Shown here one piece after another: positions 1 to 64,000 of a DNA stretch of 64,000 bases. The DNA lies in contig JAKVOB010000001.1 in assembly GCA_022483015.1 (NCBI GenBank), forward strand, positions 620,001 through 684,000, in the 5' to 3' direction. The notes beneath the pieces are model-generated. The model did no database searches. It worked only from the letters and a program-made list of their open reading frames with translations, and was not told where the DNA came from. Source of the stretch: Atopobiaceae bacterium (GTDB taxonomy: Bacteria; Actinomycetota; Coriobacteriia; Coriobacteriales; Atopobiaceae). The position numbers and the translations under genes are program-made. Numbering within the stretch: the stretch's first letter is position 1; every line of letters begins with the position of its first letter.

Positions 1-2522
1 ACCCCGAGAAGCCGGACGTCGTCGTCCCGGTCGCCAAGCTGACCACCACCAAGGCGGTCACCTCCACCGGCACCGGCGAGGACGGCACCTACAAGGCCGG
101 TGACGTCGTCACCTACGACATCACCGTCACCAACACCGGCAACACCGACCTCGCGGGCATCACCGTCTCCGACGAGATGTCCGACGGCGGCACCGCCGCG
201 CTCTCCGACTCGGCCGCCTTCGACCTGGCCGCCGGCCAGACCAAGACCATCACGGCCACCTACACGGTGACCCAGGCCGACGTCGACGCCGGCACGACCG
301 TCACCAACGTGGCCACCGCCACGTCCAAGGGCGGCACGACCGACCCGTCCGACCCCGCGCCCTTCACGCCCGAGGCCCAGAACAAGGCCTACACCACGGC
401 CAAGACCGTCACCAACAAGGGCACCGGCGAGGACGGCGCCTTCAAGGCCGGCGAGACCGTCGACTTCGACATCACCGTCAAGAACACCGGCAACACGACC
501 CTCACCGACACGCTCGTCTCCGACGACCTCGCCGGCGCGACGGTCGTCGCGGGTGACGGCTACGCCGTGAACGCCGACGGCACCGCCACGGTCTCCTCGA
601 TCGCGCCGAACACCTCCGCCATTGTCAAGGCCACCTACACGGTCACCCAGGCCGACATCGACGCGGGCACCGTCACCAACGCCGCCACCGTCACGCCGTC
701 CGACCCCAAGGTCGACCCCGAGAAGCCGGACGTCGTCGTCCCGGTCGCCAAGCTGACCACCACCAAGGCGGTCACCTCCACCGGCACCGGCGAGGACGGC
801 ACCTACAAGGCCGGTGACGTCGTCACCTACGACATCACCGTCACCAACACCGGCAACACCGACCTCGCGGGCATCACCGTCTCCGACGAGATGTCCGACG
901 GCGGCACCGCCGCGCTCTCCGACTCGGCCGCCTTCGACCTGGCCGCCGGCCAGACCAAGACCATCACGGCCACCTACACGGTGACCCAGGCCGACGTCGA
1001 CGCCGGCACGACCGTCACCAACGTGGCCACCGCCACGTCCAAGGGCGGCACGACCGACCCGTCCGACCCCGCGCCCTTCACGCCCGAGGCCCAGAACAAG
1101 GCCTACACCACGGCCAAGACCGTCACCAACAAGGGCACCGGCGAGGACGGCGCCTTCAAGGCCGGCGAGACCGTCGACTTCGACATCACCGTCAAGAACA
1201 CCGGCAACACGACCCTCACCGACACGCTCGTCTCCGACGACCTCGCCGGCGCGACGGTCGTCGCGGGTGACGGCTACGCCGTGAACGCCGACGGCACCGC
1301 CACGGTCTCCTCGATCGCGCCGAACACCTCCGCCGCCGTCAAGGCCACCTACACGGTCACCCAGGCCGACATCGACGCGGGCACCGTCACCAACGCCGCC
1401 ACCGTCACGCCGTCCGACCCCAAGGTCGACCCCGAGAAGCCGGACGTCGTCGTCCCGGTCGCCAAGCTGACCACCACCAAGGCGGTCACCTCCACCGGCA
1501 CCGGCGAGGACGGCACCTACAAGGCCGGTGACGTCGTCACCTACGACATCACCGTCACCAACACCGGCAACACCGACCTCGCGGGCATCACCGTCTCCGA
1601 CGAGATGTCCGACGGCGGCACCGCCGCGCTCCCCGACTCGGCCGCCTTCGACCTGGCCGCCGGCCAGACCAAGACCATCACGGCCACCTACACGGTGACC
1701 CAGGCCGACGTCGACGCCGGCACGACCGTCACCAACGTGGCCACCGCCACGTCCAAGGGCGGCACGACCGACCCGTCCGACCCCGCGCCCTTCACGCCCG
1801 AGGCCCAGAACAAGGCCTACACCACGGCCAAGACCGTCACCAACAAGGGCACCGGCGAGGACGGCGCCTTCAAGGCCGGCGAGACCGTCGACTTCGACAT
1901 CACCGTCAAGAACACCGGCAACACGACCCTCACCGACACGCTCGTCTCCGACGACCTCGCCGGCGCGACGGTCGTCGCGGGTGACGGCTACGCCGTGAAC
2001 GCCGACGGCACCGCCACGGTCTCCTCGATCGCGCCGAACACCTCCGCCATTGTCAAGGCCACCTACACGGTCACCCAGGCCGACATCGACGCGGGCACCG
2101 TCACCAACGCCGCCACCGTCACGCCGTCCGACCCCAAGGTCGACCCCGAGAAGCCGGACGTCGTCGTCCCGGTCGCCAAGCTGACCACCACCAAGGCGGT
2201 CACCTCCACCGGCACCGGCGAGGACGGCACCTACAAGGCCGGTGACGTCGTCACCTACGACATCACCGTCACCAACACCGGCAACACCGACCTCGCGGGC
2301 ATCACCGTCTCCGACGAGATGTCCAACGGCGGCACCGCCGCGCTCTCCGACTCGGCCGCCTTCGACCTGGCCGCCGGCCAGACCAAGACCATCACGGCCA
2401 CCTACACGGTGACCCAGGCCGACGTCGACGCCGGCACGACCGTCACCAACGTGGCCACCGCCACGTCCAAGGGCGGCACGACCGACCCGTCCGACCCCGC
2501 GCCCTTCACGCCCGAGGCCCAG
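1..2522 (+). repeat. Tandem 714-bp repeats inside the surface-protein gene
   Basis: The period is exactly 714 bp (238 codons). Copies lie at 1-714, 715-1428, 1429-2142 and a partial fourth at 2143-2522, where identity stops after the codons for PEAQ. The copies are nearly identical at nucleotide level, including synonymous positions. I noticed only scattered changes: ATT versus GCC (Ile/Ala) near 621 and 1335, Ser to Pro near 1632, and Asp to Asn near 2325. The array extends beyond the left edge, so the true copy number is unknown and could be misassembled. Confidence 0.95.
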
Positions 2523-3314
2523 GCACCGTTGTTCACCTCTGAGAAGACGATTACGAGTACCCCGTCCAACGGCACCTCGTATGCCGCCGATGAGACAGTG
2601 ACCTTCGACATCGTCGTGACCAATACGGGCAACACGACCCTCACGGGCGTCGCCGTCAAGGACGAGCTTGCGGGTGCCACGATCGTCGAGGGCACGGGCT
2701 ACGCCGTGAACGCCGACGGCACCGCCACGGTCTCCTCGATCGCGCCGAACACCTCCGCCATTGTCAAGGCCACCTACACGGTCACCCAGGCCGACGTCGA
2801 CGCCGGGAACCTCTCCAATGTGGCCACGGTGACAACTTCCAATCCCGGTACCGACCCGCAGAAGCCCACGACCCCGATTCCGACCACTCCGCCCACGACG
2901 CCTGTCGTGCCCGGACCGACGACCCCGACCAATACGACCACGACCACGACCACAACGGTTACCACTAACACGACGGTCAACACGGTCATCTACCCGGTCG
3001 CGACCGTTCTCCAGAACGTCTACCAGTCAGCAGTCGGCGAGGAGCCCACGCCTCTGGCAGCGCCCTCGACCGAGTCCATCGACGAGAACGGCACGCCTCT
3101 GGCCACCACCGCCGAGCCGGTCTGCTGGGTCCACTGGTACATCATGCTGGGCATGCTCGTGACCCTCGTCTACGGCCTGGTCGTCCTGTTCCGCCGCCGC
3201 CGCTACACCAAGGGCCTCAAGAACCGCGAGAAGCACGTCCTCCGCGAGGACGACGACCAGCAGGACAAGCAGGGCGAGAGCGCCCCGACCATCCCATCAG
3301 GAGCTGAGGCTTAG
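1..3314 (+). CDS. Large repeat-built surface protein (DUF11-like domains), 5' truncated
   Basis: The reading frame is already open at the window start (codons begin at base 3), so the N-terminus is missing and 1103 residues are visible. The protein is a chain of roughly 119-residue beta-sandwich-like domains. Each has a TYDITVTNTGNT-type core and a TATYTVTQADVDAG-type end, the pattern of DUF11-like 'conserved repeat' surface proteins. Two alternating domain types make a 238-residue unit that repeats almost identically. A diverged last domain (bases 2523-2860), a Pro/Thr-rich stalk (2860-2990), one membrane helix (about 3125-3195), an RRRR stop-transfer motif and a charged tail follow. No LPxTG motif is visible, so it is probably anchored by the helix. 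The next gene starts 2 nt after the stop. Likely role is a cell-surface stalk or adhesin; this is inference and no ligand-binding domain is visible. Confidence 0.85.
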   Translation, partial: PEKPDVVVPVAKLTTTKAVTSTGTGEDGTYKAGDVVTYDITVTNTGNTDLAGITVSDEMSDGGTAALSDSAAFDLAAGQTKTITATYTVTQADVDAGTTVTNVATATSKGGTTDPSDPAPFTPEAQNKAYTTAKTVTNKGTGEDGAFKAGETVDFDITVKNTGNTTLTDTLVSDDLAGATVVAGDGYAVNADGTATVSSIAPNTSAIVKATYTVTQADIDAGTVTNAATVTPSDPKVDPEKPDVVVPVAKLTTTKAVTSTGTGEDGTYKAGDVVTYDITVTNTGNTDLAGITVSDEMSDGGTAALSDSAAFDLAAGQTKTITATYTVTQADVDAGTTVTNVATATSKGGTTDPSDPAPFTPEAQNKAYTTAKTVTNKGTGEDGAFKAGETVDFDITVKNTGNTTLTDTLVSDDLAGATVVAGDGYAVNADGTATVSSIAPNTSAAVKATYTVTQADIDAGTVTNAATVTPSDPKVDPEKPDVVVPVAKLTTTKAVTSTGTGEDGTYKAGDVVTYDITVTNTGNTDLAGITVSDEMSDGGTAALPDSAAFDLAAGQTKTITATYTVTQADVDAGTTVTNVATATSKGGTTDPSDPAPFTPEAQNKAYTTAKTVTNKGTGEDGAFKAGETVDFDITVKNTGNTTLTDTLVSDDLAGATVVAGDGYAVNADGTATVSSIAPNTSAIVKATYTVTQADIDAGTVTNAATVTPSDPKVDPEKPDVVVPVAKLTTTKAVTSTGTGEDGTYKAGDVVTYDITVTNTGNTDLAGITVSDEMSNGGTAALSDSAAFDLAAGQTKTITATYTVTQADVDAGTTVTNVATATSKGGTTDPSDPAPFTPEAQAPLFTSEKTITSTPSNGTSYAADETVTFDIVVTNTGNTTLTGVAVKDELAGATIVEGTGYAVNADGTATVSSIAPNTSAIVKATYTVTQADVDAGNLSNVATVTTSNPGTDPQKPTTPIPTTPPTTPVVPGPTTPTNTTTTTTTTVTTNTTVNTVIYPVATVLQNVYQSAVGEEPTPLAAPSTESIDENGTPLATTAEPVCWVHWYIMLGMLVTLVYGLVVLFRRRRYTKGLKNREKHVLREDDDQQDKQGESAPTIPSGAEA

Positions 3315-3316
3315 TC

Positions 3317-3980
3317 ATGAAGAAGAGCAACTGGATCGTCTACGTCCTTCTCGTCCTCGTCTCGGCCTTCCTCCTGTGGCTCTGGTACTACCTGGGCTTC
3401 AACAAGGTGGACAGCCCGTTCGACCTGGTCCTCTCCATCGTCTGGTGGGTCGGCGTCGCGGCTCTCGTCTGGTTCACGTTCCGCTCCGAGAGGAGGCGCC
3501 AGGCGCAGATCCGCACCATCTACGTCTCGCCTGACGCCCTGTTCAACTCCGAGCGCGGCCTCGTGTCCTGCCCCGACCCGGAGCAGCGCGTGACCCTCAT
3601 GGCCGACATCCTGGACAACCTCAAGTACGACTTCCACAAGGAGGACATGCCCGAGGAGAAGGACTTCGACTTCAGGTACGTGGTCCGCACGGAGGACTTC
3701 AAGGAGAAGGACTCAGAGGACGGCTCCGAGGCCACCACGTCCGACGCCGCACAGGCCGCGGGCGCCGAGGCCACTACTCAGACCGAGACCGTGTCGGCAG
3801 ATGCCACCGAGGTCGTACCTCCCATTCCCCGTCACGGCCACGGCTGACGACGAGGACGAGGACAAGGACAAGTGGAAGGGCTCCGTCGTCAGGATCGACT
3901 GGGACGCCGAGGGCCACCAGACCAACGAGGAGAACGACTTCGACGGCAAGGAGCAGCTCGGTCAGCTCGTGCTGGCTTAA
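3317..3980 (+). CDS. Small two-helix membrane protein, reading frame broken near its 3' end
   Basis: I do not recognise a named family. The start ATG lies 2 nt after the surface-protein stop, so the two are probably co-transcribed and co-translated. Two hydrophobic helices (about residues 6-28 and 35-56) are followed by a basic RSERRR stop-transfer and a long acidic, probably cytoplasmic tail. The frame as written ends at 3847 (176 aa). The +1 frame continues without a break to TAA at 3978-3980 with similar acidic composition (residues DDEDEDKDKWKGSVVRIDW), so the intact product would be about 220 aa. One extra C in the CCCC run at 3827-3830 explains the break. It could be a sequencing indel, a recent mutation or a +1 slip at CCC-C. 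The gene probably serves the upstream surface protein, judged from adjacency only. Confidence 0.65.
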
Positions 3981-4011
3981 GCCCTCCTAGGAACCATTTT
4001 GTAAGGCGTAT

Positions 4012-4049
4012 GAAGGGCCCCGAGGTGTTTCTCGGGGTCCTTTCTTTTT
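4012..4049 (+). terminator. Rho-independent terminator after the surface-protein operon
   Basis: A GC-rich stem (4015-4024 with 4031-4040, one mismatch) with a GTGTTT loop is followed by TTTCTTTTT. It ends the surface-protein transcript before the TetR promoter. Confidence 0.85.
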
Positions 4050-4090
4050 ACCAGAAAGGGTTGGGCAACAGTTCTGTCATGTGCTGCTCG

Positions 4091-4131
4091 TCGACTAGCA
4101 CTTCTCGGATGCCTATATTGAACAGTGTTCA
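4091..4131 (+). promoter_or_regulatory. Promoter with overlapping palindromic operator for the TetR-HsmA-DUF2871 operon
   Basis: A -35-like TCGACT (4091-4096) and a -10-like TATATT (4114-4119) are separated by 17 nt. The perfect palindrome TGAACAGTGTTCA (4119-4131) begins on the last base of the -10 and covers the start region, the usual position for an autoregulatory TetR operator. The regulator ATG lies 28 nt downstream. That TetR binds here is inference from position and symmetry. Confidence 0.65.
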
Positions 4132-4159
4132 GTTAACGGAGTCCAGCGCGAGGAGCCAC

Positions 4160-4765
4160 ATGGCGCGGAGACAGACCACAGACCCGGAGGTGCTTCTCGA
4201 CACTGCCTACTCGATTGCGAGGGGCGAGGGACTTGGCGCGCTCTCCATCCGGAGGCTGGCTGCTGACTGCGGCGTCTCGGTGGGGACGGTCTACACCTAC
4301 TTCCCCTCGAAGGGCGAGCTCGTGGCGGGCGTCATCGACCGCTTCTTCAGGGATGCCTTCTGCAGCGATTTTTGCGTCCCTAATGGGCATGAGGGCTATG
4401 TGGCGTTCTGCAGACGTCTCTCGGCGAGCATCGACGACGTGCTGAGGCAGTTCCGTACCGATTGGCTGGCGCAGATCGAGGCCCTGCCTGAGTCTGCTCG
4501 GGAGGCCTCGCGTGCACGGGAGGCCGAGGTACAGCAACACGTCATCGACCAGATGGCGCAGGTGCTAGAGGGAGACCGAGGCGTCTCGGTCGACTACGGG
4601 GGAAGCGCTGGCGCAGAGGCCATCTCGGCGTTGGTCTTCCACACGCTTGCGTCGTCACACGGGGACTTGGACCGGCAGGCGTTGTTTGCCCTTCTCGGCC
4701 AGGCACTCTACGGGGACGCATCATCATTCCAGAAGCTATCGAGCAAGGGGGAACCACACTTATGA
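4160..4765 (+). CDS. TetR/AcrR-family transcriptional regulator
   Basis: The 201-aa protein has an N-terminal helix-turn-helix of TetR type: residues around SIRRLAADCGVSVGTVYTYF, then the SKGELV motif that follows the recognition helix. The rest is a helical ligand or dimerisation domain of ordinary length. The ATG at 4160 was chosen over longer in-frame starts because AGGAG lies at 4151-4155 and the operator palindrome lies just upstream. Its TGA overlaps the next ATG (ATGA), so it is translationally coupled to the membrane genes. It probably represses its own operon. The inducer is unknown; heme or a related hydrophobic compound is suggested only by the HsmA neighbour. Confidence 0.9.
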   Translation: MARRQTTDPEVLLDTAYSIARGEGLGALSIRRLAADCGVSVGTVYTYFPSKGELVAGVIDRFFRDAFCSDFCVPNGHEGYVAFCRRLSASIDDVLRQFRTDWLAQIEALPESAREASRAREAEVQQHVIDQMAQVLEGDRGVSVDYGGSAGAEAISALVFHTLASSHGDLDRQALFALLGQALYGDASSFQKLSSKGEPHL

Positions 4766-5256
4766 GTTCACTTCTGATCGGCGCCATCACGGCCATCACC
4801 GCAGCGCTGGTGCTCTATACCATCGGCGTCTTCGGCGAGCGTCGGAGCGGCACGCTGAGCAAGCACAACGTGGTGCTGTTCTGGTGCGGCTTCGTGTGCG
4901 ACACCACGGGGACCAGCATCATGACCGTGATCGCCCGGTCGGGGAGCGCGACGGGCTCCTCGCTGCATGCCATTTCGGGCGCCTTGGCCATCGTCCTCAT
5001 GCTGGTGCATGCGGTGTGGGCCACGGTCGTCATCGTGCGGAACGACGAGCGAGGCCGCGCCAACTTCCATAGGTTCAGCATCGTGGTCTGGCTGTTCTGG
5101 CTCATTCCCTATGTCATCGGGATCCTGCTGGGAACTCCGGCCATCGGTGCGAGCGACATCGTTGCGACGTGCGTGGCCATCGTGGTCGTGGCGTGCGTGG
5201 CGGGCCTGCTCTGGCTGGGCGACCATAGGCGCGCGGCGTCGGGGGAGGAGCGGTAG
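4762..5256 (+). CDS. HsmA-family (TIGR03987) integral membrane protein
   Basis: The 164-aa protein has four to five predicted membrane helices and resembles the TIGR03987/HsmA family. The member described in Clostridioides difficile is a heme-inducible, heme-binding membrane protein. Candidate heme ligands are histidines in SKHNVVLFW, SSLHAISG, LVHAVWA and NFHRFS, near the ends of helices. It overlaps the TetR gene by 4 nt and sits 2 nt before the DUF2871 gene, so the three form one transcript. Here the partner regulator is TetR rather than the MarR-type HsmR known from C. difficile. The family call rests on recalled sequence resemblance. Confidence 0.7.
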   Translation: MSSLLIGAITAITAALVLYTIGVFGERRSGTLSKHNVVLFWCGFVCDTTGTSIMTVIARSGSATGSSLHAISGALAIVLMLVHAVWATVVIVRNDERGRANFHRFSIVVWLFWLIPYVIGILLGTPAIGASDIVATCVAIVVVACVAGLLWLGDHRRAASGEER

Positions 5257-5258
5257 CC

Positions 5259-5690
5259 ATGAGGAAGTATCTGAACATCGCGCTGGGGTATGCCATCGCG
5301 GCGATGGTGGGCGGGGTCTTCTATCGTGAGTTCACCAAGTGGAACGGCTTCACCGGCGTGACGGCCCTGGGTAAGGTACACGTGCATCTGTTCCTGCTGG
5401 GGATGCTGGTCTTCCTGCTTGTAGCGCTCTTCTCCACCCGCGGAGACCTTGCGCGGCAGAAGACGTTCCGGGCCTTCATGGTGACGTACAACATCGGGGT
5501 GCCGCTGATGGCCGTCATGCTTGTGGTCCGTGGGGTCCCGCAGGTGCTGGGACTCACGCTCTCCGTGGGGGTCAATGGTGCCATATCGGGTATCGCCGGC
5601 GTGGCGCATATCCTGGTGGGAGTTGGGATCGTGCTGCTCATCGTCGCACTGAAGGCGAACGAGCGAGGGCTCGAGGCCGGGGTTCGCTGA
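5259..5690 (+). CDS. DUF2871-family membrane protein
   Basis: The 143-aa protein has four hydrophobic helices, a length and start (MRKYLNIALGYAIAAM) that fit DUF2871. Conserved-looking histidines lie in GKVHVHLFLLG and in GVAHILVG, facing membrane segments, so metal or heme binding is possible but unproven. The ATG is 2 nt after the HsmA-family stop, with a ribosome site inside the preceding gene (GAGGAG). It is the last gene of the TetR operon. Function is unknown; the co-occurrence suggests it works with the HsmA-like protein. Confidence 0.7.
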   Translation: MRKYLNIALGYAIAAMVGGVFYREFTKWNGFTGVTALGKVHVHLFLLGMLVFLLVALFSTRGDLARQKTFRAFMVTYNIGVPLMAVMLVVRGVPQVLGLTLSVGVNGAISGIAGVAHILVGVGIVLLIVALKANERGLEAGVR

Positions 5691-6139
5691 GGATCGGTGC
5701 CAGGCGGATGGTGCGACCACGGATGCTGGGGAGCGGCGGCTGCCGCGGCATCGGGTGTCCTCTTCCGCTGCATCGCGCGGGCGTCGTTATGCTCGCGATG
5801 ATCGGCGTCCGGTACGTGGAACCGGTGGTCGCGTAGGGGCGTGTGATTTCGGGCCGCGTGGGCTGAGCGAATCGGCGATTGCGCGAAGTCCTGTGGCGGC
5901 TGTGGACGGCGCGTCGAAAACCGCACCCAGATTCGAGGCGTCTGCCTGCAGGTATGTAGATGCCTCTTGAGCACCCGTCAAGGAACTTCTCGCAACCGAA
6001 AATCTCATCAGGAATCAGGCGACGGAATTACGCGCCTTGAATGGCAGGGGCCCAAATTCGCCTCACCTGTCAGGCGCCTCTATGATATGGGACCGTGATG
6101 CCGACCGCACCCTCTGGCTCGACGCCACCGCCTCATCGG
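5691..6139. other. Gene-poor stretch containing the first ~190-bp repeat
   Basis: No supported gene lies in these 449 bases. Bases 5691-5840 hold only short GC hairpins. Bases 5841-6031 are one copy of a long direct repeat, annotated separately. Bases 6032-6139 show nothing recognisable. Open frames on the minus strand follow the repeat in different frames in its two copies, which argues against coding. Confidence 0.7.
5841..6031. repeat. Direct repeat copy A (~191 bp)
   Basis: The sequence from GTGTGATTTCGGGCC to GGCGACGGAATTAC recurs in the same orientation at 7266-7455, with about 9 substitutions and one 1-base gap (roughly 95% identity). The two copies bracket the broken nuclease-like gene. 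No terminal inverted repeats or transposase are visible, so it may be a dispersed intergenic repeat family or a product of duplication. Confidence 0.9.
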
Positions 6140-7101
6140 CTATCCCAGTGTCCTTCTTAGAAGTAGCCTTCGAAGGTCGGTGCGCGCGGCGATGACCTTG
6201 GGCGTCGGTCTCCTGAGCTGCTTGCCGACACTCTTGGCGAGGACGTGCGCGAACGCCTCGAAGGTGTCCATGTCGTTTACCTGCTTGTTCGTGAGCGTAA
6301 GCACGGTGATGTTGCTGTAGTACAGCGCCCCACGCTTGGCGGCATCCTGCGCGATGCGGTCTGAGCCGGTATGCCATGCATCCGAGTCGTACTCGATGGC
6401 GACGCGCGCCTTCGGCCAGAGGAGGTCGCAGCGATGCCAGCCCTTATGTGACAGCGCGGACGCCTGCTCGCTGTTGTGGACGATGGCATTGAGCACAGGT
6501 AGCTCGAACCCATAGCCGCCAAGGCACAGCGGCAGGCAGAGGAGCATCATGCTGACAGTCTCGCGAGGGACTCCGATCCGTCGATGATCCACTGGAGCGC
6601 TCGCCGCGCCCGTTTGATGCCATGAAGGCCGCCCGCCTTCTTGAGATAACGCTCGAGCTTCCTTGAGGTGGTGATGGGGTTATGCGAGGTGAAGCCACCG
6701 TCGGCCCCGGGCATGATGGAGTAGCCCCCGCAGAGCTCAAGACCTGCGAGGACGAGTTCGCCGACCGAGGAATCCTGGGCGAGCTGGAGGAAGCAGTGCT
6801 CGGGCGAGGGGACCAGGAGGTCATCGCCCGCCGACATGAGGGATCCCACGGGAATATGGCTCTTCACCACCCTGCAGACGAGGTCCCTGCGGACGCGTCT
6901 GTCGGCTTCGGCGGGGACCAGAAGCGTGGTGGGGCTGCCAAGCTTGTCGAGCAGCTTGCGGTCCATGGCAGAGAGGCGCTCGAAGCCGGCATCGAACGTG
7001 GATGCAGAAGCGACTCGGGACGGCGTCGGCTCTGGCAGCTGGCCTGAGGAGACAAGGCGCCAGTACCAGCGCGCGGTGTCAAAGCCGATGGCGGCGGTCA
7101 T
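6140..7101 (-). pseudogene. Frameshifted nuclease-like gene (PD-(D/E)XK/DUF559-like C-terminus)
   Basis: Two overlapping minus-strand frames form one ~320-aa protein. The ATG at 7101 follows GAGGAG; the frame runs to a stop at 6547. The -1 frame resumes around 6570 with ETVSMMLLCLPLCLGGYGF and ends at 6140. Restoring one C in the run at 6567-6569 joins them. The N-terminal part (DRKLLDKLGSPTTLLV, then SPEHCFLQLA) is unassigned. The C-terminal part has RCDLLWPKARVAIEYDSD and DRIAQDAAKR, which resembles the D...ExD core of small PD-(D/E)XK nucleases such as DUF559 or Vsr-like domains. The substrate is unknown. The break may be a true mutation or a sequencing indel. It lies between direct repeats, suggesting an accessory, possibly mobile, locus. 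Confidence 0.6.
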
Positions 7102-7265
7102 TCCTGGCTCCTCTCGTATGGGGCCTTGTGGTGGGTCAGACTTACGATCTGCTGGGGTGGACATCATCCCATGCCTCTCTTACGTACGACGCGCTGGGGT
7201 TCCTGTGGCTACCGAAGGGTCAATAATCGATGGCGAGCGGCTTGGCAGGGGGAGCGGCGACGCTC

Positions 7266-7455
7266 GTGTGATTTCGGGCCGCGCGGGCTGAGCGAATCGG
7301 CGATTGCGCGAAGTTCTGCGGCGGCTGTGGACGGCGCGTCGAAACCGCACCCAGATTCGAGGCGTCTGCCTGCAGGTATGTAGATGCCCCATGAGCACCC
7401 GCGAAGGAACTTCTCGCAACCGAAAATCTCATCAGGAATCGGGCGACGGAATTAC
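7266..7455. repeat. Direct repeat copy B (~190 bp)
   Basis: Second copy of the element at 5841-6031, same orientation, about 95% identical, one base shorter in an A run. About 1.2 kb separates the two copies and consists mainly of the nuclease-like gene. Confidence 0.9.
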
Positions 7456-7509
7456 ACGTGCCGTCTCGGGTCATGTGGCTTAGACGCAAGATTCTACTGA
7501 CGGGTGTGC

Positions 7510-7533
7510 CGTTGGGGACATAGGTCCCCAACG
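7510..7533. terminator. Perfect hairpin, possible terminator or insulator
   Basis: A 10-bp perfect stem (CGTTGGGGAC with GTCCCCAACG) encloses an ATAG tetraloop. There is no T tract on either strand, so termination is uncertain. Confidence 0.4.
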
Positions 7534-7618
7534 AAGCCTCCAAACGGGCATAAGGCGGGCCGCTGCCAGGCGCCGCAATCTCCCCTCAAATGTGGAAATG
7601 AGAAAACCTACTACATTC

Positions 7619-7660
7619 ACACTTAGGTTTTGTATATCATGAGCGCTCAGTGGTTATATA
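7619..7660 (+). promoter_or_regulatory. dnaK promoter/operator region
   Basis: ACACTTAG (7619-7626) is shared with the clpB upstream region. A -35-like TTGTAT (7630-7635) and a -10-like TTATAT (7654-7659) are 18 nt apart, and the perfect palindrome TGAGCGCTCA (7640-7649) lies between them. No canonical HAIR or CIRCE element was found. These are candidate HspR sites by inference only. Confidence 0.5.
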
Positions 7661-7729
7661 CAGACCAGTCACTAACGTCAGACCACGCGTGCCGCCGGCA
7701 TGCGGGAGCGCGCAAGGAAAGGAATCGCA

Positions 7730-9666
7730 ATGGGCAACAAGATTCTGGGCATCGACCTCGGCACCACCAACTCCGCCATGGCCGTCCTCGAGGGCGGCGA
7801 GCCTACCATCATCGTGAACGCCGAGGGCGACCGCACCACGCCGTCCGTCGTGGGCTTCCGCGCCGACGGCGACCGCATCGTCGGCAAGGCAGCCAAGAAC
7901 CAGGCCGTCACCAACCCCACCAACACCGTCTTCTCGATCAAGCGCTTCATGGGCCGCAAGATCGACGAGGTCGAGTCCGAGCTCAAGACCGTCCCGTACG
8001 ACGTCGTCGGCGGCAAGGACAACCGCGCCGTCGTCAAGATCTCGGGCGAGGACTTCACGCCCGAGCAGATCAGCGCCATGATCCTCTCCAAGATGAAGGC
8101 CGACGCCGAGAAGTACCTCGGCGAGCCCGTCACGGATGCGGTCATCACCGTCCCTGCCTACTTCAACGACTCCCAGCGTCAGGCCACCAAGGACGCCGGC
8201 AAGATCGCGGGCCTCAACGTCGAGCGTATCGTCAACGAGCCCACGGCTGCCGCGCTTGCCTACGGCCTGGACAAGAAGGGCATCGAGCAGAAGGTCCTGG
8301 TCTTCGACCTGGGCGGCGGCACGTTCGACGTCTCCCTGCTCGACCTCGCTGACGGCGTCTTCGAGGTCCTCGCCACCAACGGCGACAACCACCTGGGCGG
8401 CGACGACTGGGACCAGCGCGTCATCGACTGGATGGCCGACAAGTTCCAGAAGGACAACGGCATCGACCTGCGCAAGGACCCCATGGCCCTGCAGCGCCTG
8501 AAGGAGGCCGCCGAGAACGCCAAGAAGGAGCTCTCCAGCGCCCAGCAGGCCCAGATCAACCTGCCGTTCATCACCGCCGATGCCTCCGGCCCCAAGCACC
8601 TCGACTACACGCTCACGCGTGCCGAGTTCGAGAAGATCACGCGTGACCTTCTCGACCGCTGCAAGGCCCCTGTCACCAAGGCGCTCCACGACGCCAACAT
8701 GCAGATCTCTGACGTCTCCGAGGTCATCCTCGTCGGCGGCTCGAGCCGCATGCCCGCCGTGCAGGACCTCGTGAAGTCCATCACCGGCAAGCAGCCCAAC
8801 ATGTCCGTCAACCCCGACGAGGTCGTCGCCGACGGCGCGGCCGTCCAGGGCGGCGTCCTCACGGGCGACGTCGACGGCATCCTGCTCCTCGACGTCACGC
8901 CGCTGTCGCTTGGTGTCGAGACCATGGGCGGCGTCATGACCAAGATGATCGATCGCAACACCACCATCCCGACGTCCAAGACCGACGTCTACTCCACCGC
9001 GGCCGACAACCAGACCTCGGTCGAGATCAACGTCCTCCAGGGCGAGCGCGAGATGGCCACGGACAACAAGAGCCTCGGCAAGTTCCAGCTCACCGGAATC
9101 CCAGCAGCACGCCGCGGCACGCCCAAGATCGAGGTCTCCTTCGACATCGACGCCAACGGCATCGTGAAGGTCTCCGCCAAGGACCTCGGCACCGGCAAGC
9201 AGCAGCAGATCACCATCTCTGGCTCCACCGCGCTGTCTGACGACGAGGTCGACCGCATGGTCAAGGACGCCGAGGGCCACGCCGAGGAGGACAAGAAGCG
9301 CAAGGACGAGATCGAGGTCCGCAACCAGACCGACTCCCTGGCCTACTCCACCGAGCAGACCGTCAAGGAGCTCGGCGACAAGGTCCCCGCAGACCAGAAG
9401 AAGGCTGCCGAGGATGCCGTGGCCGAGGCCAAGAAGGCCCTCGACGGCACCGACGTCGACGCCATCAAGGCCGCCTGGCGACAAGCTCCAGGAGGTCGGC
9501 CACAAGCTTGCCGAGGTCGTCTACTCGCAGGCCCAGTCCGACGCTGCCACGGGTGACGCAGGGCGCTGCCGGTGCCGCAGGTGCGGCCACGGGCTCCGCT
9601 GACGACGTGGTCGACGCCGACTACGAGGTCGTGGACGACGACAAGGACGAGAAGAAGAACGACTAG
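7730..9666 (+). CDS. dnaK: Hsp70 chaperone DnaK (two single-base frame breaks near the C-terminus)
   Basis: ATP-dependent Hsp70 that binds exposed hydrophobic segments of unfolded proteins with DnaJ and GrpE. The start is ATG 7730 after AAGGAAAGG (7714-7722), giving [17 protein letters not shown], the phosphate-1 motif. [14 protein letters not shown] and [13 protein letters not shown] are the other ATPase signatures, and [18 protein letters not shown] marks the linker and start of the substrate domain. Near 9474-9480 the frame shifts by +1, and again at the GGG run 9561-9563. The frame as written ends at 9556. With both extra bases removed the lid continues and ends in [17 protein letters not shown] with TAG at 9664-9666 (644 aa). 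Since dnaK should be functional, assembly indels are the likely cause. First gene of dnaK-grpE-dnaJ-hspR. Confidence 0.95.
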
Positions 9667-9685
9667 CTGATAAGGGATGACGCAC

Positions 9686-10645
9686 ATGTCTGCAAAGGGC
9701 ATGTCGAACAAGGCCCGCAGGGGGGCGCAGCATGCCCCCCGGAGCCGGAAGGACAATGACGTGAAGGTTGACATCGAGGTCGACGGCGACGGCGCACCCG
9801 CAAAGGGCGCCCACGCCCAGGCTGCAAGCGCGAGTGCCCAGGCTGCACCCAAGCCGGCAGCATCTGCCGCCAACGCCGCCACGGCTGCTTCCGCGGGTGC
9901 CAAGCCGCAGGCAAAGGCTGCGGATGAGACTCCAGAGCAGGCGCACCAGCGCATGGTTGACGCGGCCATCAAGGCCGGCGAGCAGGCTGCTGACGACGAC
10001 CTGGCACAGGACGTGAAGGCCCTGCGCACCGAGCGTGACGACCTCTCGCGCAAGCTCACCGATGCCGCTGACGAGCTCGAGGCCGCGAAGGCCGAGGCTG
10101 CCGACGCGACGGACCGAGTGACCCGTCTCCAGGCCGACTGGGACAACTACCGTAGGCGCACCGCGCAGGAGCGTCTTGACGAGCAGGCCCGTGCGGCCGA
10201 GAAGCTCGTCTCGTCCCTCCTTCCCGTGATCGACGACCTCGAGCGTGCCATCGCGCATGCCCAGGGCAACGCCGAGAAGGACGCGAACCTGCAGCAGTTC
10301 GCCGACGGCGTCGAGGCCGTGCGCGTGAAGCTCGTGGGCGTCCTCGAGCATGAGGGCGTCGAGGCGATCGACCCTGCCGGCGAGCCGTTCCAGCCGCTCG
10401 AGCACCAGGCCGTTGGCCGCGTCGACGACTCGTCCGTCTATGACGAGACGGTCCACGACGTGTACCAGAAGGGATATCGCATGGGCGGCAAGGTGATCCG
10501 GCCGGCCATGGTCACGGTCACGTACGGTGGCGAGAAGCGTCCCGCCCCGGCAGACGACGCGGCAGATGCCACGTCGAGCCCCGGCACGGAAGGCGGCGCG
10601 CCCGCCGACGAGGGCACCTCCCAGCCGGAGGATGCCACCAAGTAG
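9686..10645 (+). CDS. grpE: Nucleotide exchange factor GrpE
   Basis: GrpE releases ADP from DnaK. The protein is 319 aa from ATG 9686 (AAGGGA 8 nt upstream), longer than the usual ~200 aa. The first ~105 residues are a basic then Ala/Pro-rich, low-complexity extension. The coiled-coil dimerisation helix follows (about 110-165, LRTERDDLSRKL), with the core signature RLQADWDNYRRRT. The beta domain contains VRVKLVGVLEHEGVEAIDP and the typical end GGKVIRPAMVTVTYGG. An acidic, disordered tail closes it. It lies 19 nt after dnaK in the same operon. Confidence 0.95.
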   Translation: MSAKGMSNKARRGAQHAPRSRKDNDVKVDIEVDGDGAPAKGAHAQAASASAQAAPKPAASAANAATAASAGAKPQAKAADETPEQAHQRMVDAAIKAGEQAADDDLAQDVKALRTERDDLSRKLTDAADELEAAKAEAADATDRVTRLQADWDNYRRRTAQERLDEQARAAEKLVSSLLPVIDDLERAIAHAQGNAEKDANLQQFADGVEAVRVKLVGVLEHEGVEAIDPAGEPFQPLEHQAVGRVDDSSVYDETVHDVYQKGYRMGGKVIRPAMVTVTYGGEKRPAPADDAADATSSPGTEGGAPADEGTSQPEDATK

Positions 10646-10650
10646 CAAGG

Positions 10651-10686
10651 GCTGCGCGCCCGGGCCCGCAAAGGTCCGGGCGCAGC
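10651..10686 (+). terminator. GC-rich hairpin between grpE and dnaJ
   Basis: GCTGCGC...CCGGG pairs with CCGGGCGCAGC around a short AAAG-containing loop. Only a weak T-containing tail (CTTATCAT) follows. It may attenuate or stabilise the message rather than fully terminate. Confidence 0.4.
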
Positions 10687-10715
10687 GCTTATCATAAGAA
10701 CAGAGAGGGGGTGGC

Positions 10716-11711
10716 ATGACCACCATGCCAGACAAGAAGAACTACTACGACGTCCTTGGGGTCAAGCGCGACGCCACCCAGGACCAGATCAAGAAGGCGT
10801 TCCGCAAGCTGGCGGTCAAGTACCATCCTGACGCCGGCGGCGACGAGAAGAAGTTCAAGGAGATCAGCGAGGCCTACGAGACGCTCTCCGACGAGAAGAA
10901 GCGCAAGGACTACGACCAGCTGCTGATGTTCGGGGGCATCCCCGGGGCCGAGTACGGTGGCTCCGGCGGGCGCGACCGCGGCTACACCACCTACACCACC
11001 AACGTGGGCGGCAACGCCGACTTCTCGGACATATTCGACAGCATGCGCTCCGGCGACGGGGCCTTCGGCGGCTTCGACTTCTCGAGCATCTTCGGCGGCC
11101 AGCCTCGTGCCCAGGCGCGCACCCAGCGGCCGAGCAAGGGCGGGGACCTCTCGATGTCCATCGACGTCTCGGCTGACGAGGCGTTCCGCGGCGTCACGCG
11201 CAAGGTCACCTTCCGCATCCCCTCGACCGGCGAGGAGCAGACGCTCACCGTCAAGGTCCCCGCGGGTGCCGTCGATGGCGGCAAGCTCCGCTACCGCGGT
11301 CGCGGCGAGTATGGCCAGGCCGGTGCGCCCCGCGGCGACCTCGTCATCACCACGCACGTCGCCGAGCATCCCATCTTCAAGCGGGACGGTGCCGACGTCC
11401 GCATGGAGCTGCCCATCAGCACCTATGAGGCCGCGCTCGGTGCCACCGTCGACGTCCCCACGCCGTCGGGTACCACGGTCCGCCTCAAGGTCCCGGCCGG
11501 CACGCAGGACGGCAAGACGTTCCGCTTCCGCGAGATGGGTGCGCCCAACGTCAAGCGCAAGGGCTCGGTGGGGGCGCTTCTCGTCAAGGTCCGGGTCAAG
11601 GTGCCGACGCGCCTCACGGCCAAGGAGCACGACGCCCTGAAGACGTTGCGCGACACGGACGAGCGCGACTATCGCTCCGACATCGAACGCTACGCAGGCA
11701 CGAAGGCCTAA
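10716..11711 (+). CDS. dnaJ: DnaJ-type cochaperone lacking the zinc finger (type II)
   Basis: The 331-aa J-domain cochaperone stimulates DnaK ATP hydrolysis and delivers clients. The J domain is at about residues 6-72, with the HPD motif in [10 protein letters not shown] Gly/Phe-rich linker follows (about 75-130, including [10 protein letters not shown]). The C-terminal client-binding beta domains (about 140-320) contain [19 protein letters not shown]. No CxxCxGxG zinc repeats are present, so it is a CbpA-like type II DnaJ. The start at 10716 follows GAGAGGGGG. It sits between grpE and hspR. Confidence 0.92.
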
Positions 11712-11723
11712 GGGGGAGACGAC

Positions 11724-12149
11724 ATGTCGCCAGAGGGAACCGACGGCCGTAACAAGCCGCTCTACATGATCAGCGTCGCCGCCGAGCTCACGGGCATGCA
11801 CCCGCAGACCCTCCGTGTCTACGAGCAGAAGGGTCTGGTGAACCCCGGGCGTTCGCGCGGCAACACGCGCCTGTACTCCCAGGCTGACATCGAGCGCCTC
11901 AACCTCATCAGCAAGCTCACCGACGAGGGCATCAACCTGGCAGGCGTGGTGCGCATCATCGACATGCGCGAGCGCGCCGACGAGCGCGACCGAGAGATCG
12001 ACGAGCTCCGCCACCGCGTGCGCGAGCTCGAGGACGAGGTCCACGAGATGCGCATGCGCGAGAGGATCACGGCGCTCGCTCCCTATGACGGCTCAAGTCC
12101 CGAGAAGGTCATGCGTGGCCTCCTGGGTGGCAGCGTCGAGGACAAGTAG
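11724..12149 (+). CDS. hspR: MerR-family heat-shock repressor HspR
   Basis: 141-aa MerR-type regulator. The N-terminal winged HTH has the HspR signature: MISVAAELTGMHPQTLRVYEQKGL, RGNTRLYSQADIERL, and LTDEGINLAGVVRII. A long charged coiled coil (about 75-115) serves dimerisation. HspR is the actinobacterial repressor of dnaK and clpB and usually needs DnaK as corepressor. Here it follows dnaJ by 12 nt, the classic dnaK-grpE-dnaJ-hspR order. No textbook HAIR box was found upstream of dnaK or clpB; the ACACTTAG element shared by both is a candidate. Confidence 0.92.
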   Translation: MSPEGTDGRNKPLYMISVAAELTGMHPQTLRVYEQKGLVNPGRSRGNTRLYSQADIERLNLISKLTDEGINLAGVVRIIDMRERADERDREIDELRHRVRELEDEVHEMRMRERITALAPYDGSSPEKVMRGLLGGSVEDK

Positions 12150-12488
12150 GTCGCTATGGGCCCGCAGGCTGCAGCATCATCGCGGCCTGCGGCCTGCTGC
12201 GCCTCTCCGGTTTCGGTGACGTGCGACCCGAACCGGCTTCCATAGGTCTGCCATGACTTCCCAGCTCAAGTGCCCTGCGAGCGATATCGCGCCGCAGGTG
12301 TGCCAGTCCCTCCTCTCTGGTTCCTCCGCCGCGCGACTCGCACATTCCCGTTGCTGTACCCCTGCGTCAGCAGCAGTGAGGAAATCTACCATATAGACAC
12401 TTAGATGTGCATACTCCCCCTGCTTGCGGGGAACAAAGTAACCAGACAAACGCATGCTCAGCCAGACTCCGGAAAGGAGCGTACACAT
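12150..12488. other. Intergenic stretch between hspR and clpB
   Basis: These 339 bases hold no supported gene. The first ~200 bases show small GC hairpins only. The last ~100 contain the ACACTTAG element (12397-12404), an A/T-rich CATATAG segment that may be part of a promoter, and the clpB ribosome site. Confidence 0.6.
12397..12415 (+). promoter_or_regulatory. ACACTTAG element upstream of clpB
   Basis: ACACTTAGATGTGCATAC resembles ACACTTAGGTTTTGTATAT upstream of dnaK (7619 onward) when one gap is allowed. The common occurrence before two heat-shock genes makes it a candidate HspR-responsive site. No experimental or comparative support can be seen here. Confidence 0.4.
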
Positions 12489-15179
<2,691 letters not shown>

Positions 15180-15206
15180 GGTGGTCCTGGTCGACCTGCG
15201 GTGTGG

Positions 15207-15291
15207 GGGTGCAGCCCCTGCTTCCCAGCTCGCGTCCGTGCGCCGAAGTGCGGCGCTGCGGATCGTTCGCTTGGGAAGCAGGGGATGCGCC
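15207..15291. repeat. Long imperfect inverted repeat after clpB
   Basis: CCCCTGCTTCCCA (15215-15227) pairs perfectly with TGGGAAGCAGGGG (15272-15284). Pairing continues outward (GGGTGCA with TGCGCCC) past one mismatch. The 44-nt loop contains a nested CGCCG/CGGCG hairpin. There is no T tract. It could be the clpB terminator or a dispersed palindromic element. Confidence 0.55.
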
Positions 15292-15371
15292 CTTCCCATG
15301 CCGAGCCGTTCCCTTGGTGGCGGAAGGGCAAGAGCAAGGACGAATCTGCGATGGACCCGTTCCCCTCCCTG

Positions 15372-15389
15372 ATAGAACACATGTTCTAT
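15372..15389. promoter_or_regulatory. Perfect palindrome resembling a LexA (SOS) box
   Basis: ATAGAACACATGTTCTAT is a perfect 8-2-8 inverted repeat whose core GAAC-N4-GTTC fits the Gram-positive LexA consensus (CGAAC-N4-GTTCG) except at the outer bases. It lies 57 nt upstream of the gene at 15447. Confidence 0.5.
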
Positions 15390-15446
15390 TCATGTCCTGA
15401 CCCTCTCGTACCATGGGCCTATTGACGGCCACGGCAGGGAGGTCCC

Positions 15447-15917
15447 ATGAAGGAGAACGACCAGTCCGGAACGCAAGCGCGCAGCTGCTGGACACATGAC
15501 GGGGGAGGGCTGGTCTACCAGCGGCTTCCCCAGGACGACGCATCAGGCGAGCTCGTGGAGGTCTCAATGGCCCTCGTGGCTCCCGCGGCTGGCAGCCTCG
15601 TGCTGGCTCGCAGCCCTGACCTCGTCATCGCCGAGGTCACCCGAGGGTCGCTCACACGGTCGCTCTTCGGCAGCACGACGTACGACCATGCCATCGTGGT
15701 CGGGTCACAGGCCCTGGCGGGCCTGTTCGCCTCCCACCGGTCCGTGCGCGTCGACCAGACGTTGCAAGACCAGCTCACATGGTTCTTCTCGGGAGGGGAG
15801 GCCCGCCTGTCCGACCTCATGGACCTGCTTGATGCGGCACGGGTCCCCTATGGCTATCGTGCCTGCACGGACACCGGTCTGGTGTCGTGGCGTCCGCCGT
15901 CCCCGAGCGGGCCCTAA
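15447..15917 (+). CDS. Hypothetical protein downstream of a SOS-like palindrome
   Basis: I do not recognise the 156-aa product. The start is ATG 15447 after GCAGGGAGG. There is no signal peptide or membrane helix. The middle section (VEVSMALVAPAAGSLVLARSPDLVIAEV) looks like alternating beta strands, and the end (GGEARLSDLMDLLDAARVPYGYRACTDTG) like a helix plus strand. Its TAA overlaps the convergent peptidase stop by 2 nt. If the palindrome at 15372 is a LexA site, the gene would be DNA-damage inducible; this is inference. Confidence 0.6.
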   Translation: MKENDQSGTQARSCWTHDGGGLVYQRLPQDDASGELVEVSMALVAPAAGSLVLARSPDLVIAEVTRGSLTRSLFGSTTYDHAIVVGSQALAGLFASHRSVRVDQTLQDQLTWFFSGGEARLSDLMDLLDAARVPYGYRACTDTGLVSWRPPSPSGP

Positions 15918-17269
15918 CCCGAATACGAGATCGCGTACATGGCCACGGTGTCGTCGATGATGGTGCCCGGCGCCCAGGGCTGGGCCGTGTTCTCGGTCGA
16001 GTTGGGGTCATGCAGGGTCACGGAGCCATCGCTGTTGAGCGCCGTCACGAGCATGATGTGGCCCACCTCGGTGAACCGGCTCCCGGCCTTCACCGACACG
16101 ATCACGACCTTGCCCTCCGAGAGCGCGTTCGTGAGGGCGTCCGTGCTCACGGTCAGGGTCTCCGAGGTGAGGCCGAGGTCGTCGAGACCAGAGGTGAAGA
16201 GCTCGCTCGACGTCGCCCCGTCGACCACGTAGCCATGGTCGGCCGAGTACTTCGCCATGTCCGCCGGGGTCTTGTCGGTCTTGCCGGTGAGCCCCATGTA
16301 GGCCATCGAGAGTGAGGTGGGGCCACATCCGCTGAGGCCCAGGGGCAGGTCCGCATACGACACGTATCCCCAGCGCTCGTCCCACTGATAGAGCTCGGGA
16401 TAGGTGCCCTTGGTCACGTTCTCGGTGTAGGTCTGGCCGGTCGTGTCGGTACCCCAGTGGTCGAGGAAGTCATAGACGTACTGCACGGCGGCGGGCTCCT
16501 TGAGCGCGAGCTTCAGGAGCTTCTCGTAGGGGTAGTCCGCGGCGTGCTCGGAGATCCACGCCAGCTGGTCATCCTGGTCGAGACGCGCCGAGAGGCTCGC
16601 CGACACGTCCTCGTCGATGCCCGTCGCCACGCGGGAGGTGGTGGCTGCTGCGTCGGTGGTGGATGCCGCCGTATCGGCGGTGCTGGCAGCGGTGGTCGCA
16701 TCAGTGCTGCCCGAGCTGCACCCGCGGATGCAGTTCGACAGGCCGACGACCACCATGAGCAGCACGATGATGGCAACGGAGACCTTCACGATGGAGACGC
16801 CGTCGCCCTGCCCGGCCGCACGGACGGTCCGCTTGCCTGCCGAGGCAGCCTTGCGGGCCGTGTGACGTGCGATCCGTGTTGCCCGTTCGACGTCGATGCC
16901 GTTGCCGCCTGCGCGGTGCGTGCCGTGCCCCTCCGAGGACGGCCTGGCCGCCGCTGGTCCCCTCTGGGCGTGGTGCGAGAAGGACGTGTGGCCAGCGCGC
17001 TGATCACGACCGTCGTGGCGGTCGTCGGGACGCGGACCCTGCGGTGCCGGCCTGCGGCTGGGATGGCCGTCCTGACGCTGGTCCGTGGCATTCACGGAAC
17101 GGCTCGGGCGGGTCGCGGCGTCGGACGTGGCCTGATGATGTGCCGCGGTCTCGCCCTCTGTCGCCGAGTCGGCGTGAGGCCCCGTCTGGCCGGCGGAGGG
17201 TGCCACATGTCCCGTGGGTAGCTTGACGGAGCGGGTCTCGCGACGGCTGCGCTCTGGGTCTTCGCTCAT
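15914..17269 (-). CDS. Membrane-anchored C39-family (papain-like) peptidase
   Basis: The 451-aa protein starts with ~160 residues of charged, disordered cytoplasmic sequence. One membrane helix follows (about 163-183, VSVAIIVLLMVVVGLSNCI), then a Ser/Thr/Ala linker and an extracellular peptidase_C39_2 domain (about 290-451). The catalytic Cys is about residue 315 in LSGCGPTSLSM. The His is about 404 in EVGHIMLVTAL, and the acidic partner is in LHDPNS. Targets are unknown; related domains cleave peptides or cell-wall-linked proteins. The long disordered N-terminal segment on the cytoplasmic side is unusual. The gene converges on the hypothetical gene and overlaps its stop. Confidence 0.85.
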   Translation of the reverse strand: MSEDPERSRRETRSVKLPTGHVAPSAGQTGPHADSATEGETAAHHQATSDAATRPSRSVNATDQRQDGHPSRRPAPQGPRPDDRHDGRDQRAGHTSFSHHAQRGPAAARPSSEGHGTHRAGGNGIDVERATRIARHTARKAASAGKRTVRAAGQGDGVSIVKVSVAIIVLLMVVVGLSNCIRGCSSGSTDATTAASTADTAASTTDAAATTSRVATGIDEDVSASLSARLDQDDQLAWISEHAADYPYEKLLKLALKEPAAVQYVYDFLDHWGTDTTGQTYTENVTKGTYPELYQWDERWGYVSYADLPLGLSGCGPTSLSMAYMGLTGKTDKTPADMAKYSADHGYVVDGATSSELFTSGLDDLGLTSETLTVSTDALTNALSEGKVVIVSVKAGSRFTEVGHIMLVTALNSDGSVTLHDPNSTENTAQPWAPGTIIDDTVAMYAISYSG

Positions 17270-17365
17270 GGTCCCTGGGTCCTCCTCGGTTCGCTTGTCG
17301 CATCGCAGGTGCTGCTCTGAACACGGAAGCCTGGATGGGAGCGGACGCTTGCGGGCCTATAGAGA

Positions 17366-17389
17366 ACGAGGGCCCCGAAGGGCCCTCGT
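17366..17389 (-). terminator. Terminator hairpin downstream of tRNA-Arg
   Basis: A perfect 10-bp stem (ACGAGGGCCC with GGGCCCTCGT) closes a CGAA tetraloop. It sits 10 nt past the 3' end of the minus-strand tRNA, with a weak T-containing tail on that strand. Confidence 0.65.
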
Positions 17390-17398
17390 CAAGTTATC

Positions 17399-17475
17399 TG
17401 GTGCGCCGTATAGGATTCGAACCTATGACGTTCTGATTCGTAGTCAGACCCTCTATCCAGCTGAGGTAACGGCGC
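17399..17475 (-). tRNA. tRNA-Arg (anticodon ACG)
   Basis: The 77-nt cloverleaf on the minus strand has acceptor GCGCCGT pairing with ACGGCGC, discriminator A and encoded CCA. The anticodon loop CTACGAA gives ACG, which is read as ICG after deamination. The T arm contains GGTTCGAATCC. No duplicate of its 3' end was noticed nearby, so there is no sign of an integrated element at this tRNA. Confidence 0.97.
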
Positions 17476-17682
17476 GTGGTGTCAATAATCGCTTCATGCC
17501 TGCCGAATGTCAAGCGCGAAGCGGCAAAACCCGCAAGAGTCTTGCACATCGCGGGCGACATCGTGGCTGGCAGGCGACGTGATGACCCTCTCGAGCGCGA
17601 TATGCCTGGTACGTCTTGACCATCATCCCTGGGCCATGTCAGCGGATTCGTTCTGGTCCTACCGGCCCCCTCGTACAAAGGC

Positions 17683-17688
17683 TATAAT
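17683..17688 (+). promoter_or_regulatory. Perfect -10 box upstream of the HAD gene
   Basis: TATAAT occurs at 17683-17688. A matching -35 was not found at the expected distance. It implies that starts upstream of about 17695 are not used. Confidence 0.45.
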
Positions 17689-17749
17689 GTGCGACACAAT
17701 ACCAACAATTGCAACGGGCCGACATGCCCGCATGCGGGAGGCAGCAGCT

Positions 17750-18556
17750 GTGGCCGCGGAGCAAGGAACCACCCCATCTGAGCACGAGGGCGCCAGCGCC
17801 CCGACGCCATCAACGCCCGCATCGGCCACAGCGCCAACGGCACCCGCAAACGCCACGCCAGCCGCCGCCAGCGGCTCGGTCGGTGCGCGTCCGGCCCGCC
17901 TGGCCGTCTTCGACTACGACGGGACGTCCATCAACGGGCAGTCCGGCGGGCTCTTCTCGGTCTACCTCTTCCGGCACGGCCTGCTTCCCCTCCATACGGC
18001 CGTGCGCCTGGGCTGGTGGGGTGCGCGCTACCTCTTCCATCTTCCCCATCGTCAGGACGAGGCCCGCGAGCTGGTCTTCGCCCGTCTCGGCCAGCTTGAC
18101 CCCGACCGCGTGGTCGCGATCATGAACGACTTCCACGACGAGTACCTCATTCCTCGCTACCGAGACGCGGCGCTCGCCGAGGTCCGCCGTCGCCACGACG
18201 AGGGCTGCGTCACCTTGCTCGTCTCGGCCACCTTCTGGAGCATCGCGCGAATGGCCGCCGAGCACATGGGAATGGACGGCTTCGTCGCCACCAAGATGAC
18301 CACGGATGCGACCGGCCACTACAACGGTGACGTCGAGGGCGAGGTCATCCAAGGCCCCGAGAAGATTCGTGCGGTCCGCGCCTGGGCCGACGAGCGCTTC
18401 GGGACGGGCGGCTGGACCATCGCCTATGCCTATGGCGACCATCATTCCGACGAGGAGCTGCTCTCGGCGGCAGGGGAGGCGTTCGCGGTGTGCCCCGGCC
18501 AGACGCTCGAGCGCATCGCCAAGCGGCAGGGCTGGAAGATTCTGGACTGGCAGTAG
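17750..18556 (+). CDS. HAD-IB family hydrolase (SerB-like phosphatase)
   Basis: 268 aa from GTG 17750, chosen because GGGAGG lies 8 nt upstream; ATG 17732 (274 aa) is an alternative without a clear ribosome site. An Ala/Pro/Thr-rich leader (~45 residues) precedes the HAD core. Motif I is VFDYDGTSING, with the nucleophile and acid/base aspartates. Motif II is TLLVSATFWSIA (Ser), followed by a conserved Lys region and motif IV AYAYGDHHSDEELL. This arrangement is the HAD-IB subfamily, which includes phosphoserine phosphatase-like and lipid-phosphate phosphatases. The substrate is unknown. Confidence 0.85.
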   Translation: MAAEQGTTPSEHEGASAPTPSTPASATAPTAPANATPAAASGSVGARPARLAVFDYDGTSINGQSGGLFSVYLFRHGLLPLHTAVRLGWWGARYLFHLPHRQDEARELVFARLGQLDPDRVVAIMNDFHDEYLIPRYRDAALAEVRRRHDEGCVTLLVSATFWSIARMAAEHMGMDGFVATKMTTDATGHYNGDVEGEVIQGPEKIRAVRAWADERFGTGGWTIAYAYGDHHSDEELLSAAGEAFAVCPGQTLERIAKRQGWKILDWQ

Positions 18557-18628
18557 GAGACGTCCCTGCATGTGCGGCACACCCAGAGGCGGGTGGCTGC
18601 ACGGCGGGGCAGAAGGCAGGAGGAAACG

Positions 18629-19126
18629 GTGGAGATCTCACGCAAGACCGACTACGCGATGCGCATGCTCGCGGCGCTGGCCCGACAGGAGGACGGCATC
18701 CTCTCGGTCCGCATCGCGGCGGACGAGAATGACGTCCCCTACTCGTTCGCGCGCTCGATCCAGCACGACCTCGTGCGCGCCGGACTCGTCGAGAGCCTGC
18801 GCGGCGCACGCGGCGGCATGCGTCTGGCGGTGGACCCGTCGGACATCACGCTGCTGCAGGTGGTCGAGGCGGTCCAGGGGCCGGTGGACATCGCGACCTG
18901 CGACACGGCCGGCCCGGACGGCGCCCCCTGCCCCCGCATGGTCGACTGCCACTTCAACCCGATCTGGCGAGGTGCCCGCGACCTGCTCGTGGACTACTTC
19001 TCATCCGTGACGCTCGACCAGGTCGTGAAGGGGAGCAAGGCCCCCTGCATCTCGCCCGACCTGTGCGGCCCGCACGCCTTCGACGACCTGTGCGCGGCCT
19101 CGGCCCGGGACCTCGAGCAGGCCTGA
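18629..19126 (+). CDS. Rrf2-family transcriptional regulator with cysteine cluster
   Basis: 165 aa from GTG 18629 with AGGAGG 6 nt upstream. The winged HTH begins VEISRKTDYAMRMLAALA, the Rrf2 hallmark, and includes VPYSFARSIQHDLVRAGLV and GARGGMRLA. Three cysteines in CDTAGPDGAPCPRMVDC (about 91-107) match the spacing used by Rrf2 proteins (IscR, NsrR, RsrR) to bind an Fe-S cluster. Two more lie near the C-terminus (APCISPDLCGP), so redox or iron sensing is likely. Its TGA overlaps the mutY-like ATG. Confidence 0.88.
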   Translation: MEISRKTDYAMRMLAALARQEDGILSVRIAADENDVPYSFARSIQHDLVRAGLVESLRGARGGMRLAVDPSDITLLQVVEAVQGPVDIATCDTAGPDGAPCPRMVDCHFNPIWRGARDLLVDYFSSVTLDQVVKGSKAPCISPDLCGPHAFDDLCAASARDLEQA

Positions 19127-20088
19127 TGTCCCGGCGTCCGGGCACCTCTCGTGGCCTCGGCCCCGCATCTGGCGCGGCGCCGGGGAGGCCGACGTCCCCT
19201 CGGCCCGACCCTGACCCGAACCCCGTGGACCTCGAGGACTTCCGCGCCCTCGTGCTCTCGCGGGGACGTGACCTGTACCGCGACCTCCCGTGGCGTCGCA
19301 CGCGCGACCCCTATGCCATCTGGATCTCCGAGGTCATGCTGCAGCAGACCCAGGTCGCGCGTGTGGACGGCCGCTGGCAGCGCTGGCTCGAGCGCTTCCC
19401 GACCCCGGACGCGCTCGCCGCAGCCGACACGGCCGACGTCCTCGCCGAGTGGCAGGGGCTCGGCTACAACCGGCGTGCGCTCTCGTTGGCCGACGCCGCC
19501 CGTAAGGTCTCGGCCGCAGGAGGCGGGATGCCGCATGACGAGCCCGACCTCAGGGCGCTCCCCGGCATAGGTCCCGCCACGGCCGCGGGCATCCGTGCCT
19601 TCGCCTACGACCTGCCGGGGGTCTACCTCGAGACCAACGTCCGTGCCGTCTTCCTGCACGAGCTCTTCCCGAAGGCCGAGGCCGTGCCTGACGCGACGCT
19701 CGTGCCCTATGTGCGCGCTGCCTGTCCATCCGATGCGACGGATTCCTCAGACGACCCGCGTACCTGGTACTATGCACTTCTCGACTACGGGTATGACCTC
19801 AAGCGGAGACTTCCCAACCCCTCGCGACGGTCGAGCACCCACGCCCGTCAGTCCCGCTTCGAGGGGTCGCGCCGGCAGAAGCGTGCGGCGCTCGTGCGTC
19901 TGCTCCTCGATGCGCGCACGGCCGCGGCCGGTCCCCTCACGACGGAGGCCCTGGCCCAGGCGCTGACCGCGCAGGAGGTCGCGGCCGGGCGCGACCCCGT
20001 CCCTGCGGCGGACGTGGACGGCATCCTGTCCGACCTCGCGCACGAGGGCTTCTGCTCCCAGGCAGACGATGGCCTCTGGCTGGCATAG
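19126..20088 (+). CDS. MutY-like A/G-specific adenine glycosylase without Fe-S cluster
   Basis: The 320-aa HhH-GPD DNA glycosylase starts at the ATG overlapping the Rrf2 stop. The core reads PWRRTRDPYAIWISEVMLQQTQVARV, holding the MutY Glu in SEVMLQQTQV, and LPGIGPATAAGIRAFAYDLPG, the helix-hairpin-helix. The segment equivalent to E. coli LDGNVKRVL, with catalytic Asp138, reads YLETNVRAVF, so Glu replaces Asp. The C-terminal Cys-x6-Cys-x2-Cys-x5-Cys cluster motif is absent, and no NUDIX-like C-terminal domain is obvious. It probably removes A opposite 8-oxoG, but the altered residue leaves activity uncertain. Confidence 0.82.
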   Translation: MSRRPGTSRGLGPASGAAPGRPTSPRPDPDPNPVDLEDFRALVLSRGRDLYRDLPWRRTRDPYAIWISEVMLQQTQVARVDGRWQRWLERFPTPDALAAADTADVLAEWQGLGYNRRALSLADAARKVSAAGGGMPHDEPDLRALPGIGPATAAGIRAFAYDLPGVYLETNVRAVFLHELFPKAEAVPDATLVPYVRAACPSDATDSSDDPRTWYYALLDYGYDLKRRLPNPSRRSSTHARQSRFEGSRRQKRAALVRLLLDARTAAAGPLTTEALAQALTAQEVAAGRDPVPAADVDGILSDLAHEGFCSQADDGLWLA

Positions 20089-20190
20089 ACGGACGTGACC
20101 CACGCGCCTCGCGGGGACGGACGTATCCCCTGCGACGGCACGTCCCTCTCGCCGGGCGCTTGAGATGTGCTCTTTTGCCGTTGGCAGGAT

Positions 20191-20236
20191 TCTCATATGA
20201 GACGTAGTTTGCAACATATCGATATTTGGGTAAGAT
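20191..20236 (+). promoter_or_regulatory. Rubrerythrin promoter with two palindromes
   Basis: A -35-like TTGCAA (20209-20214) and a -10-like TAAGAT (20231-20236) are 16 nt apart. Perfect palindrome TCTCATATGAGA (20191-20202) lies just upstream. ATATCGATAT (20216-20225) lies inside the spacer. Both are candidate sites for a peroxide- or redox-sensing repressor; neither matches the PerR consensus. Confidence 0.55.
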
Positions 20237-20284
20237 GTTCAGCAACGAGCCAACTGGGCTCATTACCTATGAGGAGGATTTCGC

Positions 20285-20830
20285 ATGGCCACTGATTTCG
20301 CGAGCTCTCAGACCAAGAAGAACCTCGAGACCGCCTATGCCGGCGAGTCGCAGGCGTCCATGAAGTACGGCTACTATGCCAAGGCAGCCAAGAAGGAGGG
20401 CTACGTCCAGATCGGCAACATCTTCGCCGAGACCCAGGGCAACGAGGCCGAGCATGCCAAGCTCTGGTTCAAGTACCTGCATGACGGTGCTGTTCCCGAC
20501 ACGCTGACCAACCTCAAGGATGCCGCCGCCGGCGAGCACTACGAGTGGACCGACATGTATGCCGGCTTCGCCAAGACCGCCAAGGAGGAGGGCTTCGACG
20601 AGATCGCGGCCAAGTTCGAGGGCGTCGGTGCCGTCGAGAAGCACCACGAGGAGCGCTACAACAAGCTGGCCGAGCGCGTCGAGAAGGGCGAGGTCTTCGA
20701 TCGCCCGGACGTCAAGGTCTGGAAGTGCTCCAACTGCGGCCACCTGCACGTCGGCCCCACCGCCCCCAAGATCTGCCCGGTCTGCAGCCATCCGCAGGCC
20801 TACTTCGAGGAGCAGGCCATCAACTACTAG
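20285..20830 (+). CDS. Rubrerythrin
   Basis: The 181-aa non-heme di-iron peroxidase protects anaerobes by reducing H2O2. The ferritin-like four-helix domain (1-140) has the Glu/His ligands in [30 protein letters not shown], and [13 protein letters not shown]. The C-terminal rubredoxin domain (about 146-181) binds one iron through [11 protein letters not shown] and [11 protein letters not shown] 20285 follows GAGGAGG. A hairpin (20872-20903) may end the transcript. It suggests an anaerobic or microaerophilic lifestyle. Confidence 0.96.
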
Positions 20831-20871
20831 GCTGGCCGCGTAGGCTGCCTGGCCTGATTGACGAAGCATCT

Positions 20872-20903
20872 GAGGTCCGGGTCCCGCAAGGGGCTCGGAC
20901 CTC
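20872..20903 (+). terminator. Hairpin after rubrerythrin
   Basis: GAGGTCCG (20872-20879) pairs perfectly with CGGACCTC (20896-20903), with further GGG/CCC pairing inside. The following CTTGCATG has only a short T content. Confidence 0.5.
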
Positions 20904-20930
20904 TTGCATGGGCGCCGGCGCTGGCCATGG

Positions 20931-21099
20931 CCTCCCAGGGTCGAAAGCGACAGGCAACGCGCCCCGGCACCCACGTTGCCTGTCGAAATCGACCCGCACA
21001 CCGCCTGCGTCCGCCTCCCAGGGTCGAAAGCGACAGGCGACGCGCCCCGGCGCCCACGTTGCCTGTCGAAATCGACCCGCGCCAGAGTCGAAGGTGACC
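20931..21099. repeat. Tandem REP-like palindromic units
   Basis: A 67-bp unit occurs at 20931-20997 and 21014-21080 with two differences, and a truncated third start lies at 21083-21099. Each unit is a near-palindrome: GGGTCGAAAGCGACAGGCAA and following bases (20938-20959) pair with 20974-20995 around a 14-nt GC-rich loop. This is the architecture of bacterial REP/BIME elements. No transposase (RAYT) is in the window. Confidence 0.85.
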
Positions 21100-21208
21100 A
21101 GACGACATATGTGCATTCGGAAAATAGGAACTCGAATAGCCGGATTTGCGGAAGTGGATACTACGGAATCAGAGAAACGTCCCTGTTGTACGTCTGATTG
21201 GAGCAACC

Positions 21209-22501
21209 GTGCCGAGTGAACAAATCCATCCTGATGGTTATCAGGCGCGGGTCTGTGATGGAACAATCGAGCGCATGCTCACAATCTTTGGCGCAGTAGA
21301 GATCTCTGGGACCAAGTGGTGCGGTAAGACCTGGTCAGCACGCGAGCATGCCAAGAGCATCACCTATATAGATGAAGGGGACAATCGTGAGATAGCATCG
21401 GCTGACCCATCGCTGATACTCCTTGGTGAGTGACCGCATGTCATAGACGAATGGCAGCTCGTACCGCGGATATGGGACGCGGTCAGGCACGCCGTCGATG
21501 CGGTCTCAGGGATAAGAGGTGCCTGGATACTGACCGGTTCTAGCACCCCGGCGACCGGGGAGGTCTCCCATAGTGGTGCAGGTCGAATCGGCCGCGTGAG
21601 GATGCGGCCAATGAGCCTCTCGGAGTCCGGGGATTCGACTGCCGCGGTTTCCCTTTCGGGCCTCTTCGAAGGTGATTTCCAACCTGTGCGTGTCGAGACG
21701 TCATCCGATGGCATCGCTGCGCTTTGCTGCAGAGGAGGATGGCCAGAAGCTATAGGGATGGACCCTGATGATGCACAGGAGCTGGCCAGGGCATATCTCG
21801 ATGCTGTTGCGCGGGCGAGTATGCCTGCGCTTGGGAGGAATCCTGACATGACTCGTCGGCTTCTCATCTCGCTCGCTCGGAACGATGGCCAGGGGGCGAC
21901 CATCAAGACCCTCCGGGCCGACATGGCCGGCGGGGACGATTCCGACCTGGTGACGACCAAGACGGTTTCGGTGTATTTGTCTGACCTGGTCTCTATGTAT
22001 CTCATCGATCTGGTCCACGGCTGGGCCCCTCCGGCTCACTCCCCAAAGCGCGTCCAGGTCAAGGAGAAGCGCTACTACGCTGACCCTTCGCCTGCCGTAG
22101 CTGCCCTGGGGATGAGTGTGCGCGGTCTTCTCGGGGATTGGCAGTCCTTTGGTCTCGTTTTCGAGAACCTCTGCATGCGCGACTTGCTCGTCTATGCTTC
22201 TGCGCTCAGGGGTGCTGCCGCGGAGCCGGTTCGCTACTATCACGATGAGTCCGGGCTCGAGGCTGACTGCATCATTGAGATGGCTGATGGTCGTTGGGCC
22301 GTGATCGAGGTAAAACTATCGGATGACAAGGTCGATGAGGCTGAGACCCATCTGCTTGCGATGAGACGCAAACTTTGCGAGAACCCTAAGGCCAAGGTAC
22401 GCGAGCCGGAGTTCATGGCGGTCATCGTCGGCATTGCCGAGTATGCCCGGCGTACGTCTGCGGGGACCTATGTGATTCCGATAACCTGCCTGGGGGCATA
22501 G
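21209..22501 (+). pseudogene. AAA_14/DUF4143 ATPase interrupted by an in-frame TGA
   Basis: From GTG 21209 (GGAG 6 nt upstream) one frame runs to TAG at 22499-22501, broken only by TGA at 21431-21433 (about 430 codons). Before the stop are the Walker A motif GTKWCGKT and the family's LILLGE. Directly after it comes PHVIDEWQ (Walker B-like region), then ILTGSSTP, RIGRVRMRPMSLSESG and the C-terminal DUF4143 nuclease-like domain with GLEADCIIE...WAVIEVKLS. This matches the common 'ATP-binding protein/DUF4143' family, of unclear function. Codons are less GC-biased than in the neighbours, hinting at horizontal origin. A downstream restart near 21596 would lack the P loop, so the gene is probably dead. 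Confidence 0.8.
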
Positions 22502-22542
22502 TAGGGATGTAATGCGCGTCTCGCCAACCAAGAGGTCCCACC

Positions 22543-24084
22543 ATGCAACCATCAAGTCGTACTCAAACCTCCCCTTCGACATCTGGTCGAGCCTCCTCAA
22601 CCCCATGTGCCGCCGAGAGGAACACCCTCTCCTGTGACGTCGCCATCGTGGGCGCCGGACCTGCCGGCATCTTCTGTGCCCTCGGCATCCTCGCCCATGA
22701 CCCCACCTGCCACATCGTCATGGTCGAGCGCGGCCTGCCCATCGAGCGTCGCGTCTGCCCCAAGACCGGTGACGCCGCCCATCCCGGCACCGGCCACTGC
22801 CTCAACTGCGACCCCTGTCGCATCACCACGGGCTTCTCGGGCGCGGGGGCATTCTCCGACGGCAAGCTCTCGCTCTCGCACGAGGTAGGCGGGGATCTGC
22901 CAGAGCTCCTGGGTGCCCAGCTCGTGCAGGAGACCATCGCACGCGTCGACCGAATGTACCTCGACTTCGGCGCTGACGACCGCGTGGAGGGCGTGGGCCA
23001 CCCCGACTCCGTGGCCGACATCCGCAGGCGTGCCATCAAGGCGGGCCTCAAGCTCGTCGACTGTCCCATCCGCCACCTCGGCACAGAGCGCGCCCAGCAG
23101 ATCTATGCCGCCATCGAGCGGCACCTGGTCGAGGCCGGCGTCACGATCCTCTTCCAGACCGAGGTCACCGAGGTCATGGTCGAGAAGGGCCTCTGCCAGG
23201 GGGTCCGCGCCCATGGCCGAGGCACTAGGGCGGAGGGGGCACCCGATGTGCACGTCCCCTTCGACGAGGCCGGTGACCTCACCATCGCCGCCGGCCAGAC
23301 CGTGGTCGCCACGGGCAGGCGCGGGGCGGACTGGTTCGACCACATGTGCGACGAGCACGGCATCGCCCACACGGCGGGCCCCGTGGACATCGGCGTGCGC
23401 GTGGAGGTGCGCAACGAGGTCATGCAGAACGTGAACGACGTGCTCTACGAGTCGAAGCTCATCGGATATCCCGACCCCTACAAGAACAAGGTCCGCACCT
23501 TCTGCCAGAACCCGGGCGGCTTCGTCTCCCAGGAGAACTACGACGGCGGCCTGGCCGTGGTGAACGGGCATTCCTACAAGGACCGGAAGAGCCCCAACAC
23601 CAACCTGGCGGTGTTGTGCAGCCTCAACTTCCGCGAGCCGTTCGACCAGCCCATCGCCTACGCCCAGAAGGTGGGCGAGCTCATGAACATGCTGGGCGCG
23701 GGCCACATCCTGGTCCAGCGCTTCGGTGACGTGCTCGACGGCAAGCGCACCTGGCCCAAGGAGCTCGACCGCTCCAACGTGGTGCCGACCCTGCCCGATG
23801 CCGAGGCCGGTGACATCTCGGCTGCCATGCCCTACCGAGCCATGGCCGAGATCGTCTCGTTCATCAAGGCCGTCGACGAGGTCGTCCCCGGCTTTGCCGC
23901 CGAGGAGACCCTGCTCTACGCCCCGGAGCTCAAGTTCTACTCAAATCGTGTGACCATGGATGCCCATCTGGACACCAACGTGGCTGGCCTCCATTGTCTG
24001 GGCGACTCGTCCGGATGGACCCGCGGTCTCATGATGTCGTCCGTGATGGGTCTCCTCATGGGAGAGGAACTGGCAGGGGAGTGA
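22543..24084 (+). CDS. FAD-dependent dehydrogenase (COG2509-like)
   Basis: 513-aa flavoprotein. The first ~30 residues are Ser/Thr-rich. The Rossmann FAD motif VAIVGAGPAGIFCA lies at about 33-46. A cysteine-rich stretch follows (CPKTG...GHCLNCDPCRITTG), then GFSGAGAFSDGKL, a second dinucleotide strand (VVATGRRGADWF) and the C-terminal FAD motif LHCLGDSSGWTRGLMMSSVMG. This layout matches the FAD-dependent dehydrogenase family COG2509, whose substrate is generally not established. The start follows GAGG at 22530-22533. It is a single gene with no operon partner. Confidence 0.85.
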   Translation: MQPSSRTQTSPSTSGRASSTPCAAERNTLSCDVAIVGAGPAGIFCALGILAHDPTCHIVMVERGLPIERRVCPKTGDAAHPGTGHCLNCDPCRITTGFSGAGAFSDGKLSLSHEVGGDLPELLGAQLVQETIARVDRMYLDFGADDRVEGVGHPDSVADIRRRAIKAGLKLVDCPIRHLGTERAQQIYAAIERHLVEAGVTILFQTEVTEVMVEKGLCQGVRAHGRGTRAEGAPDVHVPFDEAGDLTIAAGQTVVATGRRGADWFDHMCDEHGIAHTAGPVDIGVRVEVRNEVMQNVNDVLYESKLIGYPDPYKNKVRTFCQNPGGFVSQENYDGGLAVVNGHSYKDRKSPNTNLAVLCSLNFREPFDQPIAYAQKVGELMNMLGAGHILVQRFGDVLDGKRTWPKELDRSNVVPTLPDAEAGDISAAMPYRAMAEIVSFIKAVDEVVPGFAAEETLLYAPELKFYSNRVTMDAHLDTNVAGLHCLGDSSGWTRGLMMSSVMGLLMGEELAGE

Positions 24085-24324
24085 TGTTGCCAGGACCAGC
24101 GTGAACTGAGGGGTATCCGGAGGCCATCGGTCCTGGGGCTGGGGTAAGCGGCGGCTCCTCGTGACAGGTGACCGCCTGTGCGGCGTCCCCGTTGACCCGA
24201 TGTCCGCCCCCCCCTCGCCTTTTGCCCGTTATGCCCCCATCCCTGATGCAGCTCGGATACACTGGTGCATGATGCGTGAATGACGCAGGTCCCGTTATGT
24301 GATGAGATGAGTTGGGGGTGCTCC

Positions 24325-25770
24325 ATGTTCTGCCCGTACTGTGGTGCTCCGCTCGATGACGACGACAAGGCCTGTCCTGCCTGTGGACGTGAGGTCAGCT
24401 GGCTCTCTGGTGCCCCCATCGCAGATGGCGTCGCGGGCGAGGATGCCTCTCGTGCCGCAGGGCGCTCTGCCGAGGACCCTTCGGCGCCCTCCTCCGATGC
24501 CGACGCGACACAGCTCCTCTCCTCCGATGCCTTGGAGCCAGACGATGCCGAGGTCGACCGTGAGCCTTCCCCTGAGGCGAACGCCACCGACGCCGCGGAC
24601 TCCACGCAGGCCATCGACCCCATGCGTGCCGCGGGCTCCTCTTCGTCGGCTGCGGGCCAGGACGCCGCCTCGACCTTCTCGGGCAACGTGGTCCCGCCGC
24701 GTCCGGTGACGCCTCGTCACTGGGCCGAGGACAGCGACGACCTGAGCCTGCGCGGGGCTGTCAACTCAGGCTACCGACCCACTGGCGAGAGGGCCTCGAA
24801 GGCCCCGTCGACCAGCATGCTCGTCGGCGTCTGTGTGGTCATGGTCACGGGGTGCCTCGGGTTCATCATCTTCCTCACCAATGGGTTCGGCCTCCTCAGC
24901 GCCACGGGGTCCGTCACGCCCATCTCGGTGCAAGCCCCCGTCACGACCGCCAACGCTGCCATGGAGGATGCTGCTGACACCACCTCGGCTTCCACCTCGG
25001 ACGACTCGGTGAAGGCGAACCTTGCGGCCTATTCCTGGGCCGACCTGTCGGCCATCGCGGCCAAGGTCGAGGCGGCCGGCAGCCGCGAGGATGCCCTCAA
25101 GGTCGCCGAGACCTACAACCTCGTCTCCGCCGATGGGACCATCTCGAGCAACGTCACGACCCTGCAGCTGACGGATGGTACGAAGGTCAGCGTTCGTCTG
25201 GCGGACGTCTATCATGACGACCTCTCGGACGGTTCCGGCAAGGCCGGCCTCACCTTCGTCTGCACCACCTCGGCAGGAACCCACCGCATGCAGTCCACTG
25301 ACACCAACACGGGTGGCTGGGAGGGCAGCGAGATGCGCTCCTGGCTCGCCGGCACCGAGCTCTCGGCGTTGCCGAGCGACCTGTCGCAGGCCATCGTCTC
25401 GGTCAAGAAGAGCACCGAGAACGTGGGCTACAGCAAGGACCCCTCCTCAGTCACCACCACAGACGACAAGATCTGGCTCCTCTCGTATGCCGAGCTGGCC
25501 GGTACGCCCAGCTGGGACTGGGGCGGCGTCGGCAATGCAAGCGCCTACAACGCCATCCTCGGGGCGGAGGGTACGCAGTACGCGTGCTTCTCGGGGTCTT
25601 CCTCGAACCTCGTCGTGAAGGACGCCTCGGGTACGGCGACCATCTGGTGGCTTCGCTCGACCTCGCCGAGCAACACCAAGCACTACCGGTCGGTGAGTGC
25701 GGGCGGCAGTGCGGCGAGCTACGACGCCTCGAACGAGGAGCACGGCGTCGTGTTCGGGTTCTGCCTATAG
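24325..25770 (+). CDS. Zinc-ribbon membrane protein with C-terminal DUF6273-like domain
   Basis: 481 aa from ATG 24325 (GGGGGTG upstream). An N-terminal zinc ribbon (MFCPYCGAPLDDDDKACPACG; Cys 3, 6, 18, 21) is followed by ~130 acidic, Ser/Ala-rich disordered residues. One membrane helix follows (about 164-190, SMLVGVCVVMVTGCLGFII), then an extracellular part. The C-terminal ~220 residues resemble DUF6273, a domain of gut Gram-positive surface proteins, with landmarks GGWEGSEMRSWL, TDDKIWLLSYAEL, WWLRSTSP and an ending GVVFGFCL. Function is unknown. The zinc ribbon faces the cytoplasm if the helix is oriented as predicted. Confidence 0.8.
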   Translation: MFCPYCGAPLDDDDKACPACGREVSWLSGAPIADGVAGEDASRAAGRSAEDPSAPSSDADATQLLSSDALEPDDAEVDREPSPEANATDAADSTQAIDPMRAAGSSSSAAGQDAASTFSGNVVPPRPVTPRHWAEDSDDLSLRGAVNSGYRPTGERASKAPSTSMLVGVCVVMVTGCLGFIIFLTNGFGLLSATGSVTPISVQAPVTTANAAMEDAADTTSASTSDDSVKANLAAYSWADLSAIAAKVEAAGSREDALKVAETYNLVSADGTISSNVTTLQLTDGTKVSVRLADVYHDDLSDGSGKAGLTFVCTTSAGTHRMQSTDTNTGGWEGSEMRSWLAGTELSALPSDLSQAIVSVKKSTENVGYSKDPSSVTTTDDKIWLLSYAELAGTPSWDWGGVGNASAYNAILGAEGTQYACFSGSSSNLVVKDASGTATIWWLRSTSPSNTKHYRSVSAGGSAASYDASNEEHGVVFGFCL

Positions 25771-25874
25771 GCCTGTCGGCCATGTCCGGCCTGGAAAGCC
25801 GACGTCCTCTGCCCCCCCCCCGTCCGCGAGTCGTCTACGGTCCCTGGATATCGACCACCCCATGACAGACACAG

Positions 25875-25909
25875 GATGCCCCGCCACCTGCTGTAGGTGA
25901 CGGGGCATC
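25875..25909. terminator. Bidirectional hairpin between convergent genes
   Basis: GATGCCCCGCCACCT (25875-25889) pairs with 25895-25909 over 15 bp with one mismatch and a 5-nt loop. It lies between convergent genes. The T tract is poor on both strands. Confidence 0.6.
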
Positions 25910-25955
25910 GTCATGCACGTCCATGTGTCATCCGGCAATCGTTGCCGGACCGCGA

Positions 25956-26858
25956 TCACTCGCCGGTGAACGAACCCGAGTCCTCGACGGTGAGGTTCTC
26001 GAAGCGCTCGTCGATGAACTGCTCGTCGTAGTGCTCGTCGATCCATTCCTCGAAGCCGTTCGCGGCCGGGATCCCCTCGGCGCGTGCGGTGTTCCTCGAG
26101 AAGCAGGTGACGGTGACGAGGGCGTCGAAGACGAGGAAGACGGCCAGTGCCACGACCACGATGACGCGGCCCTTGCCGGTGGAGGCTCGGCGGATGCGGA
26201 AGAGCAGCTCGGGCAGGATCACGCGCAGCCAGATGAGGCCCAGGAAGCCCCAGATGATGACGAAGCGCCACGCCGTCCACTTGGTGATGTGGTCGGGAAG
26301 CCCAAGGTAGTTCCAAGACTCGGCATGTGCGAAGGTCTCCATGGCCCAGCCGGTGACCTGCTCGAGGCCCGTGCCGAGTGCGGCCGAGATGAGATAGATC
26401 TGCCAGGTCGGGCGCTTGCGCAGGCCCCACAGCACCACGGTGAGCAGCACGGCGCCGAAGCCATAGAGCGGGGAGAACGGGCCCCACACCATGCCGACGC
26501 GGCTCTCCTTGATGCCGAAGTTGATATACATCCAGACTTCCTCGAGGATGAGCCCGAGGACGCAGGCGATCAGGAAGATGTAGATGAGCTGGTACAGGGT
26601 GATGTGGAAGTTCTCGAGGTAGGCGTCCCTCTCCTTGGCCTGGGCCTCGCGGAGCTTGGCCCGCTGACCCTTGTCGAGATGCTGCTTCTTGGCCTCCTTG
26701 ATCTTGCTGTCGACCAGATTACGCTTGGCCTCGACCTCGGCGTCCTCGGCGGCCATCTCCTTGTTCGCGGCGATCTTGTCCGACACGAGATGGAAGAGGT
26801 AGACGCAGAGCTTCACCGCCAATGCGATGATCAGGATGAGCACGAGAATCTGTACCAT
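25956..26858 (-). CDS. CmpB-type (PF06541) multi-pass membrane protein, 'putative ABC transporter permease'
   Basis: 300 aa from ATG 26858 with AAGGGG upstream on the minus strand. An N-terminal helix (VQILVLILIIALAVKLCVYLF) precedes a charged coiled-coil segment (about 30-80). Then come about five helices with the family core VLGLILEEVWMYINFGIKESRVGMVWGPFSPLYGFGAVL. The EE...GPFSPLYG pattern is the hallmark of PF06541, common in Firmicutes and Coriobacteriia. Despite the database name, no ABC ATPase is near, and transport function is unproven. Confidence 0.8.
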   Translation of the reverse strand: MVQILVLILIIALAVKLCVYLFHLVSDKIAANKEMAAEDAEVEAKRNLVDSKIKEAKKQHLDKGQRAKLREAQAKERDAYLENFHITLYQLIYIFLIACVLGLILEEVWMYINFGIKESRVGMVWGPFSPLYGFGAVLLTVVLWGLRKRPTWQIYLISAALGTGLEQVTGWAMETFAHAESWNYLGLPDHITKWTAWRFVIIWGFLGLIWLRVILPELLFRIRRASTGKGRVIVVVALAVFLVFDALVTVTCFSRNTARAEGIPAANGFEEWIDEHYDEQFIDERFENLTVEDSGSFTGE

Positions 26859-27191
26859 GAGAGACCCCTTCGGTCGTCTGCGGATGCGGATGTGCCGCAC
26901 CGCTCGTACAGGGTCCGTGGCAGGGCCACGGAGGGCACACGTCAGAGTTTTTGCCCACATGCATATTAGTGCGTGAAGAACCCATGAAGGACGAGAAATT
27001 CAGATAGCTCCCAGATGGGGCGACGCAGGCCTGTGAGCTGTCATTCTCTGCGGGTGGATGGCGCTGCCACATGGAATGGTGGCCGAGGTGGTATCATCTC
27101 TTGGCTTATGACTACTCGGCGGCACGGTCGTCCGCTGGCGCAGGCCATGCCGCCGCGCCTGACGTCTTGCCGCCTCTTCTAAGGAGTACCC
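26859..27191. other. Divergent intergenic region
   Basis: These 333 bases separate the minus-strand membrane gene from plus-strand prfA and should hold both promoters. TATCAT at about 27091 is a possible -10 for prfA, without a convincing -35. No other gene or repeat was seen. Confidence 0.5.
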
Positions 27192-28259
27192 ATGCGTGAC
27201 AAGCTCGAGAAGCTCATCGCTGCCTACGAGGAGCTCGAGAAGAAGCTGGCCGACCCGGCCGTGATCGCCGACCAGGACGAGTACACGCGTCTGGCCAAGG
27301 AGCACTCGCGCCAGTCCGAGCTGGTCGAGAAGTCCCGAGCCTACATCGAGGCCCTGGACGACATCGACGCTGCCAAGGAGCTCCAGCGCGGTGAGTCCGA
27401 TGCCGACACCAAGGCGATGCTCCAGGAGGACATCTCGGCCAACGAGGCCAAGCTCCCGTCGCTCGAGGAGGACATCAAGTTCATGCTCATCCCGGGTGAC
27501 CCCAACGACGAGAAGGACACCATCGTCGAGATCCGTGCCGGCGTGGGCGGCGACGAGGCGGGCATCTTCGCGGGAGACCTCTACAAGATGTATGAGCGCT
27601 TCGCGGTGGCGCGCGGCTGGAAGGTCGAGGTCCTCTCGTCCTCGCCGTCCGAGGCCGGTGGCTTCAAGACCATCGAGTTCAAGGTCACGGGCGAGAAGGT
27701 CTACTCGGTCATGAAGTACGAGAGCGGCGTCCATCGCGTCCAGCGCATCCCCAAGACCGAGAGCCAGGGACGCATCCAGACCTCCACGGCCACCGTGGCG
27801 GTCCTGCCCGAGGCCGACGAGATCGACATCCAGATCGCCCCCGAGGACCTGCGCATCGACACCTACTGCGCCAGCGGCCCTGGTGGCCAGTGCGTCAACA
27901 CCACCTACTCGGCCGTGCGCATCACGCACCTGCCGACCAACACCGTGGTCCAGTCGCAGGACCAGCGCTCCCAGATCCAGAACCGCGAGGTCTGCATGCA
28001 GATGCTCCGCGCCCGCCTCTACGAGCAGGAGCTCGAGCGCCAGCAGGCCGAGATGGGTGCCGAGCGCCAGAGCCAGATCGGGCATGGCAACCGAAGCGAG
28101 AAGATCCGTACCTACAACCAGCCGCAGGACCGTGTGACCGACCACCGCATCGGGTTCAACGGCACCTACAACGGCGTCCTCCTGGGCGACACGCTCGGGT
28201 CGGTCATCGAGGCCCTGGCCGCAGCCGACCGCGCCGAGAAGCTCGCGCAGGCGGTCTAG
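27192..28259 (+). CDS. prfA: Peptide chain release factor 1
   Basis: The 355-aa class I release factor recognises UAA/UAG and triggers peptidyl-tRNA hydrolysis. The N-terminal helical domain 1 is followed by EIRAGVGGDEAGIFAGDL and the anticodon-like region around SPSEAGGFKTIEF. The GGQ motif is in CASGPGGQCVNTT (about residue 231). The end contains GHGNRSEKIRTYNQPQDRVTDHRI, the family signature. Gln of GGQ is the methylation target of PrmC, encoded 7 nt downstream. The start follows AAGGAG. Confidence 0.97.
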   Translation: MRDKLEKLIAAYEELEKKLADPAVIADQDEYTRLAKEHSRQSELVEKSRAYIEALDDIDAAKELQRGESDADTKAMLQEDISANEAKLPSLEEDIKFMLIPGDPNDEKDTIVEIRAGVGGDEAGIFAGDLYKMYERFAVARGWKVEVLSSSPSEAGGFKTIEFKVTGEKVYSVMKYESGVHRVQRIPKTESQGRIQTSTATVAVLPEADEIDIQIAPEDLRIDTYCASGPGGQCVNTTYSAVRITHLPTNTVVQSQDQRSQIQNREVCMQMLRARLYEQELERQQAEMGAERQSQIGHGNRSEKIRTYNQPQDRVTDHRIGFNGTYNGVLLGDTLGSVIEALAAADRAEKLAQAV

Positions 28260-28266
28260 CCCGACC

Positions 28267-29814
28267 ATGGCGACCACTTGGACGGTGCTCTCGGTCCTCA
28301 GATGGACGAGCGACTACCTCGCTCGTCACGATGACCCCCAGCCGCGTCTCTCGGCCCAGTGGCTCGTGTCTGCCGTCACGGGCAAGACCCGCGTCGAGCT
28401 CTACACGGACTACGACGAGCCCCTCTCGCAGGCGGAGCTCGACGAGCTCCACGCCGCGATCGAGCGTCGTGCTGCGGGCGAGCCCCTCCAGTACGTGACA
28501 GGCGAGATGCCCTTCCGTCACATCGTCCTGCGCTGCGAGCAAGGTGTGCTCATCCCCCGTCCCGAGACGGAGGTGCTGGTGGACGCCGCCCTCGAGGGGG
28601 TCGATGCCGTCCCCGGCCCGGCGCGCGTCCTCGAGCTGGGGTGTGGCACGGGCTGCATCGCGCTCTCCATCGCCTCCGAGCGGCAGGGCACGCACGTGGT
28701 CGCCACCGACCTCGCGCCCGCGGCCGTCGCGCTCGCGACGCGCAATCGTGATGCGCTCGGACTCGTGCGCGACGTCGACATCGTCGGGTGCGACCTTGCC
28801 GCGGGCGTGGACGAGGGGCTCATGGGCACCTTCGACGTGCTCGTCTCGAACCCGCCCTACATCCCGACGCCCGTCATGGCGACCCTTCCCCAGGAGGTCG
28901 TGGGCCATGAGCCTGCGCTCGCCCTGGATGGTGGTCAGGACGGCCTCGACGTGTTCCGCCGTATCCTGGCGCTCGCCCCCTCCGTGCTCGCCCCTGGCGG
29001 CATGCTCGCGGTGGAGCTCTTCGAGGAGAGCCTCGACACGGCCGTAGGCCTCGTGCGTGCCCAGCCGGGCTGGGCCACGGTGGAGGCACGGGACGACCTC
29101 ACGGGCCGTCCCCGCGTGCTCGTCGCCGTGCGCGAGGGCGAGCTCGCGGCCCATCCGGAGCCGGAGCATGCCCCAGGCACGGTCATGACCTGCGACCAGT
29201 CCCATCCCACCATCGACGTCGTCGCCGCGGCCACCAAGGTGCTCCTCGACGAGGGCGTCGTGGTGGTCCCCACCGACTCCGTCTATGGCATCGCCGCGCT
29301 CGCCACACCAGGCAACCCCGGCCACGGGCGAATCTTCTCGATCAAGCACCGTGACCGCGACCAGACCTTGCCCCTGCTCCTGGCAGACGCGACCGATCTT
29401 GCCGCCTATGCGGAGAATCCCACGCCGGCCGCCGTGGCGCTCGCCAAGGCCTTCTGGCCCGGCGCGCTCACGCTCGTGGTGCGCGCGTCCGAGCAGGTCC
29501 CGGCAGACTATCGGCGTGAGGACGGGACGGTGGCGCTGCGCGTGCCGGACTCCACGCTCGTGCGTGCGATCATCCGCGATGCGGGTGTGCCGCTGGCCTG
29601 CACGAGTGCCAACGCTCACGGTGCACCCAGCCCTGCGTCGGCCGCAGAGCTCGAGCCGGCCATACTCACCGACGCAGACCTCACGCTCGACGGAGGGCCC
29701 GCGCCCGAGGGCATCGCATCGACTATCGTCATATGCATGGATGGGGCCCCCGCGATCGCACGAGAGGGGGCCATCCCGAAGGAACGCGTCGAGGAGGTCC
29801 TCAATGGGCGATAA
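28267..29814 (+). CDS. Fusion of release-factor methyltransferase PrmC and tRNA t6A synthase TsaC
   Basis: 515 aa. Residues 1-~290 are PrmC, which N5-methylates Gln of the GGQ motif. It has an N-terminal helical domain, LQYVTGEMPFR, VLELGCGTGCIALSIA (SAM site) and the catalytic NPPY at about 195-198 (VSNPPYIPTP). Residues ~305-515 are a TsaC/Sua5-YrdC domain, which makes threonylcarbamoyl-AMP for t6A at tRNA position 37. It contains GVVVVPTDSVYGIAALA, FSIKHRDRDQTLPLLL, FWPGALTLVV and PLACTSANAHGAPSP. The join is a ~20-residue linker and no frame break is visible. It overlaps the next gene by 11 nt. In many bacteria prmC and tsaC are adjacent, so a fusion is plausible. Confidence 0.9.
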   Translation: MATTWTVLSVLRWTSDYLARHDDPQPRLSAQWLVSAVTGKTRVELYTDYDEPLSQAELDELHAAIERRAAGEPLQYVTGEMPFRHIVLRCEQGVLIPRPETEVLVDAALEGVDAVPGPARVLELGCGTGCIALSIASERQGTHVVATDLAPAAVALATRNRDALGLVRDVDIVGCDLAAGVDEGLMGTFDVLVSNPPYIPTPVMATLPQEVVGHEPALALDGGQDGLDVFRRILALAPSVLAPGGMLAVELFEESLDTAVGLVRAQPGWATVEARDDLTGRPRVLVAVREGELAAHPEPEHAPGTVMTCDQSHPTIDVVAAATKVLLDEGVVVVPTDSVYGIAALATPGNPGHGRIFSIKHRDRDQTLPLLLADATDLAAYAENPTPAAVALAKAFWPGALTLVVRASEQVPADYRREDGTVALRVPDSTLVRAIIRDAGVPLACTSANAHGAPSPASAAELEPAILTDADLTLDGGPAPEGIASTIVICMDGAPAIAREGAIPKERVEEVLNGR

Positions 29815-30850
29815 GGGCACTGCTTCAACCTATGCGGGCGTGACGTTCGACCCCGCAGCCTCGCTTCCAGGAGGGCCCGTGGCCACCACCGCGGCGATGT
29901 CCCACGAGGGCATCTCGTTCGCGTCGACCGACGGGCACTCCATCTGCACGGGGGACCTGTGGCTGCCGGAGGGCGGACCGCGTGCCGTGGTGGAGGTCTG
30001 CCATGGCATGGTCGAGCACTTCGGCTGCTATCAGGGGTTCGCGGCCGACCTCGTGGCGGCGGGCTATGCCGTCGCCGGGGCTGACGTCATCGGCCATGGG
30101 CGGAGCTGCCCCGACGAGGACGACCGCGGGGTCTACGACCCCAAGGTCGGCAAGGATGCCATGGTCGAGGACCTCCACGTGCTGCGTGCCGGCCTCGAGG
30201 CGCGCTACCCGGACCTGCCGGTCGTCCTTCTCGGCCACTCGATGGGCTCGTTCGTGGTCCGTTGCTACGCAGGCCGCCATGGGAAGGGGCTGGCGGGGCT
30301 CGTGGTGATGGGCACGGCCTGGCAGCCCACGGCGGTGCTCGTGCTCGCGACCTTCCTCACCAATGTGGTCGCCCTCTTCCATGGCTGGTCCTACCGCTCG
30401 CCGTTCATCGACAACCTCGGTTGTGGCGGCTACAACGACCGGTTCGAGGGGACGGGCGACAAGACCGGCTACGAGTGGCTCTCGCGCGACCCGGCACGTC
30501 CGCGTGCCTACGCGGCTGACCCCGAGTGTGGCTGGATGTTCTCGGTGAGCGGGTACCACGTGCTCTTCTCGCTGCTCCGCGAGGCGCAGACCAGGCAGTG
30601 TGCCGAGGGCGTACCTGAGGACCTGCCCGTGATCATCCTCTCGGGTGACGACGACCCGGTGGGTGCTCAGGGGGACGGGCCGGTGCGCGTCTTCAAGCAG
30701 CTCAAGAAGGCTGGCGTCGAGGACGTCACGCTCAACCTGTACAAGGGCGCGCGTCACGAGCTCCTGAACGAGACCTGCCGCGACGAGGTCGTCGCCGAGA
30801 TCGAGCAGTGGGTGGCCGACCTCCCCAGGGTCGGCGGCACGGGCGAGTGA
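29804..30850 (+). CDS. Alpha/beta hydrolase (serine aminopeptidase S33/monoacylglycerol lipase-like)
   Basis: 348 aa. ATG 29804 lies inside the end of the preceding gene with GAGGAGG upstream. The hydrolase core has VVEVCHGMVEHFGCYQGFA (oxyanion strand), the nucleophile elbow VLLGHSMGSFV, the acid in ILSGDDDPVG and the His in YKGARHELLNE. The order matches Hydrolase_4 family esterases and lysophospholipases. A ~40-residue N-terminal extension precedes it. The substrate is unknown, and the translation-gene neighbours give no clue. Confidence 0.85.
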   Translation: MGDKGTASTYAGVTFDPAASLPGGPVATTAAMSHEGISFASTDGHSICTGDLWLPEGGPRAVVEVCHGMVEHFGCYQGFAADLVAAGYAVAGADVIGHGRSCPDEDDRGVYDPKVGKDAMVEDLHVLRAGLEARYPDLPVVLLGHSMGSFVVRCYAGRHGKGLAGLVVMGTAWQPTAVLVLATFLTNVVALFHGWSYRSPFIDNLGCGGYNDRFEGTGDKTGYEWLSRDPARPRAYAADPECGWMFSVSGYHVLFSLLREAQTRQCAEGVPEDLPVIILSGDDDPVGAQGDGPVRVFKQLKKAGVEDVTLNLYKGARHELLNETCRDEVVAEIEQWVADLPRVGGTGE

Positions 30851-31120
30851 GCTCGCGACCCCTCCCGCCGAGAAGGACCTCCTGCCCGGCTCCCCTGGCC
30901 TGACCCGTCCTGCGAGCGGTCGCTTCTCGGGGGCATACGGGAGAGCTGACCACCCTTCACCGAGCCGCTCGGTCGCTTGCGGAAAAGATTGCGGCGGACC
31001 CCCTTGCGTGGGGCCTTCCAACATGACAATGGGCAGCATGCAAGCCGAGCGGCACGCGGTACTTCTCGCGGGCCTCGGGCCTGCCCGCAGCACGGGACAC
31101 GCAGCAGAGGGGGAGGAAAC

Positions 31121-31786
31121 GTGCCAAACAGCGTCTTCGTCATCGGCGACCGCTCTTCGCTCGATGCCGCCATCGACGGCACGGCGGCAGTCCTGCGTCG
31201 CGGTGGTCTGGCGATATTCCCTACCGACACGGTCTACGTGGCCGCCTCGGTCGCGCGTTCCGGTCAGTCGCTCTCAGGAGGCATCGAGCGGCTCTTCCAG
31301 CTCAAGCGGCGGGGGAGGGGACCATCGTTCCCATGGCTCGTGGCCTCGGCCGCGGACCTCGAGGTCTATGGGCGCGACCTCACCGACGAGGCGCTCATGC
31401 TCGCGACCTGCCTGTGGCCCAGTGGCCTCACGCTCGTGGTCCGTGCCTCCTCGGCGGTACCCAGGGCGCTCGCCCGCGAGGATGGGACGGTGGCGCTGCG
31501 ATGCGCCGACTCGCCCATCGCGTCGGGTCTGCTCCACGCCTGCGCCGCACCGCTCATCTGCACAGGTGCCAACCCGCACGGGGTTGCCACGCCCGTCACC
31601 TATGACGAGATCCTCTCGGAGGTGAAGGCCACGGTGGACACGGCGATCGTGGACCCGAACGCGGCCTGCAGAGGGCGCTCGACCATCGTCGACTGCACGA
31701 CCAGGCCGGTGCGCCTGCTCCGCGAGGGGTGCGTACCACATGCCGCAGTCAACGAGGTGCTTGGCTACGAGATGCCGTTCGTCTGA
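31121..31786 (+). CDS. Second TsaC/Sua5/YrdC-domain protein
   Basis: 221 aa from GTG 31121 with GGGGGAGG 4-5 nt upstream. The YrdC fold is seen in GGLAIFPTDTVYVAASVA, QLKRRGRGPSFPWLV, CLWPSGLTLVVRA, DGTVALRCADSPIA and PLICTGANPHGVATP. It is a diverged paralogue of the TsaC half of the fusion 1.3 kb upstream. The KxR-type substrate-binding residues are partly altered: LKRRGRGPSFPWL versus IKHRDRDQTLPLL. It may be redundant, specialised or regulatory. The 270-bp gap before it shows no gene. Confidence 0.85.
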   Translation: MPNSVFVIGDRSSLDAAIDGTAAVLRRGGLAIFPTDTVYVAASVARSGQSLSGGIERLFQLKRRGRGPSFPWLVASAADLEVYGRDLTDEALMLATCLWPSGLTLVVRASSAVPRALAREDGTVALRCADSPIASGLLHACAAPLICTGANPHGVATPVTYDEILSEVKATVDTAIVDPNAACRGRSTIVDCTTRPVRLLREGCVPHAAVNEVLGYEMPFV

Positions 31787-31832
31787 TTCCTGCCGCGAAG
31801 GCGTCGTGCGGCACACATGACTGGGAGGTTCG

Positions 31833-33380
31833 ATGGAGACGATCATGGACAGCGTGCTCGGGGGCCTGAAGGGCCAGCCGGCAGACGAGATGGGCTCCGA
31901 CCAGGGCTATGTCATGGCGCTCGACGCCGGTACCACGTCGGTGCGCGCCATCCTCTTCGACGAGTACGGCTGCAAGGTGGCCATGGCGCAGCGCAAGCTC
32001 ACCGTGACCTACCCACATCCCGGCTGGGTCGAGCAGGACCCGGTCGAGATCCTCTCGCGCCAGATCGCCTGCATGATCGAGGTCCAGTTCAAGAGCGGGA
32101 TCCACTCCGACCGCATCCGCTGCGTCGGCCTCACCAACCAACGCGAGACCGTGGTCGTGTGGGATCGCACCACCGGCCAACCCATCTACAACGCCATCGT
32201 CTGGCAGTGCCGCCGTACCGCCCCCATCGTGGACGCGATCGTGGCGGATGGCCATGCCGACCTCATTCGTGAGCGCACGGGCCTCATTCCCGACGCGTAC
32301 TTCTCGGCGACCAAGATCAAGTGGATCCTCGAGAACGTCGACGGCGCCCGTGACATGGCCGAGTCGGGCCAGCTCCTCTGCGGGACCATCGACACCTGGC
32401 TCATCTATAACCTCACGCATGGCGTGGTGCACGCAACCGACTTCACCAACGCGAGTCGCACGATGCTCTTCGACATCCATAAGCTCGACTGGGACGACGA
32501 CCTCTGCGAGATCTGTGGGGTGCCCCGGGGCATGCTTCCCGAGCCGCGCCCCTCGTCAGGCGACTTCGGGCGCGTGAGCTCGGACATCATGACGCATCAT
32601 CCCGTGATCTCGGGCGTGGCCGGCGACCAGCAGGCGAGCCTGTTCGGTCACTGCTGCTTCACCCCGGGGAGCGTCAAGAACACCTACGGCACCGGCTGCT
32701 TCATGCTCATGAACGTGGGCCAGGAGGCACCGGCGTCGAAGAACGGCCTCGTCACGACCATCGGCATCGCCGAGGGAGGCAAGGTCGACTACGCGCTGGA
32801 GGGCTCGGTATTCCAGGCCGGTTCGGTCATCCAGTGGCTTCGCGACGAGCTGGGCCTCATCGAGCATGCCGCCGACACCGACGCCTTGGCCCGCTCCGTC
32901 CCCGATGCCGGCGGCTGCTACGTGGTGCCGGCCTTCACGGGCATGGGAGCCCCCTGGTGGAAGCCTGACGCCCGCGGGGTCATCTGCGGTGTCACGCGCG
33001 GCACGGACCGGGCACGCCTCGTGCGCGCCGCCTGCGAGTCGCTCGCCTACCAGACGTACGACATCCTGAAGGCCATGGAGGCCGACTCCGGCCATACCCT
33101 GGGCTCGCTCGAGGTCGACGGTGGGGCCTCGCAGAACGACTTCATCATGCAGTTCCAGGCCGACCTTCTCGGCATCCCGGTCGAGCGCAGCGAGGTCGAC
33201 GAGACCACCGCCCTGGGGGCTGCCTACCTGGCAGGGCTCTCATGCGGATATTGGTCGAACCGCGAGGAGCTCGAGTCGAACCATGCGGTCGCGGCCACCT
33301 ACCAGCCCCACATGGGCGCCTCCGAGCGCGAGCGCCTGCTCACCGGCTGGCGCGACGCCCTGAGGCGCACGCTGGAATGA
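31833..33380 (+). CDS. glpK: Glycerol kinase
   Basis: 515-aa FGGY-family kinase that phosphorylates glycerol to sn-glycerol 3-phosphate. It has GYVMALDAGTTSVRAILFDEYG (ATP phosphate motif), GLTNQRETVVVWDRTTG, ATDFTNASRTMLFDI, the FGGY signature GSVKNTYGTGCFMLMN and SLEVDGGASQNDFIMQFQAD. About 20 extra residues precede the usual start. An internal Met near the GYVMALDAG motif is possible, but ATG 31833 has GGGAGG at a good distance. No glycerol facilitator or dehydrogenase lies next to it. Confidence 0.95.
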   Translation: METIMDSVLGGLKGQPADEMGSDQGYVMALDAGTTSVRAILFDEYGCKVAMAQRKLTVTYPHPGWVEQDPVEILSRQIACMIEVQFKSGIHSDRIRCVGLTNQRETVVVWDRTTGQPIYNAIVWQCRRTAPIVDAIVADGHADLIRERTGLIPDAYFSATKIKWILENVDGARDMAESGQLLCGTIDTWLIYNLTHGVVHATDFTNASRTMLFDIHKLDWDDDLCEICGVPRGMLPEPRPSSGDFGRVSSDIMTHHPVISGVAGDQQASLFGHCCFTPGSVKNTYGTGCFMLMNVGQEAPASKNGLVTTIGIAEGGKVDYALEGSVFQAGSVIQWLRDELGLIEHAADTDALARSVPDAGGCYVVPAFTGMGAPWWKPDARGVICGVTRGTDRARLVRAACESLAYQTYDILKAMEADSGHTLGSLEVDGGASQNDFIMQFQADLLGIPVERSEVDETTALGAAYLAGLSCGYWSNREELESNHAVAATYQPHMGASERERLLTGWRDALRRTLE

Positions 33381-33443
33381 CCCGTCGGGTCCCGTTTGCG
33401 CTACTCTACCTATGTAGCTACGGTCGTCCCGAAGGGAGCGCAC

Positions 33444-33884
33444 ATGCGCGTCGCCATCGCATCCGATCATGCGGGGTTCTGCCAGAAGAAGGTCCTCTCC
33501 GACTTCGTGAGGGGTCTCGGGCACGAGGTCGAGGACCTCGGACCTGATACCGACGAACGGGTCGACTATCCCGACTTCGCCGACAAGGTCGCCCGTGCCG
33601 TGGCATCGGGCGAGGCCGACCGAGGGGTGCTCATCTGCGGCACCGGCCTCGGCATGGCCATGACGGCCGACAAGGTCGCGGGCATTCGCGCCGCAAGCGT
33701 CCAGACCGTGCCCTTCGCCACGCTCGCGCGCGAGCACAACGACGCCAACGTCATCTGCCTGTCGGGACGCTTCGTGGCACCCGATACCAACCAGGAGATC
33801 ATCCGTGCGTTTCTCACCTGCGAGTTCGCCGGTGGCAGACATGCAGGGCGTGTCGAGAAGATCATGGCAGAGGACAATCGCTAG
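33444..33884 (+). CDS. rpiB: Ribose-5-phosphate isomerase B (RpiB/LacA/LacB family)
   Basis: 146 aa from ATG 33444 after GAAGGGAG. The RpiB family is visible in VAIASDHAGFCQKKVL, YPDFADKVARAVASGEADRGVLICGTGLGMAMTADK and AREHNDANVICLSGR, including the active-site Cys in LICGTG. It interconverts ribose 5-phosphate and ribulose 5-phosphate, supplying PRPP for the downstream upp product. Allose-6-phosphate isomerase activity is a family alternative. Confidence 0.93.
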   Translation: MRVAIASDHAGFCQKKVLSDFVRGLGHEVEDLGPDTDERVDYPDFADKVARAVASGEADRGVLICGTGLGMAMTADKVAGIRAASVQTVPFATLAREHNDANVICLSGRFVAPDTNQEIIRAFLTCEFAGGRHAGRVEKIMAEDNR

Positions 33885-33938
33885 CACGATGCACGCCTTG
33901 CCCGCGCGGGCGGGACGCACGCAAGAAGGGGGCACTTC

Positions 33939-34595
33939 ATGAGCGAGGTCGAGGACCTGACCACCGACGGGCGCGTGACGCTCGTCGACCATCCCATGGT
34001 CCAGCACAAGCTGGGCATCCTGCGCAGCAAGGACACCGGTACCAAGCAGTTCCGCGAGCTCGTGCGCGAGCTCGCCCTGTTCGAGGGCTACGAGGCCACG
34101 CGGGACTTCCCGCTCGAGGACGTCGAGGTCAACACGCCGCTCGAGACCTGCACCTGCAAGGAGCTTGCCGGCAAGAAGGTCGCCGTGGTCCCGATCCTGC
34201 GCGCCGGCCTGGGCATGGTCGACGGCATCCTCGACCTCATTCCGTCGGCTCGCGTCGGCCACATCGGGATGTACCGTGACCCCGACACCCACGAGCCGCA
34301 CGAGTACTACTGCAAGCTCCCGCCCGACGTGAGCAACCGCACCTGCCTCATCGTCGATCCCATGCTCGCCACCGGTGGGTCTGCCACGGCGGCGATCGAC
34401 TACCTGAGAAAGGCGGGCGTGCGTGACATCCGCCTGCTGGTCCTCGTCGCGGTGCCCGAGGGCATCCGTGCCGTCCTCGACTTCGACCCTGACGTCCGCG
34501 TCTACACGTGCGCCATCGACCGCCAGCTCAACGAGAGCGCCTATATACTGCCGGGCCTTGGCGACGCAGGCGACCGCATCTTCGGCACAAAGTAA
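33939..34595 (+). CDS. upp: Uracil phosphoribosyltransferase
   Basis: The 218-aa enzyme salvages uracil with PRPP to UMP. Landmarks are [17 protein letters not shown] at the N-terminus, [16 protein letters not shown], the PRPP loop [17 protein letters not shown] and the C-terminal uracil site [16 protein letters not shown]. It follows rpiB by 54 nt with AGAAGGGGG upstream. The ATP synthase promoter starts about 90 nt after its stop. Confidence 0.97.
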
Positions 34596-34683
34596 CCACT
34601 CGCTTTACGAGCAGGTAACGCGACCGTTTCGGGACCTTTTGGGGGCCTTGTTGCCGTGGCACGATGTTATCGGCGAAAAGGTG

Positions 34684-34711
34684 TGGACATTGACCGGGGA
34701 TGGTCTACTAT
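34684..34711 (+). promoter_or_regulatory. Promoter of the ATP synthase operon
   Basis: -35-like TGGACA (34684-34689) and -10-like TACTAT (34706-34711) are 16 nt apart, about 40 nt upstream of the first operon gene. Confidence 0.6.
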
Positions 34712-34749
34712 CTTCGAACGGTGTTTGAAAACGGAACGGACTGGGGGGT

Positions 34750-35067
34750 GTGCGCGTGGCAGACGTCCTCGCGGTGGTTGCGGGCGTCGCGTTCGGCGTT
34801 CTCGGGAGCATTCCGGGGGGCTGGCTCGCGCACGGTACGATCCGACACCAGCACAGGTACGGCATCGGCCAGGGACTTGTGAGTGTCCTCGTGTCGATGG
34901 CTCTGCTCACGATGGCGCTTGGGGGATGTTGGATTCTCTCGCGTGACCGGTTCGCACCATTCGCCTGTGCTCTGCTCGTAGCTTTTAGCGCGATATGGGT
35001 ATATGAGGCGGCAAGGGCATGGCGCTGGATCAGCGGCCATGCAGGGGATAAGGGAAGTGGGCAGTAG
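34750..35067 (+). CDS. Small membrane protein heading the ATP synthase operon (AtpI position)
   Basis: 105 aa from GTG 34750 after a G-rich ribosome site; GTG 34756 is an alternative. Three hydrophobic segments are predicted (about 4-24, 41-61, 68-88). Its position just before atpB and its size match AtpI/AtpZ-type proteins, which aid assembly or Mg2+ supply. Sequence resemblance to AtpI is weak by eye, so no symbol is given. Its TAG overlaps the atpB GTG start by 1 nt. Confidence 0.7.
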   Translation: MRVADVLAVVAGVAFGVLGSIPGGWLAHGTIRHQHRYGIGQGLVSVLVSMALLTMALGGCWILSRDRFAPFACALLVAFSAIWVYEAARAWRWISGHAGDKGSGQ

Positions 35068-35867
35068 TGGAACAGTTCGAGAAGCTGCCGAGTCTGGTAG
35101 ATGAGCTGGTAACCAGCTTTGTGCCTGCCGCTGCTGTCGGCACCACCACCTTCGGCATCACCCAGTACTCGTTCTGGATGTATGTCGCCGTCATCATCCT
35201 GGCCGTGCTCATGGTCGTCTTCGTGCGCAAGCAGAAGGCCACGCTCGTGCCGCAGGGCCGCTTCGTGAACGCCATGGAGATGTGCGTCGACTTCGTCAAG
35301 AACGACATGCTCAAGGCCACGGTCGGCGCCACCTGGCGCAAGCACTTCCCCTTCATCGCCACGGTCTTCTTCTTCGTGCTCATCAACAACCTCCTCGGCG
35401 TCATCCCGGGCATGCGTCCCGGCACCGGCGCCATCGGCACCACGGCGGCCATCGCCTGCTGCTCGTTCGTCTACTTCATCGCGGTCGGCATCAAGAAGTG
35501 GGGCGGCTGGACCTACATCAAGAGCCTCGCCCCCAAGGGTGTGGCGTTCCCCATGAACATCCTGGTGTGGGTCATCGAGGTCTTCTCGACGTTCCTGCGC
35601 CTCATCACCCTGGCCGTCCGACTCTTCTGCAACATGCTCGCCGGCCACATCGTCATGGGGACCTTCTGCATCCTCATCTCGATCTTCGTGGAGCCCCTGC
35701 TCCAGAGCTTCTCGGTCACGGCGCTCACGGGTGCCGCCACCTCGATCATCTGGCTGCTCATCCTGCTCATCATCTATGCGGTCGAGATCCTCGTGGCCGC
35801 CATCCAGGCCTATGTCTTCGCGCTGCTCTCGGCGGTCTACGTGCAGCTTGCTGAGGCAGGGGAGTAA
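35067..35867 (+). CDS. atpB: ATP synthase subunit a
   Basis: The 266-aa integral F0 subunit forms the proton half-channels. It starts at GTG 35067. Helices include FIATVFFFVLINNLLGVIPG. The essential arginine is in FLRLITLAVRLFCNMLAGH, next to the conserved Asn/His of the family signature. The C-terminal helix IYAVEILVAAIQAYVFALLSAVYV is typical. It directly follows the AtpI-position gene. Confidence 0.96.
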   Translation: MEQFEKLPSLVDELVTSFVPAAAVGTTTFGITQYSFWMYVAVIILAVLMVVFVRKQKATLVPQGRFVNAMEMCVDFVKNDMLKATVGATWRKHFPFIATVFFFVLINNLLGVIPGMRPGTGAIGTTAAIACCSFVYFIAVGIKKWGGWTYIKSLAPKGVAFPMNILVWVIEVFSTFLRLITLAVRLFCNMLAGHIVMGTFCILISIFVEPLLQSFSVTALTGAATSIIWLLILLIIYAVEILVAAIQAYVFALLSAVYVQLAEAGE

Positions 35868-35976
35868 GGGGAGCGTTTCCGGTTCGTGGCAACTCGGCGG
35901 GTCCGCCCGCCTGTGCATATAGTTTGGGATATAACCGCTCGCGAGGTGCGGGCGGTTGACAAAGGAGGATTCAGTC

Positions 35977-36171
35977 ATGGGAGTTATCGGATATGGTATC
36001 GGCGTTGTCGGCGCAGGTCTCGGCATCGGCATCACGGCCTACGGCGTCGCCACGTCCATGGCGCGTCAGCCTGAGGTCCAGGACCGTCTGTTCACGGTCT
36101 TCATCCTCGGCTCCGCATTCGTCGAGGCACTGGCCCTCATTGGCTTCGTCACGGCCCTCATCGCTGGTTAG
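35977..36171 (+). CDS. atpE: ATP synthase subunit c
   Basis: 64-aa rotor-ring hairpin. Helix 1 (GVVGAGLGIGITAYGVATSMAR) holds the Gly-rich packing motif. The RQPEVQ loop binds the central stalk. Helix 2 has the ion-carrying Glu in SAFVEALALIGFV. The residue after the Glu is Ala rather than Ser/Thr, which favours proton over sodium coupling; this is inference. ATG 35977 has a strong AAAGGAGG site. Confidence 0.95.
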   Translation: MGVIGYGIGVVGAGLGIGITAYGVATSMARQPEVQDRLFTVFILGSAFVEALALIGFVTALIAG

Positions 36172-36202
36172 TGGGCAAGAAGTCATTTTGGAGGCACACG
36201 AC

Positions 36203-36814
36203 ATGAAGATGAACCATCAGGGGGTAGGGCCGCGCATGGCCGTCGGCACCGTCGGTGCGGGCGTCACGTTCGCGCTCCTCGCTGTCCCAACGCCGGCGAA
36301 CGCCGGGGCTGATGCCAGCATCCTTATCCCGGAACCTGCCGAGTTCATTCCTGCGCTTGTCGCCTTCCTGATCATCTGGGCCCTTCTCGCCAAGTTCGCA
36401 TGGCCGTCGGTCCTCGGCATGCTCGACAAGCGTCAGAAGACGATCCAGGACAACCTCGACGAAGCCGAGGCAGACAAGCAGAAGGCGGCCGACCAGCTCT
36501 CGGCCTACGACCAGAAGCTCGCAGACGCGCAGCGCGAGGCCGACTCCATCGTGGCCGACGCCAAGCGTGACGCCGAGCAGGAGCGCGCCGAGATCGTCGC
36601 CAAGGCGCAGGACGAGGCATCAAAGATCATCTCGAGGGCCCATGAGGCCACCGAGAACGAGCGTCGCGTCGCCATGAACGACCTCAGGGACTCCGTCGCG
36701 GACATCTCGGTCGAGGTCGCAGGCAAGATCATCGGCGAGAAGCTCGACGACGCAGGACAGAAGAAGCTCATAGAGAAGTACCTCGCAGAGGTGGGGGACC
36801 TCGATGAGCATTAG
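36203..36814 (+). CDS. atpF: ATP synthase subunit b with signal-like N-terminal extension
   Basis: 203-aa peripheral-stalk subunit. The usual membrane anchor (FIPALVAFLIIWALLAKFAW, about 47-66) is followed by the long charged helix that binds delta and alpha (about 75-195). Before it lies an extra hydrophobic segment ending in TPANAGAD, which looks like a signal peptide with an AxA cleavage site. ATG 36203 has GGAGG upstream. It overlaps atpH by 11 nt. Confidence 0.94.
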   Translation: MKMNHQGVGPRMAVGTVGAGVTFALLAVPTPANAGADASILIPEPAEFIPALVAFLIIWALLAKFAWPSVLGMLDKRQKTIQDNLDEAEADKQKAADQLSAYDQKLADAQREADSIVADAKRDAEQERAEIVAKAQDEASKIISRAHEATENERRVAMNDLRDSVADISVEVAGKIIGEKLDDAGQKKLIEKYLAEVGDLDEH

Positions 36815-37559
36815 CCGTACCGAGCAGAAGAGGGTCGAGACCTACGCCCACACGCTTCTCGAGGCTGCGAAGTCCGAGGACCGCGAGGTGGTCGAGGCTC
36901 GGGATTTGGAGTCGCTCCTCGCCCTCAACCCCGAGGCGCTGGGCATGATCAAGGTCATGGGCGAGCGTGACGAGCTCGACCTGCTGCCCGAGGTCGTGGG
37001 GCTCTACCAGAAGCTCTCGGTCTCGAACGAGCAGGAGACCAAGGCCGTGACCCCGCAGAGGGGCCCCGCATCGGCTACGCAGAAGTCCCAGTCGGCCAGC
37101 AAGGCCTCCACCTATGCCCGAACGTTGCTCGAGGCCGCCAAGACCGAAGGCCGCGAGGGCAAGGAGCTCGAGGACCTTCAGTCGGTCGAGAAGCTCACCC
37201 CGGAGATTCGCAGCATGCTGGCCGTCATGGCCTCGCGCCAAGACTCCGACCTGCTCCCAAGGGCCATCTCGGCCTATAAGGAGATGCTCGACAAGGAAGG
37301 CGACACCGTGGCCGTCGAGGTCACGACCGCTGTCCCCCTTGATGACGAGCTTCGCGAGAAGGTACGCGCCAAGCTGGGCAAGAGTATCGGAAAGGGCGTG
37401 TTCCTCATCGAGAAGGTCGATCCCGACATCATCGGCGGCATCATCGTTTCGGCGCACGGTCATCGGCGCGACGCGTCGGTACGTGCACAGCTCAACCATG
37501 CGCGTGAGGTCCTCACGCTGAATCAAATCGGAGGTGACTCTAGTGACGGAGAAGATTGA
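36804..37559 (+). CDS. atpH: ATP synthase delta subunit with duplicated N-terminal segment
   Basis: 251 aa, compared with ~180 for typical delta. The C-terminal part (about 165-245: [43 protein letters not shown]) is canonical. The N-terminal part consists of two copies of a ~59-residue unit at 13-71 and 103-161. They align at a constant 90-residue offset without gaps: [16 protein letters not shown] versus [16 protein letters not shown], and [16 protein letters not shown] versus [17 protein letters not shown] Ser/Gln-rich linker joins them. Delta clamps F1 to the b stalk. It overlaps both atpF and atpA. Confidence 0.93.
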
Positions 37560-39174
37560 CGCAACCACGATCTCGAATGCCCTCAGGGGGCGTCTCGACG
37601 ATCTTTCGGCAGCGGTCGACACGCGCGAGCTCTCGCACGTCATCGACGCTGGCGATGGTATTGCGCGTGTCATCGGTCTCAAGAGTGCCATGTCGGGAGA
37701 GCTGCTCCAGTTCACCAGCTCTCTCACAGGTAAGTATGTCTACGGTCTGGCCCAGAACCTCGACGAGGAGGAGGTCGGCGCCGTGCTCTTCGGCGAGGTC
37801 GACTCCATCGAGGAGGGCGACGAGTGCCGCACCACGGGGCGCATCATGGACATCCCGGTCGGGCGCGCCATGCTCGGCCGCGTGGTGAACCCGCTCGGCG
37901 AGCCCATTGACGGCCTTGGCCCCATCGCCACCACGGACCGTCGTCCCATCGAGTTCAAGTCCCCTGGCATCATGAGCCGTAAGCCCGTGTGCGAGCCGGT
38001 CCAGACCGGTCTCATGGCCATCGACTCCATGGTCCCGGTGGGTCGCGGCCAGCGCGAGCTCATCATCGGCGACCGCAAGACGGGCAAGACGGCCATCGCC
38101 ATCGACGCCATCATCAACCAAAAGGGCACCGACATGGTGTGCATCTACGTCGCCATAGGCCAGAAGGCCTCGACGGTCGCCACCATCCGTCAGACCTTCA
38201 TCGAGCACGGCGTCATGGACCAGACCATCATCGTCGCCGCCACCGCGGCCGACGCGGCGCCACTCCAGTACATCGCCCCCATGGCGGGTGCCGCCATCGG
38301 CGAGTTCTTCATGTACAACGGCAAGGATGGTAAGCCTGCCGGCAAGGACAACCCCGGCGGTCACGTCCTCTGCGTCTATGATGACCTCTCCAAGCAGGCC
38401 GTCGCCTACCGGCAGATGTCACTGACGCTGCATCGTCCGCCCGGACGTGAGGCCTATCCTGGCGACATCTTCTACCTGCACTCCCGGCTCCTCGAGCGCG
38501 CCTGCAAGATGTCCGACGACCTTGGCGGCGGTTCCCTCACGGCGCTGCCCATCATCGAGACCCAGGAGGGCGACGTCTCGGCCTACATCCCGACCAACGT
38601 CATCTCCATCACAGACGGCCAGATCTATCTCCAGTCCAGTCTCTTCTTCCAGGGCCAGCGTCCTGCCGTCGACGTCGGCATCTCGGTGTCGCGTGTCGGT
38701 GGTGCCGCGCAGACCAAGGCCATGAAGCAGGTCTGCGGCAACCTTCGGCTGGACCTTGCCAGCTATGCGGAGCTCGCGAGCTTCTCGCAGTTCGGATCTG
38801 ACCTCGACGCCACCACGCAGCATCAGCTCACGCATGGCGCTCGCATGACCGAGCTCCTGAAGCAGAAGCGTTATTCGGCACTTGACGCTCCTGACGAGGT
38901 CATCTCGATCTTCGCCGGCAACGAGGGCGTTCTCGACGACCTCGAGGTCGACCAGGTCCTGCCGTTCCGTGACGGGCTGGTGCAGTACATGCGCAACAGC
39001 CATCCGGCCGTGCGCCAGGCTCTCATGGAGGGCAAGATCTCCGACGAGCTGGCAGCCCGCCTGAAGAAGCACATCCTCTCGTACAAGAAGAAGTTCCTGC
39101 TCGCCAACAAGACCGACGTCCCTGCCGAGGCCCCCGCGGAGGACGCGGCCACCACGCAGGACACCAAGGAATAG
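37543..39174 (+). CDS. atpA: ATP synthase subunit alpha
   Basis: 543 aa from GTG 37543, chosen because GGAGGTGA lies 6-13 nt upstream; GTG 37534 would overlap that site. It has the non-catalytic nucleotide site with Walker [26 protein letters not shown], the arginine-finger region [16 protein letters not shown] and Walker [10 protein letters not shown]. The last ~25 residues are an Ala/Glu-rich tail. It overlaps atpH by 17 nt in the alternate frame. Confidence 0.97.
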
Positions 39175-39186
39175 GGTACAGGATCG

Positions 39187-41672
<2,486 letters not shown>

Positions 41673-41676
41673 GGAC

Positions 41677-42102
41677 ATGATGGCTACGCTCACCATACAG
41701 ATCGTGCGTCCGGACAAACGCCTCTACGAGGGCGAGTGCTCGAGTGCGGTCCTCGTCACGAGGACCGGCGAGATGGGCATCTACCCCGGCCACGCCGCAG
41801 AGATCTGCGCGCTTGGCGAGGGCGTCATGCGCTACGTCGTATCAGGTGGCGAGGACGACGGGAAGACACATCGCGTGGCAGTCTCGGGCGGGTATGCCGA
41901 GGTCGCCAACGACCGCATCGTCGTCATCGCCGACCACGCACACAACACGGCCTCCATCAAGGCCGACGAGATCACGAAGCTGCGCGACGAGGCCCAGGCG
42001 TCGCTGGACGCCTTGCCCGAGGGAGACCACAGGAGGGGCTTTCCGGCATCGAAGGTCCGCTGGTACAACTTGCTCCTCTCGGAGGCCGAGAAGAGCAAGT
42101 AG
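41677..42102 (+). CDS. atpC: ATP synthase epsilon subunit
   Basis: 141 aa. The beta-sandwich (TLTIQIVRPDKRLYEGECSSAVLVTRTGEMGIYPGHA) and the AVSGGYAEVANDRIVVIADHA strand are typical of epsilon. The C-terminal helical region is extended with DEAQASLDALPEGDHRRGF. It starts 4 nt after atpD; ATG 41680 is an equal alternative. Last gene of the operon. Confidence 0.93.
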   Translation: MMATLTIQIVRPDKRLYEGECSSAVLVTRTGEMGIYPGHAAEICALGEGVMRYVVSGGEDDGKTHRVAVSGGYAEVANDRIVVIADHAHNTASIKADEITKLRDEAQASLDALPEGDHRRGFPASKVRWYNLLLSEAEKSK

Positions 42103-42183
42103 AGGGCCCGAGGGCCGTGTCCGACAGGCGCTGGCAGCGGTAGGACTCCGTGGTACCATGTCCTCACCCGCGCGAGCGGGAGC

Positions 42184-42259
42184 GCCAGCGTAGCTCAGTT
42201 GGTAGAGCAACGGTTTTGTAAACCGTGGGTCGTCGGTTCGAGCCCGTCCGCTGGCTCCA
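42184..42259 (+). tRNA. tRNA-Thr (anticodon TGT)
   Basis: 76 nt. Acceptor GCCAGCG pairs with CGCTGGC. The discriminator is T and CCA is encoded. Anticodon loop TTTGTAA gives TGT. First of a tRNA run ahead of tuf, but separated from the next tRNA by a terminator and a promoter. Confidence 0.97.
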
Positions 42260-42269
42260 TGCGAGGTAG

Positions 42270-42303
42270 GAGGGCCGGTCGCTTCTGCGATCGGCCCTCT
42301 TTT
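42270..42303 (+). terminator. Terminator after tRNA-Thr(TGT)
   Basis: GAGGGCCGGTCGC pairs with GCGATCGGCCCTC (13 bp, one wobble) around a 4-nt TTCT loop, followed by TTTT. Confidence 0.85.
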
Positions 42304-42393
42304 GCGTCAGATCGACCCACTCGGGGAGCGTGGTGCGGGCCGTGGCTTGTGCAGGAATCGTGAGGAGGGCAACGCCCGGCAGGGTGGTATGCG

Positions 42394-42422
42394 TTGACAT
42401 CCTTGGGGTGCCGTCGTAACAT
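42394..42422 (+). promoter_or_regulatory. Promoter of the tRNA-Tyr/Thr/Met-tuf unit
   Basis: TTGACA (42394-42399) and TAACAT (42417-42422) are separated by exactly 17 nt, about 50 nt before tRNA-Tyr. Confidence 0.75.
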
Positions 42423-42472
42423 TTCCTCCGCTTGCAAGGGTTGCGGCCTGAGCAGGTGGCTTGAAAACTGAC

Positions 42473-42556
42473 GGGGATGTGGCACAGCGGCAACTGCGGC
42501 GGACTGTAAATCCGCTCTCTTCGAGTTCCCTGGTTCGAGTCCAGGCATCCCCACCA
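42473..42556 (+). tRNA. tRNA-Tyr (anticodon GTA)
   Basis: 84 nt with acceptor GGGGATG/CATCCCC, discriminator A and CCA. Anticodon loop CTGTAAA gives GTA. The extended variable region fits a class II bacterial tRNA-Tyr. Confidence 0.95.
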
Positions 42557-42558
42557 TT

Positions 42559-42634
42559 GCCCGTGTAGCTCAGTCGGTAGAGCACTTCGTTGGTAACGAA
42601 GAGGTCACCGGTTCAAATCCGGTCGCGGGCTCCA
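42559..42634 (+). tRNA. tRNA-Thr (anticodon GGT)
   Basis: 76 nt with acceptor GCCCGTG/CGCGGGC (one T-G pair), discriminator T and CCA. Anticodon loop TTGGTAA gives GGT. It begins 2 nt after tRNA-Tyr. Confidence 0.97.
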
Positions 42635-42644
42635 TTTCAAGCAT

Positions 42645-42721
42645 GGCGGTGTAGCTCAGCTGGTTAGAGCACGCGGCTCATACCCGCGGCGTCACTGGTT
42701 CGAATCCAGTCACCGCTACCA
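42645..42721 (+). tRNA. tRNA-Met (anticodon CAT)
   Basis: 77 nt with acceptor GGCGGTG/CACCGCT, discriminator A and CCA. Anticodon loop CTCATAC gives CAT. The paired acceptor end suggests the elongator form rather than initiator; a lysidine-modified Ile tRNA cannot be excluded. Confidence 0.93.
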
Positions 42722-42807
42722 GCAGTTCATGCGGCCTTCGGGCCGTTGGGCATAGAGGTACCACAGGATTTGGACGGCCACCCGGTCGTCCTAGAAGGAG
42801 GTTGGCA

Positions 42808-43998
<1,191 letters not shown>

Positions 43999-44016
43999 CT
44001 TCGCGTCTGCTCTCAT

Positions 44017-44050
44017 AAGAGCCCGGTGCCCCAAGGGGTGCCGGGCTCTT
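44017..44050 (+). terminator. Terminator after tuf
   Basis: AAGAGCCCGGTGCCCC pairs with GGGGTGCCGGGCTCTT over about 15 bp including two G-T wobbles, followed by CTCAT. Confidence 0.75.
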
Positions 44051-44124
44051 CTCATGAGGATTCGGTCGCGGCATCACGTACTACGTGGTTCTTGTGACAG
44101 CTACCGCTGTCGCGGGGCCTCCGC

Positions 44125-44154
44125 TTGACAGAATGAGCCACGGGATGGTAACGT
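44125..44154 (+). promoter_or_regulatory. Promoter upstream of rpmG
   Basis: TTGACA (44125-44130) with a weaker -10-like TAACGT (44149-44154) at 18 nt spacing, about 58 nt before rpmG. Confidence 0.6.
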
Positions 44155-44211
44155 ATCCCACCGCGCCGTGGCTGGGAAAAGTCTCGGCCACGACATGGCA
44201 ATGGAGGATCA

Positions 44212-44361
44212 ATGCGTACTCTGGTTACCCTCGCTTGCACCGAGTGCAAGCGCCGCAATTACACGACCACCAAGAACAAGACCAACAACCCCGATCGCAT
44301 GGAGTTGAAGAAGTATTGCCCTTGGTGCCACAAGCACACCGTGCACAAGGAGACCCGCTAG
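44212..44361 (+). CDS. rpmG: 50S ribosomal protein L33
   Basis: 49 aa from ATG 44212 (GGAGG upstream). The sequence starts [19 protein letters not shown] and contains [17 protein letters not shown]. The four cysteines (CTEC and CPWC) form the zinc-binding version of L33. It lies just before tRNA-Trp and secE, the usual rpmG-secE-nusG order. Confidence 0.95.
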
Positions 44362-44376
44362 GCCGGGTGTCCGCAC

Positions 44377-44452
44377 AGGCCAGTAGCTCCAACGGTAGAG
44401 CGGCGGTCTCCAAAACCGTTTGTTGAGGGTTCGAATCCTTCCTGGCCTGCCA
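44377..44452 (+). tRNA. tRNA-Trp (anticodon CCA)
   Basis: 76 nt with acceptor AGGCCAG/CTGGCCT, discriminator G and encoded CCA. Anticodon loop CTCCAAA gives CCA. Located between rpmG and secE as in many bacteria. Confidence 0.97.
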
Positions 44453-44532
44453 GATTTCACTGCCGGTCCCCCCTCGGGGAGGCCGGTTTCCATGAACGTA
44501 CGGGGCGTATGCCCTCGGAGGGACTGAGAAGG

Positions 44533-44955
44533 ATGGCGAACAAGGACCGCAACAAGAGAAGCGCCCGCAAGGCACGCGCAGCAGAGCGCGCCGTGCGTGA
44601 GGCGGCCCAGGAGGCCGCAGCGCCCTCCTCGCAGGACTCCGCCAAGGCAGACAAGACGAAGGTCTCGGCTGTCTCGAAGGTGAAGGCCAAGGTCACTGGC
44701 ACCGACGTCGAGTCCCCCAAGAAGGATGACGCGAAGAAGGCCGCCCCCAAGAAGACCGGCATCATCGCCCGAGTCAAGAACTACTTCGTCGACGTCCGCA
44801 CCGAGATGCGCCGCGTCACCTGGCCCTCCAAGGAGGAGCTCAAGAACTACAGCATGGCCGTCACGGTCATGCTCGTGATTTTTGGTGTCGCCATCTGGGC
44901 AATCGACACCGGTGTCGTCGCGGGCTTTGCCGGCCTCGTCACCCTGAGGGGATAA
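44533..44955 (+). CDS. secE: Preprotein translocase subunit SecE with long basic N-terminus
   Basis: 140 aa from ATG 44533 (GGAGGG about 10 nt upstream). The SecE core is the C-terminal ~65 residues: the amphipathic segment YFVDVRTEMRRVTWPSKEELKNY and one helix (MAVTVMLVIFGVAIWAIDTGV). The ~75-residue Lys/Ala-rich N-terminal extension is longer than in minimal SecE. It stabilises SecY in the translocon. It is followed 1 nt later by nusG. Confidence 0.95.
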   Translation: MANKDRNKRSARKARAAERAVREAAQEAAAPSSQDSAKADKTKVSAVSKVKAKVTGTDVESPKKDDAKKAAPKKTGIIARVKNYFVDVRTEMRRVTWPSKEELKNYSMAVTVMLVIFGVAIWAIDTGVVAGFAGLVTLRG

Positions 44956-44956
44956 C

Positions 44957-45505
44957 ATGGCTAAGCATTGGTACGTCATCCACACCTACTCCGGCTACGA
45001 GAACAAGGTCAAGGCTGACCTCGAGCATCGTATCGAGACCTTCGGCCTCGAGAACGCCGTCTTCGACATCAAGATCCCCACGGAGGAGGTCACCGAGCTC
45101 AAGGAGGGCGGCAAGCGGGAGACCAAGGAGTCGAAGGTCTTCCCGGGCTACGTCCTCGTTCGCATGGAGCTCGACGACAACTCGTGGGCCGTCGTCCGCA
45201 ACACGCCTGGCGTTACCGGCTTCGTCGGCATCGACGGTAAGCCCGCGCCTCTCTCGCGTGACGAGTTCAACAAGATCATGCGTCGCACCAGCCCTCGCAG
45301 CGCCGAGCAGGCCCCCGTCCGTCGCGTCTCCACGAACCTCGAGGTCGGTCAGTCGGTGCGCGTCGTCTCCGGTCCGCTTGCGGACTTCGACGGTCAGATC
45401 TCCGAGGTCATGTCCGATACGGGCAAGGTCAAGGTCATGCTCACGATCTTCGGTCGCGAGACGCCCGTCGAGCTCACGCTCGACCAGGTGGCCACCATCA
45501 ACTAG
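44957..45505 (+). CDS. nusG: Transcription termination/antitermination factor NusG
   Basis: 182 aa. The NGN domain starts AKHWYVIHTYSGYENKVKADL and includes FPGYVLVRMELDD and VRNTPGVTGFVG. The KOW domain near the C-terminus has VRVVSGPLADFDGQISEV. It binds RNA polymerase and couples to S10 or Rho. The C-terminal domain is of normal length. Confidence 0.97.
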   Translation: MAKHWYVIHTYSGYENKVKADLEHRIETFGLENAVFDIKIPTEEVTELKEGGKRETKESKVFPGYVLVRMELDDNSWAVVRNTPGVTGFVGIDGKPAPLSRDEFNKIMRRTSPRSAEQAPVRRVSTNLEVGQSVRVVSGPLADFDGQISEVMSDTGKVKVMLTIFGRETPVELTLDQVATIN

Positions 45506-45512
45506 CAACCCC

Positions 45513-45555
45513 GCGCGGCTCCTCGTTCGGTGAGGAATGCTTCTGAGGACCGCGC
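45513..45555 (+). promoter_or_regulatory. Structured leader of rplK-rplA, possible L1 autoregulatory site
   Basis: GCGCGG (45513-45518) pairs with CCGCGC (45550-45555). TCCTC pairs internally with GAGGA. In many bacteria ribosomal protein L1 represses the L11 operon by binding a hairpin at this position. Assignment is by position and structure only. Confidence 0.4.
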
Positions 45556-45601
45556 ACGCATAGCACCCCAACCCATGACCAAGCACGAGAAAGGCACGAC
45601 C

Positions 45602-46114
45602 ATGGCCAAGAACGTCATCAACTTCATCAAGCTCCAGATTCCTGCTGGTGCTGCCAACCCCGCACCTCCCGTCGGCCCCGCGCTGGGCGCTGCGCAGGTC
45701 AACATCATGCAGTTCTGCCAGGCCTTCAATGCGCAGACCAAGGAGCAGTCCGGGGACATCATCCCTGTCGAGATCTCCGTCTATGAGGACCACTCGTTCA
45801 CGTTCGTCTGCAAGACCCCGCCCGCAGCCCAGCTGATCCTGAAGGAGCTCAAGCTCAAGAGCGGCTCCGGCGTTCCTCAGGAGACCAAGGTCGGCGAGCT
45901 CACCGATGCGCAGCTCACGCATGTCGCCGAGATCAAGATGCCGGACCTCAACGCCAACGACATCGATGCCGCAAAGAAGATCGTGGCCGGCACCGCACGC
46001 TCCATGGGCGTCACCATCGAGGGCATCCCCTGCAAGCCGCAGCCTGTCAAGAAGGCCGTCAAGAAGCCCAAGCCCGCTCCCGAGGCCGCTCCCGAGGCCG
46101 CACCTGCCGAGTAG
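45602..46114 (+). CDS. rplK: 50S ribosomal protein L11 with C-terminal extension
   Basis: 170 aa from ATG 45602. The N-terminal domain has [21 protein letters not shown]. The rRNA-binding C-terminal domain ends near [12 protein letters not shown]. About 25 extra residues follow ([20 protein letters not shown] and more), beyond the usual ~142 aa: first basic, then Ala/Pro/Glu repeats. Confidence 0.97.
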
Positions 46115-46212
46115 TCGCACCACCGCGCCAAGGCGCGGCCAGATAACCTGGCGGGAGACCGCCGAAAACGTGGGAGGGCCAAGCCGCCCGCTTACCACAG
46201 GAGGTTCGTATC

Positions 46213-46920
46213 ATGGCTAAGCATGGAAAGAACTACCGCAACGCTGACGCGAAGGTCGAGGTGGGCAAGCTCTATACGCCCAAGGAGGCCATGACGCTCA
46301 TCAAGGACGTCGCGTCCGCCAAGTTCGACGAGACCGTCGAGGTCACCTTCCGCATGGGCATCGACCCGCGCAAGGCCGACCAGAACATCCGTGGCTCCAT
46401 CTCGCTGCCCCACGGCACCGGCAAGACCGTCCGCGTGGCCGTCTTCGCCGAGGGCGAGAAGGCCCGCGAGGCCGAGGAGGCCGGTGCGGACCTGGTGGGC
46501 TCCGACGAGCTGGTCAAGCAGATCCAGGCTGGCACCATCGACTTCGACGCTGCCATCGCCACGCCCAACATGATGGCCAAGGTCGGTCGTCTCGGTAAGG
46601 TCCTGGGCCCCCGTGGGCTCATGCCTAACCCGAAGCTCGGCACGGTCACCATGGACGTCGCAAAGATGGTCAACGAGCTGAAGGCCGGTCGTGTCGAGTA
46701 CCGTGCCGACCGCTATGGCATCTGCCATGTCCCCATGGGGAAGGTGTCCTTCTCGATGGAGGACCTCGTCGAGAACTACGGTGCGCTCCTCACCGAGCTC
46801 CTCCGCGTGAAGCCTGCCAGCTCGAAGGGCCGTTACCTCAAGTCCATCGCCGTCTCCTCCACCATGGGCCCGGGCGTCCGCATCGACCCGTCCAAGACCC
46901 GCTCGCTGCTGGACGACTAA
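46213..46920 (+). CDS. rplA: 50S ribosomal protein L1
   Basis: 235 aa with AGGAGG upstream. Landmarks are [72 protein letters not shown] and [10 protein letters not shown] near the end. It forms the L1 stalk and probably represses its own operon. Confidence 0.98.
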
Positions 46921-46969
46921 CTCTCCCCGCCACGGGCGTGGTGTTTGCGCGCCTGGCTCGGCTCCCGGC

Positions 46970-46998
46970 TTGACAGCACGCGTCCAGGCTGAGAGAAT
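46970..46998 (+). promoter_or_regulatory. Promoter of rplJ-rplL
   Basis: TTGACA (46970-46975) and GAGAAT (46993-46998) are 17 nt apart. The transcript would start about 220 nt before rplJ, giving a long leader. Confidence 0.7.
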
Positions 46999-47120
46999 GC
47001 TCCATGCCCGTAAGGGCGACCAGTACCACACGCACGTCCGCTGCCAGAGACAGCCGGTGCCGATCGTTGGCCCAAGGGGATTCGTCCCGCCTGCCGAGGT
47101 GGTCTTCAAGACTCGTCTTC

Positions 47121-47156
47121 AAGACCCCATCTGGTGCAAGTGCCCAGGTGGGGTCT
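47121..47156 (+). promoter_or_regulatory. L10 leader hairpin
   Basis: AAGACCCCATCTGG pairs with CCAGGTGGGGTCTT (one wobble) around a short loop. A preceding GGTCTTCAAGAC segment can compete for pairing, so an L10-controlled alternative structure is plausible. Confidence 0.5.
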
Positions 47157-47223
47157 TCGCATGCGCGAGGGCCCGCCGTCAACGGCGGTTCGTGCCCGAT
47201 TCGCATGCAAAGGAGGTGTATCA

Positions 47224-47745
47224 ATGCCTGCACAGTCAAAGGTCGACATGCTCGACAAGATCAGCGCGTCCCTCGACGACTCCGACGGCATGTTCGTGAT
47301 CGACTACCGTGGACTCTCCGTCAAGGAGGCCCAGGAGCTGCGCCGCTCGCTCCGTGAGTCCGGTGCGCACATGAAGGTCTACAAGAACAACCTCGTCAAG
47401 ATCGCCCTCGACAAGGCTGGGATGCCCGCCATCGACGATATGCTCGTCGGTCCGTGCGCCTGCGTCTTCTACAAGGATGACCCGGTAGAGTCTGCCAAGG
47501 CCGTCAAGGAGACCTCCAAGAAGCTCGGCAAGATCGAGTTCCTCGGTGGAATCGCGGACGGCAAGATCGTCTCGCACGACGAGGCGCTCGCCATCGCCGA
47601 TCTGCCCAGCCGCGAGGAGCTCCTCGCCAAGCTCGTCGGCACCCTCTCGAACCCGCTCTCCGGCACCGTCCGTGCCCTCAACGGGATCAACCAAGGCCTC
47701 GTCACCGCGCTCTCCGCGGTGGTGGACCAGAAGAACGCCGCCTAG
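47224..47745 (+). CDS. rplJ: 50S ribosomal protein L10
   Basis: 173 aa from ATG 47224 (AAAGGAGG upstream). Landmarks are MFVIDYRGLSVKEAQELRRSLRE, MKVYKNNLVKIALDKAG, the globular domain, and the C-terminal helix VRALNGINQGLVTALSAVV, which binds L7/L12 dimers. It is the likely autoregulator of this leader. Confidence 0.97.
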   Translation: MPAQSKVDMLDKISASLDDSDGMFVIDYRGLSVKEAQELRRSLRESGAHMKVYKNNLVKIALDKAGMPAIDDMLVGPCACVFYKDDPVESAKAVKETSKKLGKIEFLGGIADGKIVSHDEALAIADLPSREELLAKLVGTLSNPLSGTVRALNGINQGLVTALSAVVDQKNAA

Positions 47746-47814
47746 CGCGACGCTCGCCACTTTCGAACCATCAGCGGGCGCACACGTGCGCCCCAACACA
47801 GAAGGAGTAGTCAC

Positions 47815-48189
47815 ATGGCTGCCACCAAGGAAGACATCATCGAGGCCATCAAGGCCATGCCCGCCCTCGAGCTTTCCGAGCTCGTCCACGAGCTGGAGGA
47901 CACCTTCGGCGTGTCCGCCGCCGCCCCCGTCGCCGTCGCAGCGGCCCCTGCCGCCGGCGCAGCGCCCGAGGAGGAGAAGACCAACTTCGACGTGGTCCTC
48001 GAGGGCTTCGGCGACAACAAGATCGCCGTCATCAAGGTCGTCCGCGAGCTTACCCAGCTCGGCCTGAAGGAGGCCAAGGACCTCGTCGAGAGCGCCCCTA
48101 AGGCCATCCTCGAGGGTGCCAAGAAGGAGGACGCCGACGCCGCCAAGGAGAAGCTCGAGGCTGCTGGCGCTTCCGTCACCCTCAAGTAG
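47815..48189 (+). CDS. rplL: 50S ribosomal protein L7/L12
   Basis: 124 aa. N-terminal dimerisation domain ([24 protein letters not shown]), Ala/Pro hinge ([18 protein letters not shown]) and C-terminal factor-binding domain ([30 protein letters not shown]). It starts 69 nt after rplJ with AGAAGGAG. Confidence 0.98.
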
Positions 48190-48218
48190 TCCAAGGCCTT
48201 CGGGCCACATGCTCGTCT

Positions 48219-48249
48219 GGGAGGCCGTCCGTCTGGGCGGCCTCCCTTT
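48219..48249 (+). terminator. Terminator after rplL
   Basis: GGGAGGCCG (48219-48227) pairs perfectly with CGGCCTCCC (48238-48246), followed by TTT. It partly isolates rpoBC from rplJL. Confidence 0.65.
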
Positions 48250-48374
48250 GCGTGTGAATGGCGAGGCGACCCTGCACACCTTCTCCACAGGTGTCGAGGA
48301 GGGAGTCTGTGCAGCGCTTATGCCTAAAAGTACGGAAATCTAGTTGAAGATGGCGAGGAAGTCAAGTCTTTTCG

Positions 48375-48403
48375 TTGACTAGGGAGCCCGGCTTCGATAG
48401 ATT
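48375..48403 (+). promoter_or_regulatory. Promoter of rpoBC
   Basis: TTGACT (48375-48380) and TAGATT (48398-48403) are separated by 17 nt, about 50 nt before rpoB. Confidence 0.7.
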
Positions 48404-48455
48404 ACTAGTTTGCGACAACTGCCGCGTTATGCCGTCTTGAAGGAGGAAATGCCTG

Positions 48456-51400
48456 GTGCGTACCGCAAAGTCTTCCACTACCACCTCCGCGTCCACGAGT
48501 TCCGACCGTGTGAGCTTCAGCAAGATCCCTGAGGCCATGGAGCTGCCGAACCTCATCCGCGTCCAGAAGGAGTCTTTCGAACGCTTCATGGACGAGGGCC
48601 TCGACGAGGCCTTCGAGGAGTCCAGCCCGATCGAGAACGCCGCCGGCACGATGGAGATCACGTTTGGCGAGCACCAGTTTGGAGACCCAGCGCACACCAT
48701 CCAGGAGTGCCGCGCCAAGGACATCTCCTACCAGGCTCCCCTCCTCGTGGACGTCCGGTTCGTCAACAAGGAGACCGGCGAGATCAAGGAGCAGCTCGTC
48801 TTCATGGGTGACTTCCCGCTCATGACCAACCGAGGCACCTTCATCATCAATGGTACCGAGCGCGTCGTCGTCTCTCAGCTCGTCCGCTCCCCTGGCGTCT
48901 ACTTCGCCGAGGGAATGGACAACGGCGTCGAGGTCCATCGCGTCCAGTTCATCCCCGCGCGTGGTGCCTGGCTCGAGTTCGAGGTCGACAAGCGCGGCGA
49001 GCTCGTCGTGTCCATCGACCGTAAGCGTCGTCAGTCGGCTACGCTCCTGCTCCGTGCCCTCGGCATCGCGACCACCGACGATGAGATACTGAACCTCCTC
49101 GGCGACTCCGACGTCGTGCGTGCCACGCTCGAGCGTGACGTCGCGCAGACGCGAGAGGACGCCCTCGTCGAGATCTACCGCCGTCAGCGCCCCGGCGAGC
49201 CCCCCACGGTCGACTCCGCGCGCTCGCTCATCGAGGGCCTCTATCTGAACTCGCAGCGCTATGACCTTGCCAAGGTCGGTCGCTACAAGATCAACAAGAA
49301 GCTCGGCCTCGACATCGACGCCAAGGAGACGGTCCTCACCAACGAGGACATCGTCTCGGCCCTCCAGTACCTGCTGGCCCTTCATGCGGGCGACCCCACC
49401 TGCAAGGTCGACGACATCGACCACTTCGGCAACCGTCGCGTGCGTACCGTGGGCGAGCTCGTCGCCAACCAGTTCCGTATCGGCATGAGCCGTATGGAGC
49501 GCGTGGTCCGCGAGCGCATGGCCTCGCAGGACGTGGACGACATCACGCCGCAGTCCCTCATCAACATCCGCCCGATCGTGGCGGCCATCAAGGAGTTCTT
49601 CGGCTCCAGCCAACTCTCGCAGTTCATGGACCAGTCCAACCCCCTTGCCGGCCTCACGCACAAGCGTCGACTCTCCGCCCTCGGCCCTGGCGGCCTCGCC
49701 GGTCACAAGTCCGGCTCGAGCCGTCGTACGAACGTGCCGGTGGCCGTCCGAGACGTCCATAACTCGCACTACTCGCGCATGTGCCCGATCGAGACCCCCG
49801 AAGGCCCCAACATCGGCCTCATCGGCTCGCTCGCGCTCTATGCGCACGTGAACCCCTACGGGTTCATCGAGGCGCCGTATCGCAAGGTCGTCGCCGGCAA
49901 GGCCACCGATGACATCGTCTGGATGACCGCAGACGAGGAGGAGACGCACGTCATCGCTCCCGCCAACACGCCCATCGACTCCAAGACCGGCGCCTTTGTC
50001 GAGCTCAGGGGTGGCAAGCTCGTGAACCCCGAGCGCATCGTCGCCCGTACCATGGGCTACGACGGCGTCTTCGGCGCACCTGCCGAGTGCCCGGTGGAGG
50101 ACGTCGACTTCATGGACGTCTCGCCTCGCCAGCTGCTCTCCGTGGCAGGCTGCCTCATCCCGTTCCTCGAGCACGACGACGCCAAGCGTACCCTCATGGG
50201 CGCGAACATGCAGCGTCAGGCCGTCCCCCTCATCACCAGCCATGCCCCGCTCGTGGGCACGGGCCTCGAGCGCCGTGCTGCGCTCGACTCCGGCGAGATC
50301 ATCTGCGCCGAGCACGAGGGTGACGTCAAGGAGGCCGACGCGGCGCATGTCGTCGTGGCCACCGCCGATGGCGACGAGCGCTACGACCTCCCCAAGTACG
50401 AGCGCTCCAACCAGTCGACCTGCATCAACCACCGTCCCGTCGTGCACGCCGGCGAGCACGTGGCTGAGGGCCAGCCCCTGGCCGACGGCCCCTCGATCGA
50501 CCAAGGCGAGCTCGCGCTCGGTGCCAACCTCACGGTGGCCTATATGCCGTGGGAGGGCTACAACTACGAGGACGGCATCATCATCTCCGACCGAGTCGTA
50601 GAGGACGACCTGCTCACCTCCGTGAACATCTCCCGTCACGAGCTCGATGCACGCGAGACCAAGCTCGGTCCCGAGGAGATCACCCGCGAGATTCCCAACC
50701 TGTCCGAGGACATGCTCGCCAACCTCGACGATGACGGCATCATCCGCATCGGCGCCGAGGTCGGCCCTGGCGACATCCTCGTGGGCAAGGTCACGCCGAA
50801 GGGCGAGACGGCCCTCACGGCCGAGGAGCGCCTGCTTCGCGCCATCTTCGGTGCCAAGGCCCACGACGTCCGTGACACCTCTCTCAAGATGCCTCACGGC
50901 TCGTATGGCCGCGTCGTCGACGTGGTCCGCTTCAGCCGCGAGGCCGGCGACGACCTCCCGCCCGGAGTCGACGAGCTCGTTCGTGTCTTCGTGGCCCAGC
51001 GCCGCAAGATTCAGCAGGGCGACAAGATCTCCGGCCGTCACGGCAACAAGGGCGTCGTCTGCCGCATCCTCCCCGTCGAGGACATGCCCTACATGGCGGA
51101 CGGCACGCCTGTCGACGTCCTTCTCGACCCCCTGGGCGTCCCCTCCCGTATGAACGTGGGCCAGCTGCTCGAGTGCCACCTCGGCTGGGCCGCACGCTGC
51201 GGTTGGGACACCGAGTCCGACAAGTCCGAGCGTTACGTCCCGGGTCCCATCCGCGTGGCCACCCCGGTCTTCGACGGTGCCACGGGCGACGAGGTCGCGG
51301 AGTGCATTCGTCGCTCCAACATCAACCTCATGAACAAGGCCAAGCTGGACTACGGCGACCACATGTGCGACGAGTTCGTCCCGCAGCTCGACGGCTCCGG

Positions 51401-51977
51401 CAAGACCACGCTCTACGACGGCCGTACCGGCGAGGCGTTCCGCGACAAGATCACGGTGGGCACGAGCTACATCCTGAAGCTCGGCCATATGGTCGACGAC
51501 AAGATCCATGCCCGTTCCACGGGCCCGTACAGCCTCGTGACCCAGCAGCCGCTGGGCGGCAAGGCACAGTTCGGCGGGCAGCGCTTCGGCGAGATGGAGG
51601 TCTGGGCCCTCTACGCCTACGGCGCGGCCAACGTCCTCCACGAGATCATGACGGTCAAGTCCGACGACACCAACGGCCGTGTCAAGACCTACGAGGCCAT
51701 CGTCAAGGGCGAGAACGTCCCCAAGCCTGGCATCCCCGAGTCCTTCAAGGTCCTCGTCAAGGAGATCCGCTCGCTCGCGCTCGACATCGAGCCCATCTCC
51801 TACAAGCGCGAGGCCGAGGACAAGGCCAAGGAGCACGCACGTGCCGTGGCCGAGGAGAACCCGCTCGACGTCTTTGCCGACGCCGCATCCGCCGATGACC
51901 TCATCGGGGGGATCACCTCTGGCGACACCTCTGCCGTCGAGTCCCTCGTGGGCGACATCCAGAACGAGAAGGAGTAG
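48456..51977 (+). CDS. rpoB: RNA polymerase subunit beta
   Basis: 1173 aa from GTG 48456 with AGGAGG 9 nt upstream. The rifampicin pocket reads [33 protein letters not shown], the normal sensitive form. Also seen are [28 protein letters not shown] and [27 protein letters not shown]. The last ~30 residues are an acidic tail. rpoC follows 6 nt later. Confidence 0.98.
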
Positions 51978-51983
51978 CGAACC

Positions 51984-56174
<4,191 letters not shown>

Positions 56175-56181
56175 GGACGAC

Positions 56182-56434
56182 ATGGCTGCAGACGAGGACC
56201 TCTCGCAGCTCCTCAACATGGTGTTCAGCCCCGATGCGGACAACGACGTCATGCTTGGTGCCTGCTGCGCCCTCCAAGCACCACTTCGATGACGAGCTCA
56301 TCGGAGGGGACGACAAGAAGCAGTCCAAGGACACCCAGGTCATCAACGAGGACATCGATTCGCTCGATGATCTCCTGACCGAGGTCGTGCGTCATGAGGA
56401 CGCTCTCGGTAGCGCGGACGACGACGAGGCGTAG
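56182..56434 (+). CDS. Small acidic hypothetical protein after rpoC, frame broken
   Basis: ATG 56182 lies 7 nt after the rpoC stop with GAGGA upstream. The frame as written reads MAADEDLSQLLNMVFSPDADN and then stops at 56292. The +1 frame continues with SKHHFDDELIGGDDKKQSKDT to a TAG at 56432-56434. Removing one base in CCCTCC (56270-56275) gives an 83-aa product. No family is recognised. It is rich in Asp/Glu. Its place at the end of rpoBC suggests a polymerase-associated or chance small protein. Whether the break is real is unclear. Confidence 0.5.
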
Positions 56435-56754
56435 CCTCACGTCGCATGGTGTGACCACGAACACGGCGGGAGCTGGTTTTCAACGGCTCCCGCCGTGTTC
56501 TGCATATATGTGAGAACCAAGGTATTGCCTGGTCCATGACCATGGGTTACTGAAATACGAAAGACTGGCATTTCCTTCAGCAGGTATTCACCAGCGTGAT
56601 TACAAGACGACAACATTTGAGATGAATGCATGTTCGCGATTTACCTCACGATATAAAGAACGTAAGATATACTGCGTATGAGGATATGTTGGGTCTGTCA
56701 GGCTGGCAAGGATCGTACGCACGTCAAGGCAGGCACGCTGAACATGGGAGACTC
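56435..56754. other. Intergenic stretch with terminator and AT-rich segment
   Basis: These 320 bases hold the rpoBC terminator (56459-56500), then a noticeably AT-richer stretch (about 56510-56700) unlike its surroundings. No convincing promoter pair was found. A longer in-frame start at 56626 exists for the next gene but lacks a ribosome site. Confidence 0.6.
56459..56500 (+). terminator. Terminator of the rpoBC unit
   Basis: A perfect 15-bp stem (56459-56473 with 56486-56500, GAACACGGCGGGAGC and its complement) has a T-rich 12-nt loop and is followed by TGCATATATG. Confidence 0.75.
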
Positions 56755-56973
56755 ATGGATAGCATCGACCACAGGAGGAACTACACGTACGACGAGAAGC
56801 TCTCGTCCGTACAGGCTCACGTCGAGGACGGCGTCTCGGTCAACGAGGCCATGAAGAAGGGCGGCATCGAGAGCAAGAGCGCCTTCTTCCGCTGGTGCTC
56901 CCAATATCGTCGCGAGGGCGCCGAGGCCTTGAGGCCAAAGAAGCGCGGCCGTCCTTGCAGGGCGAACGGCTAA
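56755..56973 (+). CDS. Small helix-turn-helix protein (IS3 OrfA-like)
   Basis: 72 aa from ATG 56755 with GGGAG upstream. The sequence RRNYTYDEKLSSVQAHVEDGVSVNEAMKKGGIESKSAFFRWCSQYRREG looks like the HTH of transposase OrfA or InsE-type proteins, ending in a basic KKRGRP patch. No OrfB or terminal inverted repeats are present, so it is either a domesticated DNA-binding protein or a transposon remnant. Its position, in a gap between rpoBC and the str operon next to AT-rich DNA, suggests insertion. Confidence 0.6.
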   Translation: MDSIDHRRNYTYDEKLSSVQAHVEDGVSVNEAMKKGGIESKSAFFRWCSQYRREGAEALRPKKRGRPCRANG

Positions 56974-57054
56974 CGCAGCCGCTGGGCTTCCCTCCGGGCC
57001 ATCGCATGGCGCATCGGGCAGTCCGTTTCCCCGTCAGTCGGAATGTGGTAAAAG

Positions 57055-57082
57055 CGTGATATGGATACGCCCGGTACCGTGG
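57055..57082. promoter_or_regulatory. 28-bp conserved motif, copy upstream of rpsL
   Basis: The 28-bp motif (TATGGATACG then CCCGGTACCGTGG) recurs with only two mismatches at 62462-62489 upstream of rplB. It contains the palindrome CGGTACCG. It ends 4 nt before the rpsL -35 box. Confidence 0.7.
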
Positions 57083-57086
57083 CGTT

Positions 57087-57115
57087 TTGACAGCGCAGGT
57101 GTCGGCGCGTAAAGT
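57087..57115 (+). promoter_or_regulatory. Promoter of rpsL-rpsG-fusA-rpsJ
   Basis: TTGACA (57087-57092) and TAAAGT (57110-57115) with 17-nt spacing, about 87 nt before rpsL. Confidence 0.75.
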
Positions 57116-57201
57116 TCTTTCTCGCGCCAATTCGGGGCGGTGTCGTGCTGTGCCGCCTTCACGCATGTAGGATCATTCGATAGGTACGAAGGAGAGAAGC
57201 T

Positions 57202-57570
57202 TTGCCTACCATCAACCAGCTCGTCCGTAAGGGCCGCGTCACCACCAAGGCCAAGTCCAAGAATGCCGCTCTCAAGCATAACCCTCAGAAGCGCGGGGTC
57301 TGCACCCGTGTCTTCACCACCACGCCGAAGAAGCCTAACTCGGCACTCCGCAAGGTCGCCCGTGTCCGTCTCGTCAACGGCATTGAGGTCACGGCCTACA
57401 TCCCCGGAGAGGGCCACAACCTCCAGGAGCACTCCATCGTCCTGCTCCGCGGCGGCCGCGTCCGTGACCTCCCCGGTGTCCGTTACAAGATCATCCGTGG
57501 CTGCTACGACTGCGCTGCAGTCTCCGACCGCAAGCAGTCCCGCTCCCGCTACGGCGCCAAGCGCGACTAG
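57202..57570 (+). CDS. rpsL: 30S ribosomal protein S12
   Basis: 122 aa from TTG 57202 (AAGGAG upstream); no ATG fits the family start [11 protein letters not shown]. The decoding-site segments [18 protein letters not shown] and [13 protein letters not shown] carry the normal streptomycin-sensitive residues. First gene of the str cluster here. Confidence 0.97.
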
Positions 57571-57644
57571 CTGGCCAGACCTAATCATCCGATTTTGCCC
57601 GGAGTGCCATACGGCCCCGGGGTCCAAGCACTGAGGAGACAAAC

Positions 57645-58115
57645 ATGCCGCGTCGTGCAGCAGCAGTCCGTCGTGAGGTCACGCCTGACGCCGTCTACAA
57701 CAACCGTCTGGTGACCCAGCTCATCAACAAGGTCCTTCTCGATGGCAAGAAGGCCACCGCGGAGCGCATCGTCTATGGCGCATTCGACATCGTGGCCGAG
57801 AAGACCGAGTCGGACGCCCTGACCGTCTTCAAGAAGGCCATGGATAACGTCCGTCCTACGCTCGAGGTCAAGCCCAAGCGTGTCGGTGGCGCCACCTATC
57901 AGGTGCCCATGGAGGTCAACTCCCGTCGTGCGACCACGCTGGCAATCCGCTGGATCGTCACCTTCTCGCGCGCCCGCAAGGAGAAGAGCATGGCCGAGCG
58001 CCTGGCCGCAGAGATCATCGATGCCTCCAACGGTGTCGGTGCCTCCGTCAAGCGCCGTGAGGACCTCTACAAGATGGCAGAGGCCAACCGCGCGTTCTCG
58101 CACTACCGCTTCTAA
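57645..58115 (+). CDS. rpsG: 30S ribosomal protein S7
   Basis: 156 aa. Landmarks are [70 protein letters not shown] and AFSHYRF at the end. It nucleates assembly of the 30S head. ATG 57645 follows GAGGAG. Confidence 0.98.
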
Positions 58116-58143
58116 GACCATCTTGACCGAGGAGTAGAAACCC

Positions 58144-60241
58144 ATGGCACAGAGCAAGTACAAGCTCAAGGACATGCGTAACATCGGCATCATGGCGCAC
58201 ATCGATGCCGGCAAGACGACGACCACCGAGCGAATCCTGTATTACACCGGCAAGACCCATAAGATCGGCGAGGTCCACGACGGCGCTGCCGTCATGGACT
58301 GGATGGTCCAGGAGCAGGAGCGCGGCGTCACCATCACCAGCGCTGCTACGACGTGCTTCTGGAAGGACCACGTCATCCAGATCATCGACACCCCGGGTCA
58401 CGTCGACTTCACGGCCGAGGTCGAGCGCTCGCTGCGCGTCCTCGACGGTGCCGTCGCGGTCTTCGACGCCGTCGCAGGCGTCCAGCCCCAGTCCGAGACG
58501 GTCTGGCGCCAGGCCCACAACTACAACGTCCCCCGCATCGCCTTCATCAACAAGTACGACCGCGTGGGCTCGGACTTCTTCCATGCCATCGACACCATGA
58601 AGGATCGCCTGGGCGCACCTGCCGTCGCGGCCCAGATTCCCATGGGAGCCGAGGACAAGTTCTGGGGTCTCGTCGACCTCGTCACGATGACCGCCTGGGA
58701 CTTCAAGGAAGACGACAAGGGCATGATCTATCCTGAGCCCCTGGACACCATCCCCGACGAGTTCGCCGAGCTCGCGGCTACCAAGCGCAGCGAGCTTCTC
58801 GACGCGGCCGCTGACTTCTCCGACGAGGTCATGGAGCTCGCCCTCGAGGAGAAGGACATCCCCGTCGACATGTTGAAGGCGGCCCTTCGCAAGGGCGTCA
58901 TCGCCAACAAGCTCAACCTCGTCTTCGTGGGCTCCGCCTACAAGAACAAGGGCATCCAGGAGCTCCTCGACGCTGTCGTCGACTATCTCCCCAGCCCGCT
59001 CGACGTGCCCGACGTCGAGGGTACCGAGCCCAAGACCGGCAACACCATCACTCGCAAGGCTGATGCGAACGAGCCCTTCTCGGCGCTGGCATTCAAGATC
59101 ATGACCGACCCCTTCGTCGGCAAGCTCACCTACTTCCGCGTCTACTCGGGCCATGCCGAGGCCGGCAGCTACGTGTATAACGCCACCAAGGACAAGCGCG
59201 AGCGCCTGGGCCGCATCCTCGAGATGAACGCCAACGACCGTGTCGACCGTGAGGCCTGCCACGCCGGCGACATCGTCGCAGCCGTGGGTCTCAAGGACAC
59301 GGGTACCGGTGACACGCTGTGCGACGAGGCTCACCCCATCATCCTCGAGTCCATCCAGTTCGCCGACCCCGTCATCGACGTCGCGGTCGAGCCTAAGACC
59401 AAGGCCGAGCAGGACAAGATGAGCGTCGGCCTCGCCAAGCTCGCCGAGGAGGACCCGACCTTCCAGGTCCACACCGACCAGGAGACCGGCCAGACCATCA
59501 TCGCCGGCATGGGCGAGCTGCACCTCGAGATCATCGTCGACCGTCTCCGTCGTGAGTTCAACGTCGACTGCAACGTCGGCAAGCCTCAGGTCGCCTACCG
59601 TGAGACCGCGGGCCATGCCGTCGAGCACGCCGAAGGGCAAGTTCATCCGCCAGTCCGGTGGTCGTGGCCAGTACGGCCACGCCATCATCGACATGGAGCC
59701 GGGCGAGGAGGGCAGCGGCTACGTCTTCGAGAACGCCATCGTCGGCGGCGTCGTCCCCAAGGAGTTCATCCCCAGCATCGACAAGGGCATCCAGGAGGCG
59801 CTCCAGACGGGCGTCATCGCCGGCTACCCGGTGATGGACATCCACGTCAAGCTCGTCGACGGTTCCTATCACGAGGTCGACTCCTCCGAGGCTGCCTTCA
59901 AGATCGCTGGTTCCATGGCCATCAAGGACGCCCTCAGGAAGTCCGATCCCGTCCTGCTCGAGCCCGTCGAGGACGTCGAGGTCGAGACGCCCGAGGAGTA
60001 CATGGGTGACGTCATGGGCAACCTCTCGAGCCGTCGTGGCAAGATCGAGGGCATGGAGGACCGCGGCAACGCCAAGGTCATCCGCGCCAAGGTGCCCCTG
60101 GGCGAGATGTTCGGCTATGCGACCGACCTTCGTTCGCAGTCGCAGGGCCGTGCCAACTACACCATGCAGTTCGCGAGCTATGAGCCCGTTCCCAAGGCCG
60201 TTGCTGACGAGATCGTCAGCAAGGCCGGCGGCAACGCATAA
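58144..60241 (+). CDS. fusA: Elongation factor G, frame broken by one extra base
   Basis: The translocation GTPase. The G1 motif is [16 protein letters not shown]2 [12 protein letters not shown]3 [21 protein letters not shown] and G4 FINKYDRVG. The frame is intact to [14 protein letters not shown], then shifts +1 at the GGG run 59635-59637. The downstream frame resumes [19 protein letters not shown] and ends ...[12 protein letters not shown] at TAA 60239-60241. Deleting one G restores a normal 698-aa EF-G. As fusA is essential and normally single-copy, a sequencing or assembly indel is the likely explanation. Confidence 0.96.
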
Positions 60242-60289
60242 CGACAGGAATCAGTTGAGCCATTGCGGCTCGTCGATGGAGGTACCAAG

Positions 60290-60601
60290 TTGTCTACCCA
60301 GAAGAAGATCAGGATCCGGCTCAAGGGCTACGATCACGAGGTGGTCGACCAGTCATCCAAGCTGATCGTCGACACCGCGCAGAAGACGGGCGCCCGCGTC
60401 TCGGGCCCCATCCCCCTGCCCACCGAGCGCAATATGTACTGCGTCATCCGCTCGCCCCACAAGGACAAGGACTCTCGCGAGGAGTTCGAGATGCGCACGC
60501 ACAAGCGTCTCATCGACATCCTTGACCCCACGAGCTCCACGATCGACTCGCTCACCCGCCTCGAGCTTCCCGCGGGCGTCGCGATCGAGATCAAGCTCTA
60601 G
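60290..60601 (+). CDS. rpsJ: 30S ribosomal protein S10
   Basis: 103 aa from TTG 60290 with GGAGG upstream. Landmarks are [70 protein letters not shown]. It is also the NusE partner of NusG in antitermination. It is grouped here with fusA and cut off from rplC by a strong terminator. Confidence 0.97.
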
Positions 60602-60663
60602 GAGTCGTAGGCCCCTCTCGAATGTGGAGAGGTTCGGAAGACTGGTAATTCCTGTTTATCGCG

Positions 60664-60692
60664 TTGATTGGGCAGCCGTGCGAGTGTACACT
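60664..60692 (+). promoter_or_regulatory. Candidate rplC promoter nested in the rpsJ terminator
   Basis: TTGATT (60664-60669) and TACACT (60687-60692) are exactly 17 nt apart, and the spacer is the left arm of the terminator stem. Transcripts starting near 60699 would begin inside the right arm and escape the hairpin. Confidence 0.45.
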
Positions 60693-60711
60693 CGTACGGC
60701 TGCCCTTTTTT
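60670..60711 (+). terminator. Strong Rho-independent terminator between rpsJ and rplC
   Basis: GGGCAGCCGTGCGAGTG pairs with CACTCGTACGGCTGCCC (about 16-17 bp, one wobble), followed by TTTTTT. Confidence 0.9.
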
Positions 60712-60814
60712 GGGTGTGGTATGGCCCGAGGCAGCATATCGGTTGCGGTCCGCTGGGGAAGGGCGCAGGGTGCGCCCCGACAGGTCCCATGACCGCCGAG
60801 GGTAAGGAACGCGT

Positions 60815-61435
60815 ATGGTCAGCACCATTCTCGGCCGCAAGATCGGGATGACCCAGGTGTTCGACGAGGACGACAACGTCGTGCCCGTCACGGTCATCCA
60901 GGCAGGCCCCTGCGTCGTCTCGCAGGTCAAGTCCCAGGCCACCGACGGCTATGACGCCGTCCAGATCGGCTTCGGGGATATCTCTGCAAAGCACGTCAAC
61001 AAGCCCATGGCGGGTCACTTCAAGAAGGCTGGCGTCGAGCCCTGCCGCTTCCTCCGCGAGGTCAAGACCGTCTCCGGCGAGGAGCACAACGTCGGCGACG
61101 TCGTCTCGGTCGCTGACTTCTCCGAGGTCACCACCGTCGACGTTACGGGCACCTCCAAGGGCAAGGGCTTCCAGGGCACCATCAAGCGCTGGAACTTCGC
61201 CTGCGGCCCCATGACGCACGGCTGCCGCAACCAGCGCCGTCCTGGCTCCATCGGCGAGTGCGCCTATCCCGCGCGCGTCCGCAAGGGCCTCCATATGTGC
61301 GGCCACATGGGCAACGAGCGCGTGACCGTCAAGAACCTCAAGCTCGTCCGTGTCGACGCCGAGCAGAACCTCATGCTCGTCAAGGGCGCCGTGCCCGGCG
61401 GCAAGAACGCGTTCGTCTCGATCCGCATGGCCTAA
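60815..61435 (+). CDS. rplC: 50S ribosomal protein L3
   Basis: 206 aa. Landmarks are MVSTILGRKIGMTQVFDEDDNVVPVTVIQAGPC, VDVTGTSKGKGFQGTIKRWNFACGPMTHG and the RRPGSIG loop. First gene of the rplC-D-W-B-S19-L22 run. TAAGGA lies upstream. Confidence 0.97.
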   Translation: MVSTILGRKIGMTQVFDEDDNVVPVTVIQAGPCVVSQVKSQATDGYDAVQIGFGDISAKHVNKPMAGHFKKAGVEPCRFLREVKTVSGEEHNVGDVVSVADFSEVTTVDVTGTSKGKGFQGTIKRWNFACGPMTHGCRNQRRPGSIGECAYPARVRKGLHMCGHMGNERVTVKNLKLVRVDAEQNLMLVKGAVPGGKNAFVSIRMA

Positions 61436-61481
61436 GGGCCTCATCACAACTCACAACCTTTAGGCTACCAAGGAGAACAAG

Positions 61482-62108
61482 ATGTCACAGATCGAAATCA
61501 AGAACGCGGAGGGGAAGAAGGTCAAGACGGCCGAGCTCTCCTCGAGCGTCTTCGGCATCGAGCCGAACATTCCCGTCACGCACCAGGTCGTCACCTGCCA
61601 GCTCGCGAGCCTCCGTCAGGGCACCCATAGCACCAAGGGTCGCTCCGAGGTCTCCGGCGGCGGCGCGAAGCCTTGGCGCCAGAAGGGCACCGGCCGTGCC
61701 CGCCAGGGCTCCATCCGTGCTGGCCAGTGGGTCGGCGGTGGCGTCGTCTTCGGGCCCACCCCGCACAGCCACGCACGTCGTACCAACAACAAGGAGGTCA
61801 AGCTTGCCATGCGCTCCGTGCTCTCCGGCAAGCTCGCTGACTCCGAGCTCTTCGTCGTCGACGCCTATGGCTTCGACAAGCCGTCGACCAAGCAGGCCGC
61901 TTCCCTGCTCGAGGCCCTTGGCCTCACGGGCAAGCGCGTGACCGTCGTCGTGTCCGATGACGACATCAACACGTACCTCTCGTTCCGCAACGTCGCCCGC
62001 ATCAACGTGATCGGCGTCGGCGAGGCCACCGCATACAACCTCATCGACAACGGCGCCCTGCTCATGTGCGCGGATGTCGCGACCAAGCTCGAGGAGGTGC
62101 TCGCTTAA
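61482..62108 (+). CDS. rplD: 50S ribosomal protein L4
   Basis: 208 aa. Landmarks are [49 protein letters not shown], the tunnel loop region, and [12 protein letters not shown]. Its TAA abuts the rplW ATG with no gap. In many bacteria L4 autoregulates the S10 operon. Confidence 0.98.
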
Positions 62109-62411
62109 ATGAACTCCGTCTACAACGTCATCGTCAAGCCGATCGTCTCCGAGCGCTCGTTCGATCTCATGAGCCAGAACAAGTACACCTTCGAGGTGGC
62201 TCCTGCCGCTTCGAAGGGAGAGATCGCCGACGCGATCGAGAAGCTCTTCGACGTGACCGTCACCAAGGTCAACACCATGTCGGTCAAGCCCAAGAAGAAG
62301 CGCGTCCGCTATGCGCTCGGTAACACCCGTTCCTGGAAGAAGGCCATCGTGACCCTCGCTCCGGGCAACACCATCGAGATCTTCGGCAACCAGAAGGCCG
62401 CCGAGGAGTAA
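62109..62411 (+). CDS. rplW: 50S ribosomal protein L23
   Basis: 100 aa. Landmarks are VIVKPIVSERSFDLMSQNKYTFEVAPAASKGEIADAIEKLFDVTVTKVNTM and KPKKKRVRYALGNTRSWKKAIVTL. It sits at the tunnel exit and docks trigger factor and SRP. Confidence 0.98.
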   Translation: MNSVYNVIVKPIVSERSFDLMSQNKYTFEVAPAASKGEIADAIEKLFDVTVTKVNTMSVKPKKKRVRYALGNTRSWKKAIVTLAPGNTIEIFGNQKAAEE

Positions 62412-62424
62412 GTCAGCATCCAGT

Positions 62425-62446
62425 GTCCTCCCCACTCGGGGAGGAC
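62425..62446. terminator. Hairpin between rplW and rplB
   Basis: A perfect 9-bp stem, GTCCTCCCC with GGGGAGGAC, encloses an ACTC loop. There is no T tract, so it may be a leader or processing structure rather than a terminator. Confidence 0.4.
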
Positions 62447-62461
62447 AGGAGTGGTGCCGTA

Positions 62462-62489
62462 CGTGTTATGGATACGCGCGGTACCGTGG
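62462..62489. promoter_or_regulatory. 28-bp conserved motif, copy upstream of rplB
   Basis: Matches 57055-57082 at 26 of 28 positions, with the CGGTACCG palindrome preserved. It lies in the 156-bp rplW-rplB gap, between the hairpin at 62425 and another stem (AACCCGTT at 62502 with AACGGGTT at 62531). Confidence 0.7.
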
Positions 62490-62567
62490 TAATCCGGCGT
62501 CAACCCGTTCGGCCCAAGGGCCCATCCCTCAACGGGTTTGGCCAACGGAAACAGAAGGGAACAGGTT

Positions 62568-63401
62568 ATGGGAGTCAAGCACCTCAAGCCGACCAGTGCA
62601 GGCAGGCGTTTCCAGACGGTCTCCGACTTCGCGGAGATCACGACGGACACCCCCGAGAAGTCACTTCTCGAGCCGCTGCCCAACAAGGCTGGCCGCAACA
62701 ACAATGGTCGCATCACCACCAGGCACCAGGGCGGCGGCCACAAGCGTCAGTACCGTCGCATCGACTTCAAGCGCAACAAGGACGACGTGCCTGCGAAGGT
62801 CGCCACGATCGAGTACGACCCCAACCGCTCCGCGCGCATCGCGCTGCTCCACTATGCGGACGGCGCCAAGAGCTACATCCTCGCGCCCAAGGGCCTCTCC
62901 GTGGGTGACACGGTCGTCTCCGGCGTCGGCGTCGACATCAAGCCCGGAAACGCCATGCCGCTCTCCGAGATCCCCGTCGGCACGCTCGTGCACGCCGTGG
63001 AGTTCCAGCCTGGCAAGGGGGCTGCCATCGCCCGCTCGGCCGGTACCTCCATCCAGCTCATGGGCAAGGAGGGCGGCTATGCCGTCCTGCGCATGCCCTC
63101 CTCCGAGATGCGTCGTGTGCCTCTCGACTGCCGCGCCACCATCGGTGAGGTCGGCAACGCCGATCACTCCAACATCTCCGGCGGCAAGGCTGGTCGTACG
63201 CGTTGGCAGGGCGTCCGTCCTACCGTCCGCGGTACGGTCATGAACCCTGTCGACCACCCGCACGGCGGTGGCGAGGGCAAGAACCACACCTCCGGCCGTC
63301 CGTCGCTGTCGCCCTGGGGCAAGCCCTCGAAGGGCTACAAGACGCGCGAGCCCAAGAAGGGTTCGAACCGTCTCATCATCCGTCGTCGCAAGACCAAGTA
63401 G
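62568..63401 (+). CDS. rplB: 50S ribosomal protein L2
   Basis: 277 aa from ATG 62568 (AGAAGGGAA upstream), giving the family start [16 protein letters not shown]. Landmarks are [31 protein letters not shown] and the peptidyl-transferase-proximal [23 protein letters not shown] with the conserved His. The gap before it is unusually long for this operon. Confidence 0.98.
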
Positions 63402-63437
63402 CACACGGCACACGTCAAGTAAGAGGAGATAGAACCA

Positions 63438-63713
63438 ATGAGCAGAAGTCTCAAGAAGGGCCCCTACGTGGAGACTCGCCTTCTCACGCGTGTCGCCGCG
63501 CAGAACGAGGCAGGCACCAAGGAGGTCATCAAGACCTGGTCGCGCGCCAGCACCGTCTTCCCGGAGATGGTCGGTCACACGATCGCCGTCCACGATGGTC
63601 GCAAGCACGTGCCCGTGTACATCACCGAGTCCATGGTCGGTCACAAGCTGGGCGAGTTCGCGCCCACCCGTACCTTCCGTGGTCACAAGATCAACTCCGC
63701 GCCGACCGCGTAG
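63438..63713 (+). CDS. rpsS: 30S ribosomal protein S19
   Basis: 91 aa. Landmarks are [69 protein letters not shown]. It follows rplB in the standard S10-operon order. Confidence 0.98.
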
Positions 63714-63729
63714 GGGAGGGAACTAGACA

Positions 63730-64000
63730 ATGCCTAAGAGCACCAACACAAACCGCGTGTCCGCGACCGCGAAGTACGTCCGCGTCGCCCCGCGCAAGGC
63801 GCGTCTGGTCATCGACCAGATCCGCAACAAGTCCGTCGAGGCAGCCATGGAGACCCTCCAGTTCTCCGAGCGTGCCGTCGCCGAGGACGTCGAGAAGGTC
63901 CTCCGCTCCGCCGTGGCCAACGCCCAGAACAACGCCGGCCTTCGTGCCGACGACCTGGTCGTCGCCGAGGCCCACGTCGACGAGGGACCCACGCTGAAGC
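63730..64000 (+). CDS. rplV: 50S ribosomal protein L22, truncated by the window end
   Basis: 90 codons are visible from ATG 63730 (GGGAGGGAA upstream). KYVRVAPRKARLVIDQIRNKSVEAAMETLQF and VLRSAVANAQNNAGLRADDLVVAEAHVDEGPTLK identify L22. The C-terminal ~20-25 residues lie beyond the window. Confidence 0.97.
   Translation, partial: MPKSTNTNRVSATAKYVRVAPRKARLVIDQIRNKSVEAAMETLQFSERAVAEDVEKVLRSAVANAQNNAGLRADDLVVAEAHVDEGPTLK

Follow-up and report, generated by a model that had tools for sequence, protein, structure and literature searches.

Two Copies of a Hairpin Element Bracket a Nuclease-Like Gene

In a 64,000-nucleotide stretch of an Atopobiaceae genome, referred to here as the window, two nearly identical repeats enclose a single gene, which raises the question of what these repeats are and whether they belong to the gene between them. 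The initial annotation had described direct repeats of ~190 bp with ~95% identity and the same orientation, and their positions and identity were confirmed by BLAST and alignment. Copy A is located at 5838–6036 on the minus strand, 3′ of the nuclease gene, and was delimited by BLAST, a covariance model (195 bits), and alignment. Copy B (7263–7460, minus strand, 199 bits) is 95% identical to A and lies upstream of dnaK, on the 5′ side of the nuclease gene. A BLAST search with A against the genome matched B over ~195 bp at 95% identity (E 1.1e-82), with 95–96% identity in the ungapped blocks, and the starts of the two equally oriented copies are 1424–1425 bases apart. A 30-base core of the repeat occurs twice in the window and in none of 100 shuffles. 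In the alignment, the likeness of A and B ends at both element bounds, so that they represent discrete element copies and not a segmental duplication.

Each copy forms an imperfect hairpin over its full length, in which inverted arms are conserved while the centre varies; when the minus strand is read, the related arms lie inverted at the start and the end of the copy. In A, the left conserved arm (CTGATGAGA...) spans 5987–6011 and the right conserved arm (...CGATTCGCTCAG) spans 5863–5887, and the same alignment places the arms of B at 7411–7435 and 7288–7312, respectively, all on the minus strand. The left arms correspond to alignment columns 26–50, with 19 of 25 columns invariant across six copies of the element, and the right arms to columns 152–176, with 21 of 25 invariant. 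Of the 31 outer-helix pairs, 28 are formed in A and 29 in B (28–31 over the six copies). The BLAST palindrome test detected no palindrome in the A/B pair. RNA folding, which had been suggested as a check, bore out the pairing of the hairpin arms only: the centre by itself does not exceed shuffled sequences in stability and the two strands fold about equally, for which reason a structured RNA transcribed from one strand was rejected and our claim is limited to the hairpin arms. The repeats have no match in Rfam, and a hammerhead-like CUGAUGA motif was dismissed because Rfam gives it no support. Integron attC core sites carry an invariant AAC/GTT triplet; this triplet differs among the copies (AAT in A and B, GAC in L004c), and an attC identity was rejected. 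IS256-type ends were discarded as well, since no PF00872 (IS256-type) transposase gene is present in the genome. Excision of the enclosed gene by recombination between A and B is possible, as it is for any direct repeats.

The Enclosed Gene Encodes a Predicted Vsr/DUF559-Like Nuclease

Two overlapping minus-strand frames make up the gene enclosed by A and B; each aligns with one half of intact relatives of 328–350 aa, and together they span these end to end. The N-terminal part is covered by an ORF at 6547–7167, of which residues 23–200 align with residues 1–196 of a relative, placing the start near 7101. The C-terminal domain lies in the second frame (ORF at 6140–6592), and its profile finds its best solved-structure match in PDB 3r3p, labelled “Mobile intron protein” (E 1.6e-4), which we take to be an EDxHD homing endonuclease. 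PADLOC likewise gave a weak homing endonuclease match (E 0.005). Neither DUF559 nor MTES_1575 reached the curated domain cut-off (best scores in the relatives of 20.3 bits against 20.6 and 22.9 against 38.2, respectively), and the Y1 family was matched by neither the window gene nor its relatives, whereas DUF559, MTES_1575, and PDB 3r3p were matched weakly. The N-terminal part of ~190 aa has no Pfam match. Conserved acidic and histidine residues are expected in Vsr/DUF559-like nucleases; D56, E67, H74, and D83 are invariant in nine sequences of the C-terminal domain, and in the alignment with 3r3p, itself a weak match, E and D correspond but H does not. The predicted structure, with a mean pLDDT of 36, is too uncertain to be of use. 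The C-terminus, initially termed restriction-endonuclease-like, is thus nuclease-like by weak profile matches, and these matches suggest a Vsr/DUF559-like nuclease as the gene product.

The gene had also been called broken. It is indeed read in two frames, but a break is doubtful as biology in view of frame changes in dnaK and of intact paralogs in the same genome, which are ~28–39% identical to the window gene. dnaK lies 270 bases from B, and compared to the dnaK of the same genus its frame shifts twice within the last ~60 codons (window 9470–9610); the break in the nuclease gene may therefore be an indel error of the assembly, and plausibly is one. Relatives of the nuclease gene were matched in 127 of 140 genomes of the bacterial family, with five matches in the own genome; none was found in phages, and plasmids yielded one weak match, from Streptomyces.

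The description of the locus as lying between two unrelated operons is fair, with a DUF2871 gene on one side and dnaK on the other. The genus is represented by one other genome, G001, in which other genes lie upstream of dnaK, so that no empty site can be read for the window locus. Upstream of dnaK, the stretch 7581–7650 (about CCCCTCAAATG to TTTTGTATA) is shared with G001 and, going by this conservation, is likely the dnaK promoter region; in the window it is followed by the palindrome TGAGCGCTCA, which is absent from G001. A large surface-type protein with long near-identical repeated segments and a C-terminal membrane segment is encoded at window positions 1–3314.

Bracketing Is General for the Nuclease Family

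The left and right flanks of nuclease genes, at most 800 bases each, were compared with each other at 78 of 79 loci, 60 of which had been added to the initial set, whereas L162 was left out on account of its 3-bp flank. These loci are the best matches of the nuclease; close relatives of the window gene are over-represented among them, and several are orthologs. At the window locus, the C-terminal frame counted as the gene, and the N-terminal part therefore falls into the left flank. Matching flanks were found at 44 of the 78 loci at E<1e-3, at 39 at 1e-6, and at 30 at 1e-10. The best match was direct at 24 and inverted at 20 of the 44 loci, an inverted share that is expected if many brackets are palindromes. 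Among control genes in 20-kb stretches from 20 of the same genomes, 13 of 214 had matching flanks (size-matched, 5 of 73), as did 8 of 615 mixed flank pairs and 3 of 31 window genes. Fisher tests gave 1e-19, or 2e-11 with size matching, with loci treated as independent although several are orthologs. In a sample of the own genome, 15 of 206 other ORFs compare with 3 of 4 nuclease genes. Of the four nuclease genes of this genome other than that of the window, three are bracketed by direct repeats, each of a different sequence. No flank match was obtained at 34 of the 78 loci, including L064 of the own genome. Bracketing is thus general for the nuclease family within the bacterial family of the window.

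The brackets lie close to the genes, at median distances of 141 bp before the start and 55 bp after the stop codon, and match over a median of 72.5 bases. Their median fold z is -2.23, compared to -0.14 for outer flank pieces. Palindromes within 300 bases were present upstream at 34, downstream at 46, and on both sides at 23 of the 78 nuclease loci, and at 15, 17, and 3 of 73 control genes, respectively; for the bracket pairs of L063, L141, and L160, the BLAST test was negative for a palindrome. Brackets are thus often hairpins. When the 44 brackets were compared in all pairs, five cross-locus matches emerged, at least one of which (L130/L134) connects orthologous loci. Bracket pairs are therefore mostly private to one locus. 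A k-mer count yielded mainly A-rich words and no clear common motif in the brackets.

Several bracket sequences recur elsewhere in their genome. Within 482 kb of the own genome, three extra places were found for the L065 pair and one for the L063 pair, and within 419 kb of genome G020 the L122 pair had four and the L161 pair three, that is, two of four bracket pairs. No dispersed copy was present in the samples for L062 (482 kb of the own genome), L024, and L141. Elements of other genomes matched neither the G020 sample (0/36) nor the own sample (0/32). Of the dispersed copies, 15 were checked, and not one lies within 3 kb of a nuclease gene. In this G+C-rich DNA, many dispersed places overlap a long ORF of some kind, so that not all of them are claimed to be intergenic. 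The L065 hairpins are 97.1% paired with three two-sided changes, all in one copy, which may be one event.

Some arrangements lie beside this pattern. In a control stretch, an ATPase-like gene (497 aa; L183, 9434–10928) is bracketed by an 83-base direct repeat of 84% identity, and other gene types may share the bracketed arrangement. At the G001 nuclease locus L067, tandem hairpins of the CTAACCGTTCGATTC type (1793–2049) are located on one side of the gene, and the other side has no match. Past the stop codon, L143 and L145 differ by 80 bp, which was judged not to be bracket-like.

Brackets Turn Over Rapidly at an Orthologous Site

One site carries a nuclease gene in each of five species of one genus (L149, L164, L171, L174, and L178). 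Here, the downstream flanks are ~91% alike and the nuclease proteins 56–78% identical, and most left and most right brackets cannot be aligned between species, with L164/L178 (left) and L171/L174 (right) as the best exceptions. Within the locus, left and right match at E<1e-3 in four of the five species; in L174, the trimmed left and right pieces match at E 0.023. At this site, the brackets turn over fast and the two sides stay alike in most species. Eight hairpins of the site, which were chosen for being hairpins, show interspecies differences at up to 7 of 13 bases of their outer arms and retain 99 Watson–Crick and 3 G–U pairs at 104 positions; in L171 and L174, the left side is not a whole hairpin. 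Paired arm change of this kind is the trace that recognition of the hairpin, or copying between its arms, would leave. Elsewhere, L062 and L068 represent, by their flanks (89% and 81%), the same site in the two genomes of the window's genus, with nuclease proteins only 51% identical.

The Window Element Belongs to a Small Dispersed Family

The assumption that the repeat may be part of a dispersed family proved correct, as DNA and covariance-model searches identified six strong copies genome-wide. Besides A and B, these are located at 451446–451643, 459324–459521, 824321–824518, and 1239965–1240164. The repeats are therefore not unique to the site as a simple tandem duplication, the outcome named beforehand as contrary to the initial proposal: four further copies exist and the elements end sharply. 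The four are 60–67% identical to A and B, and pairwise identity over the family ranges from 0.60 to 0.93. Among four representatives, identity amounts to 0.89 and 0.96 in the 25-column arms, 0.56 in the centre, and 0.61–0.68 at the tips. As judged from sequence conservation, it is on the inverted arms that the force maintaining the family acts. Over the six copies, covariation exceeded that of shuffles (0 of 500 for the score, 9 of 500 for pairs changed on both sides), which is modest support because A/B and two other copies are near relatives. By the neighbouring genes as read, the copies sit between genes, and two of the four solitary ones between convergent genes. None of the four has a nuclease gene within 3 kb; the proposed check of copy number and adjacency thus revealed dispersed copies that are not adjacent to such a gene.

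A DNA search of 140 genomes of the bacterial family matched the own genome and none of the 139 relatives. The covariance model produced marginal matches in seven others of these genomes (best E 0.0026 per genome), which were unconvincing on inspection. A pattern scan of 84,980 species, with one genome each, gave eight scattered matches, about the number estimated for chance, and a scan of viral contigs gave none; phages yielded two 35-base matches and plasmids none. As far as these tools see, the window family appears restricted to its own species.

Around the six copies, the longest common flank word measures 0–6 bases, a length of 6 being reached by 9% of random flank pairs, and a target-site duplication was thus not found. 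No further place in the genome shares the arms in DNA and model searches for an autonomous element, and composite-transposon flanks were rejected, as none were found. For the surroundings of the four further copies, no clean empty site was present in G001. The ptsH–tgt interval (L077, 3320–3880, and L113; names by reading) holds a solitary hairpin in the own genome and a HAD-type hydrolase gene in G001.

A Putative Nuclease–Hairpin Partnership Resembling REPIN/RAYT

The association of nuclease genes with hairpins is observed, and we infer that the nuclease acts on them. With a probability of about 0.6, the arrangement is a REPIN/RAYT-like system whose enzyme, partnered with a hairpin family of its own, is a Vsr-like nuclease instead of a Y1 transposase. 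According to PMC3116915, REPIN/RAYT systems comprise distinct single-copy enzymes that are hardly mobile and co-evolve each with its own hairpin class. As far as described there, the likeness extends to a locus-specific enzyme gene with flanking hairpins, whose class is particular to each enzyme, and to dispersed copies built from two conserved inverted arms and a variable spacer. Both features are found here, the former at A/B and among the 44 of 78 bracketed loci and the latter in the dispersed copies, but the Y1 enzyme is not: RAYT is a Y1 (HUH) transposase, whereas the present enzyme is Vsr/DUF559-like. Furthermore, the elements here reach ~200 bp, look low in copy number, and appear restricted to one genome or close relatives.

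In such a system, A and B would bracket the nuclease gene as two members of the private hairpin family belonging to it, and a single-copy, locus-specific enzyme gene would sit between two copies of its own hairpin. The enzyme would let hairpin copies arise elsewhere in the genome and keep the bracket pair alike. Its Vsr-like domain might nick or cut the hairpin, as a cruciform or as a single-stranded hairpin, and repair or strand transfer might then copy the hairpin to new sites. The C-terminal domain resembles Vsr and Vsr-like DUF559 endonucleases (PMC12907096) by weak Pfam and PDB profile matches, but here it is joined to the N-terminal part without a Pfam match and the gene carries hairpin brackets. 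Since the anatomy is close to REPIN/RAYT but the enzyme matches another fold, we call the system REPIN/RAYT-like; at somewhat below even odds, it would form a separate element class outside that lineage, in which Vsr-like nucleases each recognize and propagate their own hairpins and co-evolve with them at fixed sites, the nuclease fold serving as the engine of dissemination.

It is unlikely that the gene encodes a free-standing homing-type endonuclease targeting its own hairpins, with the solitary hairpins as unoccupied sites and the bracket pair as homology arms for gene copying. The 3r3p (E 1.6e-4) and PADLOC (E 0.005) matches agree with such an enzyme, and brackets together with solitary copies fit a target family. 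However, 3r3p bears the label of a mobile intron protein, whereas the present gene has a whole hairpin on either side and no known intron; moreover, the nuclease paralogs of the own genome are different genes (~28–39% identical to the window gene), and among the loci examined no hairpin family was seen to accompany one and the same nuclease gene twice in a genome.

We consider it quite improbable that the hairpins are ordinary MITEs moved by another transposase, e.g., a RAYT or an IS element, with the nuclease as a bystander. In its size and inverted arms, the window family agrees with bacterial MITEs as characterized in PMC2229807 and PMC10969869, e.g., ERIC and YPAL/RU-2, which are non-coding, ~100–200 bp long, and form a stable hairpin from inverted repeats; like YPAL as described there, the window element is not A+T-rich. 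The window element is likewise small and non-coding with terminal inverted repeats, but it lacks a detectable target-site duplication, and no autonomous partner with the same ends, no further place with the same arms, and no IS256-type transposase were found in the genome. In addition, the association with nuclease genes is steady, bracketing being enriched at them (44/78 vs. 13/214), and the brackets are mostly private to each locus.

That the hairpins are regulatory and immobile, as terminators or mRNA-stability elements of the nuclease and other genes, would suit brackets placed just past the stop codon (median 55 bp) and the two of four solitary copies between convergent genes; this is very improbable, as a terminator needs no sequence common to both sides of one gene and the terminator scan around A/B was at chance (1 found, 1.1 expected). 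A local duplication or a single accessory insertion, the latter proposed by the initial annotation, is what a repeat pair with one gene looks like in the window alone, but it is hardly credible, given that the likeness ends at the element bounds, that four more copies exist, and that the arrangement recurs across the bacterial family, at 44 of 78 loci mostly with a repeat of its own and in at least one case at a site orthologous in five species.

Among the papers listed in limited literature searches, which covered few subscription papers, none joins DUF559 or Vsr-like nucleases with flanking palindromes; the arrangement appears undescribed, although such absence is weak evidence of novelty. 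If the REPIN/RAYT-like partnership holds true, enzyme-plus-hairpin partnerships arose more than once, with unrelated nucleases, and a large gene family of unassigned role, matched in 127 of 140 genomes, would gain a testable one. Many genomes hold several natural nuclease/hairpin pairs, on which recognition and co-evolution can be tested.
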